A DNA stretch of 64,000 bases from Sinorhizobium meliloti 4H41 (GTDB taxonomy: Bacteria; Pseudomonadota; Alphaproteobacteria; Rhizobiales; Rhizobiaceae), in NCBI RefSeq assembly GCF_000375585.1, contig NZ_AQWP01000001.1, positions 944,788 through 1,008,787 of the forward strand, read 5' to 3'. Within the stretch, counting starts at the first letter, position 1. Each line of letters opens with the position of its first letter. Position numbers and translations under genes: made by a program. Below are positions 1 to 64,000 of the stretch, one piece after another. The notes beneath the pieces were generated by a model. The model had not been told where the DNA came from. It worked only from the letters and a program-made list of their open reading frames with translations, and ran no database searches.

Positions 1-373
1 ACGCAATTGCACTTCCCGAAAGGCCGGCGAGCGTTCGCCGGCCTTTTCGCATGTCCTTATAAGTCGTCCAGCTTCCGACGTGGATGATGGGGGTCGCCGG
101 CAAATGAATTTAAAAAAGGGGGTTAAACCCATCAATTATTTGTGTAGTTTGACAAACGGCAGGAATGTCAGCCGCTGACGCAAATGGGAAAGTGTTCGCC
201 GGAAAGACACGATAGCAATGTGGGCGGTACCGGTCCGAACAGGTATCGGTTGACCCGCGAGTTGTCGCGCCCCGGCATCGGATCGGGGCGAGTGCTTGTT
301 CCGTTCACTGTCAGCAGCTGCGGTGAGGCTGGCAGTCCGCCATAGAGACACCGCCAAAACAGAGGGAGCCGAA
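1..373. other. Intergenic region before the binding-protein gene
   Basis: No convincing coding sequence is seen. The first 50 bases hold the terminator of a gene that lies left of the window. The rest should hold the promoter of the binding-protein gene. A TTGACA hexamer occurs near 148, but I see no well-spaced -10 box, so no promoter is called. The open frames here lack ribosome binding sites and overlap the real gene out of frame. Confidence 0.5.
20..47 (+). terminator. Rho-independent terminator of an upstream gene
   Basis: An 11-bp stem (AAGGCCGGCGA paired with TCGCCGGCCTT) around a 4-base loop runs into a short T run. It points rightwards, so it probably ends a plus-strand gene outside the window. 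Confidence 0.75.
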
Positions 374-1372
374 ATGAAAAAACTTCTTGCAACGACATGC
401 CTGGCCGCCGGTCTTTTGGGACTCGGCAGCGCGGCATCGGCGGCGGAATGCGGCGATGTGACGATTGCCAACATGAACTGGCAGAGCGCCGAAGTCCTGG
501 CGAGTGTGGACAAGTTCATTCTGACCGAAGGCTACGGCTGCAGTGCGGAGCTCGTCGTCGGCGACACGGTGCCGACCATCACGTCGATGATCGAGAAGGG
601 CGAGCCGGACATCGCGCCGGAGGGCTGGGTCGACCTGCTGCCGGACGTGGTGAACCGCGGCCTCGAAGAAGGCAAGCTCGTAGGCGCCGCAGTCGCGCTT
701 TCGGATGGCGCCGTACAGGGCTGGTGGGTTCCGAAATACATCGTCGATGCCAACCCGGACATCAAGACGATCGACGACGTCCTGAAGCATAAGGAACTCT
801 TCCCCGATCCGGAGGATCCGAGCAAGGGCGCGATTTTCAACGGTCCTCAAGGGTGGGGCGGCACGGTCGTGACGACGCAGCTTTACAAGGCCTATGGTGC
901 CGAGGCGGCGGGCTTCACGCTGGTCGATACCGGCTCGGCGGCCGGCCTCGACGGCTCGATTGCCAAGGCCTATGAGCGCAAGCAGGGCTGGGTCGGCTAC
1001 TACTGGGCTCCGACGGCGCTGCTCGGCAAGTACGAGATGGTCAAGCTCGAGCATGGCGTCCCCAACGACATGGCCGAATGGAAGCGCTGCAATACGGTTG
1101 CGGATTGCCCGGATCCGAAGAAGAACGATTGGCCGAAGGACAAGGTCCAGACACTGGTAACCAAGGAATTCGCCGACCGCGCCGGCCCGGCCATGGAGTA
1201 TCTCAACACCCGCGCCTGGACGAACGACACGGTCAACAAGCTCATGGCCTGGATGACCGACAATCAGGCGAGCGGCGAGGAAGGCGCGAAGCACTTCCTC
1301 GAGGAAAACCCGGACCTCTGGACCAAGTGGGTCTCGCCCGAAGTCGCCGAGAAGATCAAGGCTGCCCTCTGA
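374..1372 (+). CDS. Glycine betaine/proline-type ABC transporter substrate-binding protein (OpuAC family)
   Basis: Periplasmic binding protein for a quaternary amine such as glycine betaine, choline or proline betaine. The 332-residue product begins with a typical Sec signal peptide (MKKLLATT...SAASA, about 23 residues). Its body reads like the OpuAC/ProX family, with aromatic residues in QGWWVP, GPQGWGG and GYYWAP that fit a cation-pi ligand cage. The start at 374 was chosen because a GAGGGAG ribosome site lies just upstream and the signal peptide starts there; the frame is open further upstream but without signals. A strong terminator separates it from the permease gene. No ATPase gene is visible nearby. 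The exact substrate cannot be read from sequence. Confidence 0.88.
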   Translation: MKKLLATTCLAAGLLGLGSAASAAECGDVTIANMNWQSAEVLASVDKFILTEGYGCSAELVVGDTVPTITSMIEKGEPDIAPEGWVDLLPDVVNRGLEEGKLVGAAVALSDGAVQGWWVPKYIVDANPDIKTIDDVLKHKELFPDPEDPSKGAIFNGPQGWGGTVVTTQLYKAYGAEAAGFTLVDTGSAAGLDGSIAKAYERKQGWVGYYWAPTALLGKYEMVKLEHGVPNDMAEWKRCNTVADCPDPKKNDWPKDKVQTLVTKEFADRAGPAMEYLNTRAWTNDTVNKLMAWMTDNQASGEEGAKHFLEENPDLWTKWVSPEVAEKIKAAL

Positions 1373-1389
1373 TCGACTCGCCTCGAATG

Positions 1390-1420
1390 AACGGCGCGCG
1401 TAAAAGCGCGCCGTTTTTTG
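1390..1420 (+). terminator. Rho-independent terminator between binding protein and permease
   Basis: A 10-bp perfect stem (AACGGCGCGC / GCGCGCCGTT) with a 6-base loop is followed by a run of six T. It may act as a partial terminator that keeps the binding protein more abundant than the permease, or it may separate two transcripts. Confidence 0.85.
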
Positions 1421-1592
1421 TTTTCTGCTGCGTAGTTTTCGAAGGAAGGCGCAAGATTTCGTTCACCGCATGTCGGTTTGAGAATAAGATTGCGCGGCTT
1501 CATCGTTTACACCGCGCGTTAGCGTTAAAAGGCAGGCGGCAAAGCAATAACAACCATAAGCCGCCCAAAAGAGTGCGAAGGGGAATCGACAC

Positions 1593-2480
1593 ATGGAATG
1601 GCTGACCAAATTTCCGCACATGGACGACGATCGGCTTCGGCAGTTGAAGAAGATAATCGACGAAGGGTTCCGTAGCTTCACACGCGCCTATGGCGACGCG
1701 ATCGAATCGTTCTTCGACCCGCTCCAGTTCTTCCTGATCCACGCCGAACGGTTCATGACACGAACGCCGTGGCCGATCATTCTCATACTGATTGCCGTGA
1801 TCGCCTGGTTTGCCAGCCGCAACTGGAAGATCGTTGCCGGCGCCGTCGGCACCCTGCTCCTCATCGGCTATCTCGACATGTGGGACGACACGATGAAGAC
1901 GATCTCGATGATCTTCGTCTGTACGGTCCTGTCGATAGCGATCGGCATACCGATGGGCATCATCATGTCACGTTCCGATCGTTTCCAGAACATCGTCAAT
2001 CCGGTGCTCGACGTGATGCAGACGATGCCGAGCTTCGTCTATCTCATTCCCGTCGTGATGCTTCTCGGCATCGGCAAGGTTCCGGGGCTTATAGCCGTCG
2101 TCATCTATGCGATCCCGCCGATGATCCGCCTCACCAATCTCGGAATTCGGCTGGTCGACAAGGATGTGCTGGAGGCGGCGGACGCCTTCGGCTCGTCGAA
2201 TTGGCAGAAGCTGAAGAACGTCCAGATGCCGCTCGCGCTGCCGACGATCATGGCCGGGATCAACCAGACCATCATGATGGCGCTCGCCATGGTCGTCATC
2301 GCCTCGATGATCGGCGTTCAGGGGCTGGGTCAGCCGGTCTTGAAGGCGATCGCCAACCAGTATTTCACGCTCGGCATCTTCAACGGCCTCGCCATCGTCG
2401 GAATCGCGATCATTTTCGACCGGGTGAGCCAGGCTTACGGGCGCCGGCTCCAGCGCCACCGCGAAATCATTCACGGATAG
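1593..2480 (+). CDS. Glycine betaine/proline-type ABC transporter permease (OpuAB/ProW family)
   Basis: Inner-membrane subunit of a quaternary-amine importer, 295 residues. About 55 hydrophilic residues at the N-terminus precede several hydrophobic segments, as in ProW. The stretch EAADAFGSSNWQKLKNVQMP (residues about 194-213) is the EAA loop that contacts the ATPase. The neighbouring upstream gene encodes the matching binding protein, but a terminator lies between them and no ATPase gene follows; the next gene is a lipid kinase. The ATPase must come from elsewhere, possibly just left of this window. Confidence 0.9.
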   Translation: MEWLTKFPHMDDDRLRQLKKIIDEGFRSFTRAYGDAIESFFDPLQFFLIHAERFMTRTPWPIILILIAVIAWFASRNWKIVAGAVGTLLLIGYLDMWDDTMKTISMIFVCTVLSIAIGIPMGIIMSRSDRFQNIVNPVLDVMQTMPSFVYLIPVVMLLGIGKVPGLIAVVIYAIPPMIRLTNLGIRLVDKDVLEAADAFGSSNWQKLKNVQMPLALPTIMAGINQTIMMALAMVVIASMIGVQGLGQPVLKAIANQYFTLGIFNGLAIVGIAIIFDRVSQAYGRRLQRHREIIHG

Positions 2481-2490
2481 AAGCTCCAAA

Positions 2491-2545
2491 ACTTCCCCTC
2501 CCCAACCCCTCCCACTGTGGCACTTGTGGGGGGGTGGGGAGGGCC
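2491..2545. repeat. C/G-rich inverted repeat after the permease gene
   Basis: A run rich in CCCCTCCC is followed by its rough complement GGGGTGGGGAGGG. This is the kind of pyrimidine/purine hairpin often scattered between rhizobial genes. It lacks a T run, so I do not call it an intrinsic terminator, though it may act as a transcript end. Confidence 0.5.
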
Positions 2546-2725
2546 TTGCAGACGGCCCACGAAGCCGTTCGAGTCACGCTCGCTTGATCGCTTCGTTGAA
2601 ACTTCCGTACGCCGAAGCGGCCGGCGATAAGGCCGCCTGCACTTTTCGTCGCACAGCTCTGGAAACCCCCGCTGCCGCTCTTATCTGAGAAGCTGAACGC
2701 ACTCGCATGACGGAGGCAGCAGCCC

Positions 2726-3652
2726 TTGAAAGTCAAAGCCATCTTCAATCGAGATGGGGGAACTTTCCGTACGACGGACATGGATGCCTACAGCAGGAAG
2801 GTCGAGGAGGACTTTCGGGCGGCCGGCCACGAGATCGAGATCGCAGTGGTCGCAGCGGATGAGATGCGGGACGCGTTGGAGACGGCTTGCGGACGGGACG
2901 ATCTCGACGCGATCGTCGCCGGCGGCGGCGACGGCACGATTTCGGCGGCGGCAGGCGTGGCCTGGAAAACCGGCATGCCGCTGGGCATCGTTCCCGCAGG
3001 GACGATGAATCTCGTCGCGCGCTCCCTGAAGCTGCCGCTCGATATCTGGAAGGTCCCGGAGGTGCTGGCCAATGGCCGAATCATCGATGCCGACATAGGC
3101 AGCGCTGACGGCCGCGCATTCGTGCATCAGTTCTCGATGGGGCTTCACGCCCGCATGGTGCGCTACCGTCAGTCCTATCGGTTCGCGTCGCGACTCGGGA
3201 AGATCAGCGCCAGCGTACGTGCCGCCATCGGGGTAATCTTCAACCCGCCGGATTTCGAGATTGAATTCGACGCGGACGGGCACCGCGAGCGCCGGCATGT
3301 TTCGGCGATTTCCGTTTCGAACAACCATTTCGGCCACGACACGCTGATGTATGCGGAAGACCTGACGAGCGGCCACCTTGGCTTCTACACGGCGCCGCCG
3401 CTAAGCCCTGCGGGCGTGGCGAAGCTCTCTTTCGATATCCTGCGCGGAAAGTTCAGGAGCAGCACGCTGATCAGCGAGATGAGCGCTCTGACGGTCGACC
3501 TGCACTTTCCGAAGGTGGATCGGAAGATCAACTGCGTCATCGACGGCGAGCTTATCCCGATCAGAAGCGGCAAGGTCGCTTTGCGCGTTCACCCCGGTGA
3601 ATTGAAGCTGCTGGTCGGCTCGCAGGAGAGCAATTTCGGGAACTCCGTGTAG
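2726..3652 (+). CDS. Diacylglycerol kinase-family lipid kinase
   Basis: The 308-residue product has the DAGK catalytic-domain signature: IVAGGGDGTISAAAG at about residues 64-78 (the GGGDGT nucleotide-binding motif), followed by PLGIVPAGTMNLVARSL, the usual GTxNxxA motif. The family phosphorylates diacylglycerol, sphingoid bases or related lipids; the substrate here is not evident. The start is a TTG at 2726 with GGAGG nine bases upstream; no in-frame ATG with a ribosome site gives the conserved N-terminal KAIFN strand. It lies convergent to the GT39 gene, separated by only 15 bases, and may share an envelope-lipid theme with that cluster. Confidence 0.85.
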   Translation: MKVKAIFNRDGGTFRTTDMDAYSRKVEEDFRAAGHEIEIAVVAADEMRDALETACGRDDLDAIVAGGGDGTISAAAGVAWKTGMPLGIVPAGTMNLVARSLKLPLDIWKVPEVLANGRIIDADIGSADGRAFVHQFSMGLHARMVRYRQSYRFASRLGKISASVRAAIGVIFNPPDFEIEFDADGHRERRHVSAISVSNNHFGHDTLMYAEDLTSGHLGFYTAPPLSPAGVAKLSFDILRGKFRSSTLISEMSALTVDLHFPKVDRKINCVIDGELIPIRSGKVALRVHPGELKLLVGSQESNFGNSV

Positions 3653-3667
3653 CGGCTTTCCGCGCGT

Positions 3668-5152
3668 CTATTCCGCGACCCAGATATAGCTGAAGCTGTA
3701 GCGGTCCTCGCCGGTCCCGTAGAGATAGGGCAGCGCGAGGTGGCGCGGTGCCGCGGCCGCGTCGGGAATGCCAAGTACGGAGAGAGCGTTCCGCAACAGG
3801 TCGGGAACGGGTGCTTCCGGCTGTGCGTCGTCATGCCAGACCGCGAGAAGGGGCCTTTTCGACATATCGACCGGAAGCGCATTCGAGGGGCTCGGCATCG
3901 TGACCTGTGCTCCGCTGAACTGCATTCGGAGATTTCCCGCGATCTGCTTGTCATTGGCCAGGATAAGCGCCGGCTGGCCTTCTGCCTGTGCCACCGCTTC
4001 GGCCAATGCGGCGTAGGGTATGTTCAGCCTCGAATAGTCACCAAACCACGGCCGCACGACGGCTCGCGCCGACACGAGCACGAGTGCGCCCAGCGCGATG
4101 ACTAAGACCAGCAGCAAGAAGCGCCTGAGGCTGTCTGTAAGGTCGATATTCGCCGCCTCGATCTTCAGACAGAGATAAAGCGGAATGAGAACGAGGAAGA
4201 GGACCAGCCATTTTTCGCGCACATGCGTGGCGGCCACACCGAGTACGACCAGCAGGACCGCGATCAGGCAAAGGGCGAGCATCCGCCCTACGATCCTGCT
4301 CCACTGGCTTTCCGCCTGCCAGATCGCGCGGAACTTGCCGCGGAAGACGAGGCCGAATACGAGCAGCGGCACCAGGCTGCCGCCGATGATGGCGGAGCCG
4401 AGCGAGTAGACACCGTAAAAGGCCTGAAGCAGAAATCCCTCCGCCTCGCGCTCCCGCATCTCGTTCAAGGTTCCACCCGAGGCGAAACCGAAATTCTGCA
4501 GCATCCAGTAGGCGTGGGGCAGAACGATGAGCGTTGCTACCGCAATCGACGGCAGAATGCGCCAGTCGAGTATCCGCGCGCGCAGCTCCCGTTCCGGCAG
4601 AACGGCGACGATCGCCGCGACCGGCACGAGGACGAAGTTGTACTTCGACATCAGGCCGATACCCACCGCAATGCCGGTGAGAATATAGGAAAAAAGGCTG
4701 GGCCGCTTCAGCGTCTTCAGGAAGCTGTAGAGAAACAGCGAGACGGCGAAGAGGGCTGCGACCGTGTGGGAAAGATCGCGCTGTGCGAGTAGAAAGATCG
4801 GGGGCAGCGTAAGAACGCCGAGCATTGCGATCGGGGGCAGACGGCGGTCGGCCAGTACCAGCCGTGCCGCAAGGCCGTAGAACAGACAGCAGAGAAATAG
4901 GAGCCCGTTCTTGAGGATGGTCATCGTCGCCAGCGAGGTCCCGATCACCTCTGCCAGTCCATATTGCAGCCAGTTGTAGAAGGGCGGCTGCGGTCCGTAT
5001 CCGAGGGCGAGGAACTGAGACAGAAATGCCTGTTCCGCCTCGTCGATTTCCAGTGAGCTCGAGACGGAGACCCGCAGGATGATGCACAGCAGGAAATAGC
5101 CGGCAACCGCCAGGACGACCGCTCCAGGCCGTCGATTGACCGCTTCAAGCAT
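3668..5152 (-). CDS. GT39/ArnT-like integral membrane glycosyltransferase
   Basis: A 494-residue polytopic membrane protein with about ten or more hydrophobic segments. Its first periplasmic loop carries the acidic pair typical of GT-C enzymes (SLEIDEAEQAF, about residues 33-43) and PPFYNWLQYG. These resemble ArnT and the rhizobial Rgt galacturonosyltransferases, which move a sugar from a polyprenyl-phosphate donor onto lipid A or LPS core at the periplasmic face. Its start overlaps the 3-prime end of the GT2 gene by 8 bases, so the two are probably translated together. The acceptor and the sugar are not readable; a galacturonosyltransferase is an inference from context. Confidence 0.82.
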   Translation of the reverse strand: MLEAVNRRPGAVVLAVAGYFLLCIILRVSVSSSLEIDEAEQAFLSQFLALGYGPQPPFYNWLQYGLAEVIGTSLATMTILKNGLLFLCCLFYGLAARLVLADRRLPPIAMLGVLTLPPIFLLAQRDLSHTVAALFAVSLFLYSFLKTLKRPSLFSYILTGIAVGIGLMSKYNFVLVPVAAIVAVLPERELRARILDWRILPSIAVATLIVLPHAYWMLQNFGFASGGTLNEMREREAEGFLLQAFYGVYSLGSAIIGGSLVPLLVFGLVFRGKFRAIWQAESQWSRIVGRMLALCLIAVLLVVLGVAATHVREKWLVLFLVLIPLYLCLKIEAANIDLTDSLRRFLLLVLVIALGALVLVSARAVVRPWFGDYSRLNIPYAALAEAVAQAEGQPALILANDKQIAGNLRMQFSGAQVTMPSPSNALPVDMSKRPLLAVWHDDAQPEAPVPDLLRNALSVLGIPDAAAAPRHLALPYLYGTGEDRYSFSYIWVAE

Positions 5153-6164
5153 GCGGCTGCTCCCGCTCGAAAGTCTGGCGCACGATGTAACTCGTCATTT
5201 CATCGTCGCGGAAATAGGCGCGCGCCATCATCTCCGAGAGAATGCCGGTGGTGATCAGCTGGACCGAAGAGAGGAACAGCATGACGCCGACGATCAGCAT
5301 CGGACGGGTGCCGATGTCGTTGCCGAAGATGAACTTGTCTATTGCAAGATAGAGAAGGATCAGCACACTGAGACCGCCGGCGGCCAGGCCGATGGAGCCG
5401 AAAAAGTGCCCCGGCCGCGCCTTGTAGCGCATGAAGAACAAGACCGCGAGCAGATCGAGAATAACCCGGAACGTGCGCGAGATCCCGTATTTCGAGCTGC
5501 CGTAATGCCGCGGGTGATGGGTCACCGGCATCTCGCCGATCCGACTGCTCGGCACGACACCCGCCACCCAGGCCGGAATGAAGCGGTGCATTTCCCCCAT
5601 CAGCTTCACCTGCTTGATGATGGAACCGCGGTAGATCTTCAGGCTGCAGCCATAGTCGTGCAATCTCACGCCCGTGATCTTGCCGATCAGAACGTTGGCG
5701 CACCAGGAAGGAATCTTCCTCAGAATCAGTGCATCGCGTCGGTTTTGCCGCCAGCCGACAAGGAGATCGAGCCCGCGCTCTTCTATCGCCGCGACCATGT
5801 TGGGAATGTCCGCCGGATCGTTCTGAAGGTCGCCGTCGAGCGTCGCGATCAGCCGGCCGGAGGCCGCGTCGATCCCCGCCTGCATTGCGGCCGTCTGGCC
5901 GAAATTCTTCTGGAGCTCGATGATCTTCAGCTGCAGGTCGGGGTGTGAAAGCTCCTTGCGCGCGTTCGGCAGGGTTCGGTCCGTGCTGCCGTCATCGACG
6001 AGGATGAGCTCCCATGACTTCAGGAACCCGGCCATTGCCGCCCGGATGCGCGTGACGAGCGGTCCGACGCTCTCCTCCTCGTTGAACACCGGCACGACTA
6101 TGGAGAGCTCGACACCCTCCAGGACTTCGGTCATCGGCTTCACGGGTTCTTCGATGCGATTCAA
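5145..6164 (-). CDS. GT2 polyprenyl-phosphate glycosyltransferase (ArnC/DPM1-like)
   Basis: The N-terminal GT-A domain shows LSIVVPVFNEEESV, the DDGSTD motif and LDGDLQNDPADIPNM, which bind nucleotide sugar and metal. Two C-terminal hydrophobic hairpins (about residues 240-310) match the ArnC/GtrB architecture. Such enzymes charge a polyprenyl phosphate with a sugar at the cytoplasmic face. The rhizobial RgtE dodecaprenyl-phosphate galacturonate synthase has this layout and size. The listed start is a TTG with GGAG nine bases upstream; an ATG ten codons later (6134) has weaker ribosome-site support and is a real alternative. It overlaps the GT39 gene and is divergent from the flippase-like gene. 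Confidence 0.85.
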   Translation of the reverse strand: MNRIEEPVKPMTEVLEGVELSIVVPVFNEEESVGPLVTRIRAAMAGFLKSWELILVDDGSTDRTLPNARKELSHPDLQLKIIELQKNFGQTAAMQAGIDAASGRLIATLDGDLQNDPADIPNMVAAIEERGLDLLVGWRQNRRDALILRKIPSWCANVLIGKITGVRLHDYGCSLKIYRGSIIKQVKLMGEMHRFIPAWVAGVVPSSRIGEMPVTHHPRHYGSSKYGISRTFRVILDLLAVLFFMRYKARPGHFFGSIGLAAGGLSVLILLYLAIDKFIFGNDIGTRPMLIVGVMLFLSSVQLITTGILSEMMARAYFRDDEMTSYIVRQTFEREQPHA

Positions 6165-6259
6165 GAGGGCAGTCTCCGGTGGGCTGGCAGGTTTTCTTGC
6201 ATACTTCTGAGGTTATAACCAATGTCGAATCGCATTGCTGATACAGGAAAACGGTCTCG

Positions 6260-7216
6260 ATGAATACGAACTGGGAGCGCAGCCGGCAGTCGTGGCTCGC
6301 GCGCAACCGTCTGGCACTGATTTCCGCTGCGGCAATCGCGGCTTATGCCGTCTTCGTGGAGTGGGTCTGGGGCTGGCCGGTATTGCTGCGGCAATGGGCC
6401 GAAATCGGCGTCGTGCCGGTGCTCTCGGCGCTAGCGCTTCTCGTCGCCACCTATTTCATCCGTTGCTATCGGATCCACGACTACTTCCCGGGCGAAACCA
6501 GGGGCCGGTTTCTGTCTCTCTTCCGGGTGACCCAGGTTCACAATCTGCTCAACATCATGCTGCCGTTCAGAGCCGGCGAAACGAGCTTTCCCTTGCTCAT
6601 GCGCAGCGAATTCGGTGTGCCGCTGGTGCGTGGTACCGCGGCGCTCTTCGTCATGCGGCTTCTGGACCTGCACGCCCTGCTGACCGTCGCTGCGGTGGGT
6701 CTGGTGGTGGGGCGGGGCCCAGGGGCGATCGGCTGGGTTCTCTGGCTTATCGCTTTTCTGTCGCCTCTCGCCTTCTTTCTCATGAAGGAGAGAGCTCTCA
6801 CCACGGTGCGCCGTTTCGCGCCGGCGAAGGTCGGTCCGCATCTGGACGAGATGGAGGCGGGCCTGCCGATCGGCATTCCCGCTTTCCTGCGGGCCTGGGC
6901 GATGACGATGCTGAACTGGGCGGTAAAAGTCGTCGTTCTCGCCTGGGTGCTCGCGATCATGGGGGTCGCTCCGCTCGCCGCCTCCTTCGGCGGGGCGCTC
7001 GGTGGCGAACTGTCTTCCGTCCTGCCGGTGCACGCGCCGGCGGGTGTGGGAACCTACGCAGCGGCGATCGTCGCCGGTGCGGTTTCCTTCGGAGCGCCGG
7101 CGGATCAGGCGACGCTCGAGACGCTCGGCCGCGCCAGTGTCAATGCCCACCTCATGGTCATCGTGTCGGCGGTGGTCGGCACGCTGCTGTCGCTCCTCCT
7201 GCGGCCGAAAGCGTGA
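6260..7216 (+). CDS. Lysylphosphatidylglycerol synthase-like transmembrane (UPF0104/PF03706) protein
   Basis: A 318-residue protein with about eight hydrophobic segments. Features such as NIMLPFRAGETSFPLLMR and LSSVLPVHAPAGVGTYAA match the family related to the flippase half of MprF/LpiA. Members occur next to glycosyltransferases and are thought to move or bind polar lipids, though their exact role is often unknown. It is divergent from the GT2-GT39 pair with a 95-base gap, so it probably belongs to the same envelope module. It lacks the C-terminal aminoacyl-transferase domain of LpiA, so it does not itself make lysyl-PG. Confidence 0.8.
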   Translation: MNTNWERSRQSWLARNRLALISAAAIAAYAVFVEWVWGWPVLLRQWAEIGVVPVLSALALLVATYFIRCYRIHDYFPGETRGRFLSLFRVTQVHNLLNIMLPFRAGETSFPLLMRSEFGVPLVRGTAALFVMRLLDLHALLTVAAVGLVVGRGPGAIGWVLWLIAFLSPLAFFLMKERALTTVRRFAPAKVGPHLDEMEAGLPIGIPAFLRAWAMTMLNWAVKVVVLAWVLAIMGVAPLAASFGGALGGELSSVLPVHAPAGVGTYAAAIVAGAVSFGAPADQATLETLGRASVNAHLMVIVSAVVGTLLSLLLRPKA

Positions 7217-7244
7217 AACGCTTCTGAGCGACAGGATGCGGGCT

Positions 7245-8747
7245 CTACTGGAACGAGGTCTCGTAGAAGCTTCTGAGCTTGCGTGAATGGAGCTTCTCGG
7301 AAGGCATCGCCGCCAGCTTCTGCAGGGCCAGAATACCGATTTTCAGGTGCTGGCTCACCTGGGTTCGGTAAAAGGCGCTCGCCATGCCGGGCAGCTTCAG
7401 TTCGCCGTGCAACGGCTTGTCGGACACGCAGAGCAACGTCCCGTAGGGAACGCGGAAGCGGAACCCGTTGGCGGCGATGGTAGCCGATTCCATGTCGAGC
7501 GCGATGGCTCGGGCCTGCGAGAGTCGTTTGACCGGCCCGCGCTGGTCGCGCAGTTCCCAGTTGCGGTTGTCGATCGTCGCGACCGTACCCGTGCGCATGA
7601 TCTGTTTGAGGTCGTAGCCCTTGTAGCCCGTCACTTCGGCGACGGCGTCCTGCAGGGCAACCTGCACCTCGGCCAGTGCGGGTAAGGGAATCCAGACCGG
7701 CAGATCGTCATCGAGCACGTGATCCTCGCGCATATAGGCATGCGCCAGCACGTAATCGCCGAGCCGCTGGCTGTTGCGCAGGCCCGCGCAATGGCCGAGC
7801 ATCAGCCAGACATGCGGCCTCAACACGGCGATATGGTCGGTGATCGTCTTGGCATTGGATGGGCCGACCCCGATATTGACGAGAGTGATGCCGCCGTGCC
7901 CCTTCTTCTTCAGATGATAGGCGGGCATCTGCGGCAGGCGGGCGAGCGAATAATCGGCATCCGGCCGGTCGGCACCCGCGGGGGTGGTGATGTTGCCGGG
8001 TTCGATGAAGGCGGTGTAACCGTTGCCGCCCTCCGCCATCTGCTGGCGCGCCCAGGCGCAGAACTCGTCGACATAGAACTGATAGTTCGTGAAAAGCACG
8101 AAGTTCTGGAAGTGCCTGGCGCTGGTCGCGGTATAGTGGCTGAGGCGCGCGAGCGAATAGTCGATGCGCTGCGCCGTGAAGGGCGCGAGCGGCGACGGCT
8201 CTCCCGGACCTGGCTCGTAGGAGCCGTTGGCGATCTCGTCGTCGGTGGTCGTAAGATCCGGCGCGTCGAAAAGGTCGCGCAGCGGAATGTCGATGCTGTC
8301 GGCCGCAGACGCTTCGACATGCGCCCCTTCGCCAAAGGCGAAATGGAGGGGGATCGGTGTCGAGGATTCCGACACCGTGACGCCGACGCCGTGGTTGCGC
8401 ATGAGATGGCCGAGCTGTTCTTTCAAATAGTGCCGGAACAGTTTGGGCCGGGTGATGGTCGTCGTGTAGACGCCGGGCGCGCTGACATAGCCGAAGGAAA
8501 GCCTCGAATCGACATGTCCGAAGCTGCTCGTCTCGATGCTGACCTGCGGATAGCAGGCGCGGAAACGAGTGAGGGGCCTGCCGCTTTTCCCGAGACCTTC
8601 GAAGGCTTCGCAGAGGAAGCGGGTGTTGCGTTCGTAGAGCGCTTCCAGACAATCGACGGCCTCGGTCGCATCGTCGAAGAGCTGCGGCTCGAAGGGTTCA
8701 GGGGTGGCGACGGAGAGGACGGAGTGTGAAGAGATTCGCTTGTTCAT
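7245..8747 (-). CDS. amn: AMP nucleosidase
   Basis: A 500-residue protein that splits AMP to adenine and ribose 5-phosphate, a purine-salvage and adenylate-control step. The C-terminal half has nucleoside-phosphorylase-type segments (TLVNIGVGPSNAKTITDHIAVLRP, then ALDMESATIAANGFRFRVPYGTLLCVSDKP). These are typical of long-form Amn with its N-terminal extension. The length fits the family (about 480-500). On the minus strand, a TATAAT hexamer lies five bases before the ATG, which leaves little room for a leader; no good -35 accompanies it. The gene appears to stand alone. Confidence 0.92.
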   Translation of the reverse strand: MNKRISSHSVLSVATPEPFEPQLFDDATEAVDCLEALYERNTRFLCEAFEGLGKSGRPLTRFRACYPQVSIETSSFGHVDSRLSFGYVSAPGVYTTTITRPKLFRHYLKEQLGHLMRNHGVGVTVSESSTPIPLHFAFGEGAHVEASAADSIDIPLRDLFDAPDLTTTDDEIANGSYEPGPGEPSPLAPFTAQRIDYSLARLSHYTATSARHFQNFVLFTNYQFYVDEFCAWARQQMAEGGNGYTAFIEPGNITTPAGADRPDADYSLARLPQMPAYHLKKKGHGGITLVNIGVGPSNAKTITDHIAVLRPHVWLMLGHCAGLRNSQRLGDYVLAHAYMREDHVLDDDLPVWIPLPALAEVQVALQDAVAEVTGYKGYDLKQIMRTGTVATIDNRNWELRDQRGPVKRLSQARAIALDMESATIAANGFRFRVPYGTLLCVSDKPLHGELKLPGMASAFYRTQVSQHLKIGILALQKLAAMPSEKLHSRKLRSFYETSFQ

Positions 8748-8826
8748 GTCGCATTATATGCAGCACCTTCCGACAAGCAAACGACAAGAGTGCTGTTTTT
8801 TGTTCTACAGCGCCGCACTTTGTACT

Positions 8827-9147
8827 TCAGCGAGGCCCCGCGAGAATGATCGCGCTGCCGGCGAGCGCCACGGCGGCGCCCGTCATGTCCCAGTGATCCG
8901 GCCGGACGCCTTCGGCAAGCCAGAGCCAAGAGAGCGACGCGACGATGTAGACGCCGCCATAGGCGGCATAGGTACGGCCCGCCGCTGCCGCGTCCACCAT
9001 CGTCAGCAGCCAGGCGAAAAGCGCAAGCGAAGCCATGCCGGGAATGAGCCACAGGGTGGATTTGCCAAGTCTCAGCCAGGACCAGAAGGCAAAGCATCCG
9101 GCGATTTCGGCAAGAGCTGCAGCAAAATAGATAGCGTATGCGGGCAT
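8827..9147 (-). CDS. YnfA-family small membrane protein
   Basis: A 106-residue, four-helix inner-membrane protein of the YnfA (UPF0060) family, related to small multidrug-resistance transporters. Visible family marks are [33 protein letters not shown] and [14 protein letters not shown]. The start at MPAYAIYF was preferred over an upstream in-frame ATG because it begins directly at the first membrane helix, as in homologues. Actual drug transport is not established for most members. Confidence 0.9.
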
Positions 9148-9223
9148 GGTTTGCAGGTCCTCCCGATCAGGAGAGGAGCGCACTTTCAACCGATATGCAA
9201 GGACCGAAGGCGGCGTCTCGAAA

Positions 9224-9397
9224 TCAGCTCATTGCCTGGCGCTGGAGGGTGACGAAAAGAACGAAGCCGGCACCGTTCTTGCCGATGCCGTAGCCGGCGG
9301 CTTTGCTGTAAGCGACCGCTCCGATGGGAGCGATCAGCAGGCCCGCGAGTATCAGGAGCCTGAGCGAGAGAATGGCAGAGGAGACGAGCGCGGCCAT
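9224..9397 (-). CDS. Small membrane protein, 57 residues, unknown function
   Basis: Starts with [20 protein letters not shown] and has one clear hydrophobic helix (about residues 3-30), a glycine-rich stretch ([10 protein letters not shown]), then a second shorter hydrophobic segment. A GGAA ribosome site precedes the ATG. It begins 13 bases after the stop of another 57-residue exported or membrane protein, so the two look like an operon of small envelope proteins. I do not recognise a named family. Confidence 0.6.
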
Positions 9398-9410
9398 TCC
9401 ACAGTTTCCT

Positions 9411-9584
9411 TCAGAGTTTGGCTTGGCAGTATTGCGCCGTGTGAGCGGTGCAATCCGTGAGCGAACCGATATAGGTGTTCTGGCGGCGGCGTTCCGTGTC
9501 GGCGCCGACTGCGGCGGCAAGCGTCATCGCGAAGACGACCATGAGCAGGCTGATAATGGTGAGGCGGCGAGCGAGAATGTCCAT
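9411..9584 (-). CDS. Small secreted or membrane-anchored protein with two cysteines, 57 residues
   Basis: The product reads MDILARRLTIISLLMVVFAM..., with an RR pair, a hydrophobic core and an AAAVGA stretch that looks like a signal peptide or anchor to about residue 28. The remaining 29 residues are polar and hold two cysteines (positions 45 and 53), which could form a disulfide in the periplasm. It is too short for usual gene-size cut-offs, but the frame is clean and has an ordinary ATG. It is followed 13 bases later by the 57-residue membrane protein gene. Function unknown. Confidence 0.6.
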   Translation of the reverse strand: MDILARRLTIISLLMVVFAMTLAAAVGADTERRRQNTYIGSLTDCTAHTAQYCQAKL

Positions 9585-9727
9585 GGTTCCGTCCGTTGAA
9601 GCGAGACACGTTCAAATCGATTGATCGTCTTTTCGCACAACCAAACTGAACTCTGGCTGAGACGTCCGTTCATCTGGCGTTCATCTAAGCAGCGCCGAAG
9701 ATGTGCAGCGGTTTAGGGAGAACGATC

Positions 9728-9787
9728 ATGCACTTAAACAAATGCGCGCCGGACTGCGGCCTTGCCGTTGAGCCGTCGTGTTCCTAA
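9728..9787 (+). CDS. Putative 19-codon cysteine-rich leader peptide upstream of the GST gene
   Basis: An ATG at 9728 follows a strong GGGAGA ribosome site by seven bases and opens a 19-codon frame ending at TAA 9787. The peptide is MHLNKCAPDCGLAVEPSCS, with cysteines at 6, 10 and 18. It ends 32 bases before the ATG of a glutathione-transferase-family gene. The ribosome site and position suggest a leader that could couple cysteine or glutathione status to expression of the enzyme, but that is inference. No clear terminator/antiterminator pair is seen in the short gap, so translational coupling is more likely than attenuation. Confidence 0.45.
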   Translation: MHLNKCAPDCGLAVEPSCS

Positions 9788-9819
9788 GTCTGTCCTTCCG
9801 ACAAATCAGGAGAGACGCG

Positions 9820-10521
9820 ATGACCGCTCCGATCGAGCTTTATTATTGGCCCACGCCAAACGGCTGGAAGATCACCATAATGCTGGAGGAGCTCGGCGTT
9901 CCCTACGTCGTCAAGTATATAAATATCGGCCGGGGCGATCAGTTCCAGCCGGACTTCCTGAAGATCTCGCCGAACAACCGGATGCCGGCGATCGTCGATC
10001 CGGACGGTCCGGGCGGCGAGCCCATCTCCGTATTCGAATCAGGAGCGATCCTGCAGTATCTCGGCCGCAAATACGGCAAGTTCTATCCGTCCGACGAGCG
10101 CGCCCGCGTCGAGGTAGAGGAGTGGCTTTTCTGGCAGGTGGGCGGCCTCGGCCCGATGGCGGGGCAGGCACATCATTTCCGCCAATATGCCCCGGAAAGA
10201 ATCGCCTACGGCATCGACCGCTATACCAATGAAGTGAACCGCCTCTACGGCGTGATGAACAAGAGGCTCGCCGACCGGCCGTTCCTCGCCGGCGACTACT
10301 CGATCGCAGACATGGCCGCGATCGGCTGGGTGATTCCGCACGAGAACCAGGGCCAGGACCTCAACGAATTCCCTAACCTGAAGCGCTGGTTCGACGCCGT
10401 GCTTGCGCGCCCGGCGGTGAAGAAGGCCATCGAAGTGGGCAAGGAAGAGCGGGCTCGCCAGAAAAGCCTCGCCGAGGACGAAGAGGCGCAGAAGGTTCTG
10501 TTCGGCCAACGCGCCCGCTAA
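9820..10521 (+). CDS. Glutathione S-transferase family protein (YfcG/YghU-like disulfide oxidoreductase)
   Basis: A 233-residue cytoplasmic protein with an N-terminal thioredoxin-fold domain (LYYWPTPNGWKITIMLEEL, residues 7-25) and ISVFESGAILQYLGRKYG, the glutathione-binding ESxAI motif. A C-terminal helical domain follows, with FLAGDYSIADMAAIGWV. The TPNG active-site stretch is that of the Nu-class enzymes YfcG and YghU, which reduce disulfides with glutathione. The ATG at 9820 has an AGGAGA ribosome site; the frame is open further left but without signals. A Cys-rich mini-ORF lies just upstream. Confidence 0.92.
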   Translation: MTAPIELYYWPTPNGWKITIMLEELGVPYVVKYINIGRGDQFQPDFLKISPNNRMPAIVDPDGPGGEPISVFESGAILQYLGRKYGKFYPSDERARVEVEEWLFWQVGGLGPMAGQAHHFRQYAPERIAYGIDRYTNEVNRLYGVMNKRLADRPFLAGDYSIADMAAIGWVIPHENQGQDLNEFPNLKRWFDAVLARPAVKKAIEVGKEERARQKSLAEDEEAQKVLFGQRAR

Positions 10522-10532
10522 GACGGGGCGGG

Positions 10533-10555
10533 GGAGGGGCGAACAATGCCCCTCC
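10533..10555 (+). terminator. Hairpin after the GST gene
   Basis: GGAGGGGC and GCCCCTCC form a perfect 8-bp stem with a 7-base loop, 12 bases after the stop codon. No T run follows, so its terminator role is uncertain. Confidence 0.45.
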
Positions 10556-10601
10556 ATAGGCGTATCTGGTGCAGCGCCGCCCGTGTTCTTGCTGCGGAGG
10601 C

Positions 10602-10943
10602 TTAAAGACGCGTCCAGGTTTGCGACTTGCAAAGCACCTTCAGCACGCAGCCCCGCATCTTCAGCAGATTGCCGTCCACCGACCCCGTTCCGCTATAGGT
10701 TTTGTCGCTTTCGGGATCGGTGACCACGCCGCTATAGCTGCCGCCGGTTCCGGACAGCGAACCGACACGCTTGCCCGCGTGCTTGCCCGTCTTCAGCGTG
10801 ACGCAGAAAGCTGTGCCGCAAGCGGCGATTTCCGCGGTGGAGCCGCTCGCCGTCTTCCACTTGCCGAGGATCGGTTCGGCAGCGTGGACCGGGGCGGCTG
10901 CGGCAAAGCCAAGCGCTGCTGCGACGAGCAATGTGCGAATCAT
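10602..10943 (-). CDS. DUF2147 exported protein
   Basis: A 113-residue protein with a signal peptide (MIRTLLVAAALGFAAAAPVHA) followed by PILGKWKTASGSTAEIAACG and CVTLKTGKHAGKRVG. These fit the small periplasmic DUF2147 beta-barrel proteins found widely in rhizobia. Four cysteines in the mature part (AACG, FCVT, RGCV, VLCK) could pair. The start at 10943 follows a clear GGAGGA ribosome site; the frame runs further upstream without support. Function unknown; it converges on the GST gene. Confidence 0.8.
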   Translation of the reverse strand: MIRTLLVAAALGFAAAAPVHAAEPILGKWKTASGSTAEIAACGTAFCVTLKTGKHAGKRVGSLSGTGGSYSGVVTDPESDKTYSGTGSVDGNLLKMRGCVLKVLCKSQTWTRL

Positions 10944-11549
10944 GCAATTTCCTCCGAAGTCGGCAGGCTCTTCGGTCCTGCCGCGTGCTTGTTCCCTGTG
11001 GAGCGCGATCGCCTGCTGCGACGGACGGGTCAGGCGGATGAAGATCACTCCGGCACAGACAGTATATTACGCGTACGTAAAGGTAAATATTCGGGCGTTG
11101 CCTTTCAGGGGCATGCTGCGTGCCTTGCAGGGGGCATGCTGCGCGCGGCGCCCCCCGTCCTTGAAAGAGCAGTTGTTCTCATGGTTAGCGTTCAGTTGAA
11201 ATCCGAACGTGAAATTTTCGTAAAATTCGAGGCGAATGCGTGCCTTTGCAGGGCCTGCGATGCTTAACGAAAACCCAAGTTTACCAAGCATTTGGACTTT
11301 GTTTGCGTCAAATTAAGCATGGATTTTAAGCGGCCATTGAAGGCCGTCGGGCATATTCACATCCATAAGACGAGCGGCGAAACAAGCCGCCGACCAACCG
11401 GAAAGCGACGCTGCAGAAGACGGCGCGATTTCCCGGAAAGCCCGCCAAGAGGCTCGATGAAACAGGGACCAGGAATACCAGCTGAAGCCGGGCTCGCCCC
11501 TACGGGCGGGCCGCTTCGCTCAAACGAAGAAAAGACAGGGACAAGAAAA
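10944..11549. other. Intergenic region of about 600 bases
   Basis: No supported gene. The open frames here lack ribosome sites and family resemblance. The segment around 11060-11330 is noticeably richer in A+T than its surroundings and probably holds promoters for the divergent DUF2147 and Sel1 genes. A short inverted repeat TTACG/CGTAA lies near 11066-11079. The stretch 11480-11520 contains a G+C-rich inverted repeat around CCCCTACGGGCG that could be part of a structured leader. Confidence 0.4.
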
Positions 11550-11816
11550 ATGGCACTCTTTAACATTGAGATCGTTTCGGATGACGCCATCGGCGGCGGC
11601 AACCGCCCCGACGTTCTGTGCGAGATGGGCCTCGCCTATGCGACGGGCCGCGGCAGGCCCGTGGATCTGGTAGCCGCGCACAAGTGGCTGAACATCGCCG
11701 CGATCAGGGGCTCGGACCGTGCGGCCGACCTGCGAGCCGACCTCGCGGCGACGATGAGCAAGGCGGATCTCGCCGCTGCGCTGCGCGCAGCACGCGAATG
11801 GATGACGATGCACTGA
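11550..11816 (+). CDS. Small Sel1-like repeat protein
   Basis: An 88-residue protein with one Sel1/TPR-like repeat: CEMGLAYATGRGRPVDLVAAHKWLNIAA is the helix-turn-helix unit with the usual G-x-G-V-x-x-D-x-x-A-x-x-W pattern. Such short proteins probably act as protein-binding adaptors. The start at 11550 was chosen because family similarity begins there; the longer frame upstream is intergenic in character. The preceding A-rich stretch contains GACAGGGACAAG, a modest ribosome site. No partner gene is adjacent. Confidence 0.7.
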   Translation: MALFNIEIVSDDAIGGGNRPDVLCEMGLAYATGRGRPVDLVAAHKWLNIAAIRGSDRAADLRADLAATMSKADLAAALRAAREWMTMH

Positions 11817-11837
11817 TGCGTGGCGGTTGCCGCCGGT

Positions 11838-12959
11838 TCAGGTGGCAGCCAAACTCCTGATCACCTCCGGAAGCGCGGCCGCAAGGAGATCGAGTTCGGT
11901 TTCGGGCGCAGTGCTGATGCGGATGCAGCGGTTGAGTGGCGCGACCCCGGGCATGCGGATGAAAATGCCATGATTGCTCATCAGCCGATCGACGATCGCC
12001 CGCGCATAGGCCGCATCCTTTCCACAGTCGACAGCCACGAAATTCGTGGCTGAGGGAAGAGGGACGAGGCCATTGTCGGTAGCGATCCGGCCGATCCTCT
12101 CCCGTGACTTCGCGATCTTGCGCGTGACTTCCTTCAAGTATTCCTTGTCGGCCAGTGCGGCAATTGCTGCCGACACGCTGATTCGGCTCATTCCGAAATG
12201 ATTGCGGATCTTGTCGAAGGCCTGAGCCGTCCCGGGCGTCGACAGCGCGTAACCGACGCGGGCCCCGGCCAGTCCGTAGGCCTTCGAAAAGGTTCGCGTG
12301 CGTATGACGTTAGGCCTGTCGATCAGGCTCTCGATCGAAGGAATTGCCTCCCGCGGCGCCGTTTCACAATAGGCTTCGTCCAGCACGAGGAGTGTCGTTT
12401 CCGGCAGAGCGTCCGCAAAGGCGATCACGCGTTCGGCGGGCCACCAGCTGCCCATCGGATTATCGGGATTGGCGAGATAGACGAGCGCCGCATTCTCGCG
12501 CTTCGCGGCGGCGAGCAATCCATCGATATCTTCCCGATCGCCGGCATAGGGGACCGTGACCAGCCGTCCGCCATGTCCTGCGACATGATAGTTGAAGGTT
12601 GGATAGCCTCCGAGTGAGGTCACGACCGGCATGCCCGGTTCCACGACGAGGCGCACGATCTGCCCGAGCAGGCCGTCGACTCCCTCTCCGATCGCGATAT
12701 TGGCGGCCGGGACACGAAGATGGCCGGCGAGCGCCTGCTTCAGATCGTGATTCTCGGGATCGGAATATTTCCAGGTCTCATCGGCCGCCTGACGAATGGC
12801 CAGCAACACGGATGGTGCCGGGCCGAACCCGCTCTCATTGGCGCCGATGCGCGCCGCGACCTCGCGGCCGTGCTGACGCTCGAGCGCCTCAGGGCCAACG
12901 AAGGGGACGGTAGCCGGCAGGGATTGGACGAGTGGCGTGAAGCGTGAGAATGCGGACAT
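11838..12959 (-). CDS. Pyridoxal-phosphate aminotransferase, histidinol-phosphate aminotransferase-like
   Basis: A 373-residue class I/II aminotransferase. Visible family marks are ANESGFGPAPS near residue 38, NPDNPMGSWWP (around residue 164; the NPxNPxG motif), LLVLDEAYCETAP (the PLP-binding Asp and Tyr) and TFSKAYGLAGARVGYAL with the PLP lysine. It is most like HisC-type enzymes, but it lies away from his genes, so it may act on another amino acid. It may be one of several HisC paralogues usual in rhizobia. The gene stands alone on the minus strand with a weak ribosome site. Confidence 0.85.
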   Translation of the reverse strand: MSAFSRFTPLVQSLPATVPFVGPEALERQHGREVAARIGANESGFGPAPSVLLAIRQAADETWKYSDPENHDLKQALAGHLRVPAANIAIGEGVDGLLGQIVRLVVEPGMPVVTSLGGYPTFNYHVAGHGGRLVTVPYAGDREDIDGLLAAAKRENAALVYLANPDNPMGSWWPAERVIAFADALPETTLLVLDEAYCETAPREAIPSIESLIDRPNVIRTRTFSKAYGLAGARVGYALSTPGTAQAFDKIRNHFGMSRISVSAAIAALADKEYLKEVTRKIAKSRERIGRIATDNGLVPLPSATNFVAVDCGKDAAYARAIVDRLMSNHGIFIRMPGVAPLNRCIRISTAPETELDLLAAALPEVIRSLAAT

Positions 12960-13180
12960 GTTGGTAAAACGTACTCCGTTCGGAAATGCCGGCGGAACTT
13001 ATCGCATAAGAAGGCGAAGCGGAATCGATGCGATGAAGAATCGGCAGAAGAACAGCCGCCGCGAAGGGGCTTCTCCCAACGCTTAGTCCCAGGCAACACG
13101 ATTTCACTATATTCCGATCGGGTGTAACCGCGCCGAAGCGGATGAAAATGGGATGATTTCCCGAAATTCGACAAAAAAAT

Positions 13181-13209
13181 CTTGCATTGGAAACGCGGTG
13201 ACACTAGTC
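13181..13209 (+). promoter_or_regulatory. Probable sigma-70 promoter of tRNA-Ser
   Basis: CTTGCA and CTAGTC are separated by exactly 17 bases, and the second hexamer ends 10 bases before the tRNA. This spacing would start transcription a few bases upstream of the mature 5-prime end, as is common for rhizobial tRNA genes. The hexamers are imperfect. Confidence 0.5.
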
Positions 13210-13219
13210 AGGCGCTAAC

Positions 13220-13309
13220 GGAGAGGTGGCCGAGTGGTCGAAGGCGCTCCCCTGCTAAGGGAGTATACCGGAAACGGTATCGAGGGTTCGAATCCCTTCT
13301 TCTCCGCCA
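13220..13309 (+). tRNA. tRNA-Ser (GCT anticodon)
   Basis: A 90-base cloverleaf with a long variable arm, as expected for serine. The acceptor stem GGAGAGG pairs with CTTCTCC (one G-T). The anticodon stem-loop CTCCC-CTGCTAA-GGGAG reads anticodon GCT, decoding AGC/AGU. The T arm GAGGGTTCGAATCCCTT is standard, and the CCA end is encoded. No duplicated 3-prime end was noticed downstream, so there is no evidence of an element integrated here. Confidence 0.97.
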
Positions 13310-13498
13310 TACACCGCCGATTGCCCGCTATAGCGCGACATTGCCGCCGATCACCACACACCCGCCAATTGGCACGCAAGACCGCCGCTTCTACGCTACA
13401 ACTCGATATACTTTGAAGCCGTGACGACAGCTTCCGTCTGCCGGTCGCAGCAATCGGCTCGGAACTTGTGCAAGCATCGGGACCGGGAACGTTCCCGC

Positions 13499-13792
13499 TC
13501 ATGCCGGTATCTTCAGGAAATCCAGCGCGGAGACAGTGCGCTTCGGGTCGATCTCGTAGGTTTCAGCAGTCACGATCCCCTCAATGACGAAGGGGTCAGC
13601 GGCAATACGCGCATCGTGATCGGCCCGGCTTTCCCCATTGGCGAGGATCGCGCCCCCGGCGGCGGGCCGGATCGAGCCGACGCAGAGGAACGCGCCATCG
13701 GCAAAACCCTGCGCGATCCATTCGTTATGCGCTACCATGAAGGTGGGCGCGGCGGCGCGGTTCTCAGCAAACTTGAGGAAGGTGATAAACAT
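13499..13792 (-). CDS. YciI family protein
   Basis: A 97-residue protein with the ferredoxin-like YciI fold signatures: HNEWIAQGFADGAFLCVGSIRPAAGGAILA (about residues 22-51) and DPFVIEGIVTAETYEI near the C-terminus. Members are thought to be small-molecule-binding or lyase-like enzymes; the role here is unknown. An AAGGAG ribosome site fixes the ATG at 13792. It lies 13 bases after the TetR gene on the same strand, so the two are an operon under the palindromic operator at about 14.4 kb. Confidence 0.82.
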   Translation of the reverse strand: MFITFLKFAENRAAAPTFMVAHNEWIAQGFADGAFLCVGSIRPAAGGAILANGESRADHDARIAADPFVIEGIVTAETYEIDPKRTVSALDFLKIPA

Positions 13793-13805
13793 CGGTGCTC
13801 CTTGG

Positions 13806-14387
13806 TCAATTGGCTCGGGATATGTCCGGCAATGTCGCCAGCCAGTGTTCGATGCTGGCAACCTCGCTGCGGATGAACGTTTCGTCGCGGAACGCCGTCG
13901 CCATCACCGCCACCCCTTGCGACCATGACAGGAGATGCAGCGCCAGCGGCTCATCGCGGTCGCCTGCGCCAAGCTCCCGGAACTGCCCGGCGAGCCAATC
14001 GCGGAACAGCCCTAAGATTTCGGCCGCACGGCCTTGGGCGACATGATCGAGCTTGGCGAGTTCGGAACAAAGCGTGCCGACCGGGCAGCCGAAGGCCATG
14101 ATCTTCGCCTGGTTGCCAATCAGCATTTGAATGAAGGACAGGATGCGCTCGCGCGGGCCGTCGCCTTCCGCCTGCCAGCCGTCGAGCATCGCGCTGGTCC
14201 GTTCCATGCGGCGCGCGATCACGGCATCCAGAATGTCATCCTTGGTTTTGAAGTGGTGGTAGAAATTGCCGCGCGAGATGCCGACGGCCGCCGCGATCTC
14301 GGCAAAGGACGTGGCCTCATATCCCCCTTCGTAAAAGAGGATATCAGCCTTTTCGACAATCAGTTCACGAGTGGATGATACCGGCAT
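13806..14387 (-). CDS. TetR/AcrR family transcriptional regulator
   Basis: A 193-residue repressor. The N-terminal helix-turn-helix reads FAEIAAAVGISRGNFYHHFKTKDDIL (about residues 28-53), a standard TetR DNA-binding domain; the rest is the ligand-binding helical domain and holds cysteines near residues 100 and 107 (GCPVGTLCSEL), as in several regulators that sense electrophiles or alcohols. It is first in an operon with the YciI gene. A double inverted repeat lies directly upstream of its start codon, so autorepression is very likely. The ligand is unknown. Confidence 0.92.
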   Translation of the reverse strand: MPVSSTRELIVEKADILFYEGGYEATSFAEIAAAVGISRGNFYHHFKTKDDILDAVIARRMERTSAMLDGWQAEGDGPRERILSFIQMLIGNQAKIMAFGCPVGTLCSELAKLDHVAQGRAAEILGLFRDWLAGQFRELGAGDRDEPLALHLLSWSQGVAVMATAFRDETFIRSEVASIEHWLATLPDISRAN

Positions 14388-14390
14388 GTT

Positions 14391-14435
14391 TGGTCATTTG
14401 TCCTAGTATTGGGAAATCACTAGGACATATGACCT
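14391..14435. promoter_or_regulatory. Double palindromic operator of the TetR-YciI operon
   Basis: GGTCATTTGTCCTAGT (14392-14407) is repeated in inverted form as ACTAGGACATATGACC (14419-14434) with one mismatch and an 11-base spacer. Each arm is itself close to the palindrome AGGTCATATGTCCT, a shape usual for TetR operators. It begins four bases before the start codon of the regulator. Confidence 0.8.
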
Positions 14436-15072
14436 AATCTGTCAAAACCATACTCTCTCTGCGCCCCGGCGTCGGGGATGCGACATGCAGCGCTCGGCGG
14501 GCACTCACCGTCATGGCCAATCAGCTCATTTTTAAACACCGGGTAAAGAGTGGAGCCGGCGCAGCCATTCCGACTGCGCTCGTGAGTGCTTCTCGATTCG
14601 CGAATCCCCGTGCGCTGATTCTTCCGTGAATCGGCCGGGAGGCGACCCGATTTCGATGCGCGGGACCGGGATCGACGCGTCAATGGCTCCGGAAAGGATA
14701 GGACTTGGGCAGGGCGTTTGCCCGGTTTCGACCCCCTTTCCGGCTATTTTTTGCCCCTTTCCGACACAGATCACAGTCCGACATCCTGCGCTAACCCCTC
14801 GTCGCTAAAGGATTTTCTTAACGCTCTGTTAATTTCCTCGGGCCGTCTGGGGCGATTTTGTGTCGTTTCAGCAACAGGGATCAGGGAAGGGCAGGGCAAA
14901 GGAGTCGATCTGGTAAGTTGGTCGTTGCGCGCCCCACCCGGTTTTGTATTTTCAACTCCGGAAGCAAGGGCGGTTGATCGTCCGACTTCTTGAACATTGG
15001 GGATGGGGCAGGGAACGCTGTCCTTCAGCAAAAAACCCAGACCCGTTTTAAACTTTTGACTGGAGGTCAGAA
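14436..15072. other. Long upstream region of ropA1
   Basis: No gene is supported in these 640 bases. The last 40 bases carry a GGAGG ribosome site shared exactly with ropA2. A TTAA-N7-TTAA motif lies at 14818-14832. The region is long for a promoter and could hold further regulatory sites or a small RNA, but I see no clear terminator-type hairpin. Confidence 0.45.
14818..14832. promoter_or_regulatory. Possible CtrA-binding site upstream of ropA1
   Basis: TTAA CGCTCTG TTAA matches the spacing of the alphaproteobacterial CtrA full site (TTAA-N7-TTAA). It lies 241 bases before the ropA1 start codon. One site by itself is weak evidence. Confidence 0.35.
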
Positions 15073-16101
15073 ATGAACATCAAGAGCCTTCTTCTCGGCT
15101 CCGCTGCTGCTCTCGCAGCAGTCTCCGGCGCCCAGGCTGCCGACGCGATCGTCGCTGCCGAGCCGGAGCCCATGGAATACGTTCGCGTCTGCGACGCTTT
15201 CGGCACCGGCTACTTCTACATCCCCGGCACGGAAACCTGCCTCAAGATCAGCGGCTTCATCCGCGTTCAGGGCGAATTCGGTCGTGACGAAGTCAACGAT
15301 CGTCAGGGTTGGGGCGATGCAGGTACGTCGGACTGGGATATGTTCTCCCGCGCTTACATCGCGTTCGACGCGAAGAGCGACACCGAATACGGCACGCTCA
15401 CCGGCTTCTTCGCCGCTGAATTCAACGCCGACAACGACACCGACGACGGCGACAGCCTGATCGACGTCGACGAAGCCTACATCCAGCTCGGCGGCTTCAA
15501 GGCCGGCTTCTTCTACAGCTGGTGGGATAAGGGTCTGAACGGCGAAACCGACTCGCTCGGCAACTTCACCGAGTTCAACTCGCTCGCCTACATCTATGAC
15601 GGCGGCACCTTCCAGGCCGGTATCTCGGTCGACGAACTCGAAGGCGCGAGCACCAAGCCGAACGGCGTTGGTATCACCGGTATCGTCTCCGCTACGCTCG
15701 GCGGCGTTGCTTTCGACTTGCTCGGCAGCTACGACACCGAATGGGAAGAAGGCGCTGTCCGCGGCTTGCTCTCGGCAGACCTCGGTCCGGGCACTTTCCA
15801 GATCGCCGGCATCTGGGCGTCCAACCCGAACGCTTACTGGGAAGACTCCGAGTGGACCGTTGCTGCGTCTTACCGCTTCAACGCTACCGACAAGTTCGCG
15901 ATCACCCCGGCTGCTCAGTACTGGGGTAGCCTGCAAGACTCGAACACCAGCTTCGGCAACGACGATCAGTGGCGCGTTGGTATCACGACCGACTACGACA
16001 TCACGGAAGGTCTCGCTACCCGCTTCACGATCAACTACACCGATGCGGACAACGACGAGGACTACGTCAGCGGCTTCCTCCGCCTGCAGCGTGACTTCTA
16101 A
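15073..16101 (+). CDS. ropA1: Outer-membrane porin RopA1
   Basis: A 342-residue trimeric porin of the alphaproteobacterial Porin_2 family, forming a general diffusion channel. It has a signal peptide (MNIKSLLLGSAAALAAVSGA, cleaved after QA), a conserved N-terminal disulfide segment (VCDAFGTGYFYIPGTETCLKI) and the C-terminal phenylalanine (LRLQRDF) needed for barrel assembly. An acidic Asp-rich loop near residue 120 (NADNDTDDGD) fits the constriction loop. The GGAGG ribosome site is nine bases upstream. The protein is very similar to RopA2, which lies in inverted orientation 1.2 kb downstream; the first 59 residues are identical. Confidence 0.95.
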   Translation: MNIKSLLLGSAAALAAVSGAQAADAIVAAEPEPMEYVRVCDAFGTGYFYIPGTETCLKISGFIRVQGEFGRDEVNDRQGWGDAGTSDWDMFSRAYIAFDAKSDTEYGTLTGFFAAEFNADNDTDDGDSLIDVDEAYIQLGGFKAGFFYSWWDKGLNGETDSLGNFTEFNSLAYIYDGGTFQAGISVDELEGASTKPNGVGITGIVSATLGGVAFDLLGSYDTEWEEGAVRGLLSADLGPGTFQIAGIWASNPNAYWEDSEWTVAASYRFNATDKFAITPAAQYWGSLQDSNTSFGNDDQWRVGITTDYDITEGLATRFTINYTDADNDEDYVSGFLRLQRDF

Positions 16102-16128
16102 TCTGACCTGACCTCGGTCAGTGGAAGG

Positions 16129-16160
16129 AAAGCCCGGCTCAAAGCCGGGCTTTCTCTTTT
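16129..16160 (+). terminator. Rho-independent terminator of ropA1
   Basis: AAGCCCGGCT and AGCCGGGCTT form a 10-bp stem with a CAA loop, followed by a T-rich tail (TCTCTTTT), 28 bases after the stop codon. Confidence 0.88.
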
Positions 16161-16207
16161 AAGGAATAGTATTGTGAGTGCCGCGCTACTGCGGCGCGTC
16201 CCGCGAT

Positions 16208-17140
16208 TTACTTGAGGTGCCGTTCCAGGACGGGCACGCACATATCGAGGTCGTGGGAGGCGAGATGGGCGTAGCGCATCGTCATCTCGAGCGTCTGGTG
16301 GCCAAGCCACATCTGAACCCGTCTAAGGTCGATCCCGCCTCTGACCAAGCGTGAGGCGCAGGTATGCCGCAGGATGTGCGGAACGACGTCTTCTTCGTCG
16401 CCGAGGCGCGCATCCACCTTTGCAGCGTTCCAGACGGCGCGATACTTTTGCTGATCAATTCTCGAAAAGGGCCCCGGAGCCCTGTCGGCGCATTTCTTCA
16501 GGGCGTCCTTTGCCCTCAAGGTGAGCGGGACCGTGCGGCTGCGGCCCGATTTGGTGACCCAGAATGTCGCCCGGCCCTCGTGGATGTCGTTCCATTTGAG
16601 AGCAATGGCCTCGCCCAGGCGCGCACCCGTATCCACCAGGAATATCGAGAGATAAAGGTACAGTTCAGACCGGCTCGCAATCTCCCGGAAGAGCAGTTCC
16701 TCCTCGTCGGCTTCCAGAAAGCGTAGGCGCCCCGCCTTCTCCTTCTGGCGCTTGAACTCCGGTAGATTGTGTACATCCCCCATCTTGTACGCTTTCCGCA
16801 GCAGCTTTCGCAGCGCCGCCATCTTCCGGTTGATGGTCGCGTTGCTGTTGCCGCGCTTGCGCAGCGCACCGATGAGGCCGTCGAGCATCTCCTGCGAGAA
16901 GACGGAGAAACGCTTGCCGAGCAGAATCTCGTCCAGCTCTCCGACGAAAGCCTTCACATTGTATTTGTGCTTGCCTTCGTCCCACAGGATGTCGGCATAG
17001 CGCTGAAGCAATTCGGCGAGCGTGGCTTCCTTCACCACTCCCATGGGACCTTGCCGGCCGAAGCTATAATTGACCTCGTATCCGGACCCCATTCCAGGGA
17101 ATCCGAGGTCACTCGCTCGTTTTTCAGCGTCCGACGTCAC
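16208..17140 (-). CDS. Tyrosine recombinase / phage-type integrase
   Basis: A 310-residue site-specific recombinase. The catalytic set is complete: Arg174 (DTGARLGEAI), Lys197 (VTKSGRSRTVPL), His255 and Arg258 (HILRHTCASRLV), His281 (WLGHQTLEM) and the nucleophile Tyr290 (MRYAHL). The N-terminal part has a SAM-like core-binding domain. It resembles XerC/D-sized enzymes rather than large phage integrases. It stands alone between two inverted porin genes, with no excisionase, phage genes or att repeats seen nearby. It could be a relic of an element or an active recombinase; the intact catalytic residues argue against decay. Confidence 0.9.
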   Translation of the reverse strand: MTSDAEKRASDLGFPGMGSGYEVNYSFGRQGPMGVVKEATLAELLQRYADILWDEGKHKYNVKAFVGELDEILLGKRFSVFSQEMLDGLIGALRKRGNSNATINRKMAALRKLLRKAYKMGDVHNLPEFKRQKEKAGRLRFLEADEEELLFREIASRSELYLYLSIFLVDTGARLGEAIALKWNDIHEGRATFWVTKSGRSRTVPLTLRAKDALKKCADRAPGPFSRIDQQKYRAVWNAAKVDARLGDEEDVVPHILRHTCASRLVRGGIDLRRVQMWLGHQTLEMTMRYAHLASHDLDMCVPVLERHLK

Positions 17141-17260
17141 GTTTGCCGTTTCCTCCCCATTCTCCGTGAACGAGCCAAGAAACCACTGACCATCAAGTCA
17201 GTGCTTATAGTCAAACAATCTCAACGCCTTGGCGGCGCACATTCGTTGCAGAACAGCAAC

Positions 17261-17296
17261 AGCCCGCAACTCAATGTTGGGTTGCGGGCTTTTTTG
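17261..17296 (-). terminator. Terminator hairpin of ropA2
   Basis: AGCCCGCAAC and GTTGCGGGCT form a 10-bp stem with an 11-base loop. It lies 18 bases beyond the ropA2 stop codon on the minus strand; the T run is on the plus strand, and the minus-strand side continues GTTGCTGTT. It may therefore work in both directions. Confidence 0.7.
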
Positions 17297-17313
17297 AACC
17301 TGACTAGGTCAGA

Positions 17314-18345
17314 TTAGAAGTCCCGCTGCAGGCGGAGGAAGCCGCTGACAGCGTCGGGCTTGTTGCTTGCATCCGTGTAGTTGATGGCAAAGCGCGAGGC
17401 GAGACCATCGGTGATCTGATAGTCGGCAGTGACACCGACGCGCCACTGTTCTTCGCTCGAGTCGAAGCCACCGGCACCGTTGTTCAGAGCGTCCCAATAT
17501 TGCGCGCCGGGGGTGATTGCGAGCTTTTCGGAAGCGTTGAAGCGGTACGACGCAGCAACGGTCCACTCGGAAGCTTTCCAATAGGCATTCGGGTCGGATG
17601 CCCATACGCCCGCGAGCTGGAAGGTGCCCGGACCAGCATCTGCGGACAGCAATGCGCGAACCGCGCCCTCTTCAGCCTCGGTGTCGAAGCCGCCGAGCAG
17701 ATCGAAGCTTACGCCGCCGAGCGAAGCCGAAACGATACCTTCAACACCGATGCCGTTGGCCTTGGTGGTCGTTGCCTCGAGTTCATCGACTGCAATGCCA
17801 GCCTGGAAGGTGCCGCCGTCATACATGTAGGCGAGCGAGTTGAATTCCGTGTTCTCGCCGATCGAGTCGGTTTCGCCGTTCAGGCCCTTATCCCACCAGC
17901 TGTAGAAGAAGCCGGCCTTCAAGCCGCCGAGCTGGATGTAGGCTTCATCGACGTCGATCAGGCTGTCGCCGTCGTCGGAGTCGTTGTCGGCGTTGAATTC
18001 AGCGGCGAAGAAGCCGGTGAGCGTGCCGTATTCCGTGTCGCTCTTTGCGTCAAAGGAGATGTAGGCGCGGGAGAACATGTCCCAATCCGACGTGGACTGT
18101 TTCGGGTTCTTCCAGCGGTCGTTGGCTTCGTCACGGCCGAATTCACCCTGAACGCGGATGAAGCCGCCGATCTTGAGGCAGGTTTCCGTGCCGGGAATGT
18201 AGAAGTAGCCGGTGCCGAAAGCGTCGCAGACGCGAACGTATTCCATGGGCTCCGGCTCGGCAGCGACGATCGCGTCGGCAGCCTGGGCGCCGGAGACTGC
18301 TGCGAGAGCAGCAGCGGAGCCGAGAAGAAGGCTCTTGATGTTCAT
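17314..18345 (-). CDS. ropA2: Outer-membrane porin RopA2
   Basis: A 343-residue porin closely related to RopA1 and oriented against it. The signal peptide and first 59 residues are identical, as is the C-terminal VSGFLRLQRDF. Differences concentrate in surface-loop regions (for example around residues 75-83 and 170-215). The first 180 or so bases differ from ropA1 by about two base changes, and the ribosome site with its flanks (GACTGGAGGTCAGAA) is the same. This suggests recent duplication or ongoing gene conversion. Its terminator lies between it and the recombinase. Confidence 0.95.
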   Translation of the reverse strand: MNIKSLLLGSAAALAAVSGAQAADAIVAAEPEPMEYVRVCDAFGTGYFYIPGTETCLKIGGFIRVQGEFGRDEANDRWKNPKQSTSDWDMFSRAYISFDAKSDTEYGTLTGFFAAEFNADNDSDDGDSLIDVDEAYIQLGGLKAGFFYSWWDKGLNGETDSIGENTEFNSLAYMYDGGTFQAGIAVDELEATTTKANGIGVEGIVSASLGGVSFDLLGGFDTEAEEGAVRALLSADAGPGTFQLAGVWASDPNAYWKASEWTVAASYRFNASEKLAITPGAQYWDALNNGAGGFDSSEEQWRVGVTADYQITDGLASRFAINYTDASNKPDAVSGFLRLQRDF

Positions 18346-18594
18346 TTCTGACCTCCAGTCAGTCGTGGGAAAGAAATCCTATCGCTGGGCGGTCGGCGAG
18401 GCTTCGTACAGGCCGCCGAAGATCGTTTCGAACGCGTGGGAGCGGTCGCCAGGGCGCATGGGCTAGACCGCGGCGCTGACGAGTAGGAGGGAAGCGCCAG
18501 CACTGCCTTCCCTCAAATAGGGAGAAGGTGAGGGGAGGCGCGTCGCGTTCAAATAGAACTTCATGCCACGCGCTTTCGGGCCTGTTGAGATTTC

Positions 18595-18620
18595 GCCCTG
18601 TGCTCATTACAGGGATGAGA
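18595..18620. repeat. Palindromic repeat, diverged copy
   Basis: GCCCTGTGCTCATTACAGGG followed by ATGAGA is a diverged copy of the palindrome that occurs nearby at 18680, 18841 and 23474. The CCCTGT/ACAGGG arms are intact; the loop differs. Confidence 0.6.
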
Positions 18621-18625
18621 GCAGC

Positions 18626-18705
18626 GCCGCGTCTGCGGCGCGGAAGAGCCTTCCAGCCCAAGGACTTGGTCTGGCTGTATTCCTGTGACAAGCACAGGAA
18701 TGAGG
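18626..18705. repeat. Mosaic repeat ending in a palindrome
   Basis: An 80-base unit starts with GCCGCGTCTGCGGCGCGG, continues with AGCC...CAGCCCAAGG and CTTGGTCTGGC, and ends with the palindrome TTCCTGTGACAAGCACAGGA plus ATGAGG. A second, similar copy lies at 23421-23500 after smpB. The GIY-YIG remnant begins eight bases to the right. Confidence 0.75.
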
Positions 18706-18712
18706 GACCGAG

Positions 18713-18850
18713 ATGAAAGGTTACGCCTACATTCTCGCGTCGAAGCGAAGCGGGATGCTGTATACGGGCGTGAACCGCGACCTTCCGCCTCGCTTCACGG
18801 TTTATCAAACGCGCCGGGGCGTCACACCCTCTCTACCTTCATCCCTGTGA
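18713..18850 (+). pseudogene. Truncated GIY-YIG nuclease remnant (45 codons)
   Basis: The frame begins MKGYAYILASKRSGMLYTGV and continues NRDLPPRF. This is the start of a GIY-YIG (UPF0213-type) endonuclease: the YIL and YTG motifs and a DLxxR segment are recognisable. After about residue 28 the similarity stops, and the frame ends at codon 46 inside a palindromic repeat, whereas intact family members are about 90-100 residues. The C-terminal half with the catalytic Glu is missing. Palindromes of the same family lie on both sides (18680-18705 and 18841-18867). It is probably nonfunctional. Confidence 0.65.
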
Positions 18851-18867
18851 CGAGCACAGGAATGAGG
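18841..18867. repeat. Palindromic repeat overlapping the end of the GIY-YIG remnant
   Basis: CCCTGTGACGAGCACAGG followed by AATGAGG. The arms CCTGTG and CACAGG pair perfectly around ACGAG. It is the same family and orientation as the copy at 18680-18705, and supplies the stop codon of the nuclease remnant. Confidence 0.7.
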
Positions 18868-18932
18868 CGATCAAACAAGCCGCAGCGAGCGGCCCGAATC
18901 ACAACAGGCCTTAATTTGTCCGCGCAGTGACG

Positions 18933-19421
18933 TCACCTATAGGGTGAATAGCACTGGCGCCGCGGACCGTTATAGGGCTGGAATGTATTATCCCAGGCTC
19001 TATACGAGCGATAGCGCGAGTAGCACCATTCCACATGTGCATTGCCGCCGCCGTAATACCTCGGAGCCGCATATCTCGGCTGGCTCAACACGCCACCGAC
19101 GATCGCGCCGGCGGCCAGGCCGCCAAAGAAAGCTCCGAGATCATCATCGTCGTCGCGGTAGTAGCGGCGATGATGGTAGCGGTTGCTGTAATGGCGGTTT
19201 CCGCGATAACCGCGCCAGTTGCCCATCCGCCGGCAGTCCCGGTCGCGGCAGCGGCCCTTGCGCGCTTCCCCGCGCTCGTACGGAAACTGCGCCAACTGCA
19301 CGTCGGCAGCCTGCGGCTTCGGTGCCGGAACGATCGGAAATGCCTCTGCGGGCGGAACGCTGCTGATGGCCGTGGCCAGCGACAGGGCAACAATTGCTAA
19401 GGTCTTCATTGGCCTCACCAT
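18933..19421 (-). CDS. BA14K family exported protein
   Basis: A 162-residue protein with a signal peptide ([23 protein letters not shown]), an Arg/Tyr/His-rich middle ([19 protein letters not shown]), an Asp run, a small glycine/alanine hydrophobic segment ([16 protein letters not shown]) and the C-terminal BA14K signature [22 protein letters not shown]14K proteins are lectin-like surface antigens first known from Brucella. The start could be the ATG at 19421 or, more like a signal peptide, the ATG at 19409; ribosome-site evidence does not decide. It is monocistronic. Confidence 0.88.
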
Positions 19422-19585
19422 TTCCTCTCAGGAGAAAGTAATCCCTTCAAAGGGAAAATGGCCGAAATCGTATTTTGTGCCGGACGCCGCCAAAGGATCA
19501 CGATGATGTGATCCTCTCTCGGCAGAGCTGCCGCGGGACCGTTGCAGTCGGGCGCGACCGTCCGGTTCGCCCCCGCAGCTCCGGC

Positions 19586-21634
19586 TCAAGGCAAACGGCG
19601 TCCCAACCTCAAATCCGCAACGATGTCCGTATCCTGTCCCAGCCGCGACTTATAAACCTGGTAGTTCTCCATCACCCGCTGGACATAGTTGCGCGTCTCC
19701 TCGAAGGGGATGCGCTCGATCCAGTCCACGACCTCGTCGATGGGCTTTCCGCGTGGATCGCCATAGCGGGCGAGCCACTCAGGAACACGACGCGGGCCGG
19801 CATTATAGGCGATGAAGGTGAGGATGTAGGAACCGCCGAAGCTGTCGATCTGTTCGCCGAGGTAATGGGCCCCAAGCGTCGCATTATAGCCGGCGTCGCT
19901 CGTCAGGCGGTCCTTCGAATAGGCGAGGCCATAGCGGCTGGCGACTGCCTTGGCCGTGCCGGGAAGGAGTTGCAGGAGCCCCCGGGCATTCGCCACAGAA
20001 ACAGCGGCCGGGTTGAAAGCGCTTTCCTGCCGGGCGATGGCATAGGCGAGCGCCTTGCCGGCCCCGTCGATATCGGCGCTCGGCGGAATGACTCCGATAG
20101 GAAAGGCAAGGGCAGCCACCTCGATGCCGCGGCCGAAGGCGATTTTGCCGATCTGTAACGAGAGTTGGTGATTGCCCGACTTCTCGGCCCGCTCCGCCAG
20201 GATCGCAAGTTCGCCGGGGCTGGTCAGTTCCTCGGCAAGCGCCCGATAAAGACTGTCGGCGCGCCAGCCGTGGCCGGCTGCTTCGAGCCGGCCGATCGCC
20301 GTAACGGCTTCGCGCCCCTCCAGCCGGATGCGGTCTTGCTCCGTCGGCGAGGGATAGCTCATATCGAGTTTCGCCTGGCCGAGGCGTGCGGCGGCGAGTT
20401 GCCCGTAGAAGGTGGCCGGGTAGCGCGCGGCATTGGTGAAATACGCGCGCGCGTCGCCGGGGGCGCCCGCTTCGGCGGCGCGGCCCAGCCAATACCAGGC
20501 GCGCGAGGCGGAGATCGGCCGGCTCGATGCCTCGAGGATCCTGCGAAAGTGACGCGCCGCCGTCTCGGGTTCCTCGAGGCCGCGAAGCGCATACCAGCCC
20601 GCATGGAATTCCGCGTCGACGCGGTCCGTGGCGCGCCTTGCCGCATGGTTGGCGGCGATGCGATAGGCGCCGCGGAAGTCGCCGGCGTCGAGCAAGCCGC
20701 GGCTGACGATACGTTGCTCGACCCACCATTCTCCGGGATTGACGAGGGCGCCGTCGTCCTTCGGCATCTGGTCGAGAAGCCGGGCCGCCTCGGCGTATTT
20801 CTGCTGCTTGCGTAAATGCTCGATGCGGATGAAGAGGTAGGAAGGCCTGCTGCGCCAGGAAGCGTCCACCGCTTCGATGAGCGAGGCAGCGTTGCTGCCG
20901 CCGCGGGTCACTGCGGCCCAGGCGCGGAACAGCGATTGCGCCTTGCCGAGATCGCTGAACCGCTCGGCCTGGTCTATGCGGGCGCGGTAGAGAAGCATTT
21001 CCATCCGCTGCCTGTGGTCTTCCGTCGTCAACAGACCGGAAAACTCGGAAAGGATCTTCGTTTCAGTGTCCTTGTCCAGGGCTTCGCTCAGCCAGAATGC
21101 GCGCAGGTGCGTGGCGGCCGCCGAGCTCTGCCCTTGCGCTGCAAGTGCGCGTGCAAGGATGATCGCCCCTTCAGCGGTCTCGGGCCGGGTGGTGCCGAAG
21201 GCGGCGACCACATCGGCGGCGGGAGCGTTCTCGCGGTAAAGCGCCCGTTCCGAATGCGAGCGCAGCGACTTCAGGCCCGGCCAGCCCTGGAGTTCCCGCT
21301 GCGCCTCGGCAATGTCATAGGAGGGAATGCCCCTCTGTCCGGACACCGCGATCGCCCAGGCCAGGATATGGCGGTCGAGCGTTCCTGCCGGCATGCGGTC
21401 GCGAACGGCGATCGCCTTTTCCGGCTGCCGATCGGAGAGGGCATCGAGACCGCTTTTCAGATTGGCGCCGAGGATAGTCGAGAGTTCGCCGGTTGCGCGG
21501 CTGCCGATCTTGCCGGCAGCATCCGGCTTGCTCGTCGGTACCGGGATCCGGCCCTCGGCTGCCTCGGCCGAAAAAGCCAGCATCCCCGCACCGATCATGG
21601 CGGCGGCCGGCAGAAAAATTGTTCGCCGCATCAC
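19586..21634 (-). CDS. Soluble lytic murein transglycosylase (Slt70-like)
   Basis: A 682-residue periplasmic enzyme that cleaves peptidoglycan to 1,6-anhydromuropeptides. It has an N-terminal signal peptide (MMRRTIFLPAAAMIGAGMLAFSAEA), a long helical superhelix (U-domain-like) of about 450 residues and a C-terminal lysozyme-like SLT domain. The catalytic Glu lies in AIARQESAFNPAAVSVANARGLLQLLPGTAK (near residue 530), followed by YNATLGAHYLGEQ and FIAYNAGPRRV. The length is near that of E. coli Slt70. It is divergent from dapA, with no obvious partner. Confidence 0.93.
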   Translation of the reverse strand: MMRRTIFLPAAAMIGAGMLAFSAEAAEGRIPVPTSKPDAAGKIGSRATGELSTILGANLKSGLDALSDRQPEKAIAVRDRMPAGTLDRHILAWAIAVSGQRGIPSYDIAEAQRELQGWPGLKSLRSHSERALYRENAPAADVVAAFGTTRPETAEGAIILARALAAQGQSSAAATHLRAFWLSEALDKDTETKILSEFSGLLTTEDHRQRMEMLLYRARIDQAERFSDLGKAQSLFRAWAAVTRGGSNAASLIEAVDASWRSRPSYLFIRIEHLRKQQKYAEAARLLDQMPKDDGALVNPGEWWVEQRIVSRGLLDAGDFRGAYRIAANHAARRATDRVDAEFHAGWYALRGLEEPETAARHFRRILEASSRPISASRAWYWLGRAAEAGAPGDARAYFTNAARYPATFYGQLAAARLGQAKLDMSYPSPTEQDRIRLEGREAVTAIGRLEAAGHGWRADSLYRALAEELTSPGELAILAERAEKSGNHQLSLQIGKIAFGRGIEVAALAFPIGVIPPSADIDGAGKALAYAIARQESAFNPAAVSVANARGLLQLLPGTAKAVASRYGLAYSKDRLTSDAGYNATLGAHYLGEQIDSFGGSYILTFIAYNAGPRRVPEWLARYGDPRGKPIDEVVDWIERIPFEETRNYVQRVMENYQVYKSRLGQDTDIVADLRLGRRLP

Positions 21635-21932
21635 GAGCCCCGTGGTCCCCCATCCCTCGACTTCATTGCCGCTCCATTACAGCCGATCGGTCGGCGAAAA
21701 CCCAGCCACATCTGTCGGACTGCTGACCGGCCGGCGCATGCGTGTTCCCCGAAACCCGGCGCCCCATTGCGGTCCCGCCTACGGGCGGCGTTTGCGCGGA
21801 AACGAAAGCGAAATGCATCCTCTCAGCGCTTGCCGCAGACACGTCACATGATTATGGTGCGGCAGTTTTTTAACCGTCGATTGCGGCCAAAGCGTGAGCG
21901 TATTCTGCGCCCTCGGTCGTCAGGAGTTGTGC

Positions 21933-22817
21933 ATGTTCAAGGGTTCCATTCCCGCACTCGTAACGCCGTTCACCGCCGCCGGCTCGGTTGATGCGGATAG
22001 TTTCGTCGCGCATGTGGAGTGGCAGATAAAAGAGGGCAGCCACGGCCTCGTGCCGGTGGGCACCACGGGTGAATCTCCGACGCTTTCCCACGACGAGCAT
22101 AAGAAGGTCGTGGAACTGTGCGTAGAGGCGTCGGCGCGGCGCGTACCGGTCATCGCCGGTGCTGGGTCCAACAACACGATCGAAGCGATCGAGCTTGCGC
22201 AGCATGCGGAAAAGGCCGGCGCGGACGCGATCCTCGTTGTCACGCCCTATTACAACAAGCCGACGCAGAAGGGCCTTTTCGCCCACTACGCGGCGATCGC
22301 CGAAAGCGTGAAGCTGCCGATCGTGATTTATAACATTCCCGGCCGTTCCGTCGTGGACATGAGCGTCGAGACCATGGCGGCGCTGGCGAAGGCCCATCCC
22401 ACGATCATCGGCGTGAAGGATGCGACTGGAAAGATCGAGAGGGTTTCCGAGCAGCGCATAGGCTGCGGCAAGGCTTTCGTGCAGCTTTCGGGAGAGGATG
22501 CGACCGCCCTCGGCTTCAATGCGCATGGCGGCGTCGGCTGCATCTCCGTCACCGCCAATGTCGCTCCGCGCCTGTGCGCCGAATTCCAGGAGGCAACCCT
22601 TGCCGGCAACTATGCCAAGGCCTTGGAACTTCAAGACAAATTGATGCCGCTGCACAAGGCCATCTTCCTTGAGCCGGGCGTCTGCGGCGCCAAATACGCG
22701 TTGAACCGTCTCGGGCGGATGAGCTTTACTGTCCGCTCGCCGCTGCTGTCGGCGCTTGAGCCGGCCACGGCGTCGGCCATCGACGCGGCGCTCAGGCATG
22801 CAGGGCTGATGAACTGA
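21933..22817 (+). CDS. dapA: 4-hydroxy-tetrahydrodipicolinate synthase
   Basis: Condenses pyruvate with aspartate semialdehyde, the first step committed to lysine and meso-diaminopimelate. The 294-residue TIM barrel shows [22 protein letters not shown] (substrate-binding Thr pair), [13 protein letters not shown] (catalytic Tyr) and [14 protein letters not shown] with the Schiff-base Lys. The start follows a CAGGAG ribosome site. Its stop codon overlaps the smpB start (ATGA), which indicates translational coupling. Confidence 0.97.
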
Positions 22818-23296
22818 TGGCACCGAAAGGCAGCGAACGCACGGTCAAGAAGGTTGTCGCGGAAAATCGCAAGGCCCGCTTCAACTACGAGATCGTCGAC
22901 ACCTACGAGGCCGGTCTGGTTCTGACCGGCACGGAGGTCAAGTCGTTGCGCGAGGGAAAGGCCAATATCGCGGAATCATACGCGACCGACGAAGGCGGCG
23001 AGATCTGGCTCATCAACTCCTACCTGCCCGAATATCTGCAGGCCAACCGCTTCAATCACGAGACGCGCCGCCGCCGCAAATTGCTCCTGTCGAAGAGGGA
23101 AGTGAACCGTCTGCAGGGTGCGGTCAACCGCGAGGGGATGTCGCTGATACCGCTCCGAATATACTTCAATGAGCGAGGCAGGGCGAAGCTGGAACTGGCG
23201 CTCGGCAAGGGCAAGAAGCTGCACGACAAGCGAGAGACCTCCAAGGAACGCGACTGGAACCGGCAGAAGAACAGGCTCCTCAAGGAGCGGGGCTGA
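22817..23296 (+). CDS. smpB: SsrA-binding protein SmpB
   Basis: A 159-residue partner of tmRNA in ribosome rescue. Family marks are [37 protein letters not shown] (residues about 14-50), the OB-fold core, and the basic C-terminal tail [22 protein letters not shown], which mimics mRNA in the ribosome. It overlaps dapA by one base within ATGA; the dapA-smpB pairing is usual in rhizobia. The tmRNA gene itself is not in this window. Confidence 0.97.
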
Positions 23297-23420
23297 GTCC
23301 CGTCGATCTCTGGGGTATTGTTTTTCATCGGCAGACGAGATCACAATGATCTCAGGTCGGGTCGACCTGAACCACGAAGGCGATCGATTCCAATGCGTTG
23401 GAGCGGGATGCGGGCGGAAA

Positions 23421-23500
23421 CCGCGTCTGCGGCGCGGAAAAGCCATTTTCAGCCAAGGCTTGGTCTGGCCTCCGTCCCTGTGACAAGCACAGGGACGAGG
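23421..23500. repeat. Mosaic repeat ending in a palindrome, second copy
   Basis: Begins CCGCGTCTGCGGCGCGGAAA, continues AGCC...CAGCCAAGGCTTGGTCTGG and ends with the palindrome GTCCCTGTGACAAGCACAGG plus GAC. It matches the block at 18626-18705 with a few substitutions and small gaps. It fills most of the gap between smpB and the NYN-domain gene, which point towards each other. Confidence 0.75.
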
Positions 23501-23517
23501 AAAAATCCCGACAGGCT

Positions 23518-24096
23518 TTAAAGCTCGACGTCGTCGGCGACCGGCTCGACAGGGCGCTGAACGCGTTCGGACGGTTCGCGGCCGATCTCTCCTCTGAGCG
23601 TCGCGAGATCGATGAAGTGGTCGGCCTGACGGCGCAGGTCGTCGGCAATCATCGGCGGCTGCGTCGACATGGTCGAAACCACGGAAACCTTTCGGCCCTT
23701 GCGCTGTAACGCTTCGACCAGGGTCGTGAAATCACCGTCTCCGGAGAAGATCACCAGGTGGTCGACCGATTCGGACTGCTCCATGGCGTCTATCGCCAGC
23801 TCGATGTCCATATTCCCTTTGATCTTGCGGCGTCCAAGGGAATCGGTGAATTCTTTGGCGGGCTTCGTCACGACCTTATAGCCGTTATAGTCCAGCCAAT
23901 CGATCAGCGGACGGATCGACGAATATTCCTGGTCCTCGATGAGTGCGGTGTAGTAGTAGGCCCTGAGCAGGTAGCCGCGCTTCTGGAAGGCCTTGAGCAG
24001 CTTGCGGTAATCGATGTCGAAGCCGAGGCTCTTCGACGCGGCGTAGAGGTTGGCGCCATCGATGAAAAGAGCGATTTTCTCGCGAGGATCGAACAT
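23518..24096 (-). CDS. NYN (LabA/DUF88) domain protein, predicted RNase-like
   Basis: A 192-residue protein of the PIN-like NYN superfamily. The acidic metal-binding residues are in place: IALFIDGANLYAA (residues 8-20), KGNMDIELAIDAM (about 95-107) and VIFSGDGDFTTLVEAL (about 117-132). Such proteins are predicted nucleases; biochemical roles in rhizobia are not established. The ATG at 24096 has an AAGGAAG ribosome site. The gene is divergent from rpoZ across a 470-base gap. Confidence 0.88.
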   Translation of the reverse strand: MFDPREKIALFIDGANLYAASKSLGFDIDYRKLLKAFQKRGYLLRAYYYTALIEDQEYSSIRPLIDWLDYNGYKVVTKPAKEFTDSLGRRKIKGNMDIELAIDAMEQSESVDHLVIFSGDGDFTTLVEALQRKGRKVSVVSTMSTQPPMIADDLRRQADHFIDLATLRGEIGREPSERVQRPVEPVADDVEL

Positions 24097-24567
24097 CGTT
24101 ACTTCCTTTTTCCGTACCCTGCACAGTGACCGGACCAACCCCGCGGAGCGTCACGCTTACAATTGGCGGATTAAATTAAAGCTCACTTATCTGCAAATAA
24201 TGTGGTCATGCCAACGCATTATTCCAACTAGGGCGCGGCGCCTATAGCTAGTTTTAGCAGTTGCTGCAGTTCGTCCACATTTTCAATCTATAATTGTTGC
24301 TGGATACGTACTCGAAATTATCACGAAATACAGGCAATGTCTGTGACCCTCTGGAGCGTTCCGCAGACGCGGCATTTTATCATGCTCCGGGCCATGACGT
24401 GAGCCGGATGCAGGAAAAACTTGAACTTATGCCGTTTTGATTGTATCGGACGCCTAATTCCAGAAATCGGAGCTGATGGAGCCGCATGTCAGCGGACGTT
24501 CCGGTTTCGCGTCGTTAAACCTGCCGCGGCAATGCCGCCGCATCTCTTGAGTCGTAAAGGACAGGCT
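24097..24567. other. Intergenic region between the NYN gene and rpoZ
   Basis: No gene is supported. The part from about 24150 to 24330 is A+T-rich compared with the surroundings. It holds an inverted repeat at 24226-24253 (AACTAG...CTAGTT with an inner GGCGC/GCGCC). A possible promoter (TTGAAC, 17 bases, TATCGG) lies near 24420-24450, ahead of rpoZ. Confidence 0.4.
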
Positions 24568-24975
24568 ATGGCCCGCGTCACCGTCGAAGACTGCATCGAC
24601 AAGGTCGAAAACCGTTTCGAACTCGTCCTTCTTGCCAGCCACCGCGCACGCCTGGTTTCCCAGGGTGCTCCGATTACGGTCGACCGCGACAACGACAAGA
24701 ATCCGGTCGTTGCACTGCGCGAGATCGCCGATGAAACCCTGTCGCCCGGCGACCTGAAGGAGGACTTGATCCACTCGCTGCAGAAGCATGTGGAAGTGGA
24801 CGAGCCGGAACCCGATCCGGCATCGCTCGCCCAGACGGAAGCAGCGCCTGCCTTCGCTGAGGCAGCCGAAGAGGAAGACCAGCCGGAAGCGCTGACCTTC
24901 GACCGCATGTCCGAAGAGGAACTGCTGGCCGGCATCGAAGGCCTCGTTCCTCCGGAAAAGAGCGACGACTACTGA
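24568..24975 (+). CDS. rpoZ: DNA-directed RNA polymerase omega subunit
   Basis: A 135-residue omega subunit that helps assemble and stabilise RNA polymerase through beta-prime. The N-terminal [28 protein letters not shown] is the family signature; the second half is an acidic alphaproteobacterial extension rich in Glu and Pro. The start at 24568 is the family start; the open frame continues upstream without signals. It is followed by a strong terminator and then rel, the usual alphaproteobacterial order. Confidence 0.96.
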
Positions 24976-25014
24976 GATTCGTTCCGGAACAACGTTCCGA
25001 CGTGTTATCGAAGC

Positions 25015-25047
25015 AGTGCGCCACTCATATGATTGGCGCACTTTTTT
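25015..25047 (+). terminator. Rho-independent terminator of rpoZ
   Basis: AGTGCGCCA and TGGCGCACT form a perfect 9-bp stem with a 9-base loop, followed by seven T. It separates rpoZ from rel by transcription, with the rel start only 31 bases further. Confidence 0.9.
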
Positions 25048-25077
25048 ATTTGCCTGATTTCACGGAGCCGCTAGCGG

Positions 25078-27303
25078 ATGATGCGCCAATACGAGCTCGT
25101 TGAGCGCGTGCAAAAATACAAGCCCGACGTCAACGAGGCGCTGCTGAACAAGGCCTATGTCTACGCCATGCAGAAGCACGGGCAGCAGAAGCGGGCAAGC
25201 GGCGATCCTTACATCTCCCATCCCCTGGAAGTGGCGGCGATCCTGACCGAGATGCATCTGGACGAATCCACGATCGCCGTCGCGCTGCTGCACGACACGA
25301 TCGAGGATACGACCGCGACGCGGCAGGAGATCGACGATCTCTTCGGCGAGGATATCGGCGCCTTGGTCGAAGGCCTCACCAAGATCAAGAAGCTCGACCT
25401 CGTGACCAAGAAGGCCAAGCAGGCGGAAAATCTTCGGAAGCTGCTGCTCGCCATTTCGGACGACGTTCGCGTGCTCCTGGTCAAGCTTGCCGATCGCCTC
25501 CACAATATGCGCACCCTCGACCACATGTCGGCCGAAAAGCGCGCGCGCATCTCCGAGGAGACGATGGACATCTATGCGCCCCTGGCAGGGCGCATGGGCA
25601 TGCAGGACATGCGCGAGGAGCTCGAGAACCTGTCCTTCCGCCACATCAATCCGGAGGCTTACGAGACCGTTACCAGGCGCCTCCAGGAGCTCTCCGAGCG
25701 CAATGAGGGGCTGATCAAGAAGATCGAGGAGGAACTGAGCGAGCTCCTTCAGGCCGAGGGGCTTACGGAATCACAGGTCAGGGGACGCCAGAAGAAGCCC
25801 TATTCGGTTTTCCGCAAGATGCAGTCGAAATCGCTTTCCTTCGAGCAGCTCTCGGATGTCTGGGGCTTCCGCATCATCGTCAACGACATTCCGTCCTGCT
25901 ATCGCGCGCTCGGTATCGTGCACACCCGCTGGCGTGTCGTGCCGGGACGCTTCAAGGACTACATCTCGACCCCGAAACAGAACGACTATCAATCGATTCA
26001 CACGACGATCATCGGCCCGTCGCGCCAGCGCATCGAACTGCAGATCCGCACGAAGCGCATGCATGAGATTGCCGAATACGGTATCGCGGCCCACGCACTC
26101 TACAAGGATCGCGACACCGTTTCCGGCGACCTGACGCGCACTCCGACATCGAATGCCTATTCCTGGCTGCGCCGCACGATCGAATCGCTCGCCGAGGGCG
26201 ACAATCCGGAGGAGTTTCTCGAGCACACCAAGCTCGAACTCTTCCAGGATCAGGTCTTCTGCTTCACACCGAAGGGGCAATTGATAGCGCTGCCGCGCGG
26301 CGCTACCCCGATCGACTTTGCCTATGCCGTGCATACGAATATCGGCGACACCTGCGTCGGGGCCAAGATCAACGGTCGCATCATGCCGCTGGTGACGCGG
26401 CTCAACAACGGTGACGAGGTGGAGATCATCCGCTCGGGTATTCAGGTGCCGCCGCCGGCCTGGGAAGAGATCGTCGTCACGGGCAAGGCGCGGGCCGCCA
26501 TCCGCCGCGCGACCCGCGCCGCCATCCGCAAGCAATATGCCGGCCTCGGTTATCGCATCCTCGAGCGCACCTTCGAACGGGCGGGCAAGACCTTCTCGCG
26601 CGAGGCTTTGAAGCCGGTGCTGCATCGGCTCGGGCAGAAGGACGTCGAGGACGCCATCGCAGCGGTCGGGCGCGGCGAACTCTCCTCGCTCGACGTGCTG
26701 CGCGCGGTGTTTCCCGATCATCAGGACGAGCGCGTGACCGTGAAGCCCAGCGCCGACGACGGCTGGTTCAACATGCGCAGCGCCGCGGGCATGATCTTCA
26801 AGCTGCCGGAGCGGTCGAAGGAAATGGCCGCCGCCGAGCAGGCGGAGGGGCCGGAAGCCCTGCCGATCCGTGGCCTCTCCGGCAATGCCGAGGTCCATTT
26901 CAGTCCTGCCGGCGCCGTTCCCGGCGATCGCATCGTCGGCATCATGGACAAGGACAAAGGCATCACCATCTATCCGATCCAGTCGCCGATCCTGCAGAAG
27001 TTCGATGAAGAGCCCGAGCGCTGGATCGACGTTCGTTGGGATCTCGACGAGGCGAACAACAGCCGTTTCATGGCGAGGATCGCGGTCAGCGCCCTGAACG
27101 AGCCCGGCACGCTGGCAGAGGTCGCACAGGCCATCGCGACCACCGACGTCAATATCCGTTCGCTTTCCATGGGGCGCGTCGCCGCGGACTTCAGCGAATT
27201 GCAGTTCGATCTCGAGGTCTGGGATTTGCGTCAGCTCAACCATCTGATGGCGCAGCTCAAGGAGCTGCCGAGCATATCCATGGTCAAGCGCCTCTTCGAG
27301 TAG
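25078..27303 (+). CDS. rel: Bifunctional (p)ppGpp synthetase/hydrolase Rel
   Basis: A 741-residue stringent-response enzyme that makes and degrades ppGpp. Domain order: HD hydrolase (HDTIEDT at about 73-79, intact, so hydrolysis is expected), RelA/SpoT synthetase (PYSVFRKMQSK, FRIIV, YQSIHTTIIGP), TGS (TPKGQLIALPRGATPIDFAYAVH) and a C-terminal ACT domain (NEPGTLAEVAQAIATTDVNI). Rhizobia usually carry only this long enzyme, often called relA. Two ATG codons open the frame; the listed one is the first. It lies next to rpoZ, whose product is linked to ppGpp sensing by RNA polymerase. Confidence 0.96.
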   Translation: MMRQYELVERVQKYKPDVNEALLNKAYVYAMQKHGQQKRASGDPYISHPLEVAAILTEMHLDESTIAVALLHDTIEDTTATRQEIDDLFGEDIGALVEGLTKIKKLDLVTKKAKQAENLRKLLLAISDDVRVLLVKLADRLHNMRTLDHMSAEKRARISEETMDIYAPLAGRMGMQDMREELENLSFRHINPEAYETVTRRLQELSERNEGLIKKIEEELSELLQAEGLTESQVRGRQKKPYSVFRKMQSKSLSFEQLSDVWGFRIIVNDIPSCYRALGIVHTRWRVVPGRFKDYISTPKQNDYQSIHTTIIGPSRQRIELQIRTKRMHEIAEYGIAAHALYKDRDTVSGDLTRTPTSNAYSWLRRTIESLAEGDNPEEFLEHTKLELFQDQVFCFTPKGQLIALPRGATPIDFAYAVHTNIGDTCVGAKINGRIMPLVTRLNNGDEVEIIRSGIQVPPPAWEEIVVTGKARAAIRRATRAAIRKQYAGLGYRILERTFERAGKTFSREALKPVLHRLGQKDVEDAIAAVGRGELSSLDVLRAVFPDHQDERVTVKPSADDGWFNMRSAAGMIFKLPERSKEMAAAEQAEGPEALPIRGLSGNAEVHFSPAGAVPGDRIVGIMDKDKGITIYPIQSPILQKFDEEPERWIDVRWDLDEANNSRFMARIAVSALNEPGTLAEVAQAIATTDVNIRSLSMGRVAADFSELQFDLEVWDLRQLNHLMAQLKELPSISMVKRLFE

Positions 27304-27460
27304 CCGGTTTCCGTGCAATCTGCCTCAGAAATAAGCATCTCGTAACAATGATGAGCCGCGCCATGCATTCATTGCATGGCTGCCGACGCTTCGCGGGACT
27401 GGTGATGGTTCGGCTGGTGAACTATCTTTCGCATCGGGAGGTGAACGAAAGGGGTTTGCC

Positions 27461-27613
27461 ATGTTCAAGCAGTTGAAGAAAATCACCCGTGCCCTGCACA
27501 TTCCGAGCATCGAAGAGCGTGAGACCGCCTATCTGAATGGCTCCGTCGACCGGATCGACCTGGAATACCGTCAGCGTCAGATCGACCGCGGCCTTTTCCG
27601 GAAGGGCTTCTGA
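27461..27613 (+). CDS. DUF3563 family small protein, 50 residues
   Basis: The product begins MFKQLKKITRALHIPSIEER and ends VDRIDLEYRQRQIDRGLFRKGF. The C-terminal half (AYLN...VDRxDLEYRQRQIDRG) is the signature of DUF3563, short proteins of unknown function common in rhizobia and burkholderias. The charged, helix-forming C-terminus suggests a protein- or nucleic-acid-binding role, but this is not known. It is preceded by AAAGGGG as ribosome site. It lies alone between rel and the DUF2062 gene. Confidence 0.75.
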   Translation: MFKQLKKITRALHIPSIEERETAYLNGSVDRIDLEYRQRQIDRGLFRKGF

Positions 27614-27623
27614 TCGCGAATGC

Positions 27624-27644
27624 GGCGCGCCCGAAAGGCGCGCC
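27624..27644 (+). terminator. Hairpin after the DUF3563 gene
   Basis: GGCGCGCC is repeated as its own complement with a 5-base spacer, making an 8-bp stem 11 bases after the stop codon. There is no T run, so it may only stabilise the transcript end. Confidence 0.5.
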
Positions 27645-27904
27645 ACGGCTGCTGCGCCCGGCGGTAGCCTGAGCTATGCGTTTTACGAATGGCTCTCTTG
27701 CCTTATCTGTCAGTCTGACGCCTTACGACGCTGCGTGTCCTGCGGCTGTAACGCTTTGATCTGCCGCACGCCTCGGTCTTCAAGGATTGAAGGAAACAGG
27801 CAGCAGCTTGCACATGGCGTGTGCGGCGCCTATCTTGCGCCCATCGTAAGGCGGGCGGTCCGTCTTGCGCCGGCGGCGGTTTCGAATGCGATCATGACGG
27901 CATA

Positions 27905-28462
27905 ATGTTATTCAGGCGCAGAAAACCGGTCACACTATCCGAGAGGCTTCGCGCTTTCTTCTGGCCGCGCAAGGGGCTGACGCGCGCTCCGCGCTACATT
28001 GCCCTTCGAATTCTCCGGCTTAACTCGTCTCCGCACTCGATCGCCGTCGGGGTGGCGGTGGGTGTCGCGTCGTCCTTGACGCCGTTCTTCGGCCTGCATA
28101 TCGTTCTCGCCGTCCTTCTGGCGTCGGCGTTTTCCGGAAATCTCATCGCGGCCGCGATCACGACGCTGCTCGCCAATCCCATCACGATACCCGTCATCCT
28201 GACGGCTTCCTACGAGGTCGGCACGATGCTCACGCAGCCGCAAGCCGCTCAGGTGATCGGCGGCCAAGAGATCATGCGGATGATCGAACATCTCGATTTT
28301 GCAAGCCTGTGGGGCCCGGTCTTCAAGCCGATGCTCATTGGCTCGCTCCCTCTTTCAGCGGCGGGCGCCTTGATATTCTACCCGTTTGCCTTTCAGACGG
28401 CCCGCCTCTTTCAGAAGCGGCGCCGGCAGGCCCGCGCGCACAAATTCGGACATCCGACATGA
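27905..28462 (+). CDS. DUF2062 membrane protein
   Basis: A 185-residue inner-membrane protein with two to three hydrophobic segments and the DUF2062 signature [24 protein letters not shown], then [21 protein letters not shown]. Function unknown; the family often neighbours acyl-carrier or lipid genes. The ATG at 27905 was chosen because the conserved basic N-terminus ([15 protein letters not shown]) begins there. Its stop overlaps the acpS start (ATGA), so the two are coupled. Confidence 0.88.
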
Positions 28463-28878
28463 TCATCGGCATCGGCAGCGATCTCATCGATATCAGGCGC
28501 ATCGAAAACTCGCTCCAACGCTTCGGCGAGCGTTTCGTCAACCGGTGCTTCACCGATATCGAGATCGCCAAATCCGAAGGCCGCAAAAACCGTGCGGCCT
28601 CCTATGCCAAGCGATTCGCCGCAAAGGAGGCCTGTTCCAAGGCACTGGGCACCGGCCTGGCTCAAGGCGTGTTCTGGAAAGATATGGGCGTCGTGAACCT
28701 GCCCGGCGGGAAGCCGACGATGCAGCTGACCGGCGGCGCGGCCGCGCGCCTTCAGGAATTGCTGCCGGTCGGCCACCGCGCCGCAATCCATCTGACCATC
28801 ACCGACGACTTCCCGCTTGCTCAAGCTTTCGTGATTATCGAAGCGCTCCCGGTTGCCCCCGCCGAGGGAACGGTTTAG
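28459..28878 (+). CDS. acpS: Holo-[acyl-carrier-protein] synthase
   Basis: Transfers phosphopantetheine from CoA to acyl carrier protein. The 139-residue protein has the P-pant transferase motifs: Asp8 in [10 protein letters not shown] and Glu57 in [16 protein letters not shown], both Mg ligands. The start overlaps the DUF2062 gene by four bases. The acpS-lepB-rnc-era order is a conserved alphaproteobacterial cluster, linking lipid synthesis, secretion and ribosome maturation. Confidence 0.96.
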
Positions 28879-29035
28879 AGCACTTGCCGAAGACCGGCCC
28901 GCGGTCGCTTGAAGCACGGCATTCCCGCGACATATAGCATCGAGTTGCGGGGCGGCGTGCGCTTGAGTTCGGGCGCAGACGAACGTTGAAGCGTTAGGCC
29001 CGGTGCCCCGGGCAGGATGACAAGGAAGACTGAGC

Positions 29036-29779
29036 GTGGCAGAAAAGACAGAAGCGAAGCAGAGCGGTCTCTGGGAGAACGTCAAGGTCATCATCCAGGC
29101 GCTGCTCCTCGCCGTGGTCATCCGCACCGTCTTCTTTCAGCCCTTTACGATCCCTTCCGGCTCGATGATGCCGACGCTCCTTGTCGGCGACTATATCTTC
29201 GTCAACAAGTTCGCCTACGGCTATTCGAAATACTCGCTGCCCTTTTCGCCGGATCTGTTCAGCGGCAGGATCTTTGCGAGCGAACCGAACCGGGGCGACA
29301 TCGTGGTCTTCCGGTTCCCGCCCAATCCCGACATCGACTATATCAAGCGCCTCGTCGGCCTGCCGGGCGACCGCATCCAAGTCAGGAACAGCATTCTCTA
29401 CGTCAACGACAAGCCGGTCGAAAGGGTGCCGGACGGCACGTTCCGCGCTGACGATCAGTACGACACGGGCGGCGATGTTCCTGTCTATCGCGAGACGATG
29501 GACAACGGCATGACCTACGACACGCTCGACCAGTTCCCCGATTCGCGCGGCGACAACACCCGTGAATTCATCGTCCCGGCAGGTCATTATTTCATGATGG
29601 GCGACAACCGGGATAACTCCGCCGACAGCCGTTTCGACGTCGGCTTCGTGCCGGCCGAAAACCTTGTCGGCCGGGCCAGCCTGATCTTCTTCTCGCTCGG
29701 CAACGACACCTCGTTCCGGCAGATCTGGAAATGGCCGGCGAACCTGCGTTACGATCGTTTATTCAAGGTCGTCCACTGA
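29036..29779 (+). CDS. lepB: Signal peptidase I
   Basis: A 247-residue membrane protease that removes Sec and Tat signal peptides. One N-terminal membrane helix (VIIQALLLAVVIRTVFF) precedes the catalytic Ser43 in PSGSMMPTLLVGD and Lys104 in DYIKRLVGLPGD; box E is GDNRDNSADSR. The start is GTG at 29036 after an AAGGAAG ribosome site. Its stop overlaps the rnc start (ATGA). Confidence 0.95.
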   Translation: MAEKTEAKQSGLWENVKVIIQALLLAVVIRTVFFQPFTIPSGSMMPTLLVGDYIFVNKFAYGYSKYSLPFSPDLFSGRIFASEPNRGDIVVFRFPPNPDIDYIKRLVGLPGDRIQVRNSILYVNDKPVERVPDGTFRADDQYDTGGDVPVYRETMDNGMTYDTLDQFPDSRGDNTREFIVPAGHYFMMGDNRDNSADSRFDVGFVPAENLVGRASLIFFSLGNDTSFRQIWKWPANLRYDRLFKVVH

Positions 29780-30495
29780 TGAAGGGCCGCTCGTTGAACG
29801 GGGAGGACCGGGCGCGGCTCGAGGCCGCGATCGGTTACCGGTTCGCCGAGAAGGAACGTCTCGACCGGGCGCTGACGCATTCGAGCGCTCGCAGCGGCCG
29901 CGCGATCAACTATCAGCGGCTCGAATTCCTGGGTGACCGGGTGCTTGGGCTCTGCGTCGCGGAACTCCTGTTCCAGACCTTCACCGATGCCAACGAAGGC
30001 GAGCTCTCGGTGCGTCTGAACCAGCTCGTCAGCGCGGAGAGCTGCGCGAAGGTGGCGGATGAGCTCTCGCTGCACGAATTCATCCGGACCGGCTCGGATG
30101 TGAAGAAAATCACGGGCAAGCACATGATGAATGTGCGCGCCGATGTGGTAGAGTCGCTGATCGCCGCGATTTATCTCGATGGCGGCCTCGACGCGGCGCG
30201 ACGTTTCGTGCTCGAGCATTGGACGCATAGGGCCGCAAGCGCAGACGGCGCCAGGCGGGACGCCAAGACGGAACTGCAGGAATGGGCGCATGCCAGATTC
30301 GGTGTCGCGCCGAAATACAGGACGGATGACCGTTCCGGGCCTGATCACGATCCGCGCTTTACCGTGACGGTGGAGGTCGACGGGATCGCGCCGGAGACGG
30401 GGGTCGATCGTTCCAAGCGCGGGGCCGAGCAGGTCGCCGCGATGAAATTGCTGGAACGCGAAGGTGTGTGGCAGAAGCGCTCTGCCGGAAATTGA
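29779..30495 (+). CDS. rnc: Ribonuclease III
   Basis: A 238-residue double-strand-specific RNase that processes rRNA precursors and regulates mRNA/sRNA duplexes. The signature RLEFLGDRVLGL (about residues 43-54) carries the catalytic acids, with the second acidic cluster in VRADVVESLIAAIYLDGG. The C-terminal dsRNA-binding domain ends GAEQVAAMKLLE. The ATG at 29779 overlaps the lepB stop, giving a coupled lepB-rnc-era cluster. Confidence 0.96.
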   Translation: MKGRSLNGEDRARLEAAIGYRFAEKERLDRALTHSSARSGRAINYQRLEFLGDRVLGLCVAELLFQTFTDANEGELSVRLNQLVSAESCAKVADELSLHEFIRTGSDVKKITGKHMMNVRADVVESLIAAIYLDGGLDAARRFVLEHWTHRAASADGARRDAKTELQEWAHARFGVAPKYRTDDRSGPDHDPRFTVTVEVDGIAPETGVDRSKRGAEQVAAMKLLEREGVWQKRSAGN

Positions 30496-30503
30496 CGGAT
30501 ATC

Positions 30504-31433
30504 ATGACGGATACTCAAAAGGATACGGCCGCCGGCGCAGTGCCGACGCGCTCGGGCTTCGTGGCGCTGATCGGGGCGACGAATGCCGGCAAGTCGACAT
30601 TGGTCAATCGCCTGGTCGGCGCGAAAGTGTCGATCGTCAGCCACAAGGTGCAGACGACGCGGGCCATCATCCGCGGCATTGCGATCCACGGCAGCGCGCA
30701 GATCGTCTTCATGGACACGCCCGGCATCTTCAAGCCGCGGCGTCGGCTCGACCGCGCCATGGTGACCACGGCCTGGGGCGGAGCCAAGGACGCCGATCTG
30801 ATCATGCTGCTGATCGACAGCGAGCGCGGGATCAAGGGTGACGCGGAGGCGATCCTCGAGGGCCTGAAGGAGGTACATCAGCCGAAGGTCCTCGTCCTCA
30901 ACAAGGTCGATCAGGTTCGCCGCGAGGATTTGCTGAAGCTTGCGGCCGCTGCGAACGAAGTGGTCGCATTCGAGCGCACCTTCATGATCTCCGCGCTGAC
31001 GGGTTCCGGCTGCGAAGACGTGATGGATTATCTCGCCGAGACGCTGCCGGAAGGTCCGTGGTACTATCCCGAGGATCAGATCTCCGATCTGCCGATGCGC
31101 CAGCTGGCCGCCGAGATCACCCGCGAGAAGCTCTTCCTTCGTCTGCATCAGGAGCTTCCCTATGCATCTCACGTGGAAACGGAGAAATGGGAGGAGCGCA
31201 AGGACGGTTCCGTGCGCATCGAACAGGTGATCTACGTGGAGCGGGACAGCCAGAAGAAGATCGCCCTCGGCAAGGGCGGCGAGGCGATCAAAGCGATCTC
31301 GACCGCCGCACGCAAGGAAATCTCCGAAATTCTCGAGCAGCCGGTGCACCTCTTCCTGTTCGTCAAGGTGCGCGAGAACTGGGGCGACGATCCGGAACGC
31401 TTCCGCGAAATGGGGCTCGACTTTCCGAAATAG
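30504..31433 (+). CDS. era: GTPase Era
   Basis: A 309-residue GTPase needed for 30S assembly and 16S rRNA 3-prime maturation. G1 is GATNAGKST (residues 24-32), G3 is DTPG (MDTPGIFKP), G4 is NKVD (LVLNKVDQV). The C-terminal KH domain contains ALGKGGEAIKAISTAARKEI. The start at 30504 is eight bases after the rnc stop. In many relatives recO follows directly; here recO is about 11 kb away. Confidence 0.97.
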   Translation: MTDTQKDTAAGAVPTRSGFVALIGATNAGKSTLVNRLVGAKVSIVSHKVQTTRAIIRGIAIHGSAQIVFMDTPGIFKPRRRLDRAMVTTAWGGAKDADLIMLLIDSERGIKGDAEAILEGLKEVHQPKVLVLNKVDQVRREDLLKLAAAANEVVAFERTFMISALTGSGCEDVMDYLAETLPEGPWYYPEDQISDLPMRQLAAEITREKLFLRLHQELPYASHVETEKWEERKDGSVRIEQVIYVERDSQKKIALGKGGEAIKAISTAARKEISEILEQPVHLFLFVKVRENWGDDPERFREMGLDFPK

Positions 31434-31491
31434 CGGGAAGGACCGTCAGACGCTCTTCAACCTCATGCGGCGTTCGAGCTCCGCAGCCGGT

Positions 31492-31608
31492 TCACCAGCC
31501 TTCCTGGAACGCCTTGGCGACGGATGACTGACGCGGAACCGTGATCATGCGCCGCGAATGTAGCGAGAGCAGCAAAGGCGGCGGCCGCGAGAATCCATAT
31601 GTCGACAT
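31492..31608 (-). CDS. Possible 38-residue small protein, weak
   Basis: A short frame reading MSTYGFSRPPPLLLSLHSRR and ending SSVAKAFQEGW lies alone between era and the GDPD gene. Only a weak GGG-type ribosome site precedes the ATG, and an overlapping frame also looks protein-like (alanine-rich, hydrophobic). It is kept as a low-confidence candidate because the gap is otherwise unexplained. Confidence 0.22.
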   Translation of the reverse strand: MSTYGFSRPPPLLLSLHSRRMITVPRQSSVAKAFQEGW

Positions 31609-31646
31609 AGTTTGACCCTTTGCACGAGGAAGGTTGCGCGGTTCGG

Positions 31647-32645
31647 CTACTGTCGATTGGCCTGGTCGGTCGCTGCGCCGGGGCGCTTTCCGAGAAGGGG
31701 AGCGATCGTTTCCGCCCTGTTGGTCCAGACGTAGCCGGAGAAGCGCTCGGGAACGAAAGCGAGATCATCGGTGCTGTCGATGCCGGAGGTGAAATCTCCT
31801 CCGCTGTAAGGGCCAAGCAGGATGATTTCGCTGCCGGCGGCCTGCATGCGGGCCGCGAACCGGTGGGGCCAGCCCCACAAAAAAGGTGCATAATTACTCG
31901 GCACGATGATCAGCGTATCGCGACAGGCATCCGGTACGATGCCGGTCCAGCCATAGGCGGCATAGCGGCCAAGGCAGGCGATCGTGGATTGTCGATCATA
32001 GCCTCTGAGCCCCGGAACCAGCCGGAGCGTTTCCTGCGTCGGAGCGGTGCCGCCATAGACGCCGAACACCTGTTTGCGCCACTCCGGGTGGAACCGGAGG
32101 AGGACCGCGAGGGTCGCTCCTTCCTCCCGCCGCTCGCTCTTGAAATTGATAAGGAAGCGGCCCTCGGGCAGGGCCTTGAAAACTTCCGTCAGCGTCGGCA
32201 TCTGGCCGGCCCCCTGGCCGCGGAAGGGGAAGGACTTGCCGCCGTCGGCCGTATAGCCGTAGCCGATGTCCAGTGTCTTCAGCTCGGACATCGGAGTGTC
32301 CTGGGTGACGCCGCTCCCATCCGTCCGACAATCGAGCGTCCAGTCGTGAAACACGGCAAACTGGCGATCCGGTGTCAGGTGGACGTCGAGTTCGACGACG
32401 TCGGCGCCGCTCTCCATCGCCGCGCGCATCGAGGCAATCGTGTTTTCGAGATAGCTGTGGCGCGGCGTTTCGATGCGCTCGGCGGTGCAGGTGTCGTTGT
32501 CGAGACCTTCCGAGGAAAAAACCTGGTGGATGCCGCGATGAGCGAGGATCTTTGCATTGCCGGAGGGGGGCGGCGCCAGAAGCGACGTGTTGAGAAGCCA
32601 GACGATGGCGACGACGACGAGCGCAACCGCGGCGATCTTCTTCAT
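31647..32645 (-). CDS. Glycerophosphodiester phosphodiesterase family protein
   Basis: A 332-residue GDPD-fold protein with an N-terminal membrane anchor or signal (MKKIAAVALVVVAIVWLLNT). The catalytic pattern is present: AHRGIHQ (His-Arg), ENTIASMRAAMESGADVVELDVHLTPDRQFAVFHD (Glu, Asp-x-His and the catalytic His). It should hydrolyse glycerophosphodiesters or a related phosphodiester at the outer face of the inner membrane; the substrate is unknown. A GGAGGA ribosome site precedes the ATG. It is divergent from cfa. Confidence 0.85.
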   Translation of the reverse strand: MKKIAAVALVVVAIVWLLNTSLLAPPPSGNAKILAHRGIHQVFSSEGLDNDTCTAERIETPRHSYLENTIASMRAAMESGADVVELDVHLTPDRQFAVFHDWTLDCRTDGSGVTQDTPMSELKTLDIGYGYTADGGKSFPFRGQGAGQMPTLTEVFKALPEGRFLINFKSERREEGATLAVLLRFHPEWRKQVFGVYGGTAPTQETLRLVPGLRGYDRQSTIACLGRYAAYGWTGIVPDACRDTLIIVPSNYAPFLWGWPHRFAARMQAAGSEIILLGPYSGGDFTSGIDSTDDLAFVPERFSGYVWTNRAETIAPLLGKRPGAATDQANRQ

Positions 32646-33158
32646 CGTGTATCCTCCTCTCGCGACGGGCTTGCCGCGACAATGTGGCGTGACGATGTTA
32701 CCGGTTGGTATACGCGTGTTACAAGGACCGGCACCACTCTGTTACCGGGTCCATGACGGGTCGGCCACCACTAAGCGCAGGTAGGCGCTCGGACGCGGCC
32801 CCGCAACATCCGAGGAGAGCCCGTTTCCAGTGCTTTCGAATTTGCTAAGCAAACAAATCTTTGAGGGGCCACAAAAAAGCCCCATTGAATAACCGCCGAA
32901 CACAGCTAAGTTAATGGAAGTTCTGATGGATAGGAGCCCGATGGGCTGGCCTGACGAATTCCCGCAGCTGGTCCTTGCCTTGCTTCGCGAGGACTCGCCG
33001 GAAACCGTGAGGTCGCGCTCGAGCCGGTTTCTCGCCGCTTCCGGATGTGGCCGCCCGCTTCCAAGCTGCCGCATGTCTGCCCTGAAGCCGACCAGCCGCT
33101 CACCCGCTCCCCCTGTGAAGGAACCGATGGTCCGTTTAGGTCTGAGCTGAGGTAGGAT
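32646..33158. other. Intergenic region between the GDPD gene and cfa
   Basis: About 510 bases without a well-supported gene. It holds a palindrome TTTGCTAAGCAAA (32841-32853) and a small hairpin GGGGC/GCCCC at 32865-32883. An open frame at 32914-33150 ends eight bases before cfa but has no family resemblance. This segment probably carries the cfa promoter and its control sites. Confidence 0.4.
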
Positions 33159-34415
33159 ATGAATGCGGGATTGTTGAATCTACTTCGCCGGCTTGTCGAG
33201 AAAGGCAAGCTGACGGTCGTTTTCTCGTCGGGTGAAAAGGTGGTTCTGGGCGATGGTACGGGCAAGCCGGCGGCCATCCGTTTCGCTGATGCCGGAGCGG
33301 AAAAAGCCGTTCTTCACGATCCAGGGCTGAAATTCGGCGAAATGTACATGGACGGTCGCGTTCTCGTGGAGGAGGGCGATATTTTCGACGTGCTGGCCAT
33401 CGTCAAGAGCAATGATCTCGACAAGGCGGCAACCTTCACCAATTCGATCGTCGCGCTGGGACACATCTTTCGCCAGCAGATGAAGAGCCGGCTGCCGGTA
33501 AACCGCAACCGCTACAACGTCGCCCACCATTACGATCTGGACGGCAAGCTCTTCAACCTCTTCCTCGACGAGGACTGGCAATATTCCTGTGCCTATTTCC
33601 ATCCGCCGGGCATCTCGCTCGACGAGGCGCAACGCGCCAAGAAGCGGCACATAGCGGCAAAGCTGCTGCTAGAGCCTGGCCAGAAGGTACTGGAAGTGGG
33701 TTCCGGCTGGGGCGGCATGGCGATGTACCTCGCCGAGTCGTCGGGGGTCGAAGTCACGGGCATCACGCTCAGCGAAGAGCAGTTGAAGGTCTCGCGCGAG
33801 CGCGCCGCAAGGCGCGGGCTTTCGGACCGGGTGCGCTTCGAACTGCAGGACTATCGCACCATGCAGGGAAGGCAATTCGACCGCATCGTCTCCGTCGGCA
33901 TGTTCGAACATGTGGGCATCGGAAATTACGGCAATTTCTTCCGCAAGATGAAAGAACTGCTGAAGCCGGACGGCGTGATGCTGCTGCATTCGATCGGTCA
34001 GATCTACAAACCCTGGGCGACCAACCCGTGGATCGAGAAGTATATCTTCCCCGGCGGCTACATTCCCGCCCTGTCGGAGGTATTGCCACGGGTCGAAAGC
34101 AACCGCCTGCTCGTCAAAGACATCGAGATTCTGCCGCTGCATTACGCCTGGACGCTCAGGGCCTGGCGCGAGCGTTTCCTGGCGCAGCGGGAGGAGGCGG
34201 TCAGGCTCTATGACGAGCGCTTTTTCCGGATGTGGGAGTTCTATCTCGCCGCCTCGGAAACGGCCTTCCTCTACGACAAGCATTTCGTCTTCCAGCTCCA
34301 GCTCTCGCCGTCACTCGCGACGGTGCCGGTGTCGCGCGACTACATCGCCATCAAGGAGCGCGAATTGCTGGAATTCGAGAAGACCCGCGAACGGCTGGAA
34401 CTCGTCGCGGTCTGA
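33159..34415 (+). CDS. cfa: Cyclopropane-fatty-acyl-phospholipid synthase
   Basis: A 418-residue SAM-dependent enzyme that converts cis-unsaturated acyl chains of membrane phospholipids to cyclopropane chains, typically in acid or stationary conditions. The SAM motif is VLEVGSGWGGMAMYLA (about residues 173-188); other family marks are HYDLDGKLFNLFLDEDWQYSCAYF, GMFEHVGIGNYGNFF and KYIFPGGYIPALSEV. The ATG follows GAGG. S. meliloti has more than one cfa-type gene, so which paralogue this is cannot be said. Confidence 0.93.
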   Translation: MNAGLLNLLRRLVEKGKLTVVFSSGEKVVLGDGTGKPAAIRFADAGAEKAVLHDPGLKFGEMYMDGRVLVEEGDIFDVLAIVKSNDLDKAATFTNSIVALGHIFRQQMKSRLPVNRNRYNVAHHYDLDGKLFNLFLDEDWQYSCAYFHPPGISLDEAQRAKKRHIAAKLLLEPGQKVLEVGSGWGGMAMYLAESSGVEVTGITLSEEQLKVSRERAARRGLSDRVRFELQDYRTMQGRQFDRIVSVGMFEHVGIGNYGNFFRKMKELLKPDGVMLLHSIGQIYKPWATNPWIEKYIFPGGYIPALSEVLPRVESNRLLVKDIEILPLHYAWTLRAWRERFLAQREEAVRLYDERFFRMWEFYLAASETAFLYDKHFVFQLQLSPSLATVPVSRDYIAIKERELLEFEKTRERLELVAV

Positions 34416-34416
34416 G

Positions 34417-34439
34417 GGGGCGGGCGAATGCCCCCTCAT
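34417..34439 (+). terminator. Hairpin after cfa
   Basis: GAGGGGG and CCCCCTC pair around a 9-base loop directly after the stop codon. No T run follows, so it is only a possible terminator. Confidence 0.45.
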
Positions 34440-34564
34440 CCGCCCACGCGACGGCACCGTCTCCTGATCTTCTGTGGAGTTCGCCCGGGCGGCCATCGGC
34501 CTTCACTTGGCCTTGATGGTCTGCGCCGGTATGGTCCGGCCGAAACAGGAAACGGAACGAGAGA

Positions 34565-36871
34565 ATGGTCACGACCGCAAAGCCCATCGCCGCCATCATC
34601 GCCAGCGAAATCAAGGCGACCGCCGCCCAGGTCACAGCGGCAGTCGAATTGCTGGACGGCGGAGCGACGGTGCCTTTCATCGCCCGCTATCGCAAGGAGG
34701 TCACCGGCGGTCTCGACGACACGCAACTGCGCGTCCTGTCGGAGCGGCTTACCTATCTGCGCGAGCTTGAAGCGCGGCGGGCGTCGATTGTCGATTCGAT
34801 CCGCGGCCAGGGCAAGATGACCGACGAGCTCGAAGGCAAAATCGCCGGCGCGGTTACCAAGGCGGAACTCGAAGACATTTACCTGCCCTATAAGCCGAAG
34901 CGCCGCACCAAGGCGGAAATCGCGCGCGAACGTGGGCTGGGCGCACTGGCCGAAGCAATTCTTTCCGACCGCTCGATCGCGCCGGCCGAACGCGCGGCCG
35001 CCTTCCTCACCGCCGATGTGCCGGACGTCAAGACCGCACTCGACGGCGCCCGCGATATCATCGCCGAGGCCATGACCGAGAACGCCGACCTTCTCGGGCG
35101 GTTGCGGAACTATATGCGGGAGGCAGCCTTCCTGCGCGCTCGGGTCGTGGACGGCAAGCAGGAGTCCGGCGCCAAATTCTCGGACTATTTCGACCACTCC
35201 GAGCGCTGGGCGACGGTGGCCGGGCACCGCGCATTGGCGATGTTGCGCGGCTGGAACGAAGAGGTTCTCTCGGTCGATATCGTGGTCGATCAGGAGGCCG
35301 CGCCTTCGCACAGGCCGACCGAGCGGATGATCGCGGCGGCCTACGGTGTCGGCGATCGGTTGCCCGGCGACAGATGGCTGCTGGAGGTCATCGGCTGGAC
35401 ATGGCGCGTCAAGCTTTCGCTTTCGCTGTCGCTGGACCTGATGCGCGAGCTGCGCGAGCGGGCCGAAGAAGAGGCAATCCGCGTCTTCGCACGCAATCTC
35501 AAGGACCTGCTGCTCGCGGCACCCGCGGGCTCGCGCGCGACCATGGGCCTCGATCCCGGGATCCGCACCGGCGTCAAGGTCGCGGTGGTCGACGGCACAG
35601 GCAAGCTGCTCGACACCGCCACGGTCTATCCCTTTCCGCCGAAGAACGACATTCGCGGCGCCCAGGCAGAGCTTGCGGCGCTCGTGCGCAAGCATAAGGT
35701 GGAACTGATTGCGATCGGCAACGGCACCGGTAGCCGTGAAACGGAGAAACTCGTCGCAGACATGCTCGCTGCCACGCCGGCGCCGAAGCCTACCAAGGTG
35801 ATCGTGTCCGAAGCGGGTGCATCGGTCTATTCCGCTTCGGAGACGGCGGCTGCCGAGTTTCCGGGCCTCGACGTTTCCCTGCGGGGCGCCGTCTCGATCG
35901 CCCGCAGGCTGCAGGATCCGCTGGCCGAGCTCGTCAAGATCGAACCGAAATCGATCGGCGTCGGCCAGTACCAGCACGACGTCGATCAGTCGAAGCTGAG
36001 CCGCTCGCTCGACGCCGTCGTCGAGGATGCGGTAAACGCCGTCGGGGTCGATCTCAACACCGCCTCGGCGCCGCTCCTGGCGCGTGTCTCCGGACTGGGC
36101 AAGTCCTCGGCCGAGGCAATCGTCGCGCACCGCGATGCGATGGGGGCCTTCGCCAGCCGCCAGGAGCTTTTGAAAGTGCCGCGTCTCGGCGCCCGCACCT
36201 TCGAGCAGTGCGCCGGCTTTCTGCGGATACCGAACGGTTCCGAGCCGCTCGACGCGTCTGCGGTGCATCCGGAGGCCTATGGCGTTGCCAAGAAGATCGT
36301 TGCAGCCTGCGGGCGGGACGTGCGCTCGCTGATGGCAGACAGCGCCGAGCTGAAAAAACTCGATCCGCGCATTTTCGTCGACGAGCGCTTCGGCCTGCCG
36401 ACGGTCAAGGACATCCTGGCCGAACTCGAGAAACCGGGTCGCGATCCGCGCCCGAGCTTCAAGACGGCCACCTTCGCGGAAGGCGTGGACGACATCAAGG
36501 ATCTGAAAGTCGGGATGCGGCTCGAGGGCACAGTGACCAATGTCGCAGCGTTCGGCGCCTTCGTCGATATCGGCGTGCACCAGGATGGCCTCGTCCACGT
36601 GTCGCAATTGGCCGACCGCTTCGTCAAGGATCCGCATGAGGTCGTCAAGGCGGGTGACGTCGTGCAGGTCCGCGTCACGGAGGTCGACGTCGCCCGCAAG
36701 CGCATCGGGCTCTCCATGCGCAAGGAAGGTAGCGCCGACACGCCCCGTGAGTCGAGGGGGGCGACACCGAAGGGCGCGAACCGGGGCGGGTCGGCTCGGT
36801 CGCAAACACCGCAGGAGCCGGCGCAGGGCGCGTTCGGCGCGGCGCTGATGGCGGCGATGAAGAAAAAATGA
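34565..36871 (+). CDS. tex: Tex family RNA-binding transcription accessory protein
   Basis: A 768-residue Tex/YhgF-type protein with the full domain order: N-terminal helical Tex region, YqgF-like nuclease-fold domain ([23 protein letters not shown] near residue 328), helix-hairpin-helix repeats ([21 protein letters not shown] and [18 protein letters not shown]) and a C-terminal S1 domain ([33 protein letters not shown]). A basic low-complexity tail follows. It is thought to bind nucleic acids and affect transcription. A long antisense open frame across it is a codon-bias shadow. Confidence 0.95.
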
Positions 36872-37111
36872 GAGCGTTTGATGGAACGGCACGCATGGAA
36901 GGATCGTTACCCGGGCATCGATGCTCGTGTGATGGCTCAGGTTGCGCTCTATAATTCAGCCAACTGAGATGTAACCCGCCTCAGTCACACTTTTCGGATG
37001 GCGACATCGCTCCGTCTCGTGAATGTGTCGACCATCGAATGCCGGTATACGGCGGAACAGGTCAGCGGAAATCCTCTTCCGCCGGGACTTCCCGGCTAAA
37101 GGAGGTGCGTC

Positions 37112-37426
37112 ATGGTACGCAATGTGGTCCGCGGCTTCTCTCTTGCCGTCCTTCTGACGGCCGCAGTGACGGCCTACCCCAATTCGGCAGATTCACAGGC
37201 CGTTGTGAATTGCGCCGAGCGTTCGCAGGTTGTCGAGCTGCTTGCTCGACAATATCAAGAAAAGCAGGCCGCGTTCGGGCAGATCAATCCGCAAGCGGTC
37301 ATGGAACTCTATGCGGCCGACGGCGGCAGTTGGACTTTGATCGTAACCGATGTTTCCGGCCGAAGCTGCGTCTTCCTTGCCGGAAAAAGCTGGGAACAGG
37401 TCATCCAGGTCGGCCCGAGGGCCTGA
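37112..37426 (+). CDS. Small exported protein, unknown function
   Basis: A 104-residue protein with a signal peptide (MVRNVVRGFSLAVLLTAAVTAYPNSADS). The mature part has two cysteines (VVNCAERSQ and GRSCVFLAGKSW), and the end GGSWTLIVTDVSGRSCVFLAGKSWEQV reads like a small beta-rich domain. A strong GGAGGTG ribosome site supports the start. I recognise it only as a type of conserved rhizobial exported protein. It converges on rkpK. Confidence 0.72.
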   Translation: MVRNVVRGFSLAVLLTAAVTAYPNSADSQAVVNCAERSQVVELLARQYQEKQAAFGQINPQAVMELYAADGGSWTLIVTDVSGRSCVFLAGKSWEQVIQVGPRA

Positions 37427-37512
37427 CCTTCAGCCCTTCTGCGCGAGGCGCGCAGAGGGAAGCCCGTGCAGCTTCCCTCCGCTTACCATTGAATGCGACG
37501 GTGCGTTGCCGG

Positions 37513-38826
37513 TCAGTCCGGCCTGCCGATGCTCGCATAGCGGAAGCCGTGCCTTGCGACCTCGTCCTTGCGATAGATGTTGCGCAAGTCGACGAGCAGG
37601 GGCGTCTTCATGGCGGATTTCAAACGGTCGAAATCCAGCGCCCGGAATTCGTTCCATTCCGTTATGATCACCAGAGCATCCGCCTCGGCCGCCGCTTCAT
37701 AGGGGTCGCTCGCGCAGTCCAGGCCCTCTATCAGCTTGCGCGCGTTTTCCATTCCTTCGGGGTCGTAACCGGTAACGCGGGCGCCTGCGTCCTGCAACGC
37801 CTGAACCACCGCGATTGCAGGGCTGTCGCGCATGTCGTCGGTGTTCGGCTTGAAGGTCAGGCCGAGGACTGCGATCTTGGAGCCGCGGATATCGCCGCCG
37901 GCCGCCGCAATCACCTTGCGTCCCATTGCCCGCTTGCGGTTGTCGTTGACGGCGACCGTGGTTTCGACGAGCCGCACGGGGGTGTCGTGGTCCTGGGCGG
38001 TTTTAACCAGCGCCAATGTGTCCTTGGGGAAGCAGGAGCCGCCATATCCCGGCCCGGCATGCAGGAACTTCGACCCGATGCGGCCGTCCAGCCCGATGCC
38101 GCGGGCGACGTCCTGCACATTGGCACCGACTTTCTCGCAGAGATCGGCAATCTCGTTGATGAAGGTAATCTTCATCGCCAGGAAGGCGTTGCCGGCATAT
38201 TTGATCAGTTCCGACGTGCGGCGTGTCGTGAATACCAGCGGCGACTGGTTGAGATAGAGCGGCCGATAGACCTCCGTCATCACCTCTCGCGCGCGACCGT
38301 CACTGCCGTCGACCCCGATGACGATCCTGTCGGGCCGTTTGAAATCCTCGATCGCGGCGCCTTCCCGCAGGAATTCCGGGTTGGAGACGACGGTGACGTC
38401 AGCCGCAGGGTTGGTTTCGCGGATGATGCGCTCGACCTCGTCTCCGGTGCCGACCGGAACCGTGGACTTGGTCACCACGACGGTAAAGCCCTGAAGGTTG
38501 GCAGCGATTTCGCGTGCAGCTGCGTAAACATAGGAAAGATCCGCATGTCCGTCACCGCGCCGCGACGGCGTTCCGACGGCAATGAAAACGACGTCGCTGG
38601 CGGCCACGGCGGTCTTGAGATCATCGGTGAAATTCAGGCGCCCGGACGCGACGTTGCTGGCGACGAGATGGTCCAGCCCGGGTTCGAAGATGGGAATCTG
38701 CCCCTTCTTCAGCGCCGAGATCTTGCCTTCGTCCTTGTCGACGCAGACGACGTCATGGCCGAAATCCGCAAAGCAAACACCCGAAACAAGGCCAACATAG
38801 CCGGCACCGATCATCGTGATTTTCAT
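37513..38826 (-). CDS. rkpK: UDP-glucose 6-dehydrogenase
   Basis: A 437-residue NAD-dependent enzyme making UDP-glucuronate. It has the N-terminal Rossmann motif (MKITMIGAGYVGLVSGVCFA), the TVPVGTGDEV segment and the catalytic Cys in GPGYGGSCFPKDTLAL (about residues 253-268), with the UDP-binding C-terminal domain. In S. meliloti rkpK lies next to lpsL, as here, and feeds K-antigen and LPS synthesis. An AAGGAAAA ribosome site precedes the ATG. A 147-base A+T-rich gap separates it from lpsL on the same strand. Confidence 0.95.
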   Translation of the reverse strand: MKITMIGAGYVGLVSGVCFADFGHDVVCVDKDEGKISALKKGQIPIFEPGLDHLVASNVASGRLNFTDDLKTAVAASDVVFIAVGTPSRRGDGHADLSYVYAAAREIAANLQGFTVVVTKSTVPVGTGDEVERIIRETNPAADVTVVSNPEFLREGAAIEDFKRPDRIVIGVDGSDGRAREVMTEVYRPLYLNQSPLVFTTRRTSELIKYAGNAFLAMKITFINEIADLCEKVGANVQDVARGIGLDGRIGSKFLHAGPGYGGSCFPKDTLALVKTAQDHDTPVRLVETTVAVNDNRKRAMGRKVIAAAGGDIRGSKIAVLGLTFKPNTDDMRDSPAIAVVQALQDAGARVTGYDPEGMENARKLIEGLDCASDPYEAAAEADALVIITEWNEFRALDFDRLKSAMKTPLLVDLRNIYRKDEVARHGFRYASIGRPD

Positions 38827-38972
38827 CCGCTTTTCCTTTGATTGTTCTTGAGAACGCTGATCAATTAAGTTTTATCTAATAAAAGGATGTCATCGATAAA
38901 AAAGTAAAGAAAAACCAAATTGCAACTGCGTGCGGAAGCACGCGCTTCGCACAAATATCGCTTGTTTTACCA

Positions 38973-39998
38973 TCAGACGGTCGTGGGTGCACGGCGATAA
39001 TTCTGTTCATACCACTCGACGAAGCGCGCAACGCCTTCCTCGACCGAAACGGACGGCTTGAATCCGGTCAGGGCTTCGAGCAGGTCCGGCGAAGCGAAGG
39101 TGCGCGGTACGTCGCCCTGCTGCATCGGCAGCATGTTGCGGATCGCCGGACGCCCCATCGCCTTCTCGACCGTTTCGACGAAGGTCATCAATTCTACCGG
39201 CTGGCCACCGCCGGTATTGACGACGCGGAACGGCGCATGGCGCGAAAGCGTATCCGTGGCCTTTTCCGGTGCCACCCGGTTCTCCTCGGAGGGCGCAATA
39301 TGCGACAGCCGCACGATGCTTTCGACGAGATCGTCGATATAGGTGAAGTCCCGGCTCATCCGGCCCTCGCCATAAATGTCGATCGGGCGGCCGTTGTCTA
39401 TGGCGTCGACGAATTTGAAGAGCGCCATGTCCGGCCGCCCCCAGGGGCCGTAAACGGTGAAGAAGCGGAAGGCGGTGGTCGGCACCTTGTAGAGATGCGC
39501 ATAGCTGTGCGCCATCAACTCCATCGACTTCTTCGTCGCGGCATAGAGCGTCATGGGTTCGTCGGCCCGGTCCGCTTCGGCGAACGGGATCTTCTCGTTG
39601 GCGCCGTAGATCGAGGAGGTGGAGGCGAGCATCAGGTGCTTCGGTGCGATCGCCTTGGCGAGCTCGAGCATGTTCCACGACCCGACGAGATTTGCGTCCA
39701 CATAGGCTTTCGGGTTTTCGAGGCTGTAGCGGACGCCTGCCTGGGCGGCGAGGTGGATAATGACTTCCGGCTCGGCAAGCTCCGCCGCCCGGTCCAGCGC
39801 GGCCTTGTCCTCGAGCATGGCCGTCACCGCCTTGAAGCCGTTGGAGCGCTGAAGGATCGCGTGTCGGCGCTCTTTCAGCGTCACGTCGTAATAGGGCGTC
39901 ATGCCGTCGAATCCGACGACGAAATGCCCCTCGTCGATCAGTCGTTTTGCAACATGAAAACCGATGAACCCTGCAGTGCCGGTGATGAGGTAACGCAT
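38973..39998 (-). CDS. lpsL: UDP-glucuronate 4-epimerase
   Basis: A 341-residue SDR-type epimerase converting UDP-glucuronate to UDP-galacturonate, the donor precursor for galacturonic acid in rhizobial LPS. It shows the glycine-rich NAD motif ([16 protein letters not shown]), [22 protein letters not shown] (catalytic Tyr-x-x-x-Lys) and the C-terminal [17 protein letters not shown]. The start at 39998 is the family start after GGGGGAAATC. With rkpK it forms the complete UDP-Glc to UDP-GalA route. Confidence 0.96.
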
Positions 39999-40069
39999 GA
40001 CGATTTCCCCCAGTTTGCCCCACTCCACAGTTCATACGCAGAAAGGCGGCCGATGAAAAGTCAATTCCG

Positions 40070-40402
40070 TCACTCGCGGGGCTCGTCGAGCTCACGTTGG
40101 AGGGCTGTCAGAACGGACATTGCGTGGCCGGCATACTGACTGATCCAACGATCGTGGATGGCACGGATGGGCAAGGCGTTCAGGTGGTTCCACCGCTCCC
40201 GGCCCTCGCGCCTGGCGAGAACGAGATCGGCCTCCTCAAGAACCTTCAGGTGCTGCATCACCGTGCAGCGATCCAGGTTCGGGAAGAGCTCGCAGAGCAT
40301 GCCCGTCGTTTGCGGTTTCTCCTTCAGCGCGTCGAGCATCCGTCGCCGCAGGCCGTTCGCCAGCGCTTTGAAAACCGCATCGTCTTTCGAATCGTTTGAC
40401 AT
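40070..40402 (-). CDS. ArsR family transcriptional regulator
   Basis: A 110-residue winged-helix repressor: KALANGLRRRMLDALKEKPQTTGMLCELFPNLDRCTVMQHLKVLEEADLVLARREGRERWNHLN. The metal-site cysteine pattern of classical ArsR (ELCVCDL) is absent, so metal sensing is not implied; it looks like the SdpR-type regulators that accompany SRPBCC proteins. It is divergent from the SRPBCC-VOC pair, and a palindrome overlaps its start codon. Confidence 0.9.
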   Translation of the reverse strand: MSNDSKDDAVFKALANGLRRRMLDALKEKPQTTGMLCELFPNLDRCTVMQHLKVLEEADLVLARREGRERWNHLNALPIRAIHDRWISQYAGHAMSVLTALQRELDEPRE

Positions 40403-40420
40403 GTTATGTTTTTATAACAT
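40401..40420. promoter_or_regulatory. Palindromic operator between the ArsR regulator and the SRPBCC gene
   Basis: ATGTTAT GTTTTT ATAACAT: 7-bp perfect arms around a 6-base T-rich centre, overlapping the last two bases of the regulator start codon. It lies in the only A+T-rich stretch of the 51-base divergent promoter region, so one bound regulator could control both directions. Confidence 0.75.
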
Positions 40421-40453
40421 ATTATCCACCGATACAATCGTGAGGAGGACGTC

Positions 40454-40936
40454 ATGGCATTCGAATTTCGTGTGAATGGACGTATTGCCCGTCCCGTCGA
40501 GCAGGTCTTCGACGCGGTGGTAAACCCGGATCAGCTCAGCCGCTATTTCGTAACGCTCGGCGGCATCAGCGGACCGCTGGTTGCCGGCACCACCGTGACG
40601 TGGTGGGGCGAAGTTCCCATCAAGGTCGAGGCCGTGGAGCCCAACGAGCGGATCGTCTTTTGCTGGGATGCCATGACCGGTGAGGGCGAGTCCCCCTACC
40701 AGACGCGGGTTGAGATGCGCTTTCAGTCGCTCGACGACGGCGCCACCATGGTGACGATCGCCGAGAGCGGCTGGCGGGAAAACGAACAGGGGCAGAAGAG
40801 CTCCTATCTCAATTGCGAGGGCTGGTCGCAGATGCTCGCCTGCATGAAGGCCTGGGTCGAATACGGCATCAATTTGCGGGAGGGCTATTATGTGAGCGAA
40901 CTCTCCGGCAAGCCGGCGCTCGAACCGCAACTGTAG
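40454..40936 (+). CDS. SRPBCC/AHSA1-type domain protein
   Basis: A 160-residue START-like protein: EFRVNGRIARPVEQVFDAVVNPDQLSRYF at the N-terminus is the AHSA1/SRPBCC opening strand-helix, and WSQMLACMKAWVEYG is the typical C-terminal helix. Such proteins bind small hydrophobic ligands; the ligand here is unknown. A GAGGAGG ribosome site fits the ATG. It is followed after nine bases by a VOC protein gene, and is divergent from the ArsR regulator. Confidence 0.87.
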   Translation: MAFEFRVNGRIARPVEQVFDAVVNPDQLSRYFVTLGGISGPLVAGTTVTWWGEVPIKVEAVEPNERIVFCWDAMTGEGESPYQTRVEMRFQSLDDGATMVTIAESGWRENEQGQKSSYLNCEGWSQMLACMKAWVEYGINLREGYYVSELSGKPALEPQL

Positions 40937-40945
40937 GAGGGGGCG

Positions 40946-41308
40946 ATGTCCACCGAAATCAAGGGCGGTATCAACATCGCCATGAAAGTTCCGAGCCATC
41001 AATACGAAGCGGTGATCGCCTTCTACCGCGACGTCGTCGGTCTCGCGCCTTTCGACGAAAAGGCACCGGCGAAAGGCTTCATTCTCGGCCCCAATCGTTT
41101 GTGGATAGACGAAGCGCCGCATTACAGCCAGGCGGAAATATGGCTGGAACTCTTTACCGAAGATCACGAGGCAGCCCTCGATCGTCTCGCAGCGCACCAG
41201 GTCGTGCGCTGCGATCAGATCGAGAAACTGGGCGAGGGCTTCCGCGGCGGATGGATCATGAACCCCGCCAATATCGTGCACCTCGTGCGCGAGCCGGATG
41301 CCTGGTAA
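40946..41308 (+). CDS. VOC (glyoxalase/bleomycin-resistance fold) family protein
   Basis: A 120-residue protein with the VOC beta-alpha-beta-beta-beta pattern: HQYEAVIAFYRDVVGLAPFDEK (residues about 19-40) and the ending GEGFRGGWIMNPANIVHLVREP. It is co-transcribed with the SRPBCC gene under the ArsR-type regulator. The metal ligands of true glyoxalase I are not clearly preserved, so it is not called as one. GGAGG lies before the ATG. Confidence 0.85.
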   Translation: MSTEIKGGINIAMKVPSHQYEAVIAFYRDVVGLAPFDEKAPAKGFILGPNRLWIDEAPHYSQAEIWLELFTEDHEAALDRLAAHQVVRCDQIEKLGEGFRGGWIMNPANIVHLVREPDAW

Positions 41309-41312
41309 GGGA

Positions 41313-41415
41313 GCGAGAGCATTTCAAGGTTTCATAGAAACACTGAAATGCTCTAACCATTTAATCCAACGCAATTCCGGGCGGAAAACCGTTTACACAC
41401 TTTCCCTGGATGTAC
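41313..41415. repeat. Rhizobial intergenic hairpin repeat
   Basis: AGAGCATTTCA and TGAAATGCTCT form an 11-bp inverted repeat, followed by TTTAATCCAACGCAATTCCG and GGCGGAAAACCGTTTACACA, then CTCTAG. I recognise this layout as a family of intergenic repeats found many times in rhizobial genomes. It lies between two convergent genes and may end both transcripts. Confidence 0.7.
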
Positions 41416-41416
41416 T

Positions 41417-42157
41417 CTAGAACGAAAGCGTTCCGCTGCCATCGGCGGCGGTCGACATCGGTGCATCCATCGGCTGGCTCATCGGCGGTTCCGCCTGGAG
41501 CACGACAACGCGCGAGCCTTCCGGCACGCGGCTGTAAAGGTCGATGATATCCGGGTTGAACAGGCGGATGCAGCCGCTCGAGACCGCCTTGCCGATCGAC
41601 CAGGCCTCCGTGGTGCCGTGGATGCGGAACAGCGTGTCGCGGTTTCCCTGGTAGAGATAGAGCGCGCGCGGTCCGAGGGGATTGCGCAGGCCGGGGTCCA
41701 TGCCTCCCGCGAGCGGTCCGTAGCGCTCGGGTTCGCGCGCGACCATGTCGGATGTCGGCGTCCAGCGCGGCCATTCCGCCTTGCGGCCGACGCGCGCCTC
41801 GCCCTCGAATTCCAGCCCGGCCTTGCCGACGCCGATGCCGTAACGAAGCGCCATGCCTCCGCCCTGCACGAGATAGAGAAAGCGGTTTTCCGTGTCGATC
41901 ACGACAGTACCCGGCGGCTCATGCGTGACGTAAGGCACCTGTTGCCGCAGAAAACGCGGTTCGACCTTGCTGATGTCGGTGGCCGGAAGCGGAAACTTCT
42001 CATCCGGCTTCGCCCCATACATTGCTACGAAATAGGGATCCGGCCCCTTCGGCCGGACCGGCTGGTTGCTGCTCACGCAACCCGCCAGCGCGGCGGAGAG
42101 GGCCAAAGCGGCGCAAAGCTGCATCAGACGGCTGGCGCGATTCCCGGACACACACAT
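41417..42157 (-). CDS. L,D-transpeptidase lipoprotein (YkuD/ErfK family)
   Basis: A periplasmic enzyme that forms 3-3 cross-links in peptidoglycan or anchors proteins to it. The catalytic signature is HGTTEAWSIGKAVSSGCIRLFNPDIIDLY (HGxx...SxGCxR), with Cys as nucleophile. The N-terminus ends in a lipobox (SAALAGCVSS), so it is probably an outer- or inner-membrane lipoprotein. The listed start (246 residues) has an AGGA site 11 bases upstream; an ATG at 42184 gives 255 residues. The much longer open frame upstream is not coding. Confidence 0.88.
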   Translation of the reverse strand: MCVSGNRASRLMQLCAALALSAALAGCVSSNQPVRPKGPDPYFVAMYGAKPDEKFPLPATDISKVEPRFLRQQVPYVTHEPPGTVVIDTENRFLYLVQGGGMALRYGIGVGKAGLEFEGEARVGRKAEWPRWTPTSDMVAREPERYGPLAGGMDPGLRNPLGPRALYLYQGNRDTLFRIHGTTEAWSIGKAVSSGCIRLFNPDIIDLYSRVPEGSRVVVLQAEPPMSQPMDAPMSTAADGSGTLSF

Positions 42158-42380
42158 AGTCGAATTGTTCCTGCTGACTGTCATTCTTGAGGAGGCACGT
42201 CTAAGGCCTCGCAACCCGCATTGAAAGGCGTCGCAATGCGGCAAAAACGACAATAGATTTGCGGCGCACGGCAAGTGTAGCGGAAAGGCTACAGTTTGTT
42301 TCCGCCGCACCGGACAAGGCTCGAAACCGGGCGCGTTTCTTCGCTTGCTCCGGTTTCGGCGGCGGGTGTATGCCTTTTTC

Positions 42381-43124
42381 ATGCAATGGAGCGATGAAGC
42401 CATAATTCTCGGCATCCGGCGGCATGGCGAGAGCTCTGTCATCGCGGAGGTGATGACGCCCGGGCACGGGCGGCATCTCGGGCTCGTGCGCTCGGGCCGC
42501 TCGCGTGCGATGCAGCCGGTGCTGCAGCCGGGCAATTCCGTGGAGGTGAACTGGCGGGCGAGGCTGGACGAGCATCTCGGCGAATTCCGCGTCGAGCCGC
42601 TGCAATTGCGCGCCGCGAGGCTGATCGAGACGGCGACTTCCGTCTACGGAATTCAGGCGATCGGCGCACTCTTGCGGCTCCTGCCGGAGCGCGACCCGCA
42701 TCCCCATCTCTACGAGGCGCTCGCCGTCATAGTCGATCACCTCCAGGACCCGGCAGACGCCGGCGAATTGTTCGTGCGCTTCGAACTCGCGGTGCTGAAC
42801 GATCTCGGCTTCGGTCTGGATCTTTCCCGATGTGGTGCGACGGGTGCGCGCAGCGACCTTGTCTTCGTATCGCCGAAATCGGGCCGCGCGATCTGCCGCG
42901 AAGCGGGTGCCCCTTACGCCGATCGCATGCTCGCCCTCCCGGACTTCCTATCGGGAGGAACCAGAGCTGCCGATCACGAAAGCCTTGCCGCCGCCTTCCG
43001 CCTTACCGCCTATTTCCTCAACCGCCATGTTTACGAGCCGCGGGGCGTCGACGCCGCGTCGGCGCGGGACGGGTTCGTCCATGCGACGCTGAAGGCGCTG
43101 AAGGCCGCATCGTCGGAGGCTTAA
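42381..43124 (+). CDS. recO: DNA repair protein RecO
   Basis: A 247-residue recombination mediator that loads RecA with RecR. The N-terminal OB-fold begins [26 protein letters not shown], followed by [11 protein letters not shown] and the helical C-terminal domain. One CxxxG-type cysteine motif ([23 protein letters not shown]) corresponds to the zinc-like region, partly degenerate as in other alphaproteobacteria. The ATG at 42381 is the family start. It converges on phoX across a long hairpin. Confidence 0.94.
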
Positions 43125-43237
43125 GCGTTTCTGAGAAGGCGACCGCGGTGGCGACGGGTGGCGGATGGCTTTTCTCCCACCCCTGTGACGGACACAGGGA
43201 TGGGAGGTCGCAGAGGGTGTGGCGCTCCGAAACGCTT
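43123..43237. terminator. Long bidirectional hairpin between recO and phoX with an inner palindrome
   Basis: The outer arms AAGCGTTTCTGAG (43123-43135) and CTCCGAAACGCTT (43225-43237) pair with one mismatch and overlap both stop codons. An inner copy of the palindrome family (CCCTGTGACGGACACAGGG, 43181-43199, inside CCCAC...GATGGGA) sits in the loop. The whole gap between the convergent genes is this nested structure. Confidence 0.65.
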
Positions 43238-45240
43238 CAGCCGATCTTGCCGCCACCCTGCTTGGTGACGGCGACGACGGCCGGGCGCACCGGCATGTCG
43301 TCGCGGAAATCCGGCCAGCGCGTCGCCGGCTTCTCGTAGGTTGCGAGACCGGCATCGCCCGGGTGCTGAACCGCGAGGAAGAAGGTGTCGCTCGTCGGGT
43401 TGAAGCTCGGCCCGCACATTTCGGCACCGACCGGCACCCGGAAGAACAGCTTCGAGGTGCCGCGGCCTTCGCCTTCCGTCTCCACGGCCCAGACACCGTC
43501 CGTGCGCCCCGTGTCCTTTTCGTTGTTGCCATCGGTCGACACCCAAAGACGGCCATCGGCGTCGATGGCGCAATTGTCCGGCATGCCGAACCAGCCGTTC
43601 CTGGTCGTCGCGGTGGAGAAGGAGGCACCGACCTCGGCGACGCTCGGATCGCCGCACTTCAGGAGGACGTCCCAGCGGGATTTCGTCGAGGCGAAATCGC
43701 CGTCGGTTTCCGAAATTTCGACGATGTGGCCGAAGGCATTCTTGGCGCGCGGATTGGCGGCGTCGATCTCGTCCTCCTTGCGCTTCGTGTTGTTGGTCAG
43801 CATCACATAGACCTTGCCGGTCTTCGGATTGGGCTGAACGTCTTCCGGCCGGTCCATCTTGGTCGCGCCGAGCGCATCGGCGGCAAAACGGGTGTCGATC
43901 AGCACGTCGGCCTGGGAGGCGAAGCCGTTCTCGGCCGTCAGCGGCCCTTCGCCGTGGACGAGAGGCATCCAGGTGACCGTGCCGTCCTCGTCGAACTTCG
44001 CCACGTAGAGCGTGCCTTCGTCGAAGAGATCCATATTCGCCGCCCGGTCGTCCGGGTTGTAAGTGCCTTTCGTCACGAACTTGTAGACATAATCGTAGCG
44101 TTCGTCGTCGCCGCTATAGAGGACGACGCGGCCATCCCTGTTGACGATCGACTCGCAGCCCTCGTGCTTGAAGCGTCCGATCGCGGTGCGCTTCTTCGGG
44201 ACGGAGGTGGGGTCCAGCGGGTCGACCTCGACCACCCAGCCGAAGCGGTTGGCTTCGTTCGGCTCCTTGGATACGTCGAAGCGGTCGTAGAATTTCGACC
44301 ATTCATACTGCCCGCCCGGCGCGCCGACACGCTTCATCTGCTTGAATTCCGGATGATCCTCGGCGAGTTCGCCGCCGAAATAGCCGTTGAAGTTTTCTTC
44401 GGCCATCATGTAGGTGCCCCAGGCGGTGACGCCGCCGGCACAATTGTTGAGGGTACCGAAGACCTTCCTGCCGGTCGGATCCGACGGGGTCTTGACCCGC
44501 TCGTGGCCGGCAACAGGGCCGGAAAGCTGCATCTCGGTCGTGGCCGTGATGCGGCGGTTGTACTTGCCGTCGAGGACCGGCTGCCATTTCCCGTCGATCT
44601 TGCGGATTTCGATGACGGTGCCGCCATGGGCGGCCATTTCGATATCGACGAGGTCCTTGGTGTACTCGCCGAGCACGACCTTGTCCTCCTCCTTGCCGTC
44701 CTCCGTCACCTTTTCGACGCGGGCGAAGTTCGGGAACATGATCTCCGCATTAGTGTATTCGTGGTTGACGACCAGCAGGCCGTGGTCCGGATTGCCTTCG
44801 AGCGGAATGAAGCCGACATAGTCGTTGTTGTAGCCGAACTGCCGGCTCTGGGCCTCGGCTGTCTGGTTCAGCGGGTCGAATTCCGGGCTATCGGCAAAGA
44901 CCTTGTCGCCCCAGCGCAGCAGGATGTCGGCGTCGTAACCCTCGGCTACATGATGGGTCTCGTCGACACCGGCTTCGATCTCCTTGAAGGCGAATCGCGA
45001 CGCTTCGCCGTTTGCCCGTGCTTCGTCAGCCGTCAGCAGGGCGAGGGGGCTGACCGTCGTGGATATGGCAGCCACGGCCAGAGAACCGCCGATGAACGAC
45101 CGGCGCGAGAAGCGGCGATTGATGATGTCGCCCATGGTCGGGTTGGTGGAACAGTTATGGCCGACGTCTTCCAGTTCTTCCCTGCGCTCCGTCAGCGTCT
45201 TGAATTCGGTTTCTTCGGTAAGGCCGAGATACTTGTCCAT
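43237..45240 (-). CDS. phoX: PhoX-type alkaline phosphatase (DUF839)
   Basis: A 667-residue phosphatase exported by the Tat system: the twin-arginine motif NRRFSRRSFIGGSLAVAA lies at about residues 41-58 and a cleavage region ends EARA. PhoX enzymes carry an Fe/Ca cluster and release phosphate from organic esters. The body shows DNCAIDADGRLWVSTDGN and PTSDTFFLAVQHPGD, which are typical of the family. The start at 45240 was chosen because GGGGAGA lies eight bases before it. Position next to recO and the PHO-box-like site upstream agree with the S. meliloti phosphate-starvation phosphatase. Confidence 0.93.
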   Translation of the reverse strand: MDKYLGLTEETEFKTLTERREELEDVGHNCSTNPTMGDIINRRFSRRSFIGGSLAVAAISTTVSPLALLTADEARANGEASRFAFKEIEAGVDETHHVAEGYDADILLRWGDKVFADSPEFDPLNQTAEAQSRQFGYNNDYVGFIPLEGNPDHGLLVVNHEYTNAEIMFPNFARVEKVTEDGKEEDKVVLGEYTKDLVDIEMAAHGGTVIEIRKIDGKWQPVLDGKYNRRITATTEMQLSGPVAGHERVKTPSDPTGRKVFGTLNNCAGGVTAWGTYMMAEENFNGYFGGELAEDHPEFKQMKRVGAPGGQYEWSKFYDRFDVSKEPNEANRFGWVVEVDPLDPTSVPKKRTAIGRFKHEGCESIVNRDGRVVLYSGDDERYDYVYKFVTKGTYNPDDRAANMDLFDEGTLYVAKFDEDGTVTWMPLVHGEGPLTAENGFASQADVLIDTRFAADALGATKMDRPEDVQPNPKTGKVYVMLTNNTKRKEDEIDAANPRAKNAFGHIVEISETDGDFASTKSRWDVLLKCGDPSVAEVGASFSTATTRNGWFGMPDNCAIDADGRLWVSTDGNNEKDTGRTDGVWAVETEGEGRGTSKLFFRVPVGAEMCGPSFNPTSDTFFLAVQHPGDAGLATYEKPATRWPDFRDDMPVRPAVVAVTKQGGGKIG

Positions 45241-45310
45241 GGCAATTCTCCCCATTGAGACGGTAGACGCGCCCGATCTCCCGGGCGTCCCGGTCTCGCT
45301 TTACCAGTGA

Positions 45311-45332
45311 GTTCATGACAGTCCTGCGACAA
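45311..45332 (-). promoter_or_regulatory. PHO-box-like site upstream of phoX
   Basis: On the minus strand the site reads TTGTCGC-AGGA-CTGTCAT-GAAC: two 7-base units with 11-base periodicity, the second a perfect CTGTCAT. This matches the PhoB box layout. It lies about 70 bases upstream of the phoX start codon. Confidence 0.65.
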
Positions 45333-45485
45333 TTGGATGAAGAGATTACTGCAGAGGGTCGCGATGCCGCGATGCTCCTCACGGCTCCACAAATCCGCGG
45401 ATATCTGCCGCAGGATATTTTCGGCGCCCGTTTCGCGCTAACGTTGTCCGAATCGATCCTGATCGTGGTGATGCCGGGGGAACTG

Positions 45486-48242
45486 ATGCTCGAGGCCATA
45501 GCTCTTCTAGCCTTCGTGATGGCGCTCGTTGCTTTCCTCGGCGGCCGGAGGACGGCCGAGCGCCTCGACCGTGAAATCGAGAGCCTGAAGGCGGAGATCG
45601 CGCGGCTCGGGAGAGAGTCGACGGAACAGCGCTCCCCGGATATCGAAGCTGCGAGGACGGAGGCTGACGTTGCGAAGGCTGCCGAGCCCGAGGCGATGGC
45701 CGACGGTCCATGGGCGCGGGCGCGGCAGGACGCTCACGCCGTTGCTGACGAAACCAGGGGTGCTGCCGAAAGCCTCGACGAGGAGGCCGCGCCACCGGCG
45801 ATACCCTCGGCTGCGGCAGCGCGGACCGAGAGCCTGGAGAGCCGGATCGGCGGGAGGTGGCCGGTCTGGGTCGGGGGGCTCGCCTTGGCGCTCGGCGGCT
45901 ATTTCCTCGTGCAGTATTCGATCGATGCCGGCTTGCTGAGCCCCCCGGTCCGCTTGACCCTCGCCGCCCTCTTCGGGCTCGCGCTCGGAGCAGCCGGCGA
46001 GGTGATCCGCCGGCGCGCCGTGCCTGCTGTCGCGGACCGCTTCCGCAACGCGATGATACCGGGCGTTCTGACCGCTGCCGGTGCCGTCACCCTGTTTGGC
46101 GTCGTCTATGCCGCCTATGGCATCTACGGCTTCATCGGCACTGCAGCCGCTTTCATTCTGCTGGCGGTGATTTCGCTTGCGACGGTGGGGCTGTCACTGC
46201 TGCACGGTCAGGCGTTTGCCGGCCTCGGTCTTCTCGCATCGCTTCTGACGCCCCTGTTCGTCTCCAGCGGAGAGCCGCGCCCCTGGGTGTTGTTCGGCTT
46301 CCTTGCGGCCGCATGGCTCGCCACGCTTGCCGCGTCGCGTCTGCGCCGCTGGTCGGTCGTTCCGACGCTTGCCAATGCCGGCCTCGGGCTCTGGGGCCTT
46401 GCCTATGTAGCGCTCGCGACGCCTTTCGAGGCGCCTCCGGTGACCTTCGCGCTCCTGGTGATGATCGCCGGTGTCGCACTGATCTGGCCGGGCCTCGGCG
46501 AGCGGGACGCGGAGCCGAGCGGAGCGCCGGCGGCGGGCGCCTGGGAGCGGCTCTTCAAGCCGCCCCGACTTGCCATCTCCATCTCGGCGGCGATCGTCGC
46601 AGCCGTTCTCGCGCTGCTGTTCATCAGCCCGACCGTCGACGCCCAGCGTTTCCCGGTGACCGAATTCGTGGTCGTCGTCGCGGCGCTTGCCGCTGCAGGC
46701 TCCTTGCGTCCAAATGCGGTCTATGGGGCACTGCTCGCCGCCTTCGGTGCCATCGCAGGTACCTGGAGCTTGACTGCGCTCAGTGGTGTTCTGTCCTATC
46801 TCGATCCGTCTTTGGCCGATTTGCCGCCCGAGATCGTCGTCCCTGGCCGCACGGCCATGCTGAGCGCCATGATACTTTCGGCGCTCTTCGTCCTCTTCGG
46901 CGCCCTCGTGCTTGCCCGGCGCCCGGCGGGGAATCGGCCATTCGTCGTTCTTTGGGCAGGTCTCGCCGCCGCAGTGCCAAATGCGCTTCTGGCCATGTCG
47001 TTCCTGATGACGGGCAATTTCACCTTCGACCTGCCGCATGGCCTCGTCGCCTTGGCCGGCGGGCTGTTCCTTCTCGGGCTAGTCGAATGGCTCTATCGCC
47101 GGGGCACAGAGGCGGGGGAAGTCGACGTTCCCGGCGGTCTGCTGGCGCTCGGCTCCTTCGGTCTTCTCGTCATCGGGCTTCACGCCTGGACCGACGGCCT
47201 GGTGACGACACTGGCGATCGCTTTCCTCGGGGCCGCATACAGCTTCGCGACGCGTCTTCGCTCCTGGCCGGTTCTTCCCTGGGTGACGGTCGCCGGCGCG
47301 GTCGTCGTTCTCGCGCGGATTGCCTGGGAGCCGACGATCGTCGGGCCGGGCAGCCTCGGAACGGTGCCGGTCTTCAATGCGCTGCTCCCGGGCTACGGCA
47401 TCCCGGCGTTGTTGCTCGTCGCCTCCGCCTATTTCCTGAGGACCTTGCCGGATGTGCGGGTGCGCAACCTGCTGCAGGCGCTGGCGAGCCTTTTCGTGCT
47501 TCTGACGGTCGCGATCCTCGTTCGCCACGCGATGAACCGCGGCGTGCTCGACAGTTCCGTCCCGACACTCGGTGAGCAGGCGATCTACACGCTTCTCGCG
47601 ATCGGCGCCTCCGGGATATTCATGACACTAGACGGGAGGTCGCCGAGTCCGGTGTTCCGGTATGGCGGCATGGCGCTCGGGGTCCTGTCGATGCTTTCCG
47701 TGCTTGCCGCCCACCTCGTCGGTTTGAACCCGTATTTCAGCGGCGAACTGCTCGGAAGGGTTCCCTTCTTCGACCTGCTCCTCATCGGGTATCTGCTCCC
47801 CGCCATCGGCTATGCGGGGCTTGCCCGGTATGCGCGGGGCCGTCGCCCGCTGCCCTATGTGGCGGCGCTCGCCGTCAGTGGCGCCGTTCTCGCCTTCGCC
47901 TGGGCGAGCCTCAGCGTGCGCCGTTTCTGGCAAGGGCAGAACGTCGCCGATTGGAAGGGCTTCCTGCAGGGTGAGACCTACACCTATTCGGTGGTCTGGC
48001 TGGTTCTCGGCGTGCTGCTTCTCGTGGTCGGCTCGCGCATGAATGCCAAGAGCATCCGTATCGCCTCGGCGGTGCTGGTCTTCATCGCCGTGCTCAAGGT
48101 ATTCCTGGTCGACATGTCCAATCTCGAAGGCTTTCTGCGGGCGCTGTCCTTCATCGGCCTGGGGGCGGTACTGATCGGTATCGGGCTCTTCTACCAGAAG
48201 ATATTGTCGGGCAGCGCTGGCAACGGGGCTCACCGCGCATGA
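45486..48242 (+). CDS. DUF2339 large polytopic membrane protein
   Basis: A 918-residue protein with one N-terminal hydrophobic helix followed by a coiled-coil stretch (RTAERLDREIESLKAEIARLGRE), an acidic Ala/Glu linker, and then over 20 hydrophobic segments beginning WPVWVGGLALALGGYFLVQYSI, the DUF2339 signature. Function unknown. The start at 45486 follows GGGGGA; an open frame upstream overlaps the phoX promoter and is not supported. Its end overlaps the HD-domain gene by four bases (ATGA), so the two are coupled. Confidence 0.85.
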   Translation: MLEAIALLAFVMALVAFLGGRRTAERLDREIESLKAEIARLGRESTEQRSPDIEAARTEADVAKAAEPEAMADGPWARARQDAHAVADETRGAAESLDEEAAPPAIPSAAAARTESLESRIGGRWPVWVGGLALALGGYFLVQYSIDAGLLSPPVRLTLAALFGLALGAAGEVIRRRAVPAVADRFRNAMIPGVLTAAGAVTLFGVVYAAYGIYGFIGTAAAFILLAVISLATVGLSLLHGQAFAGLGLLASLLTPLFVSSGEPRPWVLFGFLAAAWLATLAASRLRRWSVVPTLANAGLGLWGLAYVALATPFEAPPVTFALLVMIAGVALIWPGLGERDAEPSGAPAAGAWERLFKPPRLAISISAAIVAAVLALLFISPTVDAQRFPVTEFVVVVAALAAAGSLRPNAVYGALLAAFGAIAGTWSLTALSGVLSYLDPSLADLPPEIVVPGRTAMLSAMILSALFVLFGALVLARRPAGNRPFVVLWAGLAAAVPNALLAMSFLMTGNFTFDLPHGLVALAGGLFLLGLVEWLYRRGTEAGEVDVPGGLLALGSFGLLVIGLHAWTDGLVTTLAIAFLGAAYSFATRLRSWPVLPWVTVAGAVVVLARIAWEPTIVGPGSLGTVPVFNALLPGYGIPALLLVASAYFLRTLPDVRVRNLLQALASLFVLLTVAILVRHAMNRGVLDSSVPTLGEQAIYTLLAIGASGIFMTLDGRSPSPVFRYGGMALGVLSMLSVLAAHLVGLNPYFSGELLGRVPFFDLLLIGYLLPAIGYAGLARYARGRRPLPYVAALAVSGAVLAFAWASLSVRRFWQGQNVADWKGFLQGETYTYSVVWLVLGVLLLVVGSRMNAKSIRIASAVLVFIAVLKVFLVDMSNLEGFLRALSFIGLGAVLIGIGLFYQKILSGSAGNGAHRA

Positions 48243-48895
48243 GCCGACTTCCTGCACTCGCGGCCGCCTTCGCACCCCATGACCGGCTCGCCGGCGAACT
48301 CCTCCCGCATGCCTTCGCCGCGGACGATGGTTCCCATGACGCCTCGCATCTCATCCGAGTCTGGAAAAACGCTCTCCGCATCCAGTCGGAGGAGGGTGGC
48401 AACACCCGCCTGCTGGCCGCCGCCGTGCTGCTGCACGACTGCGTGTCGGTCGAGAAAAATTCCCCACAGCGTGCAGCGGCTTCTCGGCTGGCGGCCGAAA
48501 AGGCGTCCGAAATCCTCGAGAGGCTCGGCTGGAGTGCGGCCGATATCACATCCGTCGCCCACGCCGTTCTGACACACAGCTTTTCGGCCAATCTGCCGCC
48601 GGAAACGCTGGAGGCGCAGATTCTGCAGGATGCCGATCGGCTCGATGCCATCGGCATGGTCGGCGCTGCCCGCTGCTTTTACATCGCCGGGCGCATGAAC
48701 AGCGCGCTTTATGATCCCCTCGATCCCCTGGCCGAAGCCCGCCCGCTCGACGACAAGGCTTTCGCGATCGACCATTTCGAGGCGAAGCTCTTCCGCCTGG
48801 CGAAGGATTTCCAGACCGCGGCGGGGCGGCGGCTGGCTGTCGAGCGGCAGGAGCGGCTTCGCGGCGTGCTTGCCATGATGCTGGATGAAATCTAA
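48239..48895 (+). CDS. HD domain phosphohydrolase (YedJ-like)
   Basis: A 218-residue metal-dependent phosphohydrolase. The HD signature is complete: SHDASHLIRVWKNAL (first His), LLAAAVLLHDCVSVEK (His-Asp) and LQDADRLDAIGMVGAARCF (final Asp). It resembles uncharacterised E. coli YedJ rather than nucleotide dNTPases. The substrate is unknown. The start codon lies within the end of the DUF2339 gene. Confidence 0.87.
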   Translation: MSRLPALAAAFAPHDRLAGELLPHAFAADDGSHDASHLIRVWKNALRIQSEEGGNTRLLAAAVLLHDCVSVEKNSPQRAAASRLAAEKASEILERLGWSAADITSVAHAVLTHSFSANLPPETLEAQILQDADRLDAIGMVGAARCFYIAGRMNSALYDPLDPLAEARPLDDKAFAIDHFEAKLFRLAKDFQTAAGRRLAVERQERLRGVLAMMLDEI

Positions 48896-48973
48896 AAGCT
48901 TCAATGGGTTGGCACGTCCCAGTGAATCAGATTGGCAACGGCCTGACTCGATTTCTGAATTCGGAAAATTGAC

Positions 48974-49816
48974 ATGCAAGTGACCGGCCTGAACATCCAT
49001 CCCCTGAAGAGCGGCCGCGCGGTGCCGCAAACGGCCGTCACCGTCAATCTCGATGGGCTCGCCGGCGACCGGCGCTTCATGCTGGTCGCGCCCGACGGAC
49101 ATTTCATCACGCAGCGCGAGCTGCAGGCGCTTGCGCAGGTGGAGGCGGAGCATGTCGCCGGCGGTGTGCGTCTGCGGATGAACGGCAAGGAGCTTTCCGT
49201 TCGCTTCGACCCGAATGACCGCCTCGATGTCCGGGTCTGGTCGAGCGACGTCAATGCGGCGGTCGCCGGGGGTGCTGCAAACGACACGCTGTCCGGCTGG
49301 TTCGGCCGCCCCGTCAAGCTCGTCCGCATGGACGATGAGGCCGAGCGCTTCGTCGGCGCCGAATGGGCGGGAGCGGCGGCGCCCGTCGCATTCGCCGACG
49401 GCTTCCCGGTTCTGGTTACGACAACGGGCTCGCTCGCCGACCTCAACCGCACCCTGATGGAAAAGGGGCAGGAGCCGGTCGGCATGGAGCGCTTCCGCAC
49501 CAATATCGTCATCGATTGCGACGAGGCCTGGGCCGAGGACTTCTGGGAGAGCCTGGAGATTGCCGGGATTACCTTCGATCTCGTAAAGCCCTGCGCCCGG
49601 TGCATCATGACGACGCAGGATCAGACGACCGGCGAACGCGTCGGCGGTAACCCGATCCAGGGTCTTTCGGTAAAGCGCATGTCTGCGGACCGGCGCGTGC
49701 CCGGCGTGCTCTTCGGCTGGAACGCCGTGCCGCGGGGGGAGGGCATTGTCAGGCTCGGCGACGCGGTCGAGGTCCTCCGCCGTCGCGAGGAGCGCTGGCC
49801 GATGAAGGTGCGCTGA
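48974..49816 (+). CDS. MOSC domain protein (YcbX-like)
   Basis: A 280-residue molybdenum-cofactor-binding protein. The N-terminal MOSC_N beta-barrel begins MQVTGLNIHPLKSGRAVP and includes GDRRFMLVAPDGHFITQRE; the MOSC domain carries the cofactor-binding Cys in KPCARCIMTTQDQTTGERVGGNP (about residues 211-233). It resembles YcbX and the mitochondrial mARC proteins, which reduce N-hydroxylated compounds. The reductase partner is not next to it. Confidence 0.9.
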   Translation: MQVTGLNIHPLKSGRAVPQTAVTVNLDGLAGDRRFMLVAPDGHFITQRELQALAQVEAEHVAGGVRLRMNGKELSVRFDPNDRLDVRVWSSDVNAAVAGGAANDTLSGWFGRPVKLVRMDDEAERFVGAEWAGAAAPVAFADGFPVLVTTTGSLADLNRTLMEKGQEPVGMERFRTNIVIDCDEAWAEDFWESLEIAGITFDLVKPCARCIMTTQDQTTGERVGGNPIQGLSVKRMSADRRVPGVLFGWNAVPRGEGIVRLGDAVEVLRRREERWPMKVR

Positions 49817-49953
49817 GGCGGCTTAAAACGCGGCCGTGCGAAAAGGTGCGAGCGGCCGGCGCATCAATTCCTGTGATGCCACGCTCAATATTATTGGTTT
49901 CCCCCGGGCTCGCCGCCACCATAGAATGGCCCCTCATCATCAGGAGCTTGCCC

Positions 49954-51192
49954 ATGTCTGCCATTTCTCCCGCAGTCACCCGTCCGGCGGACCGCAGCGG
50001 TCTGCCCTGGCTCATCATCTTCGCCGGCTCCATCATCGCGATGCTGACCTTCGGTCCGCGCTCCGCCATGGGGTTCTTCCAGCTGCCGATGCTTGCCGAG
50101 AAGGGTTGGGACCGGACGACCTTCGGCCTGGCAATGGCGTTTCAAAATCTCTGTTGGGGTCTTGGCCAACCGTTCTTCGGCGCGATCGCCGACAAGTTCG
50201 GCACCTGGCGCGTGCTCGCCCTCTCCGGCCTCGTCTATGCCGCGGGACTGATCCTGATGGCCTTCGCGGATGCGCCGATCTGGCTGCATATCGGCGGCGG
50301 CGTACTGGTCGGGCTGGGCGTTGCGTCGGGTTCCTTCGGCATCGTGCTTTCCGCCTTTGCCCGCAACGTCGCGCCCGAGCAGCGCTCGCTCGCCTTCGGC
50401 ATAGGCACCGCCGCCGGCTCGGCCGGCATGTTCCTCTTCGCGCCGCTGAGCCAAGGCCTCATCTCCGCCTATGGCTGGTCCGACAGCCTCGTCTATCTCG
50501 GCCTCATGATGCTGCTCGTTCCGCTCTTTGCGGTTCCGCTGCGCGGCAATGCCTCTTCCGGGCGCCAGTCCGAGGCATTGTTCAAGCAGACAGTCGGGGA
50601 AGCGCTCAAGGAAGCGCTCGGGCACAAGAGCTATCTTCTGCTCGTCTCGGGTTTCTTCGTCTGCGGCTATCAGGTCGCTTTCATCACCGCGCATTTTCCG
50701 GCCTATATCGGCGATATCGGAATCGACGCCCGCTATGCGGTAATCGCGCTGGCGTTGATCGGCTTCTTCAACATCATCGGCTCTTTCTCGGCGGGCATCA
50801 TCGGCCAGCGTTATTCGAAGCCCTATTTCCTGGCGCTGATCTATCTGGCCCGTTCAGTCGTCGTCTCGGCCTTCCTGTTGCTGCCGCAAACGCCGACATC
50901 GGTCATCGTCTTCGCGGTCGCCATGGGCCTCCTGTGGCTCTCGACGGTGCCGCCGACCAACGGGCTGGTGGCGATCATGTTCGGCACGCGGCATCTCGGC
51001 CTGCTCGGCGGCATCGTGTTCCTGTCGCACCAGATCGGTTCATTTCTCGGCGTATGGATGGGCGGCTATCTCTACGACCAATTCGGATCCTACGATCCGG
51101 TCTGGTGGGTGGGCGTCGCGCTCGGAGTGTTCGCGGCCATCGTGCACTGGCCGATCGAGGAGCGTGCCGTCGCCCGCCCGGCAATGGCCTGA
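49954..51192 (+). CDS. MFS transporter
   Basis: A 412-residue major-facilitator protein with about twelve hydrophobic segments in two halves and the loop motif GAIADKFGTWRVLALSG (about residues 80-96; the MFS A-motif). The sequence type is that of anion-substrate or oxalate/formate-like antiporters (COG2223/2807), but the substrate is not readable. The ATG follows AGGAG. It stands alone between the MOSC gene and nadA. Confidence 0.86.
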   Translation: MSAISPAVTRPADRSGLPWLIIFAGSIIAMLTFGPRSAMGFFQLPMLAEKGWDRTTFGLAMAFQNLCWGLGQPFFGAIADKFGTWRVLALSGLVYAAGLILMAFADAPIWLHIGGGVLVGLGVASGSFGIVLSAFARNVAPEQRSLAFGIGTAAGSAGMFLFAPLSQGLISAYGWSDSLVYLGLMMLLVPLFAVPLRGNASSGRQSEALFKQTVGEALKEALGHKSYLLLVSGFFVCGYQVAFITAHFPAYIGDIGIDARYAVIALALIGFFNIIGSFSAGIIGQRYSKPYFLALIYLARSVVVSAFLLLPQTPTSVIVFAVAMGLLWLSTVPPTNGLVAIMFGTRHLGLLGGIVFLSHQIGSFLGVWMGGYLYDQFGSYDPVWWVGVALGVFAAIVHWPIEERAVARPAMA

Positions 51193-51314
51193 TCACCAAA
51201 ATGTCGCGATGCGCCCGTGCGATATGCGGGCGTGTCGTTTCCACCCTGCGCGCTTGAAATCTGTCACAAAACTTTCTAAATCAGTTCCGGCGGCTCAGCC
51301 GCTTTTGTTTTGAT

Positions 51315-51343
51315 CTAATTATGCTCATTTTGAGCATAATTAG
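51315..51343. promoter_or_regulatory. Perfect palindromic operator upstream of nadA
   Basis: CTAATTATGCTCA TTT TGAGCATAATTAG: 13-bp arms with no mismatch around three T. It ends 33 bases before the nadA ATG, where a repressor would block transcription. The nearby gene for NadQ, the alphaproteobacterial NAD regulator, makes this its likely site. Confidence 0.88.
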
Positions 51344-51376
51344 AAATTGCCGGAAACGGCGAGAGAGGAGAGCCCG

Positions 51377-52456
51377 ATGACCACTCTTGACCTTCGCAAG
51401 GAAGCGGCGCCCGCTCCGGCCTTTGCAAGCGCTGCGGCACGCTTCGGTGTCATCGAAAAGCCGGATCTCGCCTTCACCCCGGCTGTCGCGCGCGAGACCG
51501 AGCACCTTTACGAAAAGGTCAAGGACTTCATTCCTGCGTTCGAGTGGGCGGCATATGCGCCTTACGTTCATGCGATCAACCGGTTGAAGAAGGAACGCAA
51601 CGCGGTCATCCTGGCCCACAATTACCAGACGCCGGACATTTTTCACTGCGTGGCGGACATCGTCGGCGATTCGCTCCAGCTTGCGCGCGACGCTACCAAG
51701 GTCGACGCGGAGATCATCATCCAGTGCGGCGTGCACTTCATGGCCGAGACGTCGAAGCTGCTCAATCCGGAAAAAACGGTGCTCATTCCCGATGCGAGAG
51801 CAGGTTGCTCGCTTTCGGACTCGATCACCGGAGCGGATGTGCGGCTCCTCAGGGAACGCTATCCGGGCGTGCCGGTCGTCACCTATGTCAACACCTCGGC
51901 CGACGTGAAGGCGGAGACCGACATCTGCTGCACCTCCTCCAACGTGCTGGCAGTAGTCGAAAGCCTGGAGTCCGACACCGTGCTCTGCATCCCGGACGAG
52001 TATCTGGCGATGAACGTGGCGCGCCAGACGAATAAGAAGATCCTGACCTGGAAAGGTCATTGCGAGGTGCACGAGCGCTTCACGGCAGCCGAACTCCTGG
52101 CTTACAAGGAAGCCAATCCCGGCATCGAGATCGTCGGCCATCCGGAATGCCACCCCGATGTCATCGCCGTCTGCGATTTCTCCGGTTCCACATCGGGCAT
52201 GATCAATTACGTCAAGGACAAGCGGCCGCAACGGGTGCTGCTGGTGACGGAATGCTCGATGGCCTCGAATATCCAGTCGGAAGTCAAGGGCGTCGATTTC
52301 GTCAAGCCGTGCAACCTGTGTCCGCACATGAAGCGCATCACGCTGCCGAAGATCCTCGACAGCCTGCTCGACATGACGGAAGAGGTTCTGGTCGATCCGG
52401 CGATCGCCGACCGCGCGCGGCTGGCGGTCGAGCGCATGGTGAACCTCAAGCAGTGA
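51377..52456 (+). CDS. nadA: Quinolinate synthase NadA
   Basis: A 359-residue 4Fe-4S enzyme that joins iminoaspartate and dihydroxyacetone phosphate to quinolinate, the second step of de novo NAD synthesis. Family marks are [18 protein letters not shown], the cluster Cys residues in [21 protein letters not shown] and [12 protein letters not shown], and [17 protein letters not shown] ribosome site precedes the ATG at 51377. It is first in nadABC. Confidence 0.97.
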
Positions 52457-52505
52457 TCAATGCCGGGGCAAACCCGGCGCAGGCCCGTGGAGGAGTTATC
52501 GAGCC

Positions 52506-54104
52506 ATGCTGACCGACCATTTCCGCCCGCAGTCCTTCAACGGGATCGATGACATCGTCATCGTCGGCGGCGGCCTTGCCGGGCTTTTCTGCGCGCTGAA
52601 ACTGGCGCCGCGTCCCGTTACGATCCTTGCCGCCGCACCGATCGGCTACGGCGCTTCCTCGGCCTGGGCGCAAGGCGGCATAGCCGCCGCGATGAGCAGG
52701 GGCGATACATTCGAGAAGCATGTCGCCGACACGGTTGCGGCCGGTGCCGGTATCGTCGACGAGAAGATGACGCGCATGATGGTCGCAGAGGGCCCGGCCC
52801 GCATCCACGATCTGCTCGAATTCGGGGTGCCCTTCGACCGCGACCTGGAGGGAAAGCTCCTGCTTTCGCGGGAAGCCGCGCATTCCGAGCGGCGCATCGT
52901 CCGCGTCAAGGGCGACATGGCCGGCAAGTCGATCATGGAGGCGCTCATTGCCGCGGTGCGCAATACCCCGTCGATCCGGGTGATCGAGGGCTACGTGGTC
53001 GAGGAACTGGTGCGCGAGGGCCGGTTCATCTCCGGCGTGATCGCGCGGCCGGATGCCGGCCAGTCGAAGAGCCGCGTTTCCTTCCCGGCGCGCGCCGTCG
53101 TTCTTTGCTCGGGCGGTGTCGGCCATCTCTATGCGGTCACCACCAATCCATGGGAAGCATGCGGCCAGGGCGTCGGCATGGCGGCGCGGGCGGGCGCCAT
53201 CATTGCCGATCCCGAGTTCGTCCAGTTTCATCCGACCGCGATAGACATCGGCAAGGACCCGGCGCCGCTTGCCACCGAGGCGTTGCGCGGAGATGGCGCC
53301 ACCCTGGTGAACTCGCAAGGCCGCCGTTTCATGCTCGACATCCATCCCGATGGAGAGCTCGCGCCGCGCGATATCGTCTCGCGTGGGGTCTTTGCGGAAG
53401 TCCAGGCCGGACGCGGCGCCTTCCTCGATTGCACAAAGGCCGTCGGCAGGCATTTTCCTGAGATGTTCCCGACCGTCTACGCCTCATGCATGGCAGCGGG
53501 CATCGATCCGGTCAGGCAACCGATCCCCGTCACGCCTGCCGTGCACTACCACATGGGCGGCGTGCTGACGGACGGGGAGGGGCGTACCTCCATCGACGGC
53601 CTCTGGGCGGCGGGCGAAGTGACATCGACCGGCGTTCACGGCGCGAACCGTCTTGCCTCGAATTCGCTGCTGGAGGCGGTCGTCTTCGCGGCGCGGATCG
53701 CGGAGAATATCAAGGGCAGCCTGCCGGCCCCGAAGCTGACTGCCTGGGGCGACAATGCCGGCGAGAACGACGATCCGGTGACGGTCGAGGACAGCCCGCC
53801 TTTCAAGGTGCTGCGGCAATTGATGAGCGATTGCGTCGGGGTCGTGCGTACGCGCGAAAGCCTGACCCGGGCGATCCGGGGGATTGCGGAACTCGAGAGG
53901 ACGAACAAGCGCCTGCGCTTCGCCAATATCGTTACCACGGCCAAGCTCATCGCGATCGCCGCCCTGCAGCGGACGGAAAGCCGCGGCGGTCATTTTCGGG
54001 CCGATTGCCCGGACGAGCGACCGGAATGGCGGCGCCGGACCTATCTGACGCTTGCCCAGGCGGAGCGTCTGGCCGCGGACGTGGCCGAGAGCGAGCCGGC
54101 ATGA
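52506..54104 (+). CDS. nadB: L-aspartate oxidase NadB
   Basis: A 532-residue FAD enzyme that oxidises aspartate to iminoaspartate. It shows the FAD-binding [13 protein letters not shown] near residue 18, [22 protein letters not shown], and the flavin-contact segment [40 protein letters not shown]. It lies 49 bases after nadA and 49 bases before nadC in one operon. Confidence 0.96.
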
Positions 54105-54153
54105 CGGCGGCAAACGCGAAATTAGAAGCTACTCCAATCGCAGGAACGACATA

Positions 54154-55053
54154 ATGATCGCCCTTCGCCCGGAACTGCCCGCTCTCATGGTCGAGGAGCA
54201 GGTGAAAGCGGCCCTTTTGGAAGATCTCGGCCGGGCCGGTGACATCACCACCCTTTCGACGATCGGGCCGGAGCGGACAGCCGCCGCGAATATGAGCGTG
54301 CGCGAAGCGGGCGTGATTGCGGGGCTGGAACTGGCGCGAACCGCCTTCCGCCTGATCGACCCGTCGATCCGCTTCGAGGCGCTCGCTGCGGACGGCGACC
54401 GGGTGGCGCCAGGTACGACGATTGCGCGAATTTCCGGCCGTGCCCGAGGACTCCTTTCGGCCGAGCGGGTGGCGCTCAACTTTCTCATGCATCTCTCGGG
54501 GGTCGCGACCTACACGGCGACGTTCGCCGACGAGATCGCCCATACGGGCGCCAAGGTCTGCTGCACGCGCAAGACGATCCCCGGCCTTCGCGCTCTCGAA
54601 AAATACGCCGTTCGCCTCGGCGGCGGCTCCAATCATCGTTACGGCCTCGACGACGCGGTGCTGATCAAGGATAACCACATCGCCGTTTCCGGCGGTGTTG
54701 CCGGCGCCGTCCGCGCCGCGCGGGCCTATTGCGGCCATCTTGTCAAGGTCGAGGTCGAAGTCGACGGCCTCGCCCAGTTGCGCGAGGCACTGACCGCCTC
54801 GCCGGACGTGGTCCTGCTCGACAATATGGGGCCGGAACTGCTGCGCGAGGCCGTCGCAATCAACGCGGCACATTGGGGACTGTCCGCCGCTTCCTATCCC
54901 GGTGACCTGCGCCGCACCAGGCTGGAGGCGTCGGGAAACGTTAAGATCGAAACCATTCGGGCAATCGCCGAAACGGGCGTCGACTACATCTCGACTTCGA
55001 AGATCACGATGGCCGCACCGACGCTCGACATCGGTCTGGACGTGTCGATTTAG
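54154..55053 (+). CDS. nadC: Nicotinate-nucleotide pyrophosphorylase NadC
   Basis: A 299-residue quinolinate phosphoribosyltransferase that forms nicotinate mononucleotide, last of the three steps shared by nadABC. It carries EDLGRAGDITT, RVALNFLMHLSGVATYT, CTRKTIPGLRALEKYAVRLGG and VEVEVDGLAQLREAL, with the C-terminal VDYISTSKITMAAPTLDIGLD. The start at 54154 follows CAGGAA; the open frame upstream overlaps nadB and has no support. Confidence 0.96.
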   Translation: MIALRPELPALMVEEQVKAALLEDLGRAGDITTLSTIGPERTAAANMSVREAGVIAGLELARTAFRLIDPSIRFEALAADGDRVAPGTTIARISGRARGLLSAERVALNFLMHLSGVATYTATFADEIAHTGAKVCCTRKTIPGLRALEKYAVRLGGGSNHRYGLDDAVLIKDNHIAVSGGVAGAVRAARAYCGHLVKVEVEVDGLAQLREALTASPDVVLLDNMGPELLREAVAINAAHWGLSAASYPGDLRRTRLEASGNVKIETIRAIAETGVDYISTSKITMAAPTLDIGLDVSI

Positions 55054-55155
55054 CTCAATTCGCCGGATGACTGCAACTCAGCCGCGTTTTTGCGGAACGA
55101 CCTCGGCAGCCGCGCGTTGTCTTCTATCGACCCGCGAGTGAGAGGGAGAACTCCG

Positions 55156-55674
55156 ATGATGAGAACGATGATCGCGATCGCCTGTGCGGCAGGCTTGGCG
55201 GGTGCCGCTTCGGCACAACAATCCTCGCAAACGGCAACGGCCGAGTTCGTGGGCAAGGACGGTACCGACATCGGGCGGGCCACTTTGACGGCAGGTGGCA
55301 AGGGCGTGCTGATCGAGATGGAGATAAGCGGCCTGCCGAAGGATACCTGGGTCGCTTTTCATGCTCACGAAATGGGGCGCTGCGATCCCAAGGACGGGTT
55401 CGAGTCGGCGGGAAAGCATTTTGCCGGCGAGGATGAAAATTCCGAGCACGGCTTCCTCGCTTCCAATGGCCCGCATGCCGGCGACATGCCCAACCAGTAT
55501 GTCGGCGCCGATGGCATCCTGCGCGCCCAGGTCTTCAACAGCTTCGTGTCTCTCGACGACAAGGCCACCGCCCTTCGCGGCCGGGCCCTGGTGATCCATA
55601 TGCATTCGGACGACAACCGCAGCCAGCCCTCCGGCGATGCCGGCGACCGGCTGGCCTGCGCGGTGGTGAAATAG
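55156..55674 (+). CDS. sodC: Periplasmic Cu-Zn superoxide dismutase
   Basis: A 172-residue protein with a signal peptide (MMRTMIAIACAAGLAGAASA). Metal ligands are visible: FHAHEMG (two Cu His), GKHFAGEDENSEHG (bridging and Zn His), GPHAGDMPN (Zn His and Asp) and VIHMHSDD (Cu His). A cysteine pair (GRC and LAC) should form the structural disulfide. It removes superoxide in the periplasm. A GAGGGAG site precedes the first of two ATG codons. The next gene, nadQ, converges on it. Confidence 0.93.
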   Translation: MMRTMIAIACAAGLAGAASAQQSSQTATAEFVGKDGTDIGRATLTAGGKGVLIEMEISGLPKDTWVAFHAHEMGRCDPKDGFESAGKHFAGEDENSEHGFLASNGPHAGDMPNQYVGADGILRAQVFNSFVSLDDKATALRGRALVIHMHSDDNRSQPSGDAGDRLACAVVK

Positions 55675-55727
55675 TGCATCTCGCCCGGTGCGCAGCGGTT
55701 TTGGCAAAACGCGGCGCGCTTTAAGGT

Positions 55728-56696
55728 TCAGCGGCCGCCGACCTTGAGGCCGGGCGCTGGCCGCTCGTCCAGGATTTGGCGGCGGAAGCGGAAGAGTGCG
55801 GCCGGACGGCCACCGGTGGATGCCAGGGTCTCTCCCGTCGGCTCGACGAGCTCCGCTCCTTCGACCAGCCGGCGGAAGTTCTGCTTGTGGAGATGGCGGC
55901 CTGAAATCGCCTCGACGGTGGCCTGCAGATCGGTAAGGGTGAATGCCGGCGGCATCAGCTCGAAGACCACCGGCCGGTATTTGAGCTTGCCGCGCAGTCT
56001 CGCGACAGCGGTCGCGACGATCCGGCGATGGTCGTGGCGCATCGCCAGTCCTGCCGCGGGATTTTCCGGATCGCGGCAATGGCCGTCGATCACGGCCTCG
56101 CGCACCAAACCCGCCTCATAGAGCAATTCGTAGCGCTCCAGCACGCGCTCTTCGTCCCAGGGAAAATCGTCAAGGCCGAAGGCGAGGCGTACTCGTGAAC
56201 GACGCTGCGCCGAGGCCGGCTTTTCGTCGCCGGACTCCCAGCGAACAAGCGCCGGCAGGATGGTCTGGTCGAGTATCGCGGGACGTCCGAGACGCCAGTC
56301 TTCCCAGGGCAGATAGCCGTACCAGTCGCGCCAATGGGCGCCCGCCTCGGCCAGCCTCTCGTTGTTCTCGGCGTCAGTGCGCGTCAGCGCCAGGTAGCCG
56401 ACGGACACCATGTGCTTGCCTTCCTCGCCGGGCAGACGCTGGCGCCCGCGGTCGCCGAAGGTGTAGAGCTGCTCGATATAGCCGAGCTTGAGCGCCGTAC
56501 GCTTTTCGACGCGGGCCCGCAGGCTGGCCTCGAAAGTGCGGTGGCGGGCCGGATCGAAGGGGCCGAAGGGCAGGCTGTCGCGAGCGTCCCCGTCCGCCTC
56601 GCTGACCGCGAGGATGCGCGGGCTGCGACTGACGACCGCGACGATCACGGCATTGAGCCCGATCTCGACCGTGACCGGCTGCGCTTCACCCGGCAT
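55728..56696 (-). CDS. nadQ: NadQ-type Nudix-related regulator of NAD synthesis
   Basis: A 322-residue protein with an N-terminal Nudix-like domain (VTVEIGLNAVIVAVVSRSPRILAV...GYIEQLYTFGDRGR), in which the catalytic Nudix box is not intact, and a C-terminal winged-helix region (YRPVVFELMPPAFTLTDLQATVEAISGRHLHKQNFRRLVEGAELVEPTGE). This is the COG4111 family, described as the alphaproteobacterial repressor of nadABC. The perfect palindrome before nadA, 4.4 kb away, is the expected target. The gene is last in a minus-strand operon and its start overlaps the phosphatase gene by 11 bases. Confidence 0.85.
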   Translation of the reverse strand: MPGEAQPVTVEIGLNAVIVAVVSRSPRILAVSEADGDARDSLPFGPFDPARHRTFEASLRARVEKRTALKLGYIEQLYTFGDRGRQRLPGEEGKHMVSVGYLALTRTDAENNERLAEAGAHWRDWYGYLPWEDWRLGRPAILDQTILPALVRWESGDEKPASAQRRSRVRLAFGLDDFPWDEERVLERYELLYEAGLVREAVIDGHCRDPENPAAGLAMRHDHRRIVATAVARLRGKLKYRPVVFELMPPAFTLTDLQATVEAISGRHLHKQNFRRLVEGAELVEPTGETLASTGGRPAALFRFRRQILDERPAPGLKVGGR

Positions 56697-57219
56697 GCTG
56701 CACGTCTTGCAGGGGCAGGATGAACGGAGCATTGCCGTCGGCATCCGCGCCGCGGCCGATGGCTCGCACTGCGGCGACGAGCGCACCCTTGCGGGACAAC
56801 GCCCGGTCGCCGATTTCCACGAGCCGCGCATTCGGCGTCGCATAGGGCGAGGCAAGCCGGAGGCGCTTCGCGAGCGCGTGGTCGTCCTGGTCCGGTTCGA
56901 CGGCGAGTGCGGCGATCAGCGCGGCCGCAGGCGAGCGGGAGACGCCCATCCAGCAATGTATGAGCATCGGCCGCGTCCGGTCCCATTGGCGGGCGAAATC
57001 GATGATTCGCTGAACGTGTTCTTCCTGGGGCGCAATCAGGTCGCCCGTTCCGGCGAAGCTGATGTCGTTGACGCCGATCGTCAGATGCTTCGCATGATCG
57101 ATGACGGCTGGGCGATGAAAGTTCTGATCCTTCGCAAGCAGGCTCAGCATTTCGCGGCAGCCGTGCCGGACGGCCATTTCCGCGATACGCTGAAGCGGCG
57201 AGACGACGATTGCCGTCAT
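56686..57219 (-). CDS. Tyrosine phosphatase-like protein
   Basis: A 177-residue protein with the cysteine-phosphatase signature HCWMGVSRS (His88, Cys89, Arg95), preceded by TRPMLI and followed by AAALIAAL. The family fold is dual-specificity/PTP type; the substrate is unknown. An AGGAGG ribosome site lies seven bases before the ATG. It begins two bases after the HD-family gene and overlaps nadQ, so all are one transcript. Confidence 0.87.
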   Translation of the reverse strand: MTAIVVSPLQRIAEMAVRHGCREMLSLLAKDQNFHRPAVIDHAKHLTIGVNDISFAGTGDLIAPQEEHVQRIIDFARQWDRTRPMLIHCWMGVSRSPAAALIAALAVEPDQDDHALAKRLRLASPYATPNARLVEIGDRALSRKGALVAAVRAIGRGADADGNAPFILPLQDVQHAG

Positions 57220-57221
57220 GG

Positions 57222-57830
57222 TCACGCCTCCTGTCTCGCCCTGGCGCGTTCGGACTCCAGCGCATTGAAGCGCGTGGCGAAGAGCCGCTGCGCCTCGACC
57301 GCGGGCAGAGGGTCGATCAGCAACGCCTCGCGGGTGATGCCGCGCGGCTGACCGAAGAACTTTCGGGCCTCCTCTGCGGAAAAGCCGGCAAGTTCCGTCG
57401 CTTCGAAATAGGCCGCGATACGGTCGGCCTTCTTGATCCGCTCCTTGAGCTCCCTGGGCGTATGTGCCGGAAGCCCGAAGCGCAGGTGGACCGCATTCTC
57501 CAGGCGCTTCTCCACGGTCTTGTAACCGCCGCCGACGACGGCCTTGAACGGCGAGATCATGTCGCCGATGACGTATTCCGGCGCGTCGTGAAGCAGGGCC
57601 ATCAGGCAATCCTGGGCATCGCAGCGATTGGTGCGGCGGAAAATCTCCTCGACAACGAGGCTGTGCTGGGCAACGGAGAAGGCGTGGTCGCCGGAAGTCT
57701 GCCCGTTCCAACGCGCTACGCGGGCAAGTCCGTGGGCGATGTCGGAAAGCTCGACGTCGAGCGGTGAGGGGTCGAGAAGATCGAGCCGCCGCCCGGAAAG
57801 CATACGCTGCCACGCACGCGCACTCATCAT
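57222..57830 (-). CDS. HD family hydrolase (YfbR-like)
   Basis: A 202-residue HD-domain phosphohydrolase. The metal ligands are seen in FSVAQHSLVVEEIF, LMALLHDAPEYVIGDM and KKADRIAAYFEA. The type is close to YfbR 5-prime-deoxynucleotidase-like proteins common in rhizobia. It overlaps the ygfZ gene by four bases and is separated from the phosphatase gene by two bases. Confidence 0.87.
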   Translation of the reverse strand: MMSARAWQRMLSGRRLDLLDPSPLDVELSDIAHGLARVARWNGQTSGDHAFSVAQHSLVVEEIFRRTNRCDAQDCLMALLHDAPEYVIGDMISPFKAVVGGGYKTVEKRLENAVHLRFGLPAHTPRELKERIKKADRIAAYFEATELAGFSAEEARKFFGQPRGITREALLIDPLPAVEAQRLFATRFNALESERARARQEA

Positions 57831-58675
57831 GCGCTCGCCTCGCCTGTCTCGTTCGGAAAGACGAGTCCCGTCCAGGCGGGCAGCGTGAGGGTAAGGCGCA
57901 CGTCGCCTGCAAGAATGGCCTCACCCTTGGCGATCGCTTCGCCTGCCTTGTCGATCCTGACGATAGCCAGGCCGTCCCGATCCAGTACGGTGCCGAGAGA
58001 ACCGATCGGCCGTCCGTTGACGGAAATGTTGGTCCCGCTCGGCGGCAGCGTCGCCTCGCCGGCGACGATGACAAGGCGGCGTCGCGCAGTGCCGCGGTGC
58101 TGCATGCGCGAAACGACTTCCTGCCCGACATAGCAGCCCTTGCGGAAGGAAAGGCCGCCGTTCATGTCCATGAGCACGTCATGCGGAAAGGCATCTTGCA
58201 GGTCGTAATCGCGCCCGGCAACGGCGATGCCCGCCGCGATTCTGAGCCGGTCCAGATCGGCGACGCCCGCTTCCGCTGCAGGCATGTCGCGATAGAGGCG
58301 GAAAGCGGACATGCCCGCCTTCTCGAACCGATGATCGCGATAGCTCTCGGCAGGCGCATCTTCTCCGAACACGACCGTCACCGGCGCCGGCGAATTGAGC
58401 GACAGCTCCACTGCCGATCGCAACTTGTACATCGTCAGGCGCTTGACGAGCGCTTCGGCTTGATCCTCCGTCGTCTCCAGACGCAACGCTTCGCCGTCGC
58501 GGGAGATCAGGAAATCGAAAAGGATCTTGCCCTGCGGCGTCAGCAGCGCGCCGGGCCTGACCTCGTCCGGGGTCAATGAGGCGATATCCGTTGTGATAAG
58601 CGTCTGAAGAAGGGTCTCCGCGTCCTTTCCGGAGACACGAATGATTGCGCGGCCGTCGAGGCAAACCATTGGCAT
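57827..58675 (-). CDS. ygfZ: YgfZ/GcvT-like folate-binding iron-sulfur protein
   Basis: A 282-residue protein with the YgfZ motif KGCYVGQEVVSRMQHRG, containing the conserved Cys. YgfZ helps maturation or repair of certain Fe-S enzymes, with folate. NadA needs an Fe-S cluster, so co-location with nadQ is suggestive. The ATG at 58675 is preceded by GGA at a usual distance. It heads a four-gene operon: ygfZ, HD, phosphatase, nadQ. Confidence 0.88.
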   Translation of the reverse strand: MPMVCLDGRAIIRVSGKDAETLLQTLITTDIASLTPDEVRPGALLTPQGKILFDFLISRDGEALRLETTEDQAEALVKRLTMYKLRSAVELSLNSPAPVTVVFGEDAPAESYRDHRFEKAGMSAFRLYRDMPAAEAGVADLDRLRIAAGIAVAGRDYDLQDAFPHDVLMDMNGGLSFRKGCYVGQEVVSRMQHRGTARRRLVIVAGEATLPPSGTNISVNGRPIGSLGTVLDRDGLAIVRIDKAGEAIAKGEAILAGDVRLTLTLPAWTGLVFPNETGEASA

Positions 58676-58783
58676 ATGTCGAGTCCTATTCTCTATTCCG
58701 AAGAGGTAGGATGTCTGCCGGGGAAGGGCAAGCATGCCGAGCGGGAACCGCCAGCATTTCCGTCTCTCCGGCACGAGACGCGC

Positions 58784-59527
58784 TCAATCGCCCGCGACGA
58801 AGAACTTCCACTTTCCATCCGGCGTGATGCCGACGCGGTAGAAATTGTAGGTGCCGAACTCTTCCATCCCGGCGAAATCGCCGGCGGTCACCAGTCGGAA
58901 GAGGTCGACCTTTTCCGGGGCGGTCAGCGACGAGAGCGGCTTCTCGGCGAAATAGGGCCAGACATAGGCCTCCTCGGGAGTACCCTTGTCCGCAAGCACG
59001 AAGCCCGTCGACATGACGTCGAGGAGGATGGCCAGAATTTCGATGCCGTCCTGGTCGCCGGAAAGACTTTTGAGTGCGGCAATCGGGTCGTCTTCCCCGG
59101 CGGTGGCGGTAACCTGGGTCTGGGTGGGGCCCTTGCCGAGCAGCGGGCGCAACCGCTCGATGTCACCCGAAGCCGCGGCCTCGACGATCAGTTCGCGCAT
59201 GCGTGCGACCGGCACCGGGATCTTCGAAACATCCGTCAGCACCTCGACAGGCTCCACAACGTCAGGCGCGGCGATCTCATCGTCCTTCGACTCGACGGCC
59301 GTCCTGTCGACGAGAGGGTCTGGCATCGGAATTTCGAGGGGGGCCCGTTCTTCCGGCGTGGACTCTTCGGCCTCGTCGCCTGGGGCTGCGTTCTGTTCGC
59401 CGGCAGGGGCAGGGGCGCCCTGAAACTCACTGAGCGCGAACGCGGGCGCAGGGGGCATGGTCGCGCTCGCCAGCAGCAACACGACAAGACCAACCGGGAG
59501 GGCCCGGTTTGCAGGGTTCCGGTTCAT
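58784..59527 (-). CDS. Exported protein of unknown function
   Basis: A 247-residue protein with a signal peptide (MNRNPANRALPVGLVVLLLA...APAFA), a Pro/Glu/Ala-rich acidic linker of about 70 residues, and a folded C-terminal domain (VARMRELIVEAAASGDIERLRPLLGKGPTQT to FYRVGITPDGKWKFFVAGD). I recognise it only as a conserved rhizobial exported protein; no enzyme motif is seen. It may be co-transcribed with the 89-residue gene 15 bases upstream. Confidence 0.78.
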   Translation of the reverse strand: MNRNPANRALPVGLVVLLLASATMPPAPAFALSEFQGAPAPAGEQNAAPGDEAEESTPEERAPLEIPMPDPLVDRTAVESKDDEIAAPDVVEPVEVLTDVSKIPVPVARMRELIVEAAASGDIERLRPLLGKGPTQTQVTATAGEDDPIAALKSLSGDQDGIEILAILLDVMSTGFVLADKGTPEEAYVWPYFAEKPLSSLTAPEKVDLFRLVTAGDFAGMEEFGTYNFYRVGITPDGKWKFFVAGD

Positions 59528-59542
59528 CGGGCAGTCCTGATG

Positions 59543-59812
59543 TTACTGAATCGTCCGCTCTGGCGAGAATTCTCCGGCGAGCATGCGCTCGCGAAGCGAA
59601 TTAAGCATTGCCTCGGCACCTTCTTCGCCATGAAGCCGGACGGTTTCGCGCATGGCCAGCGCAATCGCCGCATCGGCGATGATTTCGGGCTCGATGCCGT
59701 CGGCCATGCCATCCGCCCAAGCCTCGTTCTGGTGCTCGAGCGCCGCCTGCATCTTCTCGTGGACGATCATGTCGTCGATGTCTGTCAGGCTTGGTTCCAT
59801 CATTCGTTCCAT
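59543..59812 (-). CDS. Small acidic protein of unknown function, 89 residues
   Basis: An acidic, helix-rich protein (MERMMEPSLTDIDDMIVHEK to SLRERMLAGEFSPERTIQ) without signal peptide or membrane segments. Alternative starts at codons 4 or 5 are possible. It precedes the exported-protein gene by 15 bases on the same strand. Not recognised as a named family. Confidence 0.68.
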   Translation of the reverse strand: MERMMEPSLTDIDDMIVHEKMQAALEHQNEAWADGMADGIEPEIIADAAIALAMRETVRLHGEEGAEAMLNSLRERMLAGEFSPERTIQ

Positions 59813-59969
59813 GCGGCTTCCATTACGTGCACTGGCTAACCTAACGCCTATCCGCTGAACCGCAACTGAACGGGCAGACAGGCCGGCTACTTCTTATCAC
59901 TCTCTTAACAAACTTAGCAGCCTTTTCCCGAAACGACACGGGGTCAGGGAAAAAGAGGTTAATATCTTC

Positions 59970-60410
59970 CTAATTTCCAAAGCGGGCGACGATTTCCGAA
60001 ACGAGTGTTGCACCTTCGGCACGGTAGCGTTCTTCCGCGAGCGTCGCGGGCTCCGTACACCTGGTATAGACCGAGGCGAAGGTCCGATAGCCCCGGTTGA
60101 AAGCGGCGGTTATGCGCTCGCGCCGTTTCGGCTCTCCGGCCGCCTCCTTGTCGATCAGTTCCTGGGTGGAGCGGCGCCAGCCGTCCTCGGATTGGTCGAG
60201 ACAGAGATTGCGCAGATAATGCACCGAGCCGAGAATTTCGGCGAGGCGGATCAACCGCCGGTCGTAGGGGGTCGGCTTTTCCTCCTGCGCCGGGGAAGGA
60301 GCGGCCGTCTGCTGGGCAGGCTGCTTTTCCTGAGCCGCCACGCCCGCGGCGGTCGCAAGGAGAATGCCTGTCAGCAGCAACAGTCTGAACGGGAGCCGTT
60401 TATCGGTCAT
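59970..60410 (-). CDS. TIGR02301 family exported protein
   Basis: A 146-residue periplasmic protein: a signal peptide (MTDKRLPFRLLLLTGILLATAAGVAA), a Gln/Pro/Ala linker, then YDRRLIRLAEILGSVHYLRNLC and RRERITAAFNRGYRTFASVYTRC, which are the TIGR02301 marks. Two cysteines there may pair. Function unknown. Its start overlaps the NUDIX gene end by four bases (ATGA), so they form an operon. Confidence 0.85.
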   Translation of the reverse strand: MTDKRLPFRLLLLTGILLATAAGVAAQEKQPAQQTAAPSPAQEEKPTPYDRRLIRLAEILGSVHYLRNLCLDQSEDGWRRSTQELIDKEAAGEPKRRERITAAFNRGYRTFASVYTRCTEPATLAEERYRAEGATLVSEIVARFGN

Positions 60411-60871
60411 GCGCCCCTCAAATCCGAACTGACGCCGGTCGTCGCCTCAGGAATACGCCTTGGCCCGCCGGCAGCCAGCTTTTCCACGCAGTCGCGCACG
60501 CTTTCCGGAATGGGCAAGGTGAAAATCTCCTCCGGTGTGAACCAGCCAACGCCGGCGGCATCATCGCAGGCGATCGCGACCAAATCAGGATCGGCTTGGA
60601 CGGTGAAGACCGAAAGCAGGAAGTGACGCTCCTGCGGGCCTATACCGGGCAGGTCATAGATTTCGAAGAGCACGGGATCGCGGGCGCTGATGCCCGTTTC
60701 CTCGGCGAGTTCGCGCAATGCCGTCTGCGCAGGCGTCTCCCCGGGCTCCGCCCTGCCGCCGGGAAACGCGTACATGTCGGCTGACGGCGGATTGGCCCGC
60801 CGGACAAGAAGATAGCGGCCGTTCCGTTCGAGAATGGCGGAGGAGGCGCGCTCGGGTTGCTTCGTTATCAT
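60407..60871 (-). CDS. NUDIX hydrolase
   Basis: A 154-residue pyrophosphohydrolase with an intact Nudix box: GGRAEPGETPAQTALRELAEETG (GX5EX7REUXEEXGU). The substrate could be a nucleotide, sugar nucleotide or CoA derivative. The chosen ATG has AAGGTGA about 12 bases upstream; a GTG five codons earlier is an alternative. It is divergent from the SRAP gene with a 58-base gap, and coupled to the TIGR02301 gene. Confidence 0.88.
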   Translation of the reverse strand: MITKQPERASSAILERNGRYLLVRRANPPSADMYAFPGGRAEPGETPAQTALRELAEETGISARDPVLFEIYDLPGIGPQERHFLLSVFTVQADPDLVAIACDDAAGVGWFTPEEIFTLPIPESVRDCVEKLAAGGPRRIPEATTGVSSDLRGA

Positions 60872-60929
60872 GGAATCGAAAATCACCTTGGTCGTTGACC
60901 CATACTACGTGAAGTGCCACATCGATGTC

Positions 60930-61700
60930 ATGTGCGGACGTTTTGCGCTTACGGCCACGCCGGAGGAATTGCTGGAACTGTTTGGCCTGCTTGAAGCGGA
61001 GGGCTTTCCTGCGCGCTTCAACATCGCGCCGACGCAGCCGATAGTCGTTATCGTGGCCTCCGATCGGCCGGAACCGGGCAGCAACCTGCCGGAACGCAAG
61101 GCTGTCCTCGTCCGTTGGGGTTTCACGCCAGGCTGGGTAAAGGACCCGCGCAAGTTTCCGCTGCTCATCAACGCTCGGGCCGAAACCGCGATCGGCAAGG
61201 CCGCCTTCCGCGCCGCAATGCGCCATCGCCGCGTGCTGGTGCCGGCGTCCGGTTTCTACGAATGGCGCCGCCCCGTCAAGGGCAGCCGGGAGGCGTCGCA
61301 AGCCTTTTGGGTCCGGCCGAAAAAGGGCGGTATCGTGGCCTTTGCCGGGCTCATGGAGACCTGGTCTTCCGCCGACGGTTCGGAGGTCGACACCGCGGCG
61401 ATCCTCACCACCGATGCGAACGGCGCCGTCAGTCACATCCATGACCGCATGCCGGTCGTGATCCAGCCCGAAGACTTTTCCCGTTGGCTCGATTGCAAGA
61501 GCCAGGAACCTCGCGAGGTGGCCGACCTCATGGTGCCGGCGGCGGAGGATTATTTCGAAGCAATTCCCGTGTCGGACAAGGTCAACAAGGTCGCCAACAC
61601 CGGCCCTGAGCTTCAGGACGAGGTCACGCCCATAGCGCCGATCCCGAAGAGGGGGCGCTCTGACGATCGGGATGATGGCGGGCAGATGTCGCTGTTTTGA
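60930..61700 (+). CDS. SRAP/YedK family abasic-site-binding protein
   Basis: A 256-residue SOS-response-associated peptidase. After Met removal, Cys2 of MCGRFAL becomes the catalytic residue that forms a stable thiazolidine link with abasic sites in single-stranded DNA. Other active-site residues are Asn31 (RFNIAPTQ), the Glu in PASGFYEWRR and the His in SHIHDRMPVVI. It protects replication forks. The start is fixed by the Cys2 requirement; the open frame upstream overlaps the NUDIX gene. Confidence 0.94.
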   Translation: MCGRFALTATPEELLELFGLLEAEGFPARFNIAPTQPIVVIVASDRPEPGSNLPERKAVLVRWGFTPGWVKDPRKFPLLINARAETAIGKAAFRAAMRHRRVLVPASGFYEWRRPVKGSREASQAFWVRPKKGGIVAFAGLMETWSSADGSEVDTAAILTTDANGAVSHIHDRMPVVIQPEDFSRWLDCKSQEPREVADLMVPAAEDYFEAIPVSDKVNKVANTGPELQDEVTPIAPIPKRGRSDDRDDGGQMSLF

Positions 61701-61711
61701 GCCAAGGACCG

Positions 61712-61762
61712 CCCCTCATCCGGCCTGCCGGCCACCTTCTCCCCGGCAAGCGGGGCGAAGGG
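61712..61762. repeat. Rhizobial intergenic repeat (CCCCTCATCCG type)
   Basis: CCCCTCATCCGGCCTGCCGG then CACCTTCTCCCCGGCAAGCG and GGGCGAAGGG. It holds two small inverted repeats (GGCC/GGCC and CCCCG/CGGGG). The motif CCCCTCATCCG recurs at about 34430. This family is frequent in rhizobial chromosomes. Confidence 0.65.
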
Positions 61763-61790
61763 GACGCGCGGCGCTGCTCCCAGATCGGAA

Positions 61791-61940
61791 CTAAGCCGAA
61801 CGCTTCGCGATCTTCTTGTCAGCCGGTTTAGCCCTGACTTGCAGCGCGGCTGCGAGGACGGCCCTCAGGCCAAGTGGGCGGTATTTCGTCAGCAGATCGG
61901 ATGGCGGCGGGTTGCGTTCGGCAATTTTGGCGGCCTTCAT
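61791..61940 (-). CDS. Small basic protein, 49 residues
   Basis: The product begins MKAAKIAERNPPPSDLLTKY, continues RPLGLRAVLAAALQVRAKPA and ends DKKIAKRSA. It is lysine-rich and partly helical. An AAGGAAG ribosome site lies seven bases before the ATG. Function is unknown; the basic charge would allow nucleic-acid or membrane-surface binding. Confidence 0.6.
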   Translation of the reverse strand: MKAAKIAERNPPPSDLLTKYRPLGLRAVLAAALQVRAKPADKKIAKRSA

Positions 61941-62352
61941 TGCATGTCTTCCTTGGTGTTTTCCCTATCGGGAGCATTAGCCCTCGTGAATTTTCAACGA
62001 AAACCATGTCCCTGTTGTTCCTCGGGAAACAGGACCTGAAGCAGTGCCGGGCCGCATTGGCGAATCTCCTCCCCCTCTGACGATTTCCAGATAAGCCAAA
62101 TCGTAACGAATCCATGGCTGTCATTTGCGGAATGACGACTTTCGCTTGCACGTGGCTCGCCTCTTGACCGGCGCCGGGTGACGCGCGATAAGGGTCGCCA
62201 TGAAAACGGTTATCTGCATTATTTGCCGGAAGATTATTCGCTAGCGAACCGCTGGCCTGGCCGTTTTCGTCTCCAGAAATCCAAGATGACAAACGCGCGG
62301 GGCCACCCGGCGATTATATTGCGACGGCTGCATGCAGACTTGGAGATCTGGG
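61941..62352. other. Intergenic region before cysS
   Basis: About 410 bases without a supported gene. Short open frames occur but lack ribosome sites. It should contain divergent promoters for the 49-residue gene and cysS. I do not see a T-box or other known leader structure. Confidence 0.4.
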
Positions 62353-63753
62353 ATGGGCGGAATGCCGATTTTGAAACTGTACAACACGCTGACGCGGGAA
62401 AAAGCCGAATTCCGGCCGATCGATCCTCAGAACGTCCGCATGTATGTCTGCGGCCCGACGGTCTACGACTATGCCCATATCGGCAATGCACGGCCGATCA
62501 TCGTATTCGACGTCCTGTTCCGGCTGCTTCGTCACGTCTATGGCGCGGATCACGTCATTTATGCTCGCAACATCACCGATGTGGACGACAAGATCAACGC
62601 GCGGGCATTGCGCGACTATCCCGGGCTGCCGCTGAACGAGGCGATCCGGCATGTGACCGAGAAGACCGAGACGCAGTTCCTCGAAGATGCGGCGGTGCTC
62701 GGCTGCCTCGAGCCCACCGTGCAACCGCGCGCTACCGAAAACATCGCCGGGATGATCGAAATCATCGAAAAGCTGATCGCCAAGGGCCATGCCTACGAGG
62801 CCGAGGGAGAGGTGCTCTTCGATACACGGTCGATGGACGATTACGGCCAGCTTTCCAAGCGCAATCTCGACGAGCAGCAGGCCGGTGCCCGTGTCGCCGT
62901 CGAGGCGCACAAGAAAAACCCGGGCGATTTCGTGCTCTGGAAGCTTTCCGCCGAGCACGAGCCGGGCTGGGACAGCCCCTGGGGCCGCGGGCGGCCGGGC
63001 TGGCACATCGAATGCTCGGCGATGAGCGGGCGCTATCTCGGCGACGTGTTCGACATCCACGGCGGCGGCATCGACCTGATCTTCCCGCATCACGAAAACG
63101 AGCTCGCCCAGTCGCGTTGTGCCCACGGCACCGAGATGATGGCGAATGTCTGGATGCACAACGGCTTCCTGCAGGTCGAAGGCCGCAAGATGTCGAAGTC
63201 CGAGGGCAATTTCATCACTATCTACGAGCTTCTTCACACGGAAAAATTCGGCGGCCGCAAATGGCCAGGCGAGGTACTTCGGCTGGCAATGCTGATGACC
63301 CATTACCGCGAACCGATCGACTTCTCGATCAAGCGGCTGGAGGAGGCCGAGCATCTGCTGTCGAAATGGCCGGTCTACGGCGACGCTGCAGGCGAGGCGG
63401 ACCCGGCCGTCGTCACCGCCCTGGCCGACGACCTCAACACCGTGGCGGCCATTCAGGCGCTGCATGCATTGGCGCAAAAGGCTTCCGCCGATACGCGCCA
63501 TCTCGGGGCCTTCGCCGCGAGCGCGGCGCTTCTCGGGGTGGTGCCGAAGGAGGTCGAACTCGACGAGGCGGTCGTTCACGAGATCGATGGCCGTGTACGT
63601 GAGCGTCTGGAGCTTCTGAAGGCCAAGAACTACGCGCAGGCCGACGGCATCCGCGCCGATCTCCTGGCGAGAGGCATCCAGCTCAAGGACGGCAAGGATC
63701 CCGAGACCGGCGAAAGAGTGACCACCTGGGAGGTGAAGCGGTCTCAGGTCTAG
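62353..63753 (+). CDS. cysS: Cysteinyl-tRNA synthetase
   Basis: A 466-residue class I synthetase that charges tRNA-Cys. It shows CGPTVYD with a zinc-ligand Cys33, the HIGN nucleotide motif (residues 42-45), [15 protein letters not shown] and [16 protein letters not shown] with further Zn ligands, and KMSKS in [11 protein letters not shown]. The chosen ATG has GGAG seven bases upstream; an ATG three codons later is also possible. Confidence 0.97.
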
Positions 63754-63802
63754 TTTCAGGATGTTGGCGCTGCCGGCACGCCGGAGGAAAGAGGAGGGCG
63801 AG

Positions 63803-64000
63803 ATGGCTGACGAGATCCATATGGGCGGATGCCAGTGTGGCGCGGTCCGCTTCCGCGTCGAGGGAAAACTCGGCGATGCTTCCGTCTGCCATTGCCGCAT
63901 GTGCCAGAAGGCGAGCGGCAATTTCTACCTCCCGCTCGTTTCCGTACGCGGCGCGAAGCTCGTATGGACCCGCGGCGAGCGCAAGCGCTTCCGGTCTTCG
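63803..64000 (+). CDS. GFA family zinc-binding protein, cut by the window end
   Basis: The first 66 codons of a glutathione-dependent-formaldehyde-activating (Gfa/CENP-V fold) family protein. Zinc ligands are seen in GGCQCGAVRF and VCHCRMCQKASG. Members bind glutathione or other ligands; the formaldehyde role is not general. A GAGGAGGG ribosome site precedes the ATG. The gene lies 49 bases after cysS and continues past the window. Confidence 0.9.
   Translation, partial: MADEIHMGGCQCGAVRFRVEGKLGDASVCHCRMCQKASGNFYLPLVSVRGAKLVWTRGERKRFRSS

Follow-up and report, generated by a model that had tools for sequence, protein, structure and literature searches.

Within 270 bases of the window (the whole stretch of DNA analysed here, 64,000 nt from Sinorhizobium meliloti 4H41), three palindromes of the type CCTGTG-N5-CACAGG lie close together, each directly followed by (G/A)ATGAG, and the last two bracket a 45-codon frame that starts like a GIY-YIG endonuclease. 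Is this a chance meeting of repeats with a gene fragment, or the trace of a nuclease that recognises or moves the repeats? The initial annotation favoured the latter, proposing that rhizobia have a family of short palindromes tied to a small GIY-YIG enzyme and that the window holds a broken copy.

The window array and the gene it derives from

The three palindromes were found as described, at 18597-18613 (one mismatch), 18682-18698 and 18844-18860, and they are CGTC/CCTC-tagged REP repeats. When up to two mismatches were allowed, the window held six such palindromes against 1.7 expected, a number that one of 100 shuffles reached. Genome-wide, exact CCTGTG-N5-CACAGG copies numbered 109, many of them paired at a spacing of 85-88 bp, and CCTGTGACRRGCACAGGRAT had 148 matches at up to two mismatches; the corresponding control patterns (reversed for the exact search) gave 0 in both cases. 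The features of the array and of the further candidates in the window are as follows.

18579-18592, plus strand: left end of a longer enclosing inverted-repeat element (GGCCTGTTGAGATT), from the sequence
18597-18613, minus strand: worn REP palindrome core, tag on the left, left member of a doublet; 1 mismatch to CCTGTG-N5-CACAGG, weak hairpin (z -1.96)
18614-18681, no strand: doublet spacer with a GCCGCGTCTGCGGC-type inner hairpin, from the sequence; same kind of spacer as in doublets elsewhere in this genome (G000) and in G014
18682-18698, plus strand: intact REP palindrome core, tag on the right, right-hand partner in the doublet, lying ~15 bases 5' of the remnant ATG; exact match
18713-18791, plus strand: remnant of the 5' part of a GIY-YIG nuclease gene, covering its first ~26-28 codons; 60% identical to the intact protein (E 1.2e-7)
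18792-18843, plus strand: nuclease gene 3' end and trailer, fused to the 5' part via an internal deletion; resembles the region around the intact gene's stop
18844-18860, plus strand: REP palindrome core closing the remnant; exact match, hairpin z -3.47
18897-18910, minus strand: right end of the enclosing GGCCTGTTGAGATT inverted-repeat element, from the sequence
23477-23493, plus strand: REP palindrome core that reads as one half of a decayed doublet, with the spacer hairpin lying upstream (~23421-23476); exact match, hairpin z -6.32
43182-43198, plus strand: intergenic palindrome without a tag and with a divergent loop; membership doubtful

The intact palindrome at 18682 has a predicted single-strand DNA hairpin of -8.5 kcal/mol (z -3.35), with a stem of 9 and a loop of 5. 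Two extra copies had been proposed at 23474 and 43181; the former stands, at 23477, and reads as half a doublet. The latter is doubtful: it has no tag and a different loop, lies between two genes, and could be an unrelated hairpin, perhaps a terminator. Elsewhere in the neighbourhood, a 310-codon frame at 16208-17140 reads like a tyrosine recombinase/integrase, and a porin-like gene adjoins. The GGCCTGTTGAGATT-ended element often encloses REP doublets in this genome (window 18579-18910 and 23504; G000:C1 602773, 696464, 697436 and 758493) and is also found without a clear REP, and it is possibly a separate MITE family that REPs have invaded.

Against the Pfam GIY-YIG model, the 45-codon frame at 18713-18850 matches weakly over residues 2-33 (E 0.005, 17.5 bits, cut-off 22.6); against the intact GIY-YIG protein of the same genome, it matches over residues 1-40 with 60% identity (E 1.2e-7). 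Thus the resemblance to a GIY-YIG start noted at the outset is borne out, and the frame is the remnant of a nuclease gene, its start fused to its 3' end. Only two Pfam GIY-YIG matches occur in the genome, one in a 713-codon frame that looks UvrC-like from its sequence and the other in the intact small gene of 96 aa (C9:160026-160313), which has palindromes on both sides, tags toward the gene. The S. meliloti copy of the gene sits between hflX and mazG.

A protein search of the genome at a loose threshold located remnants in 11 more places, the window copy included (two with E >0.1), and all 11 matches are confined to the first 40 codons of the nuclease. Together with two remnants from the conspecific genome G014, 13 were compared for deletion. 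The middle of the gene is missing in all 13, and 12 have a common junction joining codon ~28 to the gene 3' end; about four extra bases are gone at the junction of the window remnant, and its G014 counterpart has the common form. Due to the fact that the junction test tolerates 6 edits and the intact gene matches it too, we put weight on the missing middle and on the junction sequences as inspected. One deletion common to copies at different places means that the deleted form itself spread. Moreover, three remnants (L056-L058) have a second deletion in common.

The palindromes bracketing the window fragment point in the same direction, whereas those of units elsewhere are mostly inverted (50/54). 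At the orthologous place, G022, G003 and G013 have no array, with both flanks aligning, and among 29 loci from other genomes only G014 has a REP there; most of these 29 loci align on one side only and are thus no proof of an empty site. The G014 array has one doublet and one remnant stretch more than the window array, and judging from this comparison the window copy looks like a recombination-shortened form of a G014-type array. The gap of 15 bases between palindrome and ATG in the window results from the loss of ~60 bases of leader, as seen in comparison with L048 and L085. A start codon 10-20 bases after the palindrome had been expected of intact homologues; it was found in 0 of 60, the median distance from stem end to the start of the protein match being 73.5 bp (n=60). 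The window array most likely consists of a doublet and a nuclease gene with an internal deletion, shortened further by recombination between repeats.

Linkage and cognate pairing of nucleases with REPs

The intact 96-aa protein matches Pfam PF01541 with E 1.3e-14, and the domain covers residues 2-76. In an alignment of 15 sequences, residues G3, Y6, G19, R27, E64 and N83 are invariant, and we take them to have the catalytic roles of the GIY-YIG fold. The predicted structure is a lone GIY-YIG domain (pLDDT 91.5), for which structure comparison returned a single solved fold under E 0.001, the UPF0213 protein BH0048, followed by chains of Slx1 at E 0.008 and weaker; Slx1 proteins are nucleases acting on branched DNA. 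Purifying selection on the nucleases of this type, named clade A, is strong, with dN/dS of 0.02-0.11, dS being saturated for several pairs.

To find relatives, one genome per species was scanned with nine clade A proteins, and the best 80 of 166 were kept. These 80 are 71-98% identical and come from Sinorhizobium, Rhizobium, Agrobacterium, Neorhizobium, Hoeflea, Martelella, Devosia and others; in-frame stops interrupt three of them (L137, L162 and L163). Within 300 bp, 35 of them have the CCTGTG palindrome upstream and 46 have it downstream, 30 being flanked by it at either end, and most other relatives have palindromes with different stems and like tag and tail. We used a REP detector based on a tag, a stem of 8-9 (at most one mismatch), a loop of 3-6 and a tail, where the detector itself requires TC ahead of the stem and, behind it, CC, CT or TC. 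Tagged REPs lie within 300 bp of 78 of the 80 genes (upstream 60, downstream 72, both 54), compared with 12 of 833 background windows of 300 bp taken >1200 bp off. The two exceptions are L113, near a contig start, and L162, a pseudogene with a palindrome at one mismatch. Intact homologues do not lie at random with respect to the palindrome, and these counts support the link that the initial annotation had proposed between a rhizobial palindrome family and a small GIY-YIG enzyme, with the window as a broken copy.

Among the 54 two-sided loci, REPs are inverted in 50, with tags toward the gene in 33 and away from it in 17; with two such classes, unit borders are not uniform. The nearest REPs have a cgtc or cctc tag in 128 of 132 cases and a ccag tail in 116 of 132, the TC and the first tail letters being partly set by the detector. 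At seven loci (L148, L149, L150, L151, L120, L133 and L138), REPs with CCGG stems and with CCTGTG stems occur near one gene, perhaps as the trace of a change of specificity. Two genomes, Rhizobium sp. Leaf453 (L094/L116) and AFS094519 (L101/L102), each have two nucleases with different flanking stems.

Outside this set the linkage is partial. A relative is present in 95 of 289 sampled Alphaproteobacteria genomes; 109 loci were taken from the larger match list, and exclusion of five close to a contig end left 104. A tagged REP by the strict definition lay within 300 bp of 56 of these, the background being 6/2080 simulated flank pairs and 4/96 far windows. For the other 48, no tagged REP was detected within 300 bp; 40 of these have a hairpin (arm >=7) no more than 250 bp away and 15 have a tag-like flank, an uncontrolled count. 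Tagged REPs flank the Azospirillum and Aeromonas relatives on both sides and the Photobacterium relative downstream only. The nuclease of Azospirillum lipoferum 4B (L218) lies with REP doublets between sufB and sufC of the Fe-S assembly cluster. The Planktothrix relative was negative with the detector and has eight matches of another repeat, GTCATTC, nearby; at L220, on a Planktothrix agardhii plasmid, the relative adjoins GTCATTCTGAG-type repeats between an MmeI-like enzyme gene and DISARM drmA, and the repeat may be another tag-bearing class. In Neisseria gonorrhoeae, a relative with 57% identity over 89 residues has CGTC REPs on both sides. A parallel to a Neisseria repeat-associated nuclease had been drawn for the window; since the proteins are homologous, the rhizobial system is more than an analogue.

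Of 33 genomes of the genus, 19 contain a relative, clade A in 12 (two of them with broken genes only), clade B in 10 and both in three. The clade B nuclease is ~51% identical to clade A, and ATCCTCGGGCTTGACCCGAGGAT-type REPs occur at 12 of 12 clade B loci (two gene fragments and two loci clipped by contig ends among them); the UvrC-like locus had no ATCCTCGGGCTTGACCCGAGGAT-type REP. Clade B loci, which have no CCTGTG palindrome, were dropped as a negative control because a REP stem of their own is present, and instead provided the other half of the pairing analysis; the clipped L066 was left out of the comparison of CCTGTG palindromes between genus loci. A B pattern with a free loop swept in terminator-like hairpins (TTTAA loops), so a specific pattern was used instead. 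A TCCTCGGGTTTAACCCGAGGA hairpin with the clade B stem and a different loop recurs in many genomes of the genus and is probably a terminator type.

With these patterns, each REP type tracks its own nuclease and not the other. Over the 33 genomes, A palindromes go with nuclease A (median 25.5 vs 7, p 0.003) and not with nuclease B (p 0.31), and B palindromes go with nuclease B (12 vs 2, p 0.003) and not with nuclease A (p 0.15). When copies closer than 1.5 kb to the gene were left out, p was 0.0065 for A and 0.022 for B. Correction for kinship weakens the pairing: in a phylogenetic model based on the slt tree of 30 of the 33 genomes (one slt, that of G031, from a clipped locus), p for A was 0.011 at lambda 0.90, the best value, and 0.026 at lambda 1, while for B the best lambda was 0, equal to no correction, with p 0.049, and lambda 1 gave p 0.063. 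Thus palindrome counts depend on the cognate nuclease, as had been predicted, and the dependence is not absolute: one genome without a nuclease match has 57 A palindromes, which indicates that loss of the enzyme does not erase the repeats. Moreover, distance between nucleases correlates with distance between stems (r 0.57, 0/2000 permutations, 78 of 80 loci), and as linked flanks should co-diverge with the gene, this correlation alone is no proof of recognition.

A neutral account would have a small non-essential gene and repeats gather in tolerant intergenic sites and remain linked by descent. Eight Rhizobium loci (L129 to L159) do form a group at a single location, as this account would have it; the linkage of 78/80 against 12/833, the inverted arrangement in 50/54, the stem-specific pairing on a genome-wide scale and the dN/dS of 0.02-0.11 already disfavour it, and we regard it as hardly credible.

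Unit borders, derivatives and occupied sites

In Rhizobium sp. BK418, the gene occupies two sites (L122 and L135) with 89% identity over 480 bp, and in R. mesosinicum HU56 likewise (L128 and L137) with 86% over 477 bp, L137 having an in-frame stop. In both same-genome pairs, homology starts 16-17 bases before the left core, that is 7-8 bases beyond the tag, and stops 9 bases past the right core, i.e. with the tag, and within neither pair do the flanks show homology. Between-genome pairs (L119/L137 and L099/L104) gave units of like size. A third same-genome pair, L154/L157, has 1056 bp in common, past the REP, and is a larger duplication. No target-site duplication was apparent at the same-genome pairs inspected.

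Downstream of L122 lie three units that have lost most of the gene and kept both unit ends, the left end over 91-93 bp (91-97% alike) and the right end over 113-119 bp (74-75% alike). Empty sites were searched in 41 selected genomes, of which seven matched, five of them over nearly the whole query; the L135/L137 site is empty in L224 and L227, and in L225 the gene is reversed, with REPs on one side only. The REP-gene-REP stretch in Rhizobium is a small mobile unit. In S. saheli, the nuclease seems to have the same neighbours in reversed orientation, by flank comparison of L097 with L088, L091 and L105, which seems to be what inverted-repeat recombination or a new insertion would give.

The border evidence is good in Rhizobium and weak in this genome. 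For 55 pairs of remnant arrays here, common sequence stopped 7-8 bases outside the outermost core on the right in nine, on the left in six and on both sides in two; the other pairs stop at an inner REP or run on. The arrays stop irregularly partly because many doublets lie inside the GGCCTGTTGAGATT inverted-repeat element. Comparison of G000 with G014 over 200 kb revealed changes inside arrays and a composite insertion, and no clean single-doublet insertion.

It could be argued that the REPs are moved by a different transposase, either a RAYT or an enzyme that acts on the longer inverted-repeat element, and that the GIY-YIG gene is a passenger. The enclosing element could indeed have moved the many doublets that it holds in this genome, and some common sequence extends beyond the tags. 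In Rhizobium, however, the units stop at or near the tags between unrelated flanks, and two nuclease clades each track their own palindrome; moreover, the survey by Di Nocera, De Gregorio and Rocco (2013) reports that a transposase gene tied to CGTC repeats was not found (PMC3733652). We therefore consider a passenger role improbable.

More serious is the possibility that the gene is a domesticated, site-specific single-strand nuclease that tunes recombination or DNA uptake, the REPs having spread by recombination, gene conversion and slippage. The Neisseria nuclease Ssn reportedly acts on repeats in this manner, and the Neisseria relative sits among CGTC repeats; the strong purifying selection would fit a host role, the changes in the window array look like recombination between repeats, and some REP-rich genomes have no nuclease match. 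A fixed host gene would, however, hardly be absent, present or reversed at one and the same site, nor duplicated with defined ends so as to leave mostly gene-less derivatives. Flank homology points the same way: with 2-kb flanks (71 of the 80 loci), 191 of 2485 locus pairs have any and 50 have it on both flanks. This pairwise count replaces a grouping into 31 genomic contexts by chained flank similarity, which was discarded as threshold-dependent (26, 9 or 3 groups for the 71 loci). On balance, domestication seems to us unlikely, less so than the passenger role.

A proposed mechanism and known systems

We consider it probable that the nuclease binds its cognate REP hairpin and nicks near the tags, and in this way mobilises the REP-gene-REP unit as well as gene-less doublets. 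In such a process, the nuclease would bind the palindrome folded as a hairpin in single-stranded DNA and would nick at or near the GTC/CTC tags, and host replication and repair would copy the unit, or a gene-less doublet with common ends, elsewhere. Doublets and remnant-bearing arrays, being non-autonomous, would stand to the gene-bearing unit as MITEs do to an insertion sequence. Hairpin recognition, strand specificity, tag cleavage and movement caused by the nuclease are the steps that we infer here, whereas the linkage, the inverted arrangement, the pairing of counts, the unit ends in two Rhizobium genomes, the common internal deletion, the empty sites and the purifying selection are observed. 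The single-domain GIY-YIG nuclease of 90-100 aa is the best candidate enzyme for CGTC REPs, and the superfamily gains, from linkage, pairing, unit ends and empty sites, a named candidate together with a direct test.

A broader version, which we put forward tentatively and with somewhat less than even confidence, is that small GIY-YIG nucleases are the dedicated mobilisers of CGTC REPs, that is, the enzymes of minimal single-gene transposons with hairpin ends. The REP doublets of alphaproteobacterial, neisserial and other genomes would be the derivatives of these transposons without the gene, and each nuclease lineage would co-evolve with its own stem. If so, this would be the GIY-YIG counterpart of the RAYT/REPIN system, and GIY-YIG would be added to the catalytic folds behind small mobile DNA. 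A single origin would then account for much of the intergenic hairpin content of rhizobia and Neisseria, and many nuclease-palindrome pairs of differing specificity might be usable as single-strand cutting tools.

Among known GIY-YIG proteins, homing endonucleases of the I-TevI type have a catalytic domain plus a DNA-binding tail and are intronic or lie inside their target gene. This identity was rejected, as the present protein has 96 aa with the domain at residues 2-76 and the S. meliloti copy of its gene lies between hflX and mazG; the NCBIfam intron endonuclease model scored 19.2 bits (cut-off 56). An Ssn-type nuclease is a single-domain GIY-YIG protein that keeps the catalytic residues and performs sequence-specific cleavage of single-stranded DNA only, and Ssn of Neisseria is reported to be such a single-strand nuclease with the NTS repeat (Chenal et al. 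2025). The present protein resembles it in its single domain, its invariant residues and its Neisseria homologue (57%) amid CGTC REPs. We infer that the N. gonorrhoeae relative is Ssn, and the reported work on Ssn supports single-strand cutting by a Neisseria relative. The present system differs from Ssn as reported in that its gene forms the centre of a dispersed unit, which occurs with several types of stem and has left deletion derivatives.

Among repeats of rhizobia, RIME1, the Rhizobium intergenic mosaic element that Osteras reportedly described in 1995, is reported to be about 108 bp long with two large palindromes, and by this description it resembles the 103 bp doublets found here; to our knowledge, RIME1 has not been linked to a nuclease. 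The relation of a MITE to its autonomous partner is seen in the gene-less units that share both ends with L122, in the junction common to 12 of 13 remnants, and in the defined insertion at two same-genome pairs with empty sites (L224 and L227).

Literature searches, with subscription journals outside their coverage, returned no paper tying GIY-YIG to REPs; in PMC9465073 both terms occur, as separate genes. A mobile REP-gene-REP unit that has MITE-like derivatives, and its tie to the CGTC superfamily, appear to be new. According to PMC3733652, CGTC REPs are one of two large REP superfamilies and "apparently lack a dedicated transposase"; the term GIY is absent from its main text. They are defined there by an unpaired CGTC (or TGTC/CCTC) tag at one end and a CCA-like tail at the other, with an 8-9 bp stem opening with A-T pairs and a 4-5 base loop, mostly as inverted dimers, in species that include S. 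meliloti, A. tumefaciens and A. lipoferum, the Neisseria dRS3 being CGTC-1 (PMC3733652). The present repeats share the tag, the tail, the stem of 8-9 that opens with A-T pairs, the loop and the inverted high-copy dimers, stem and loop being set by our detector for copies other than the one at 18682. They differ in that they flank a GIY-YIG gene, whereas the repeats of the 2013 paper come without a known enzyme.

The closest counterpart in organisation is the REPtron with its REPINs, in which a gene for a RAYT tyrosine transposase, an enzyme reported to cut single-stranded REP DNA, is flanked by GTAG REPs (PMC3733652). Both systems have a REP-flanked gene and many solo and doublet REPs without a gene. 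The gene between the REPs here is, however, a GIY-YIG gene and not an HUH/Y1 gene, and the tag is CGTC/CCTC instead of GTAG; and in contrast to REPtrons, the present derivatives share both ends with the gene unit, as MITEs do.
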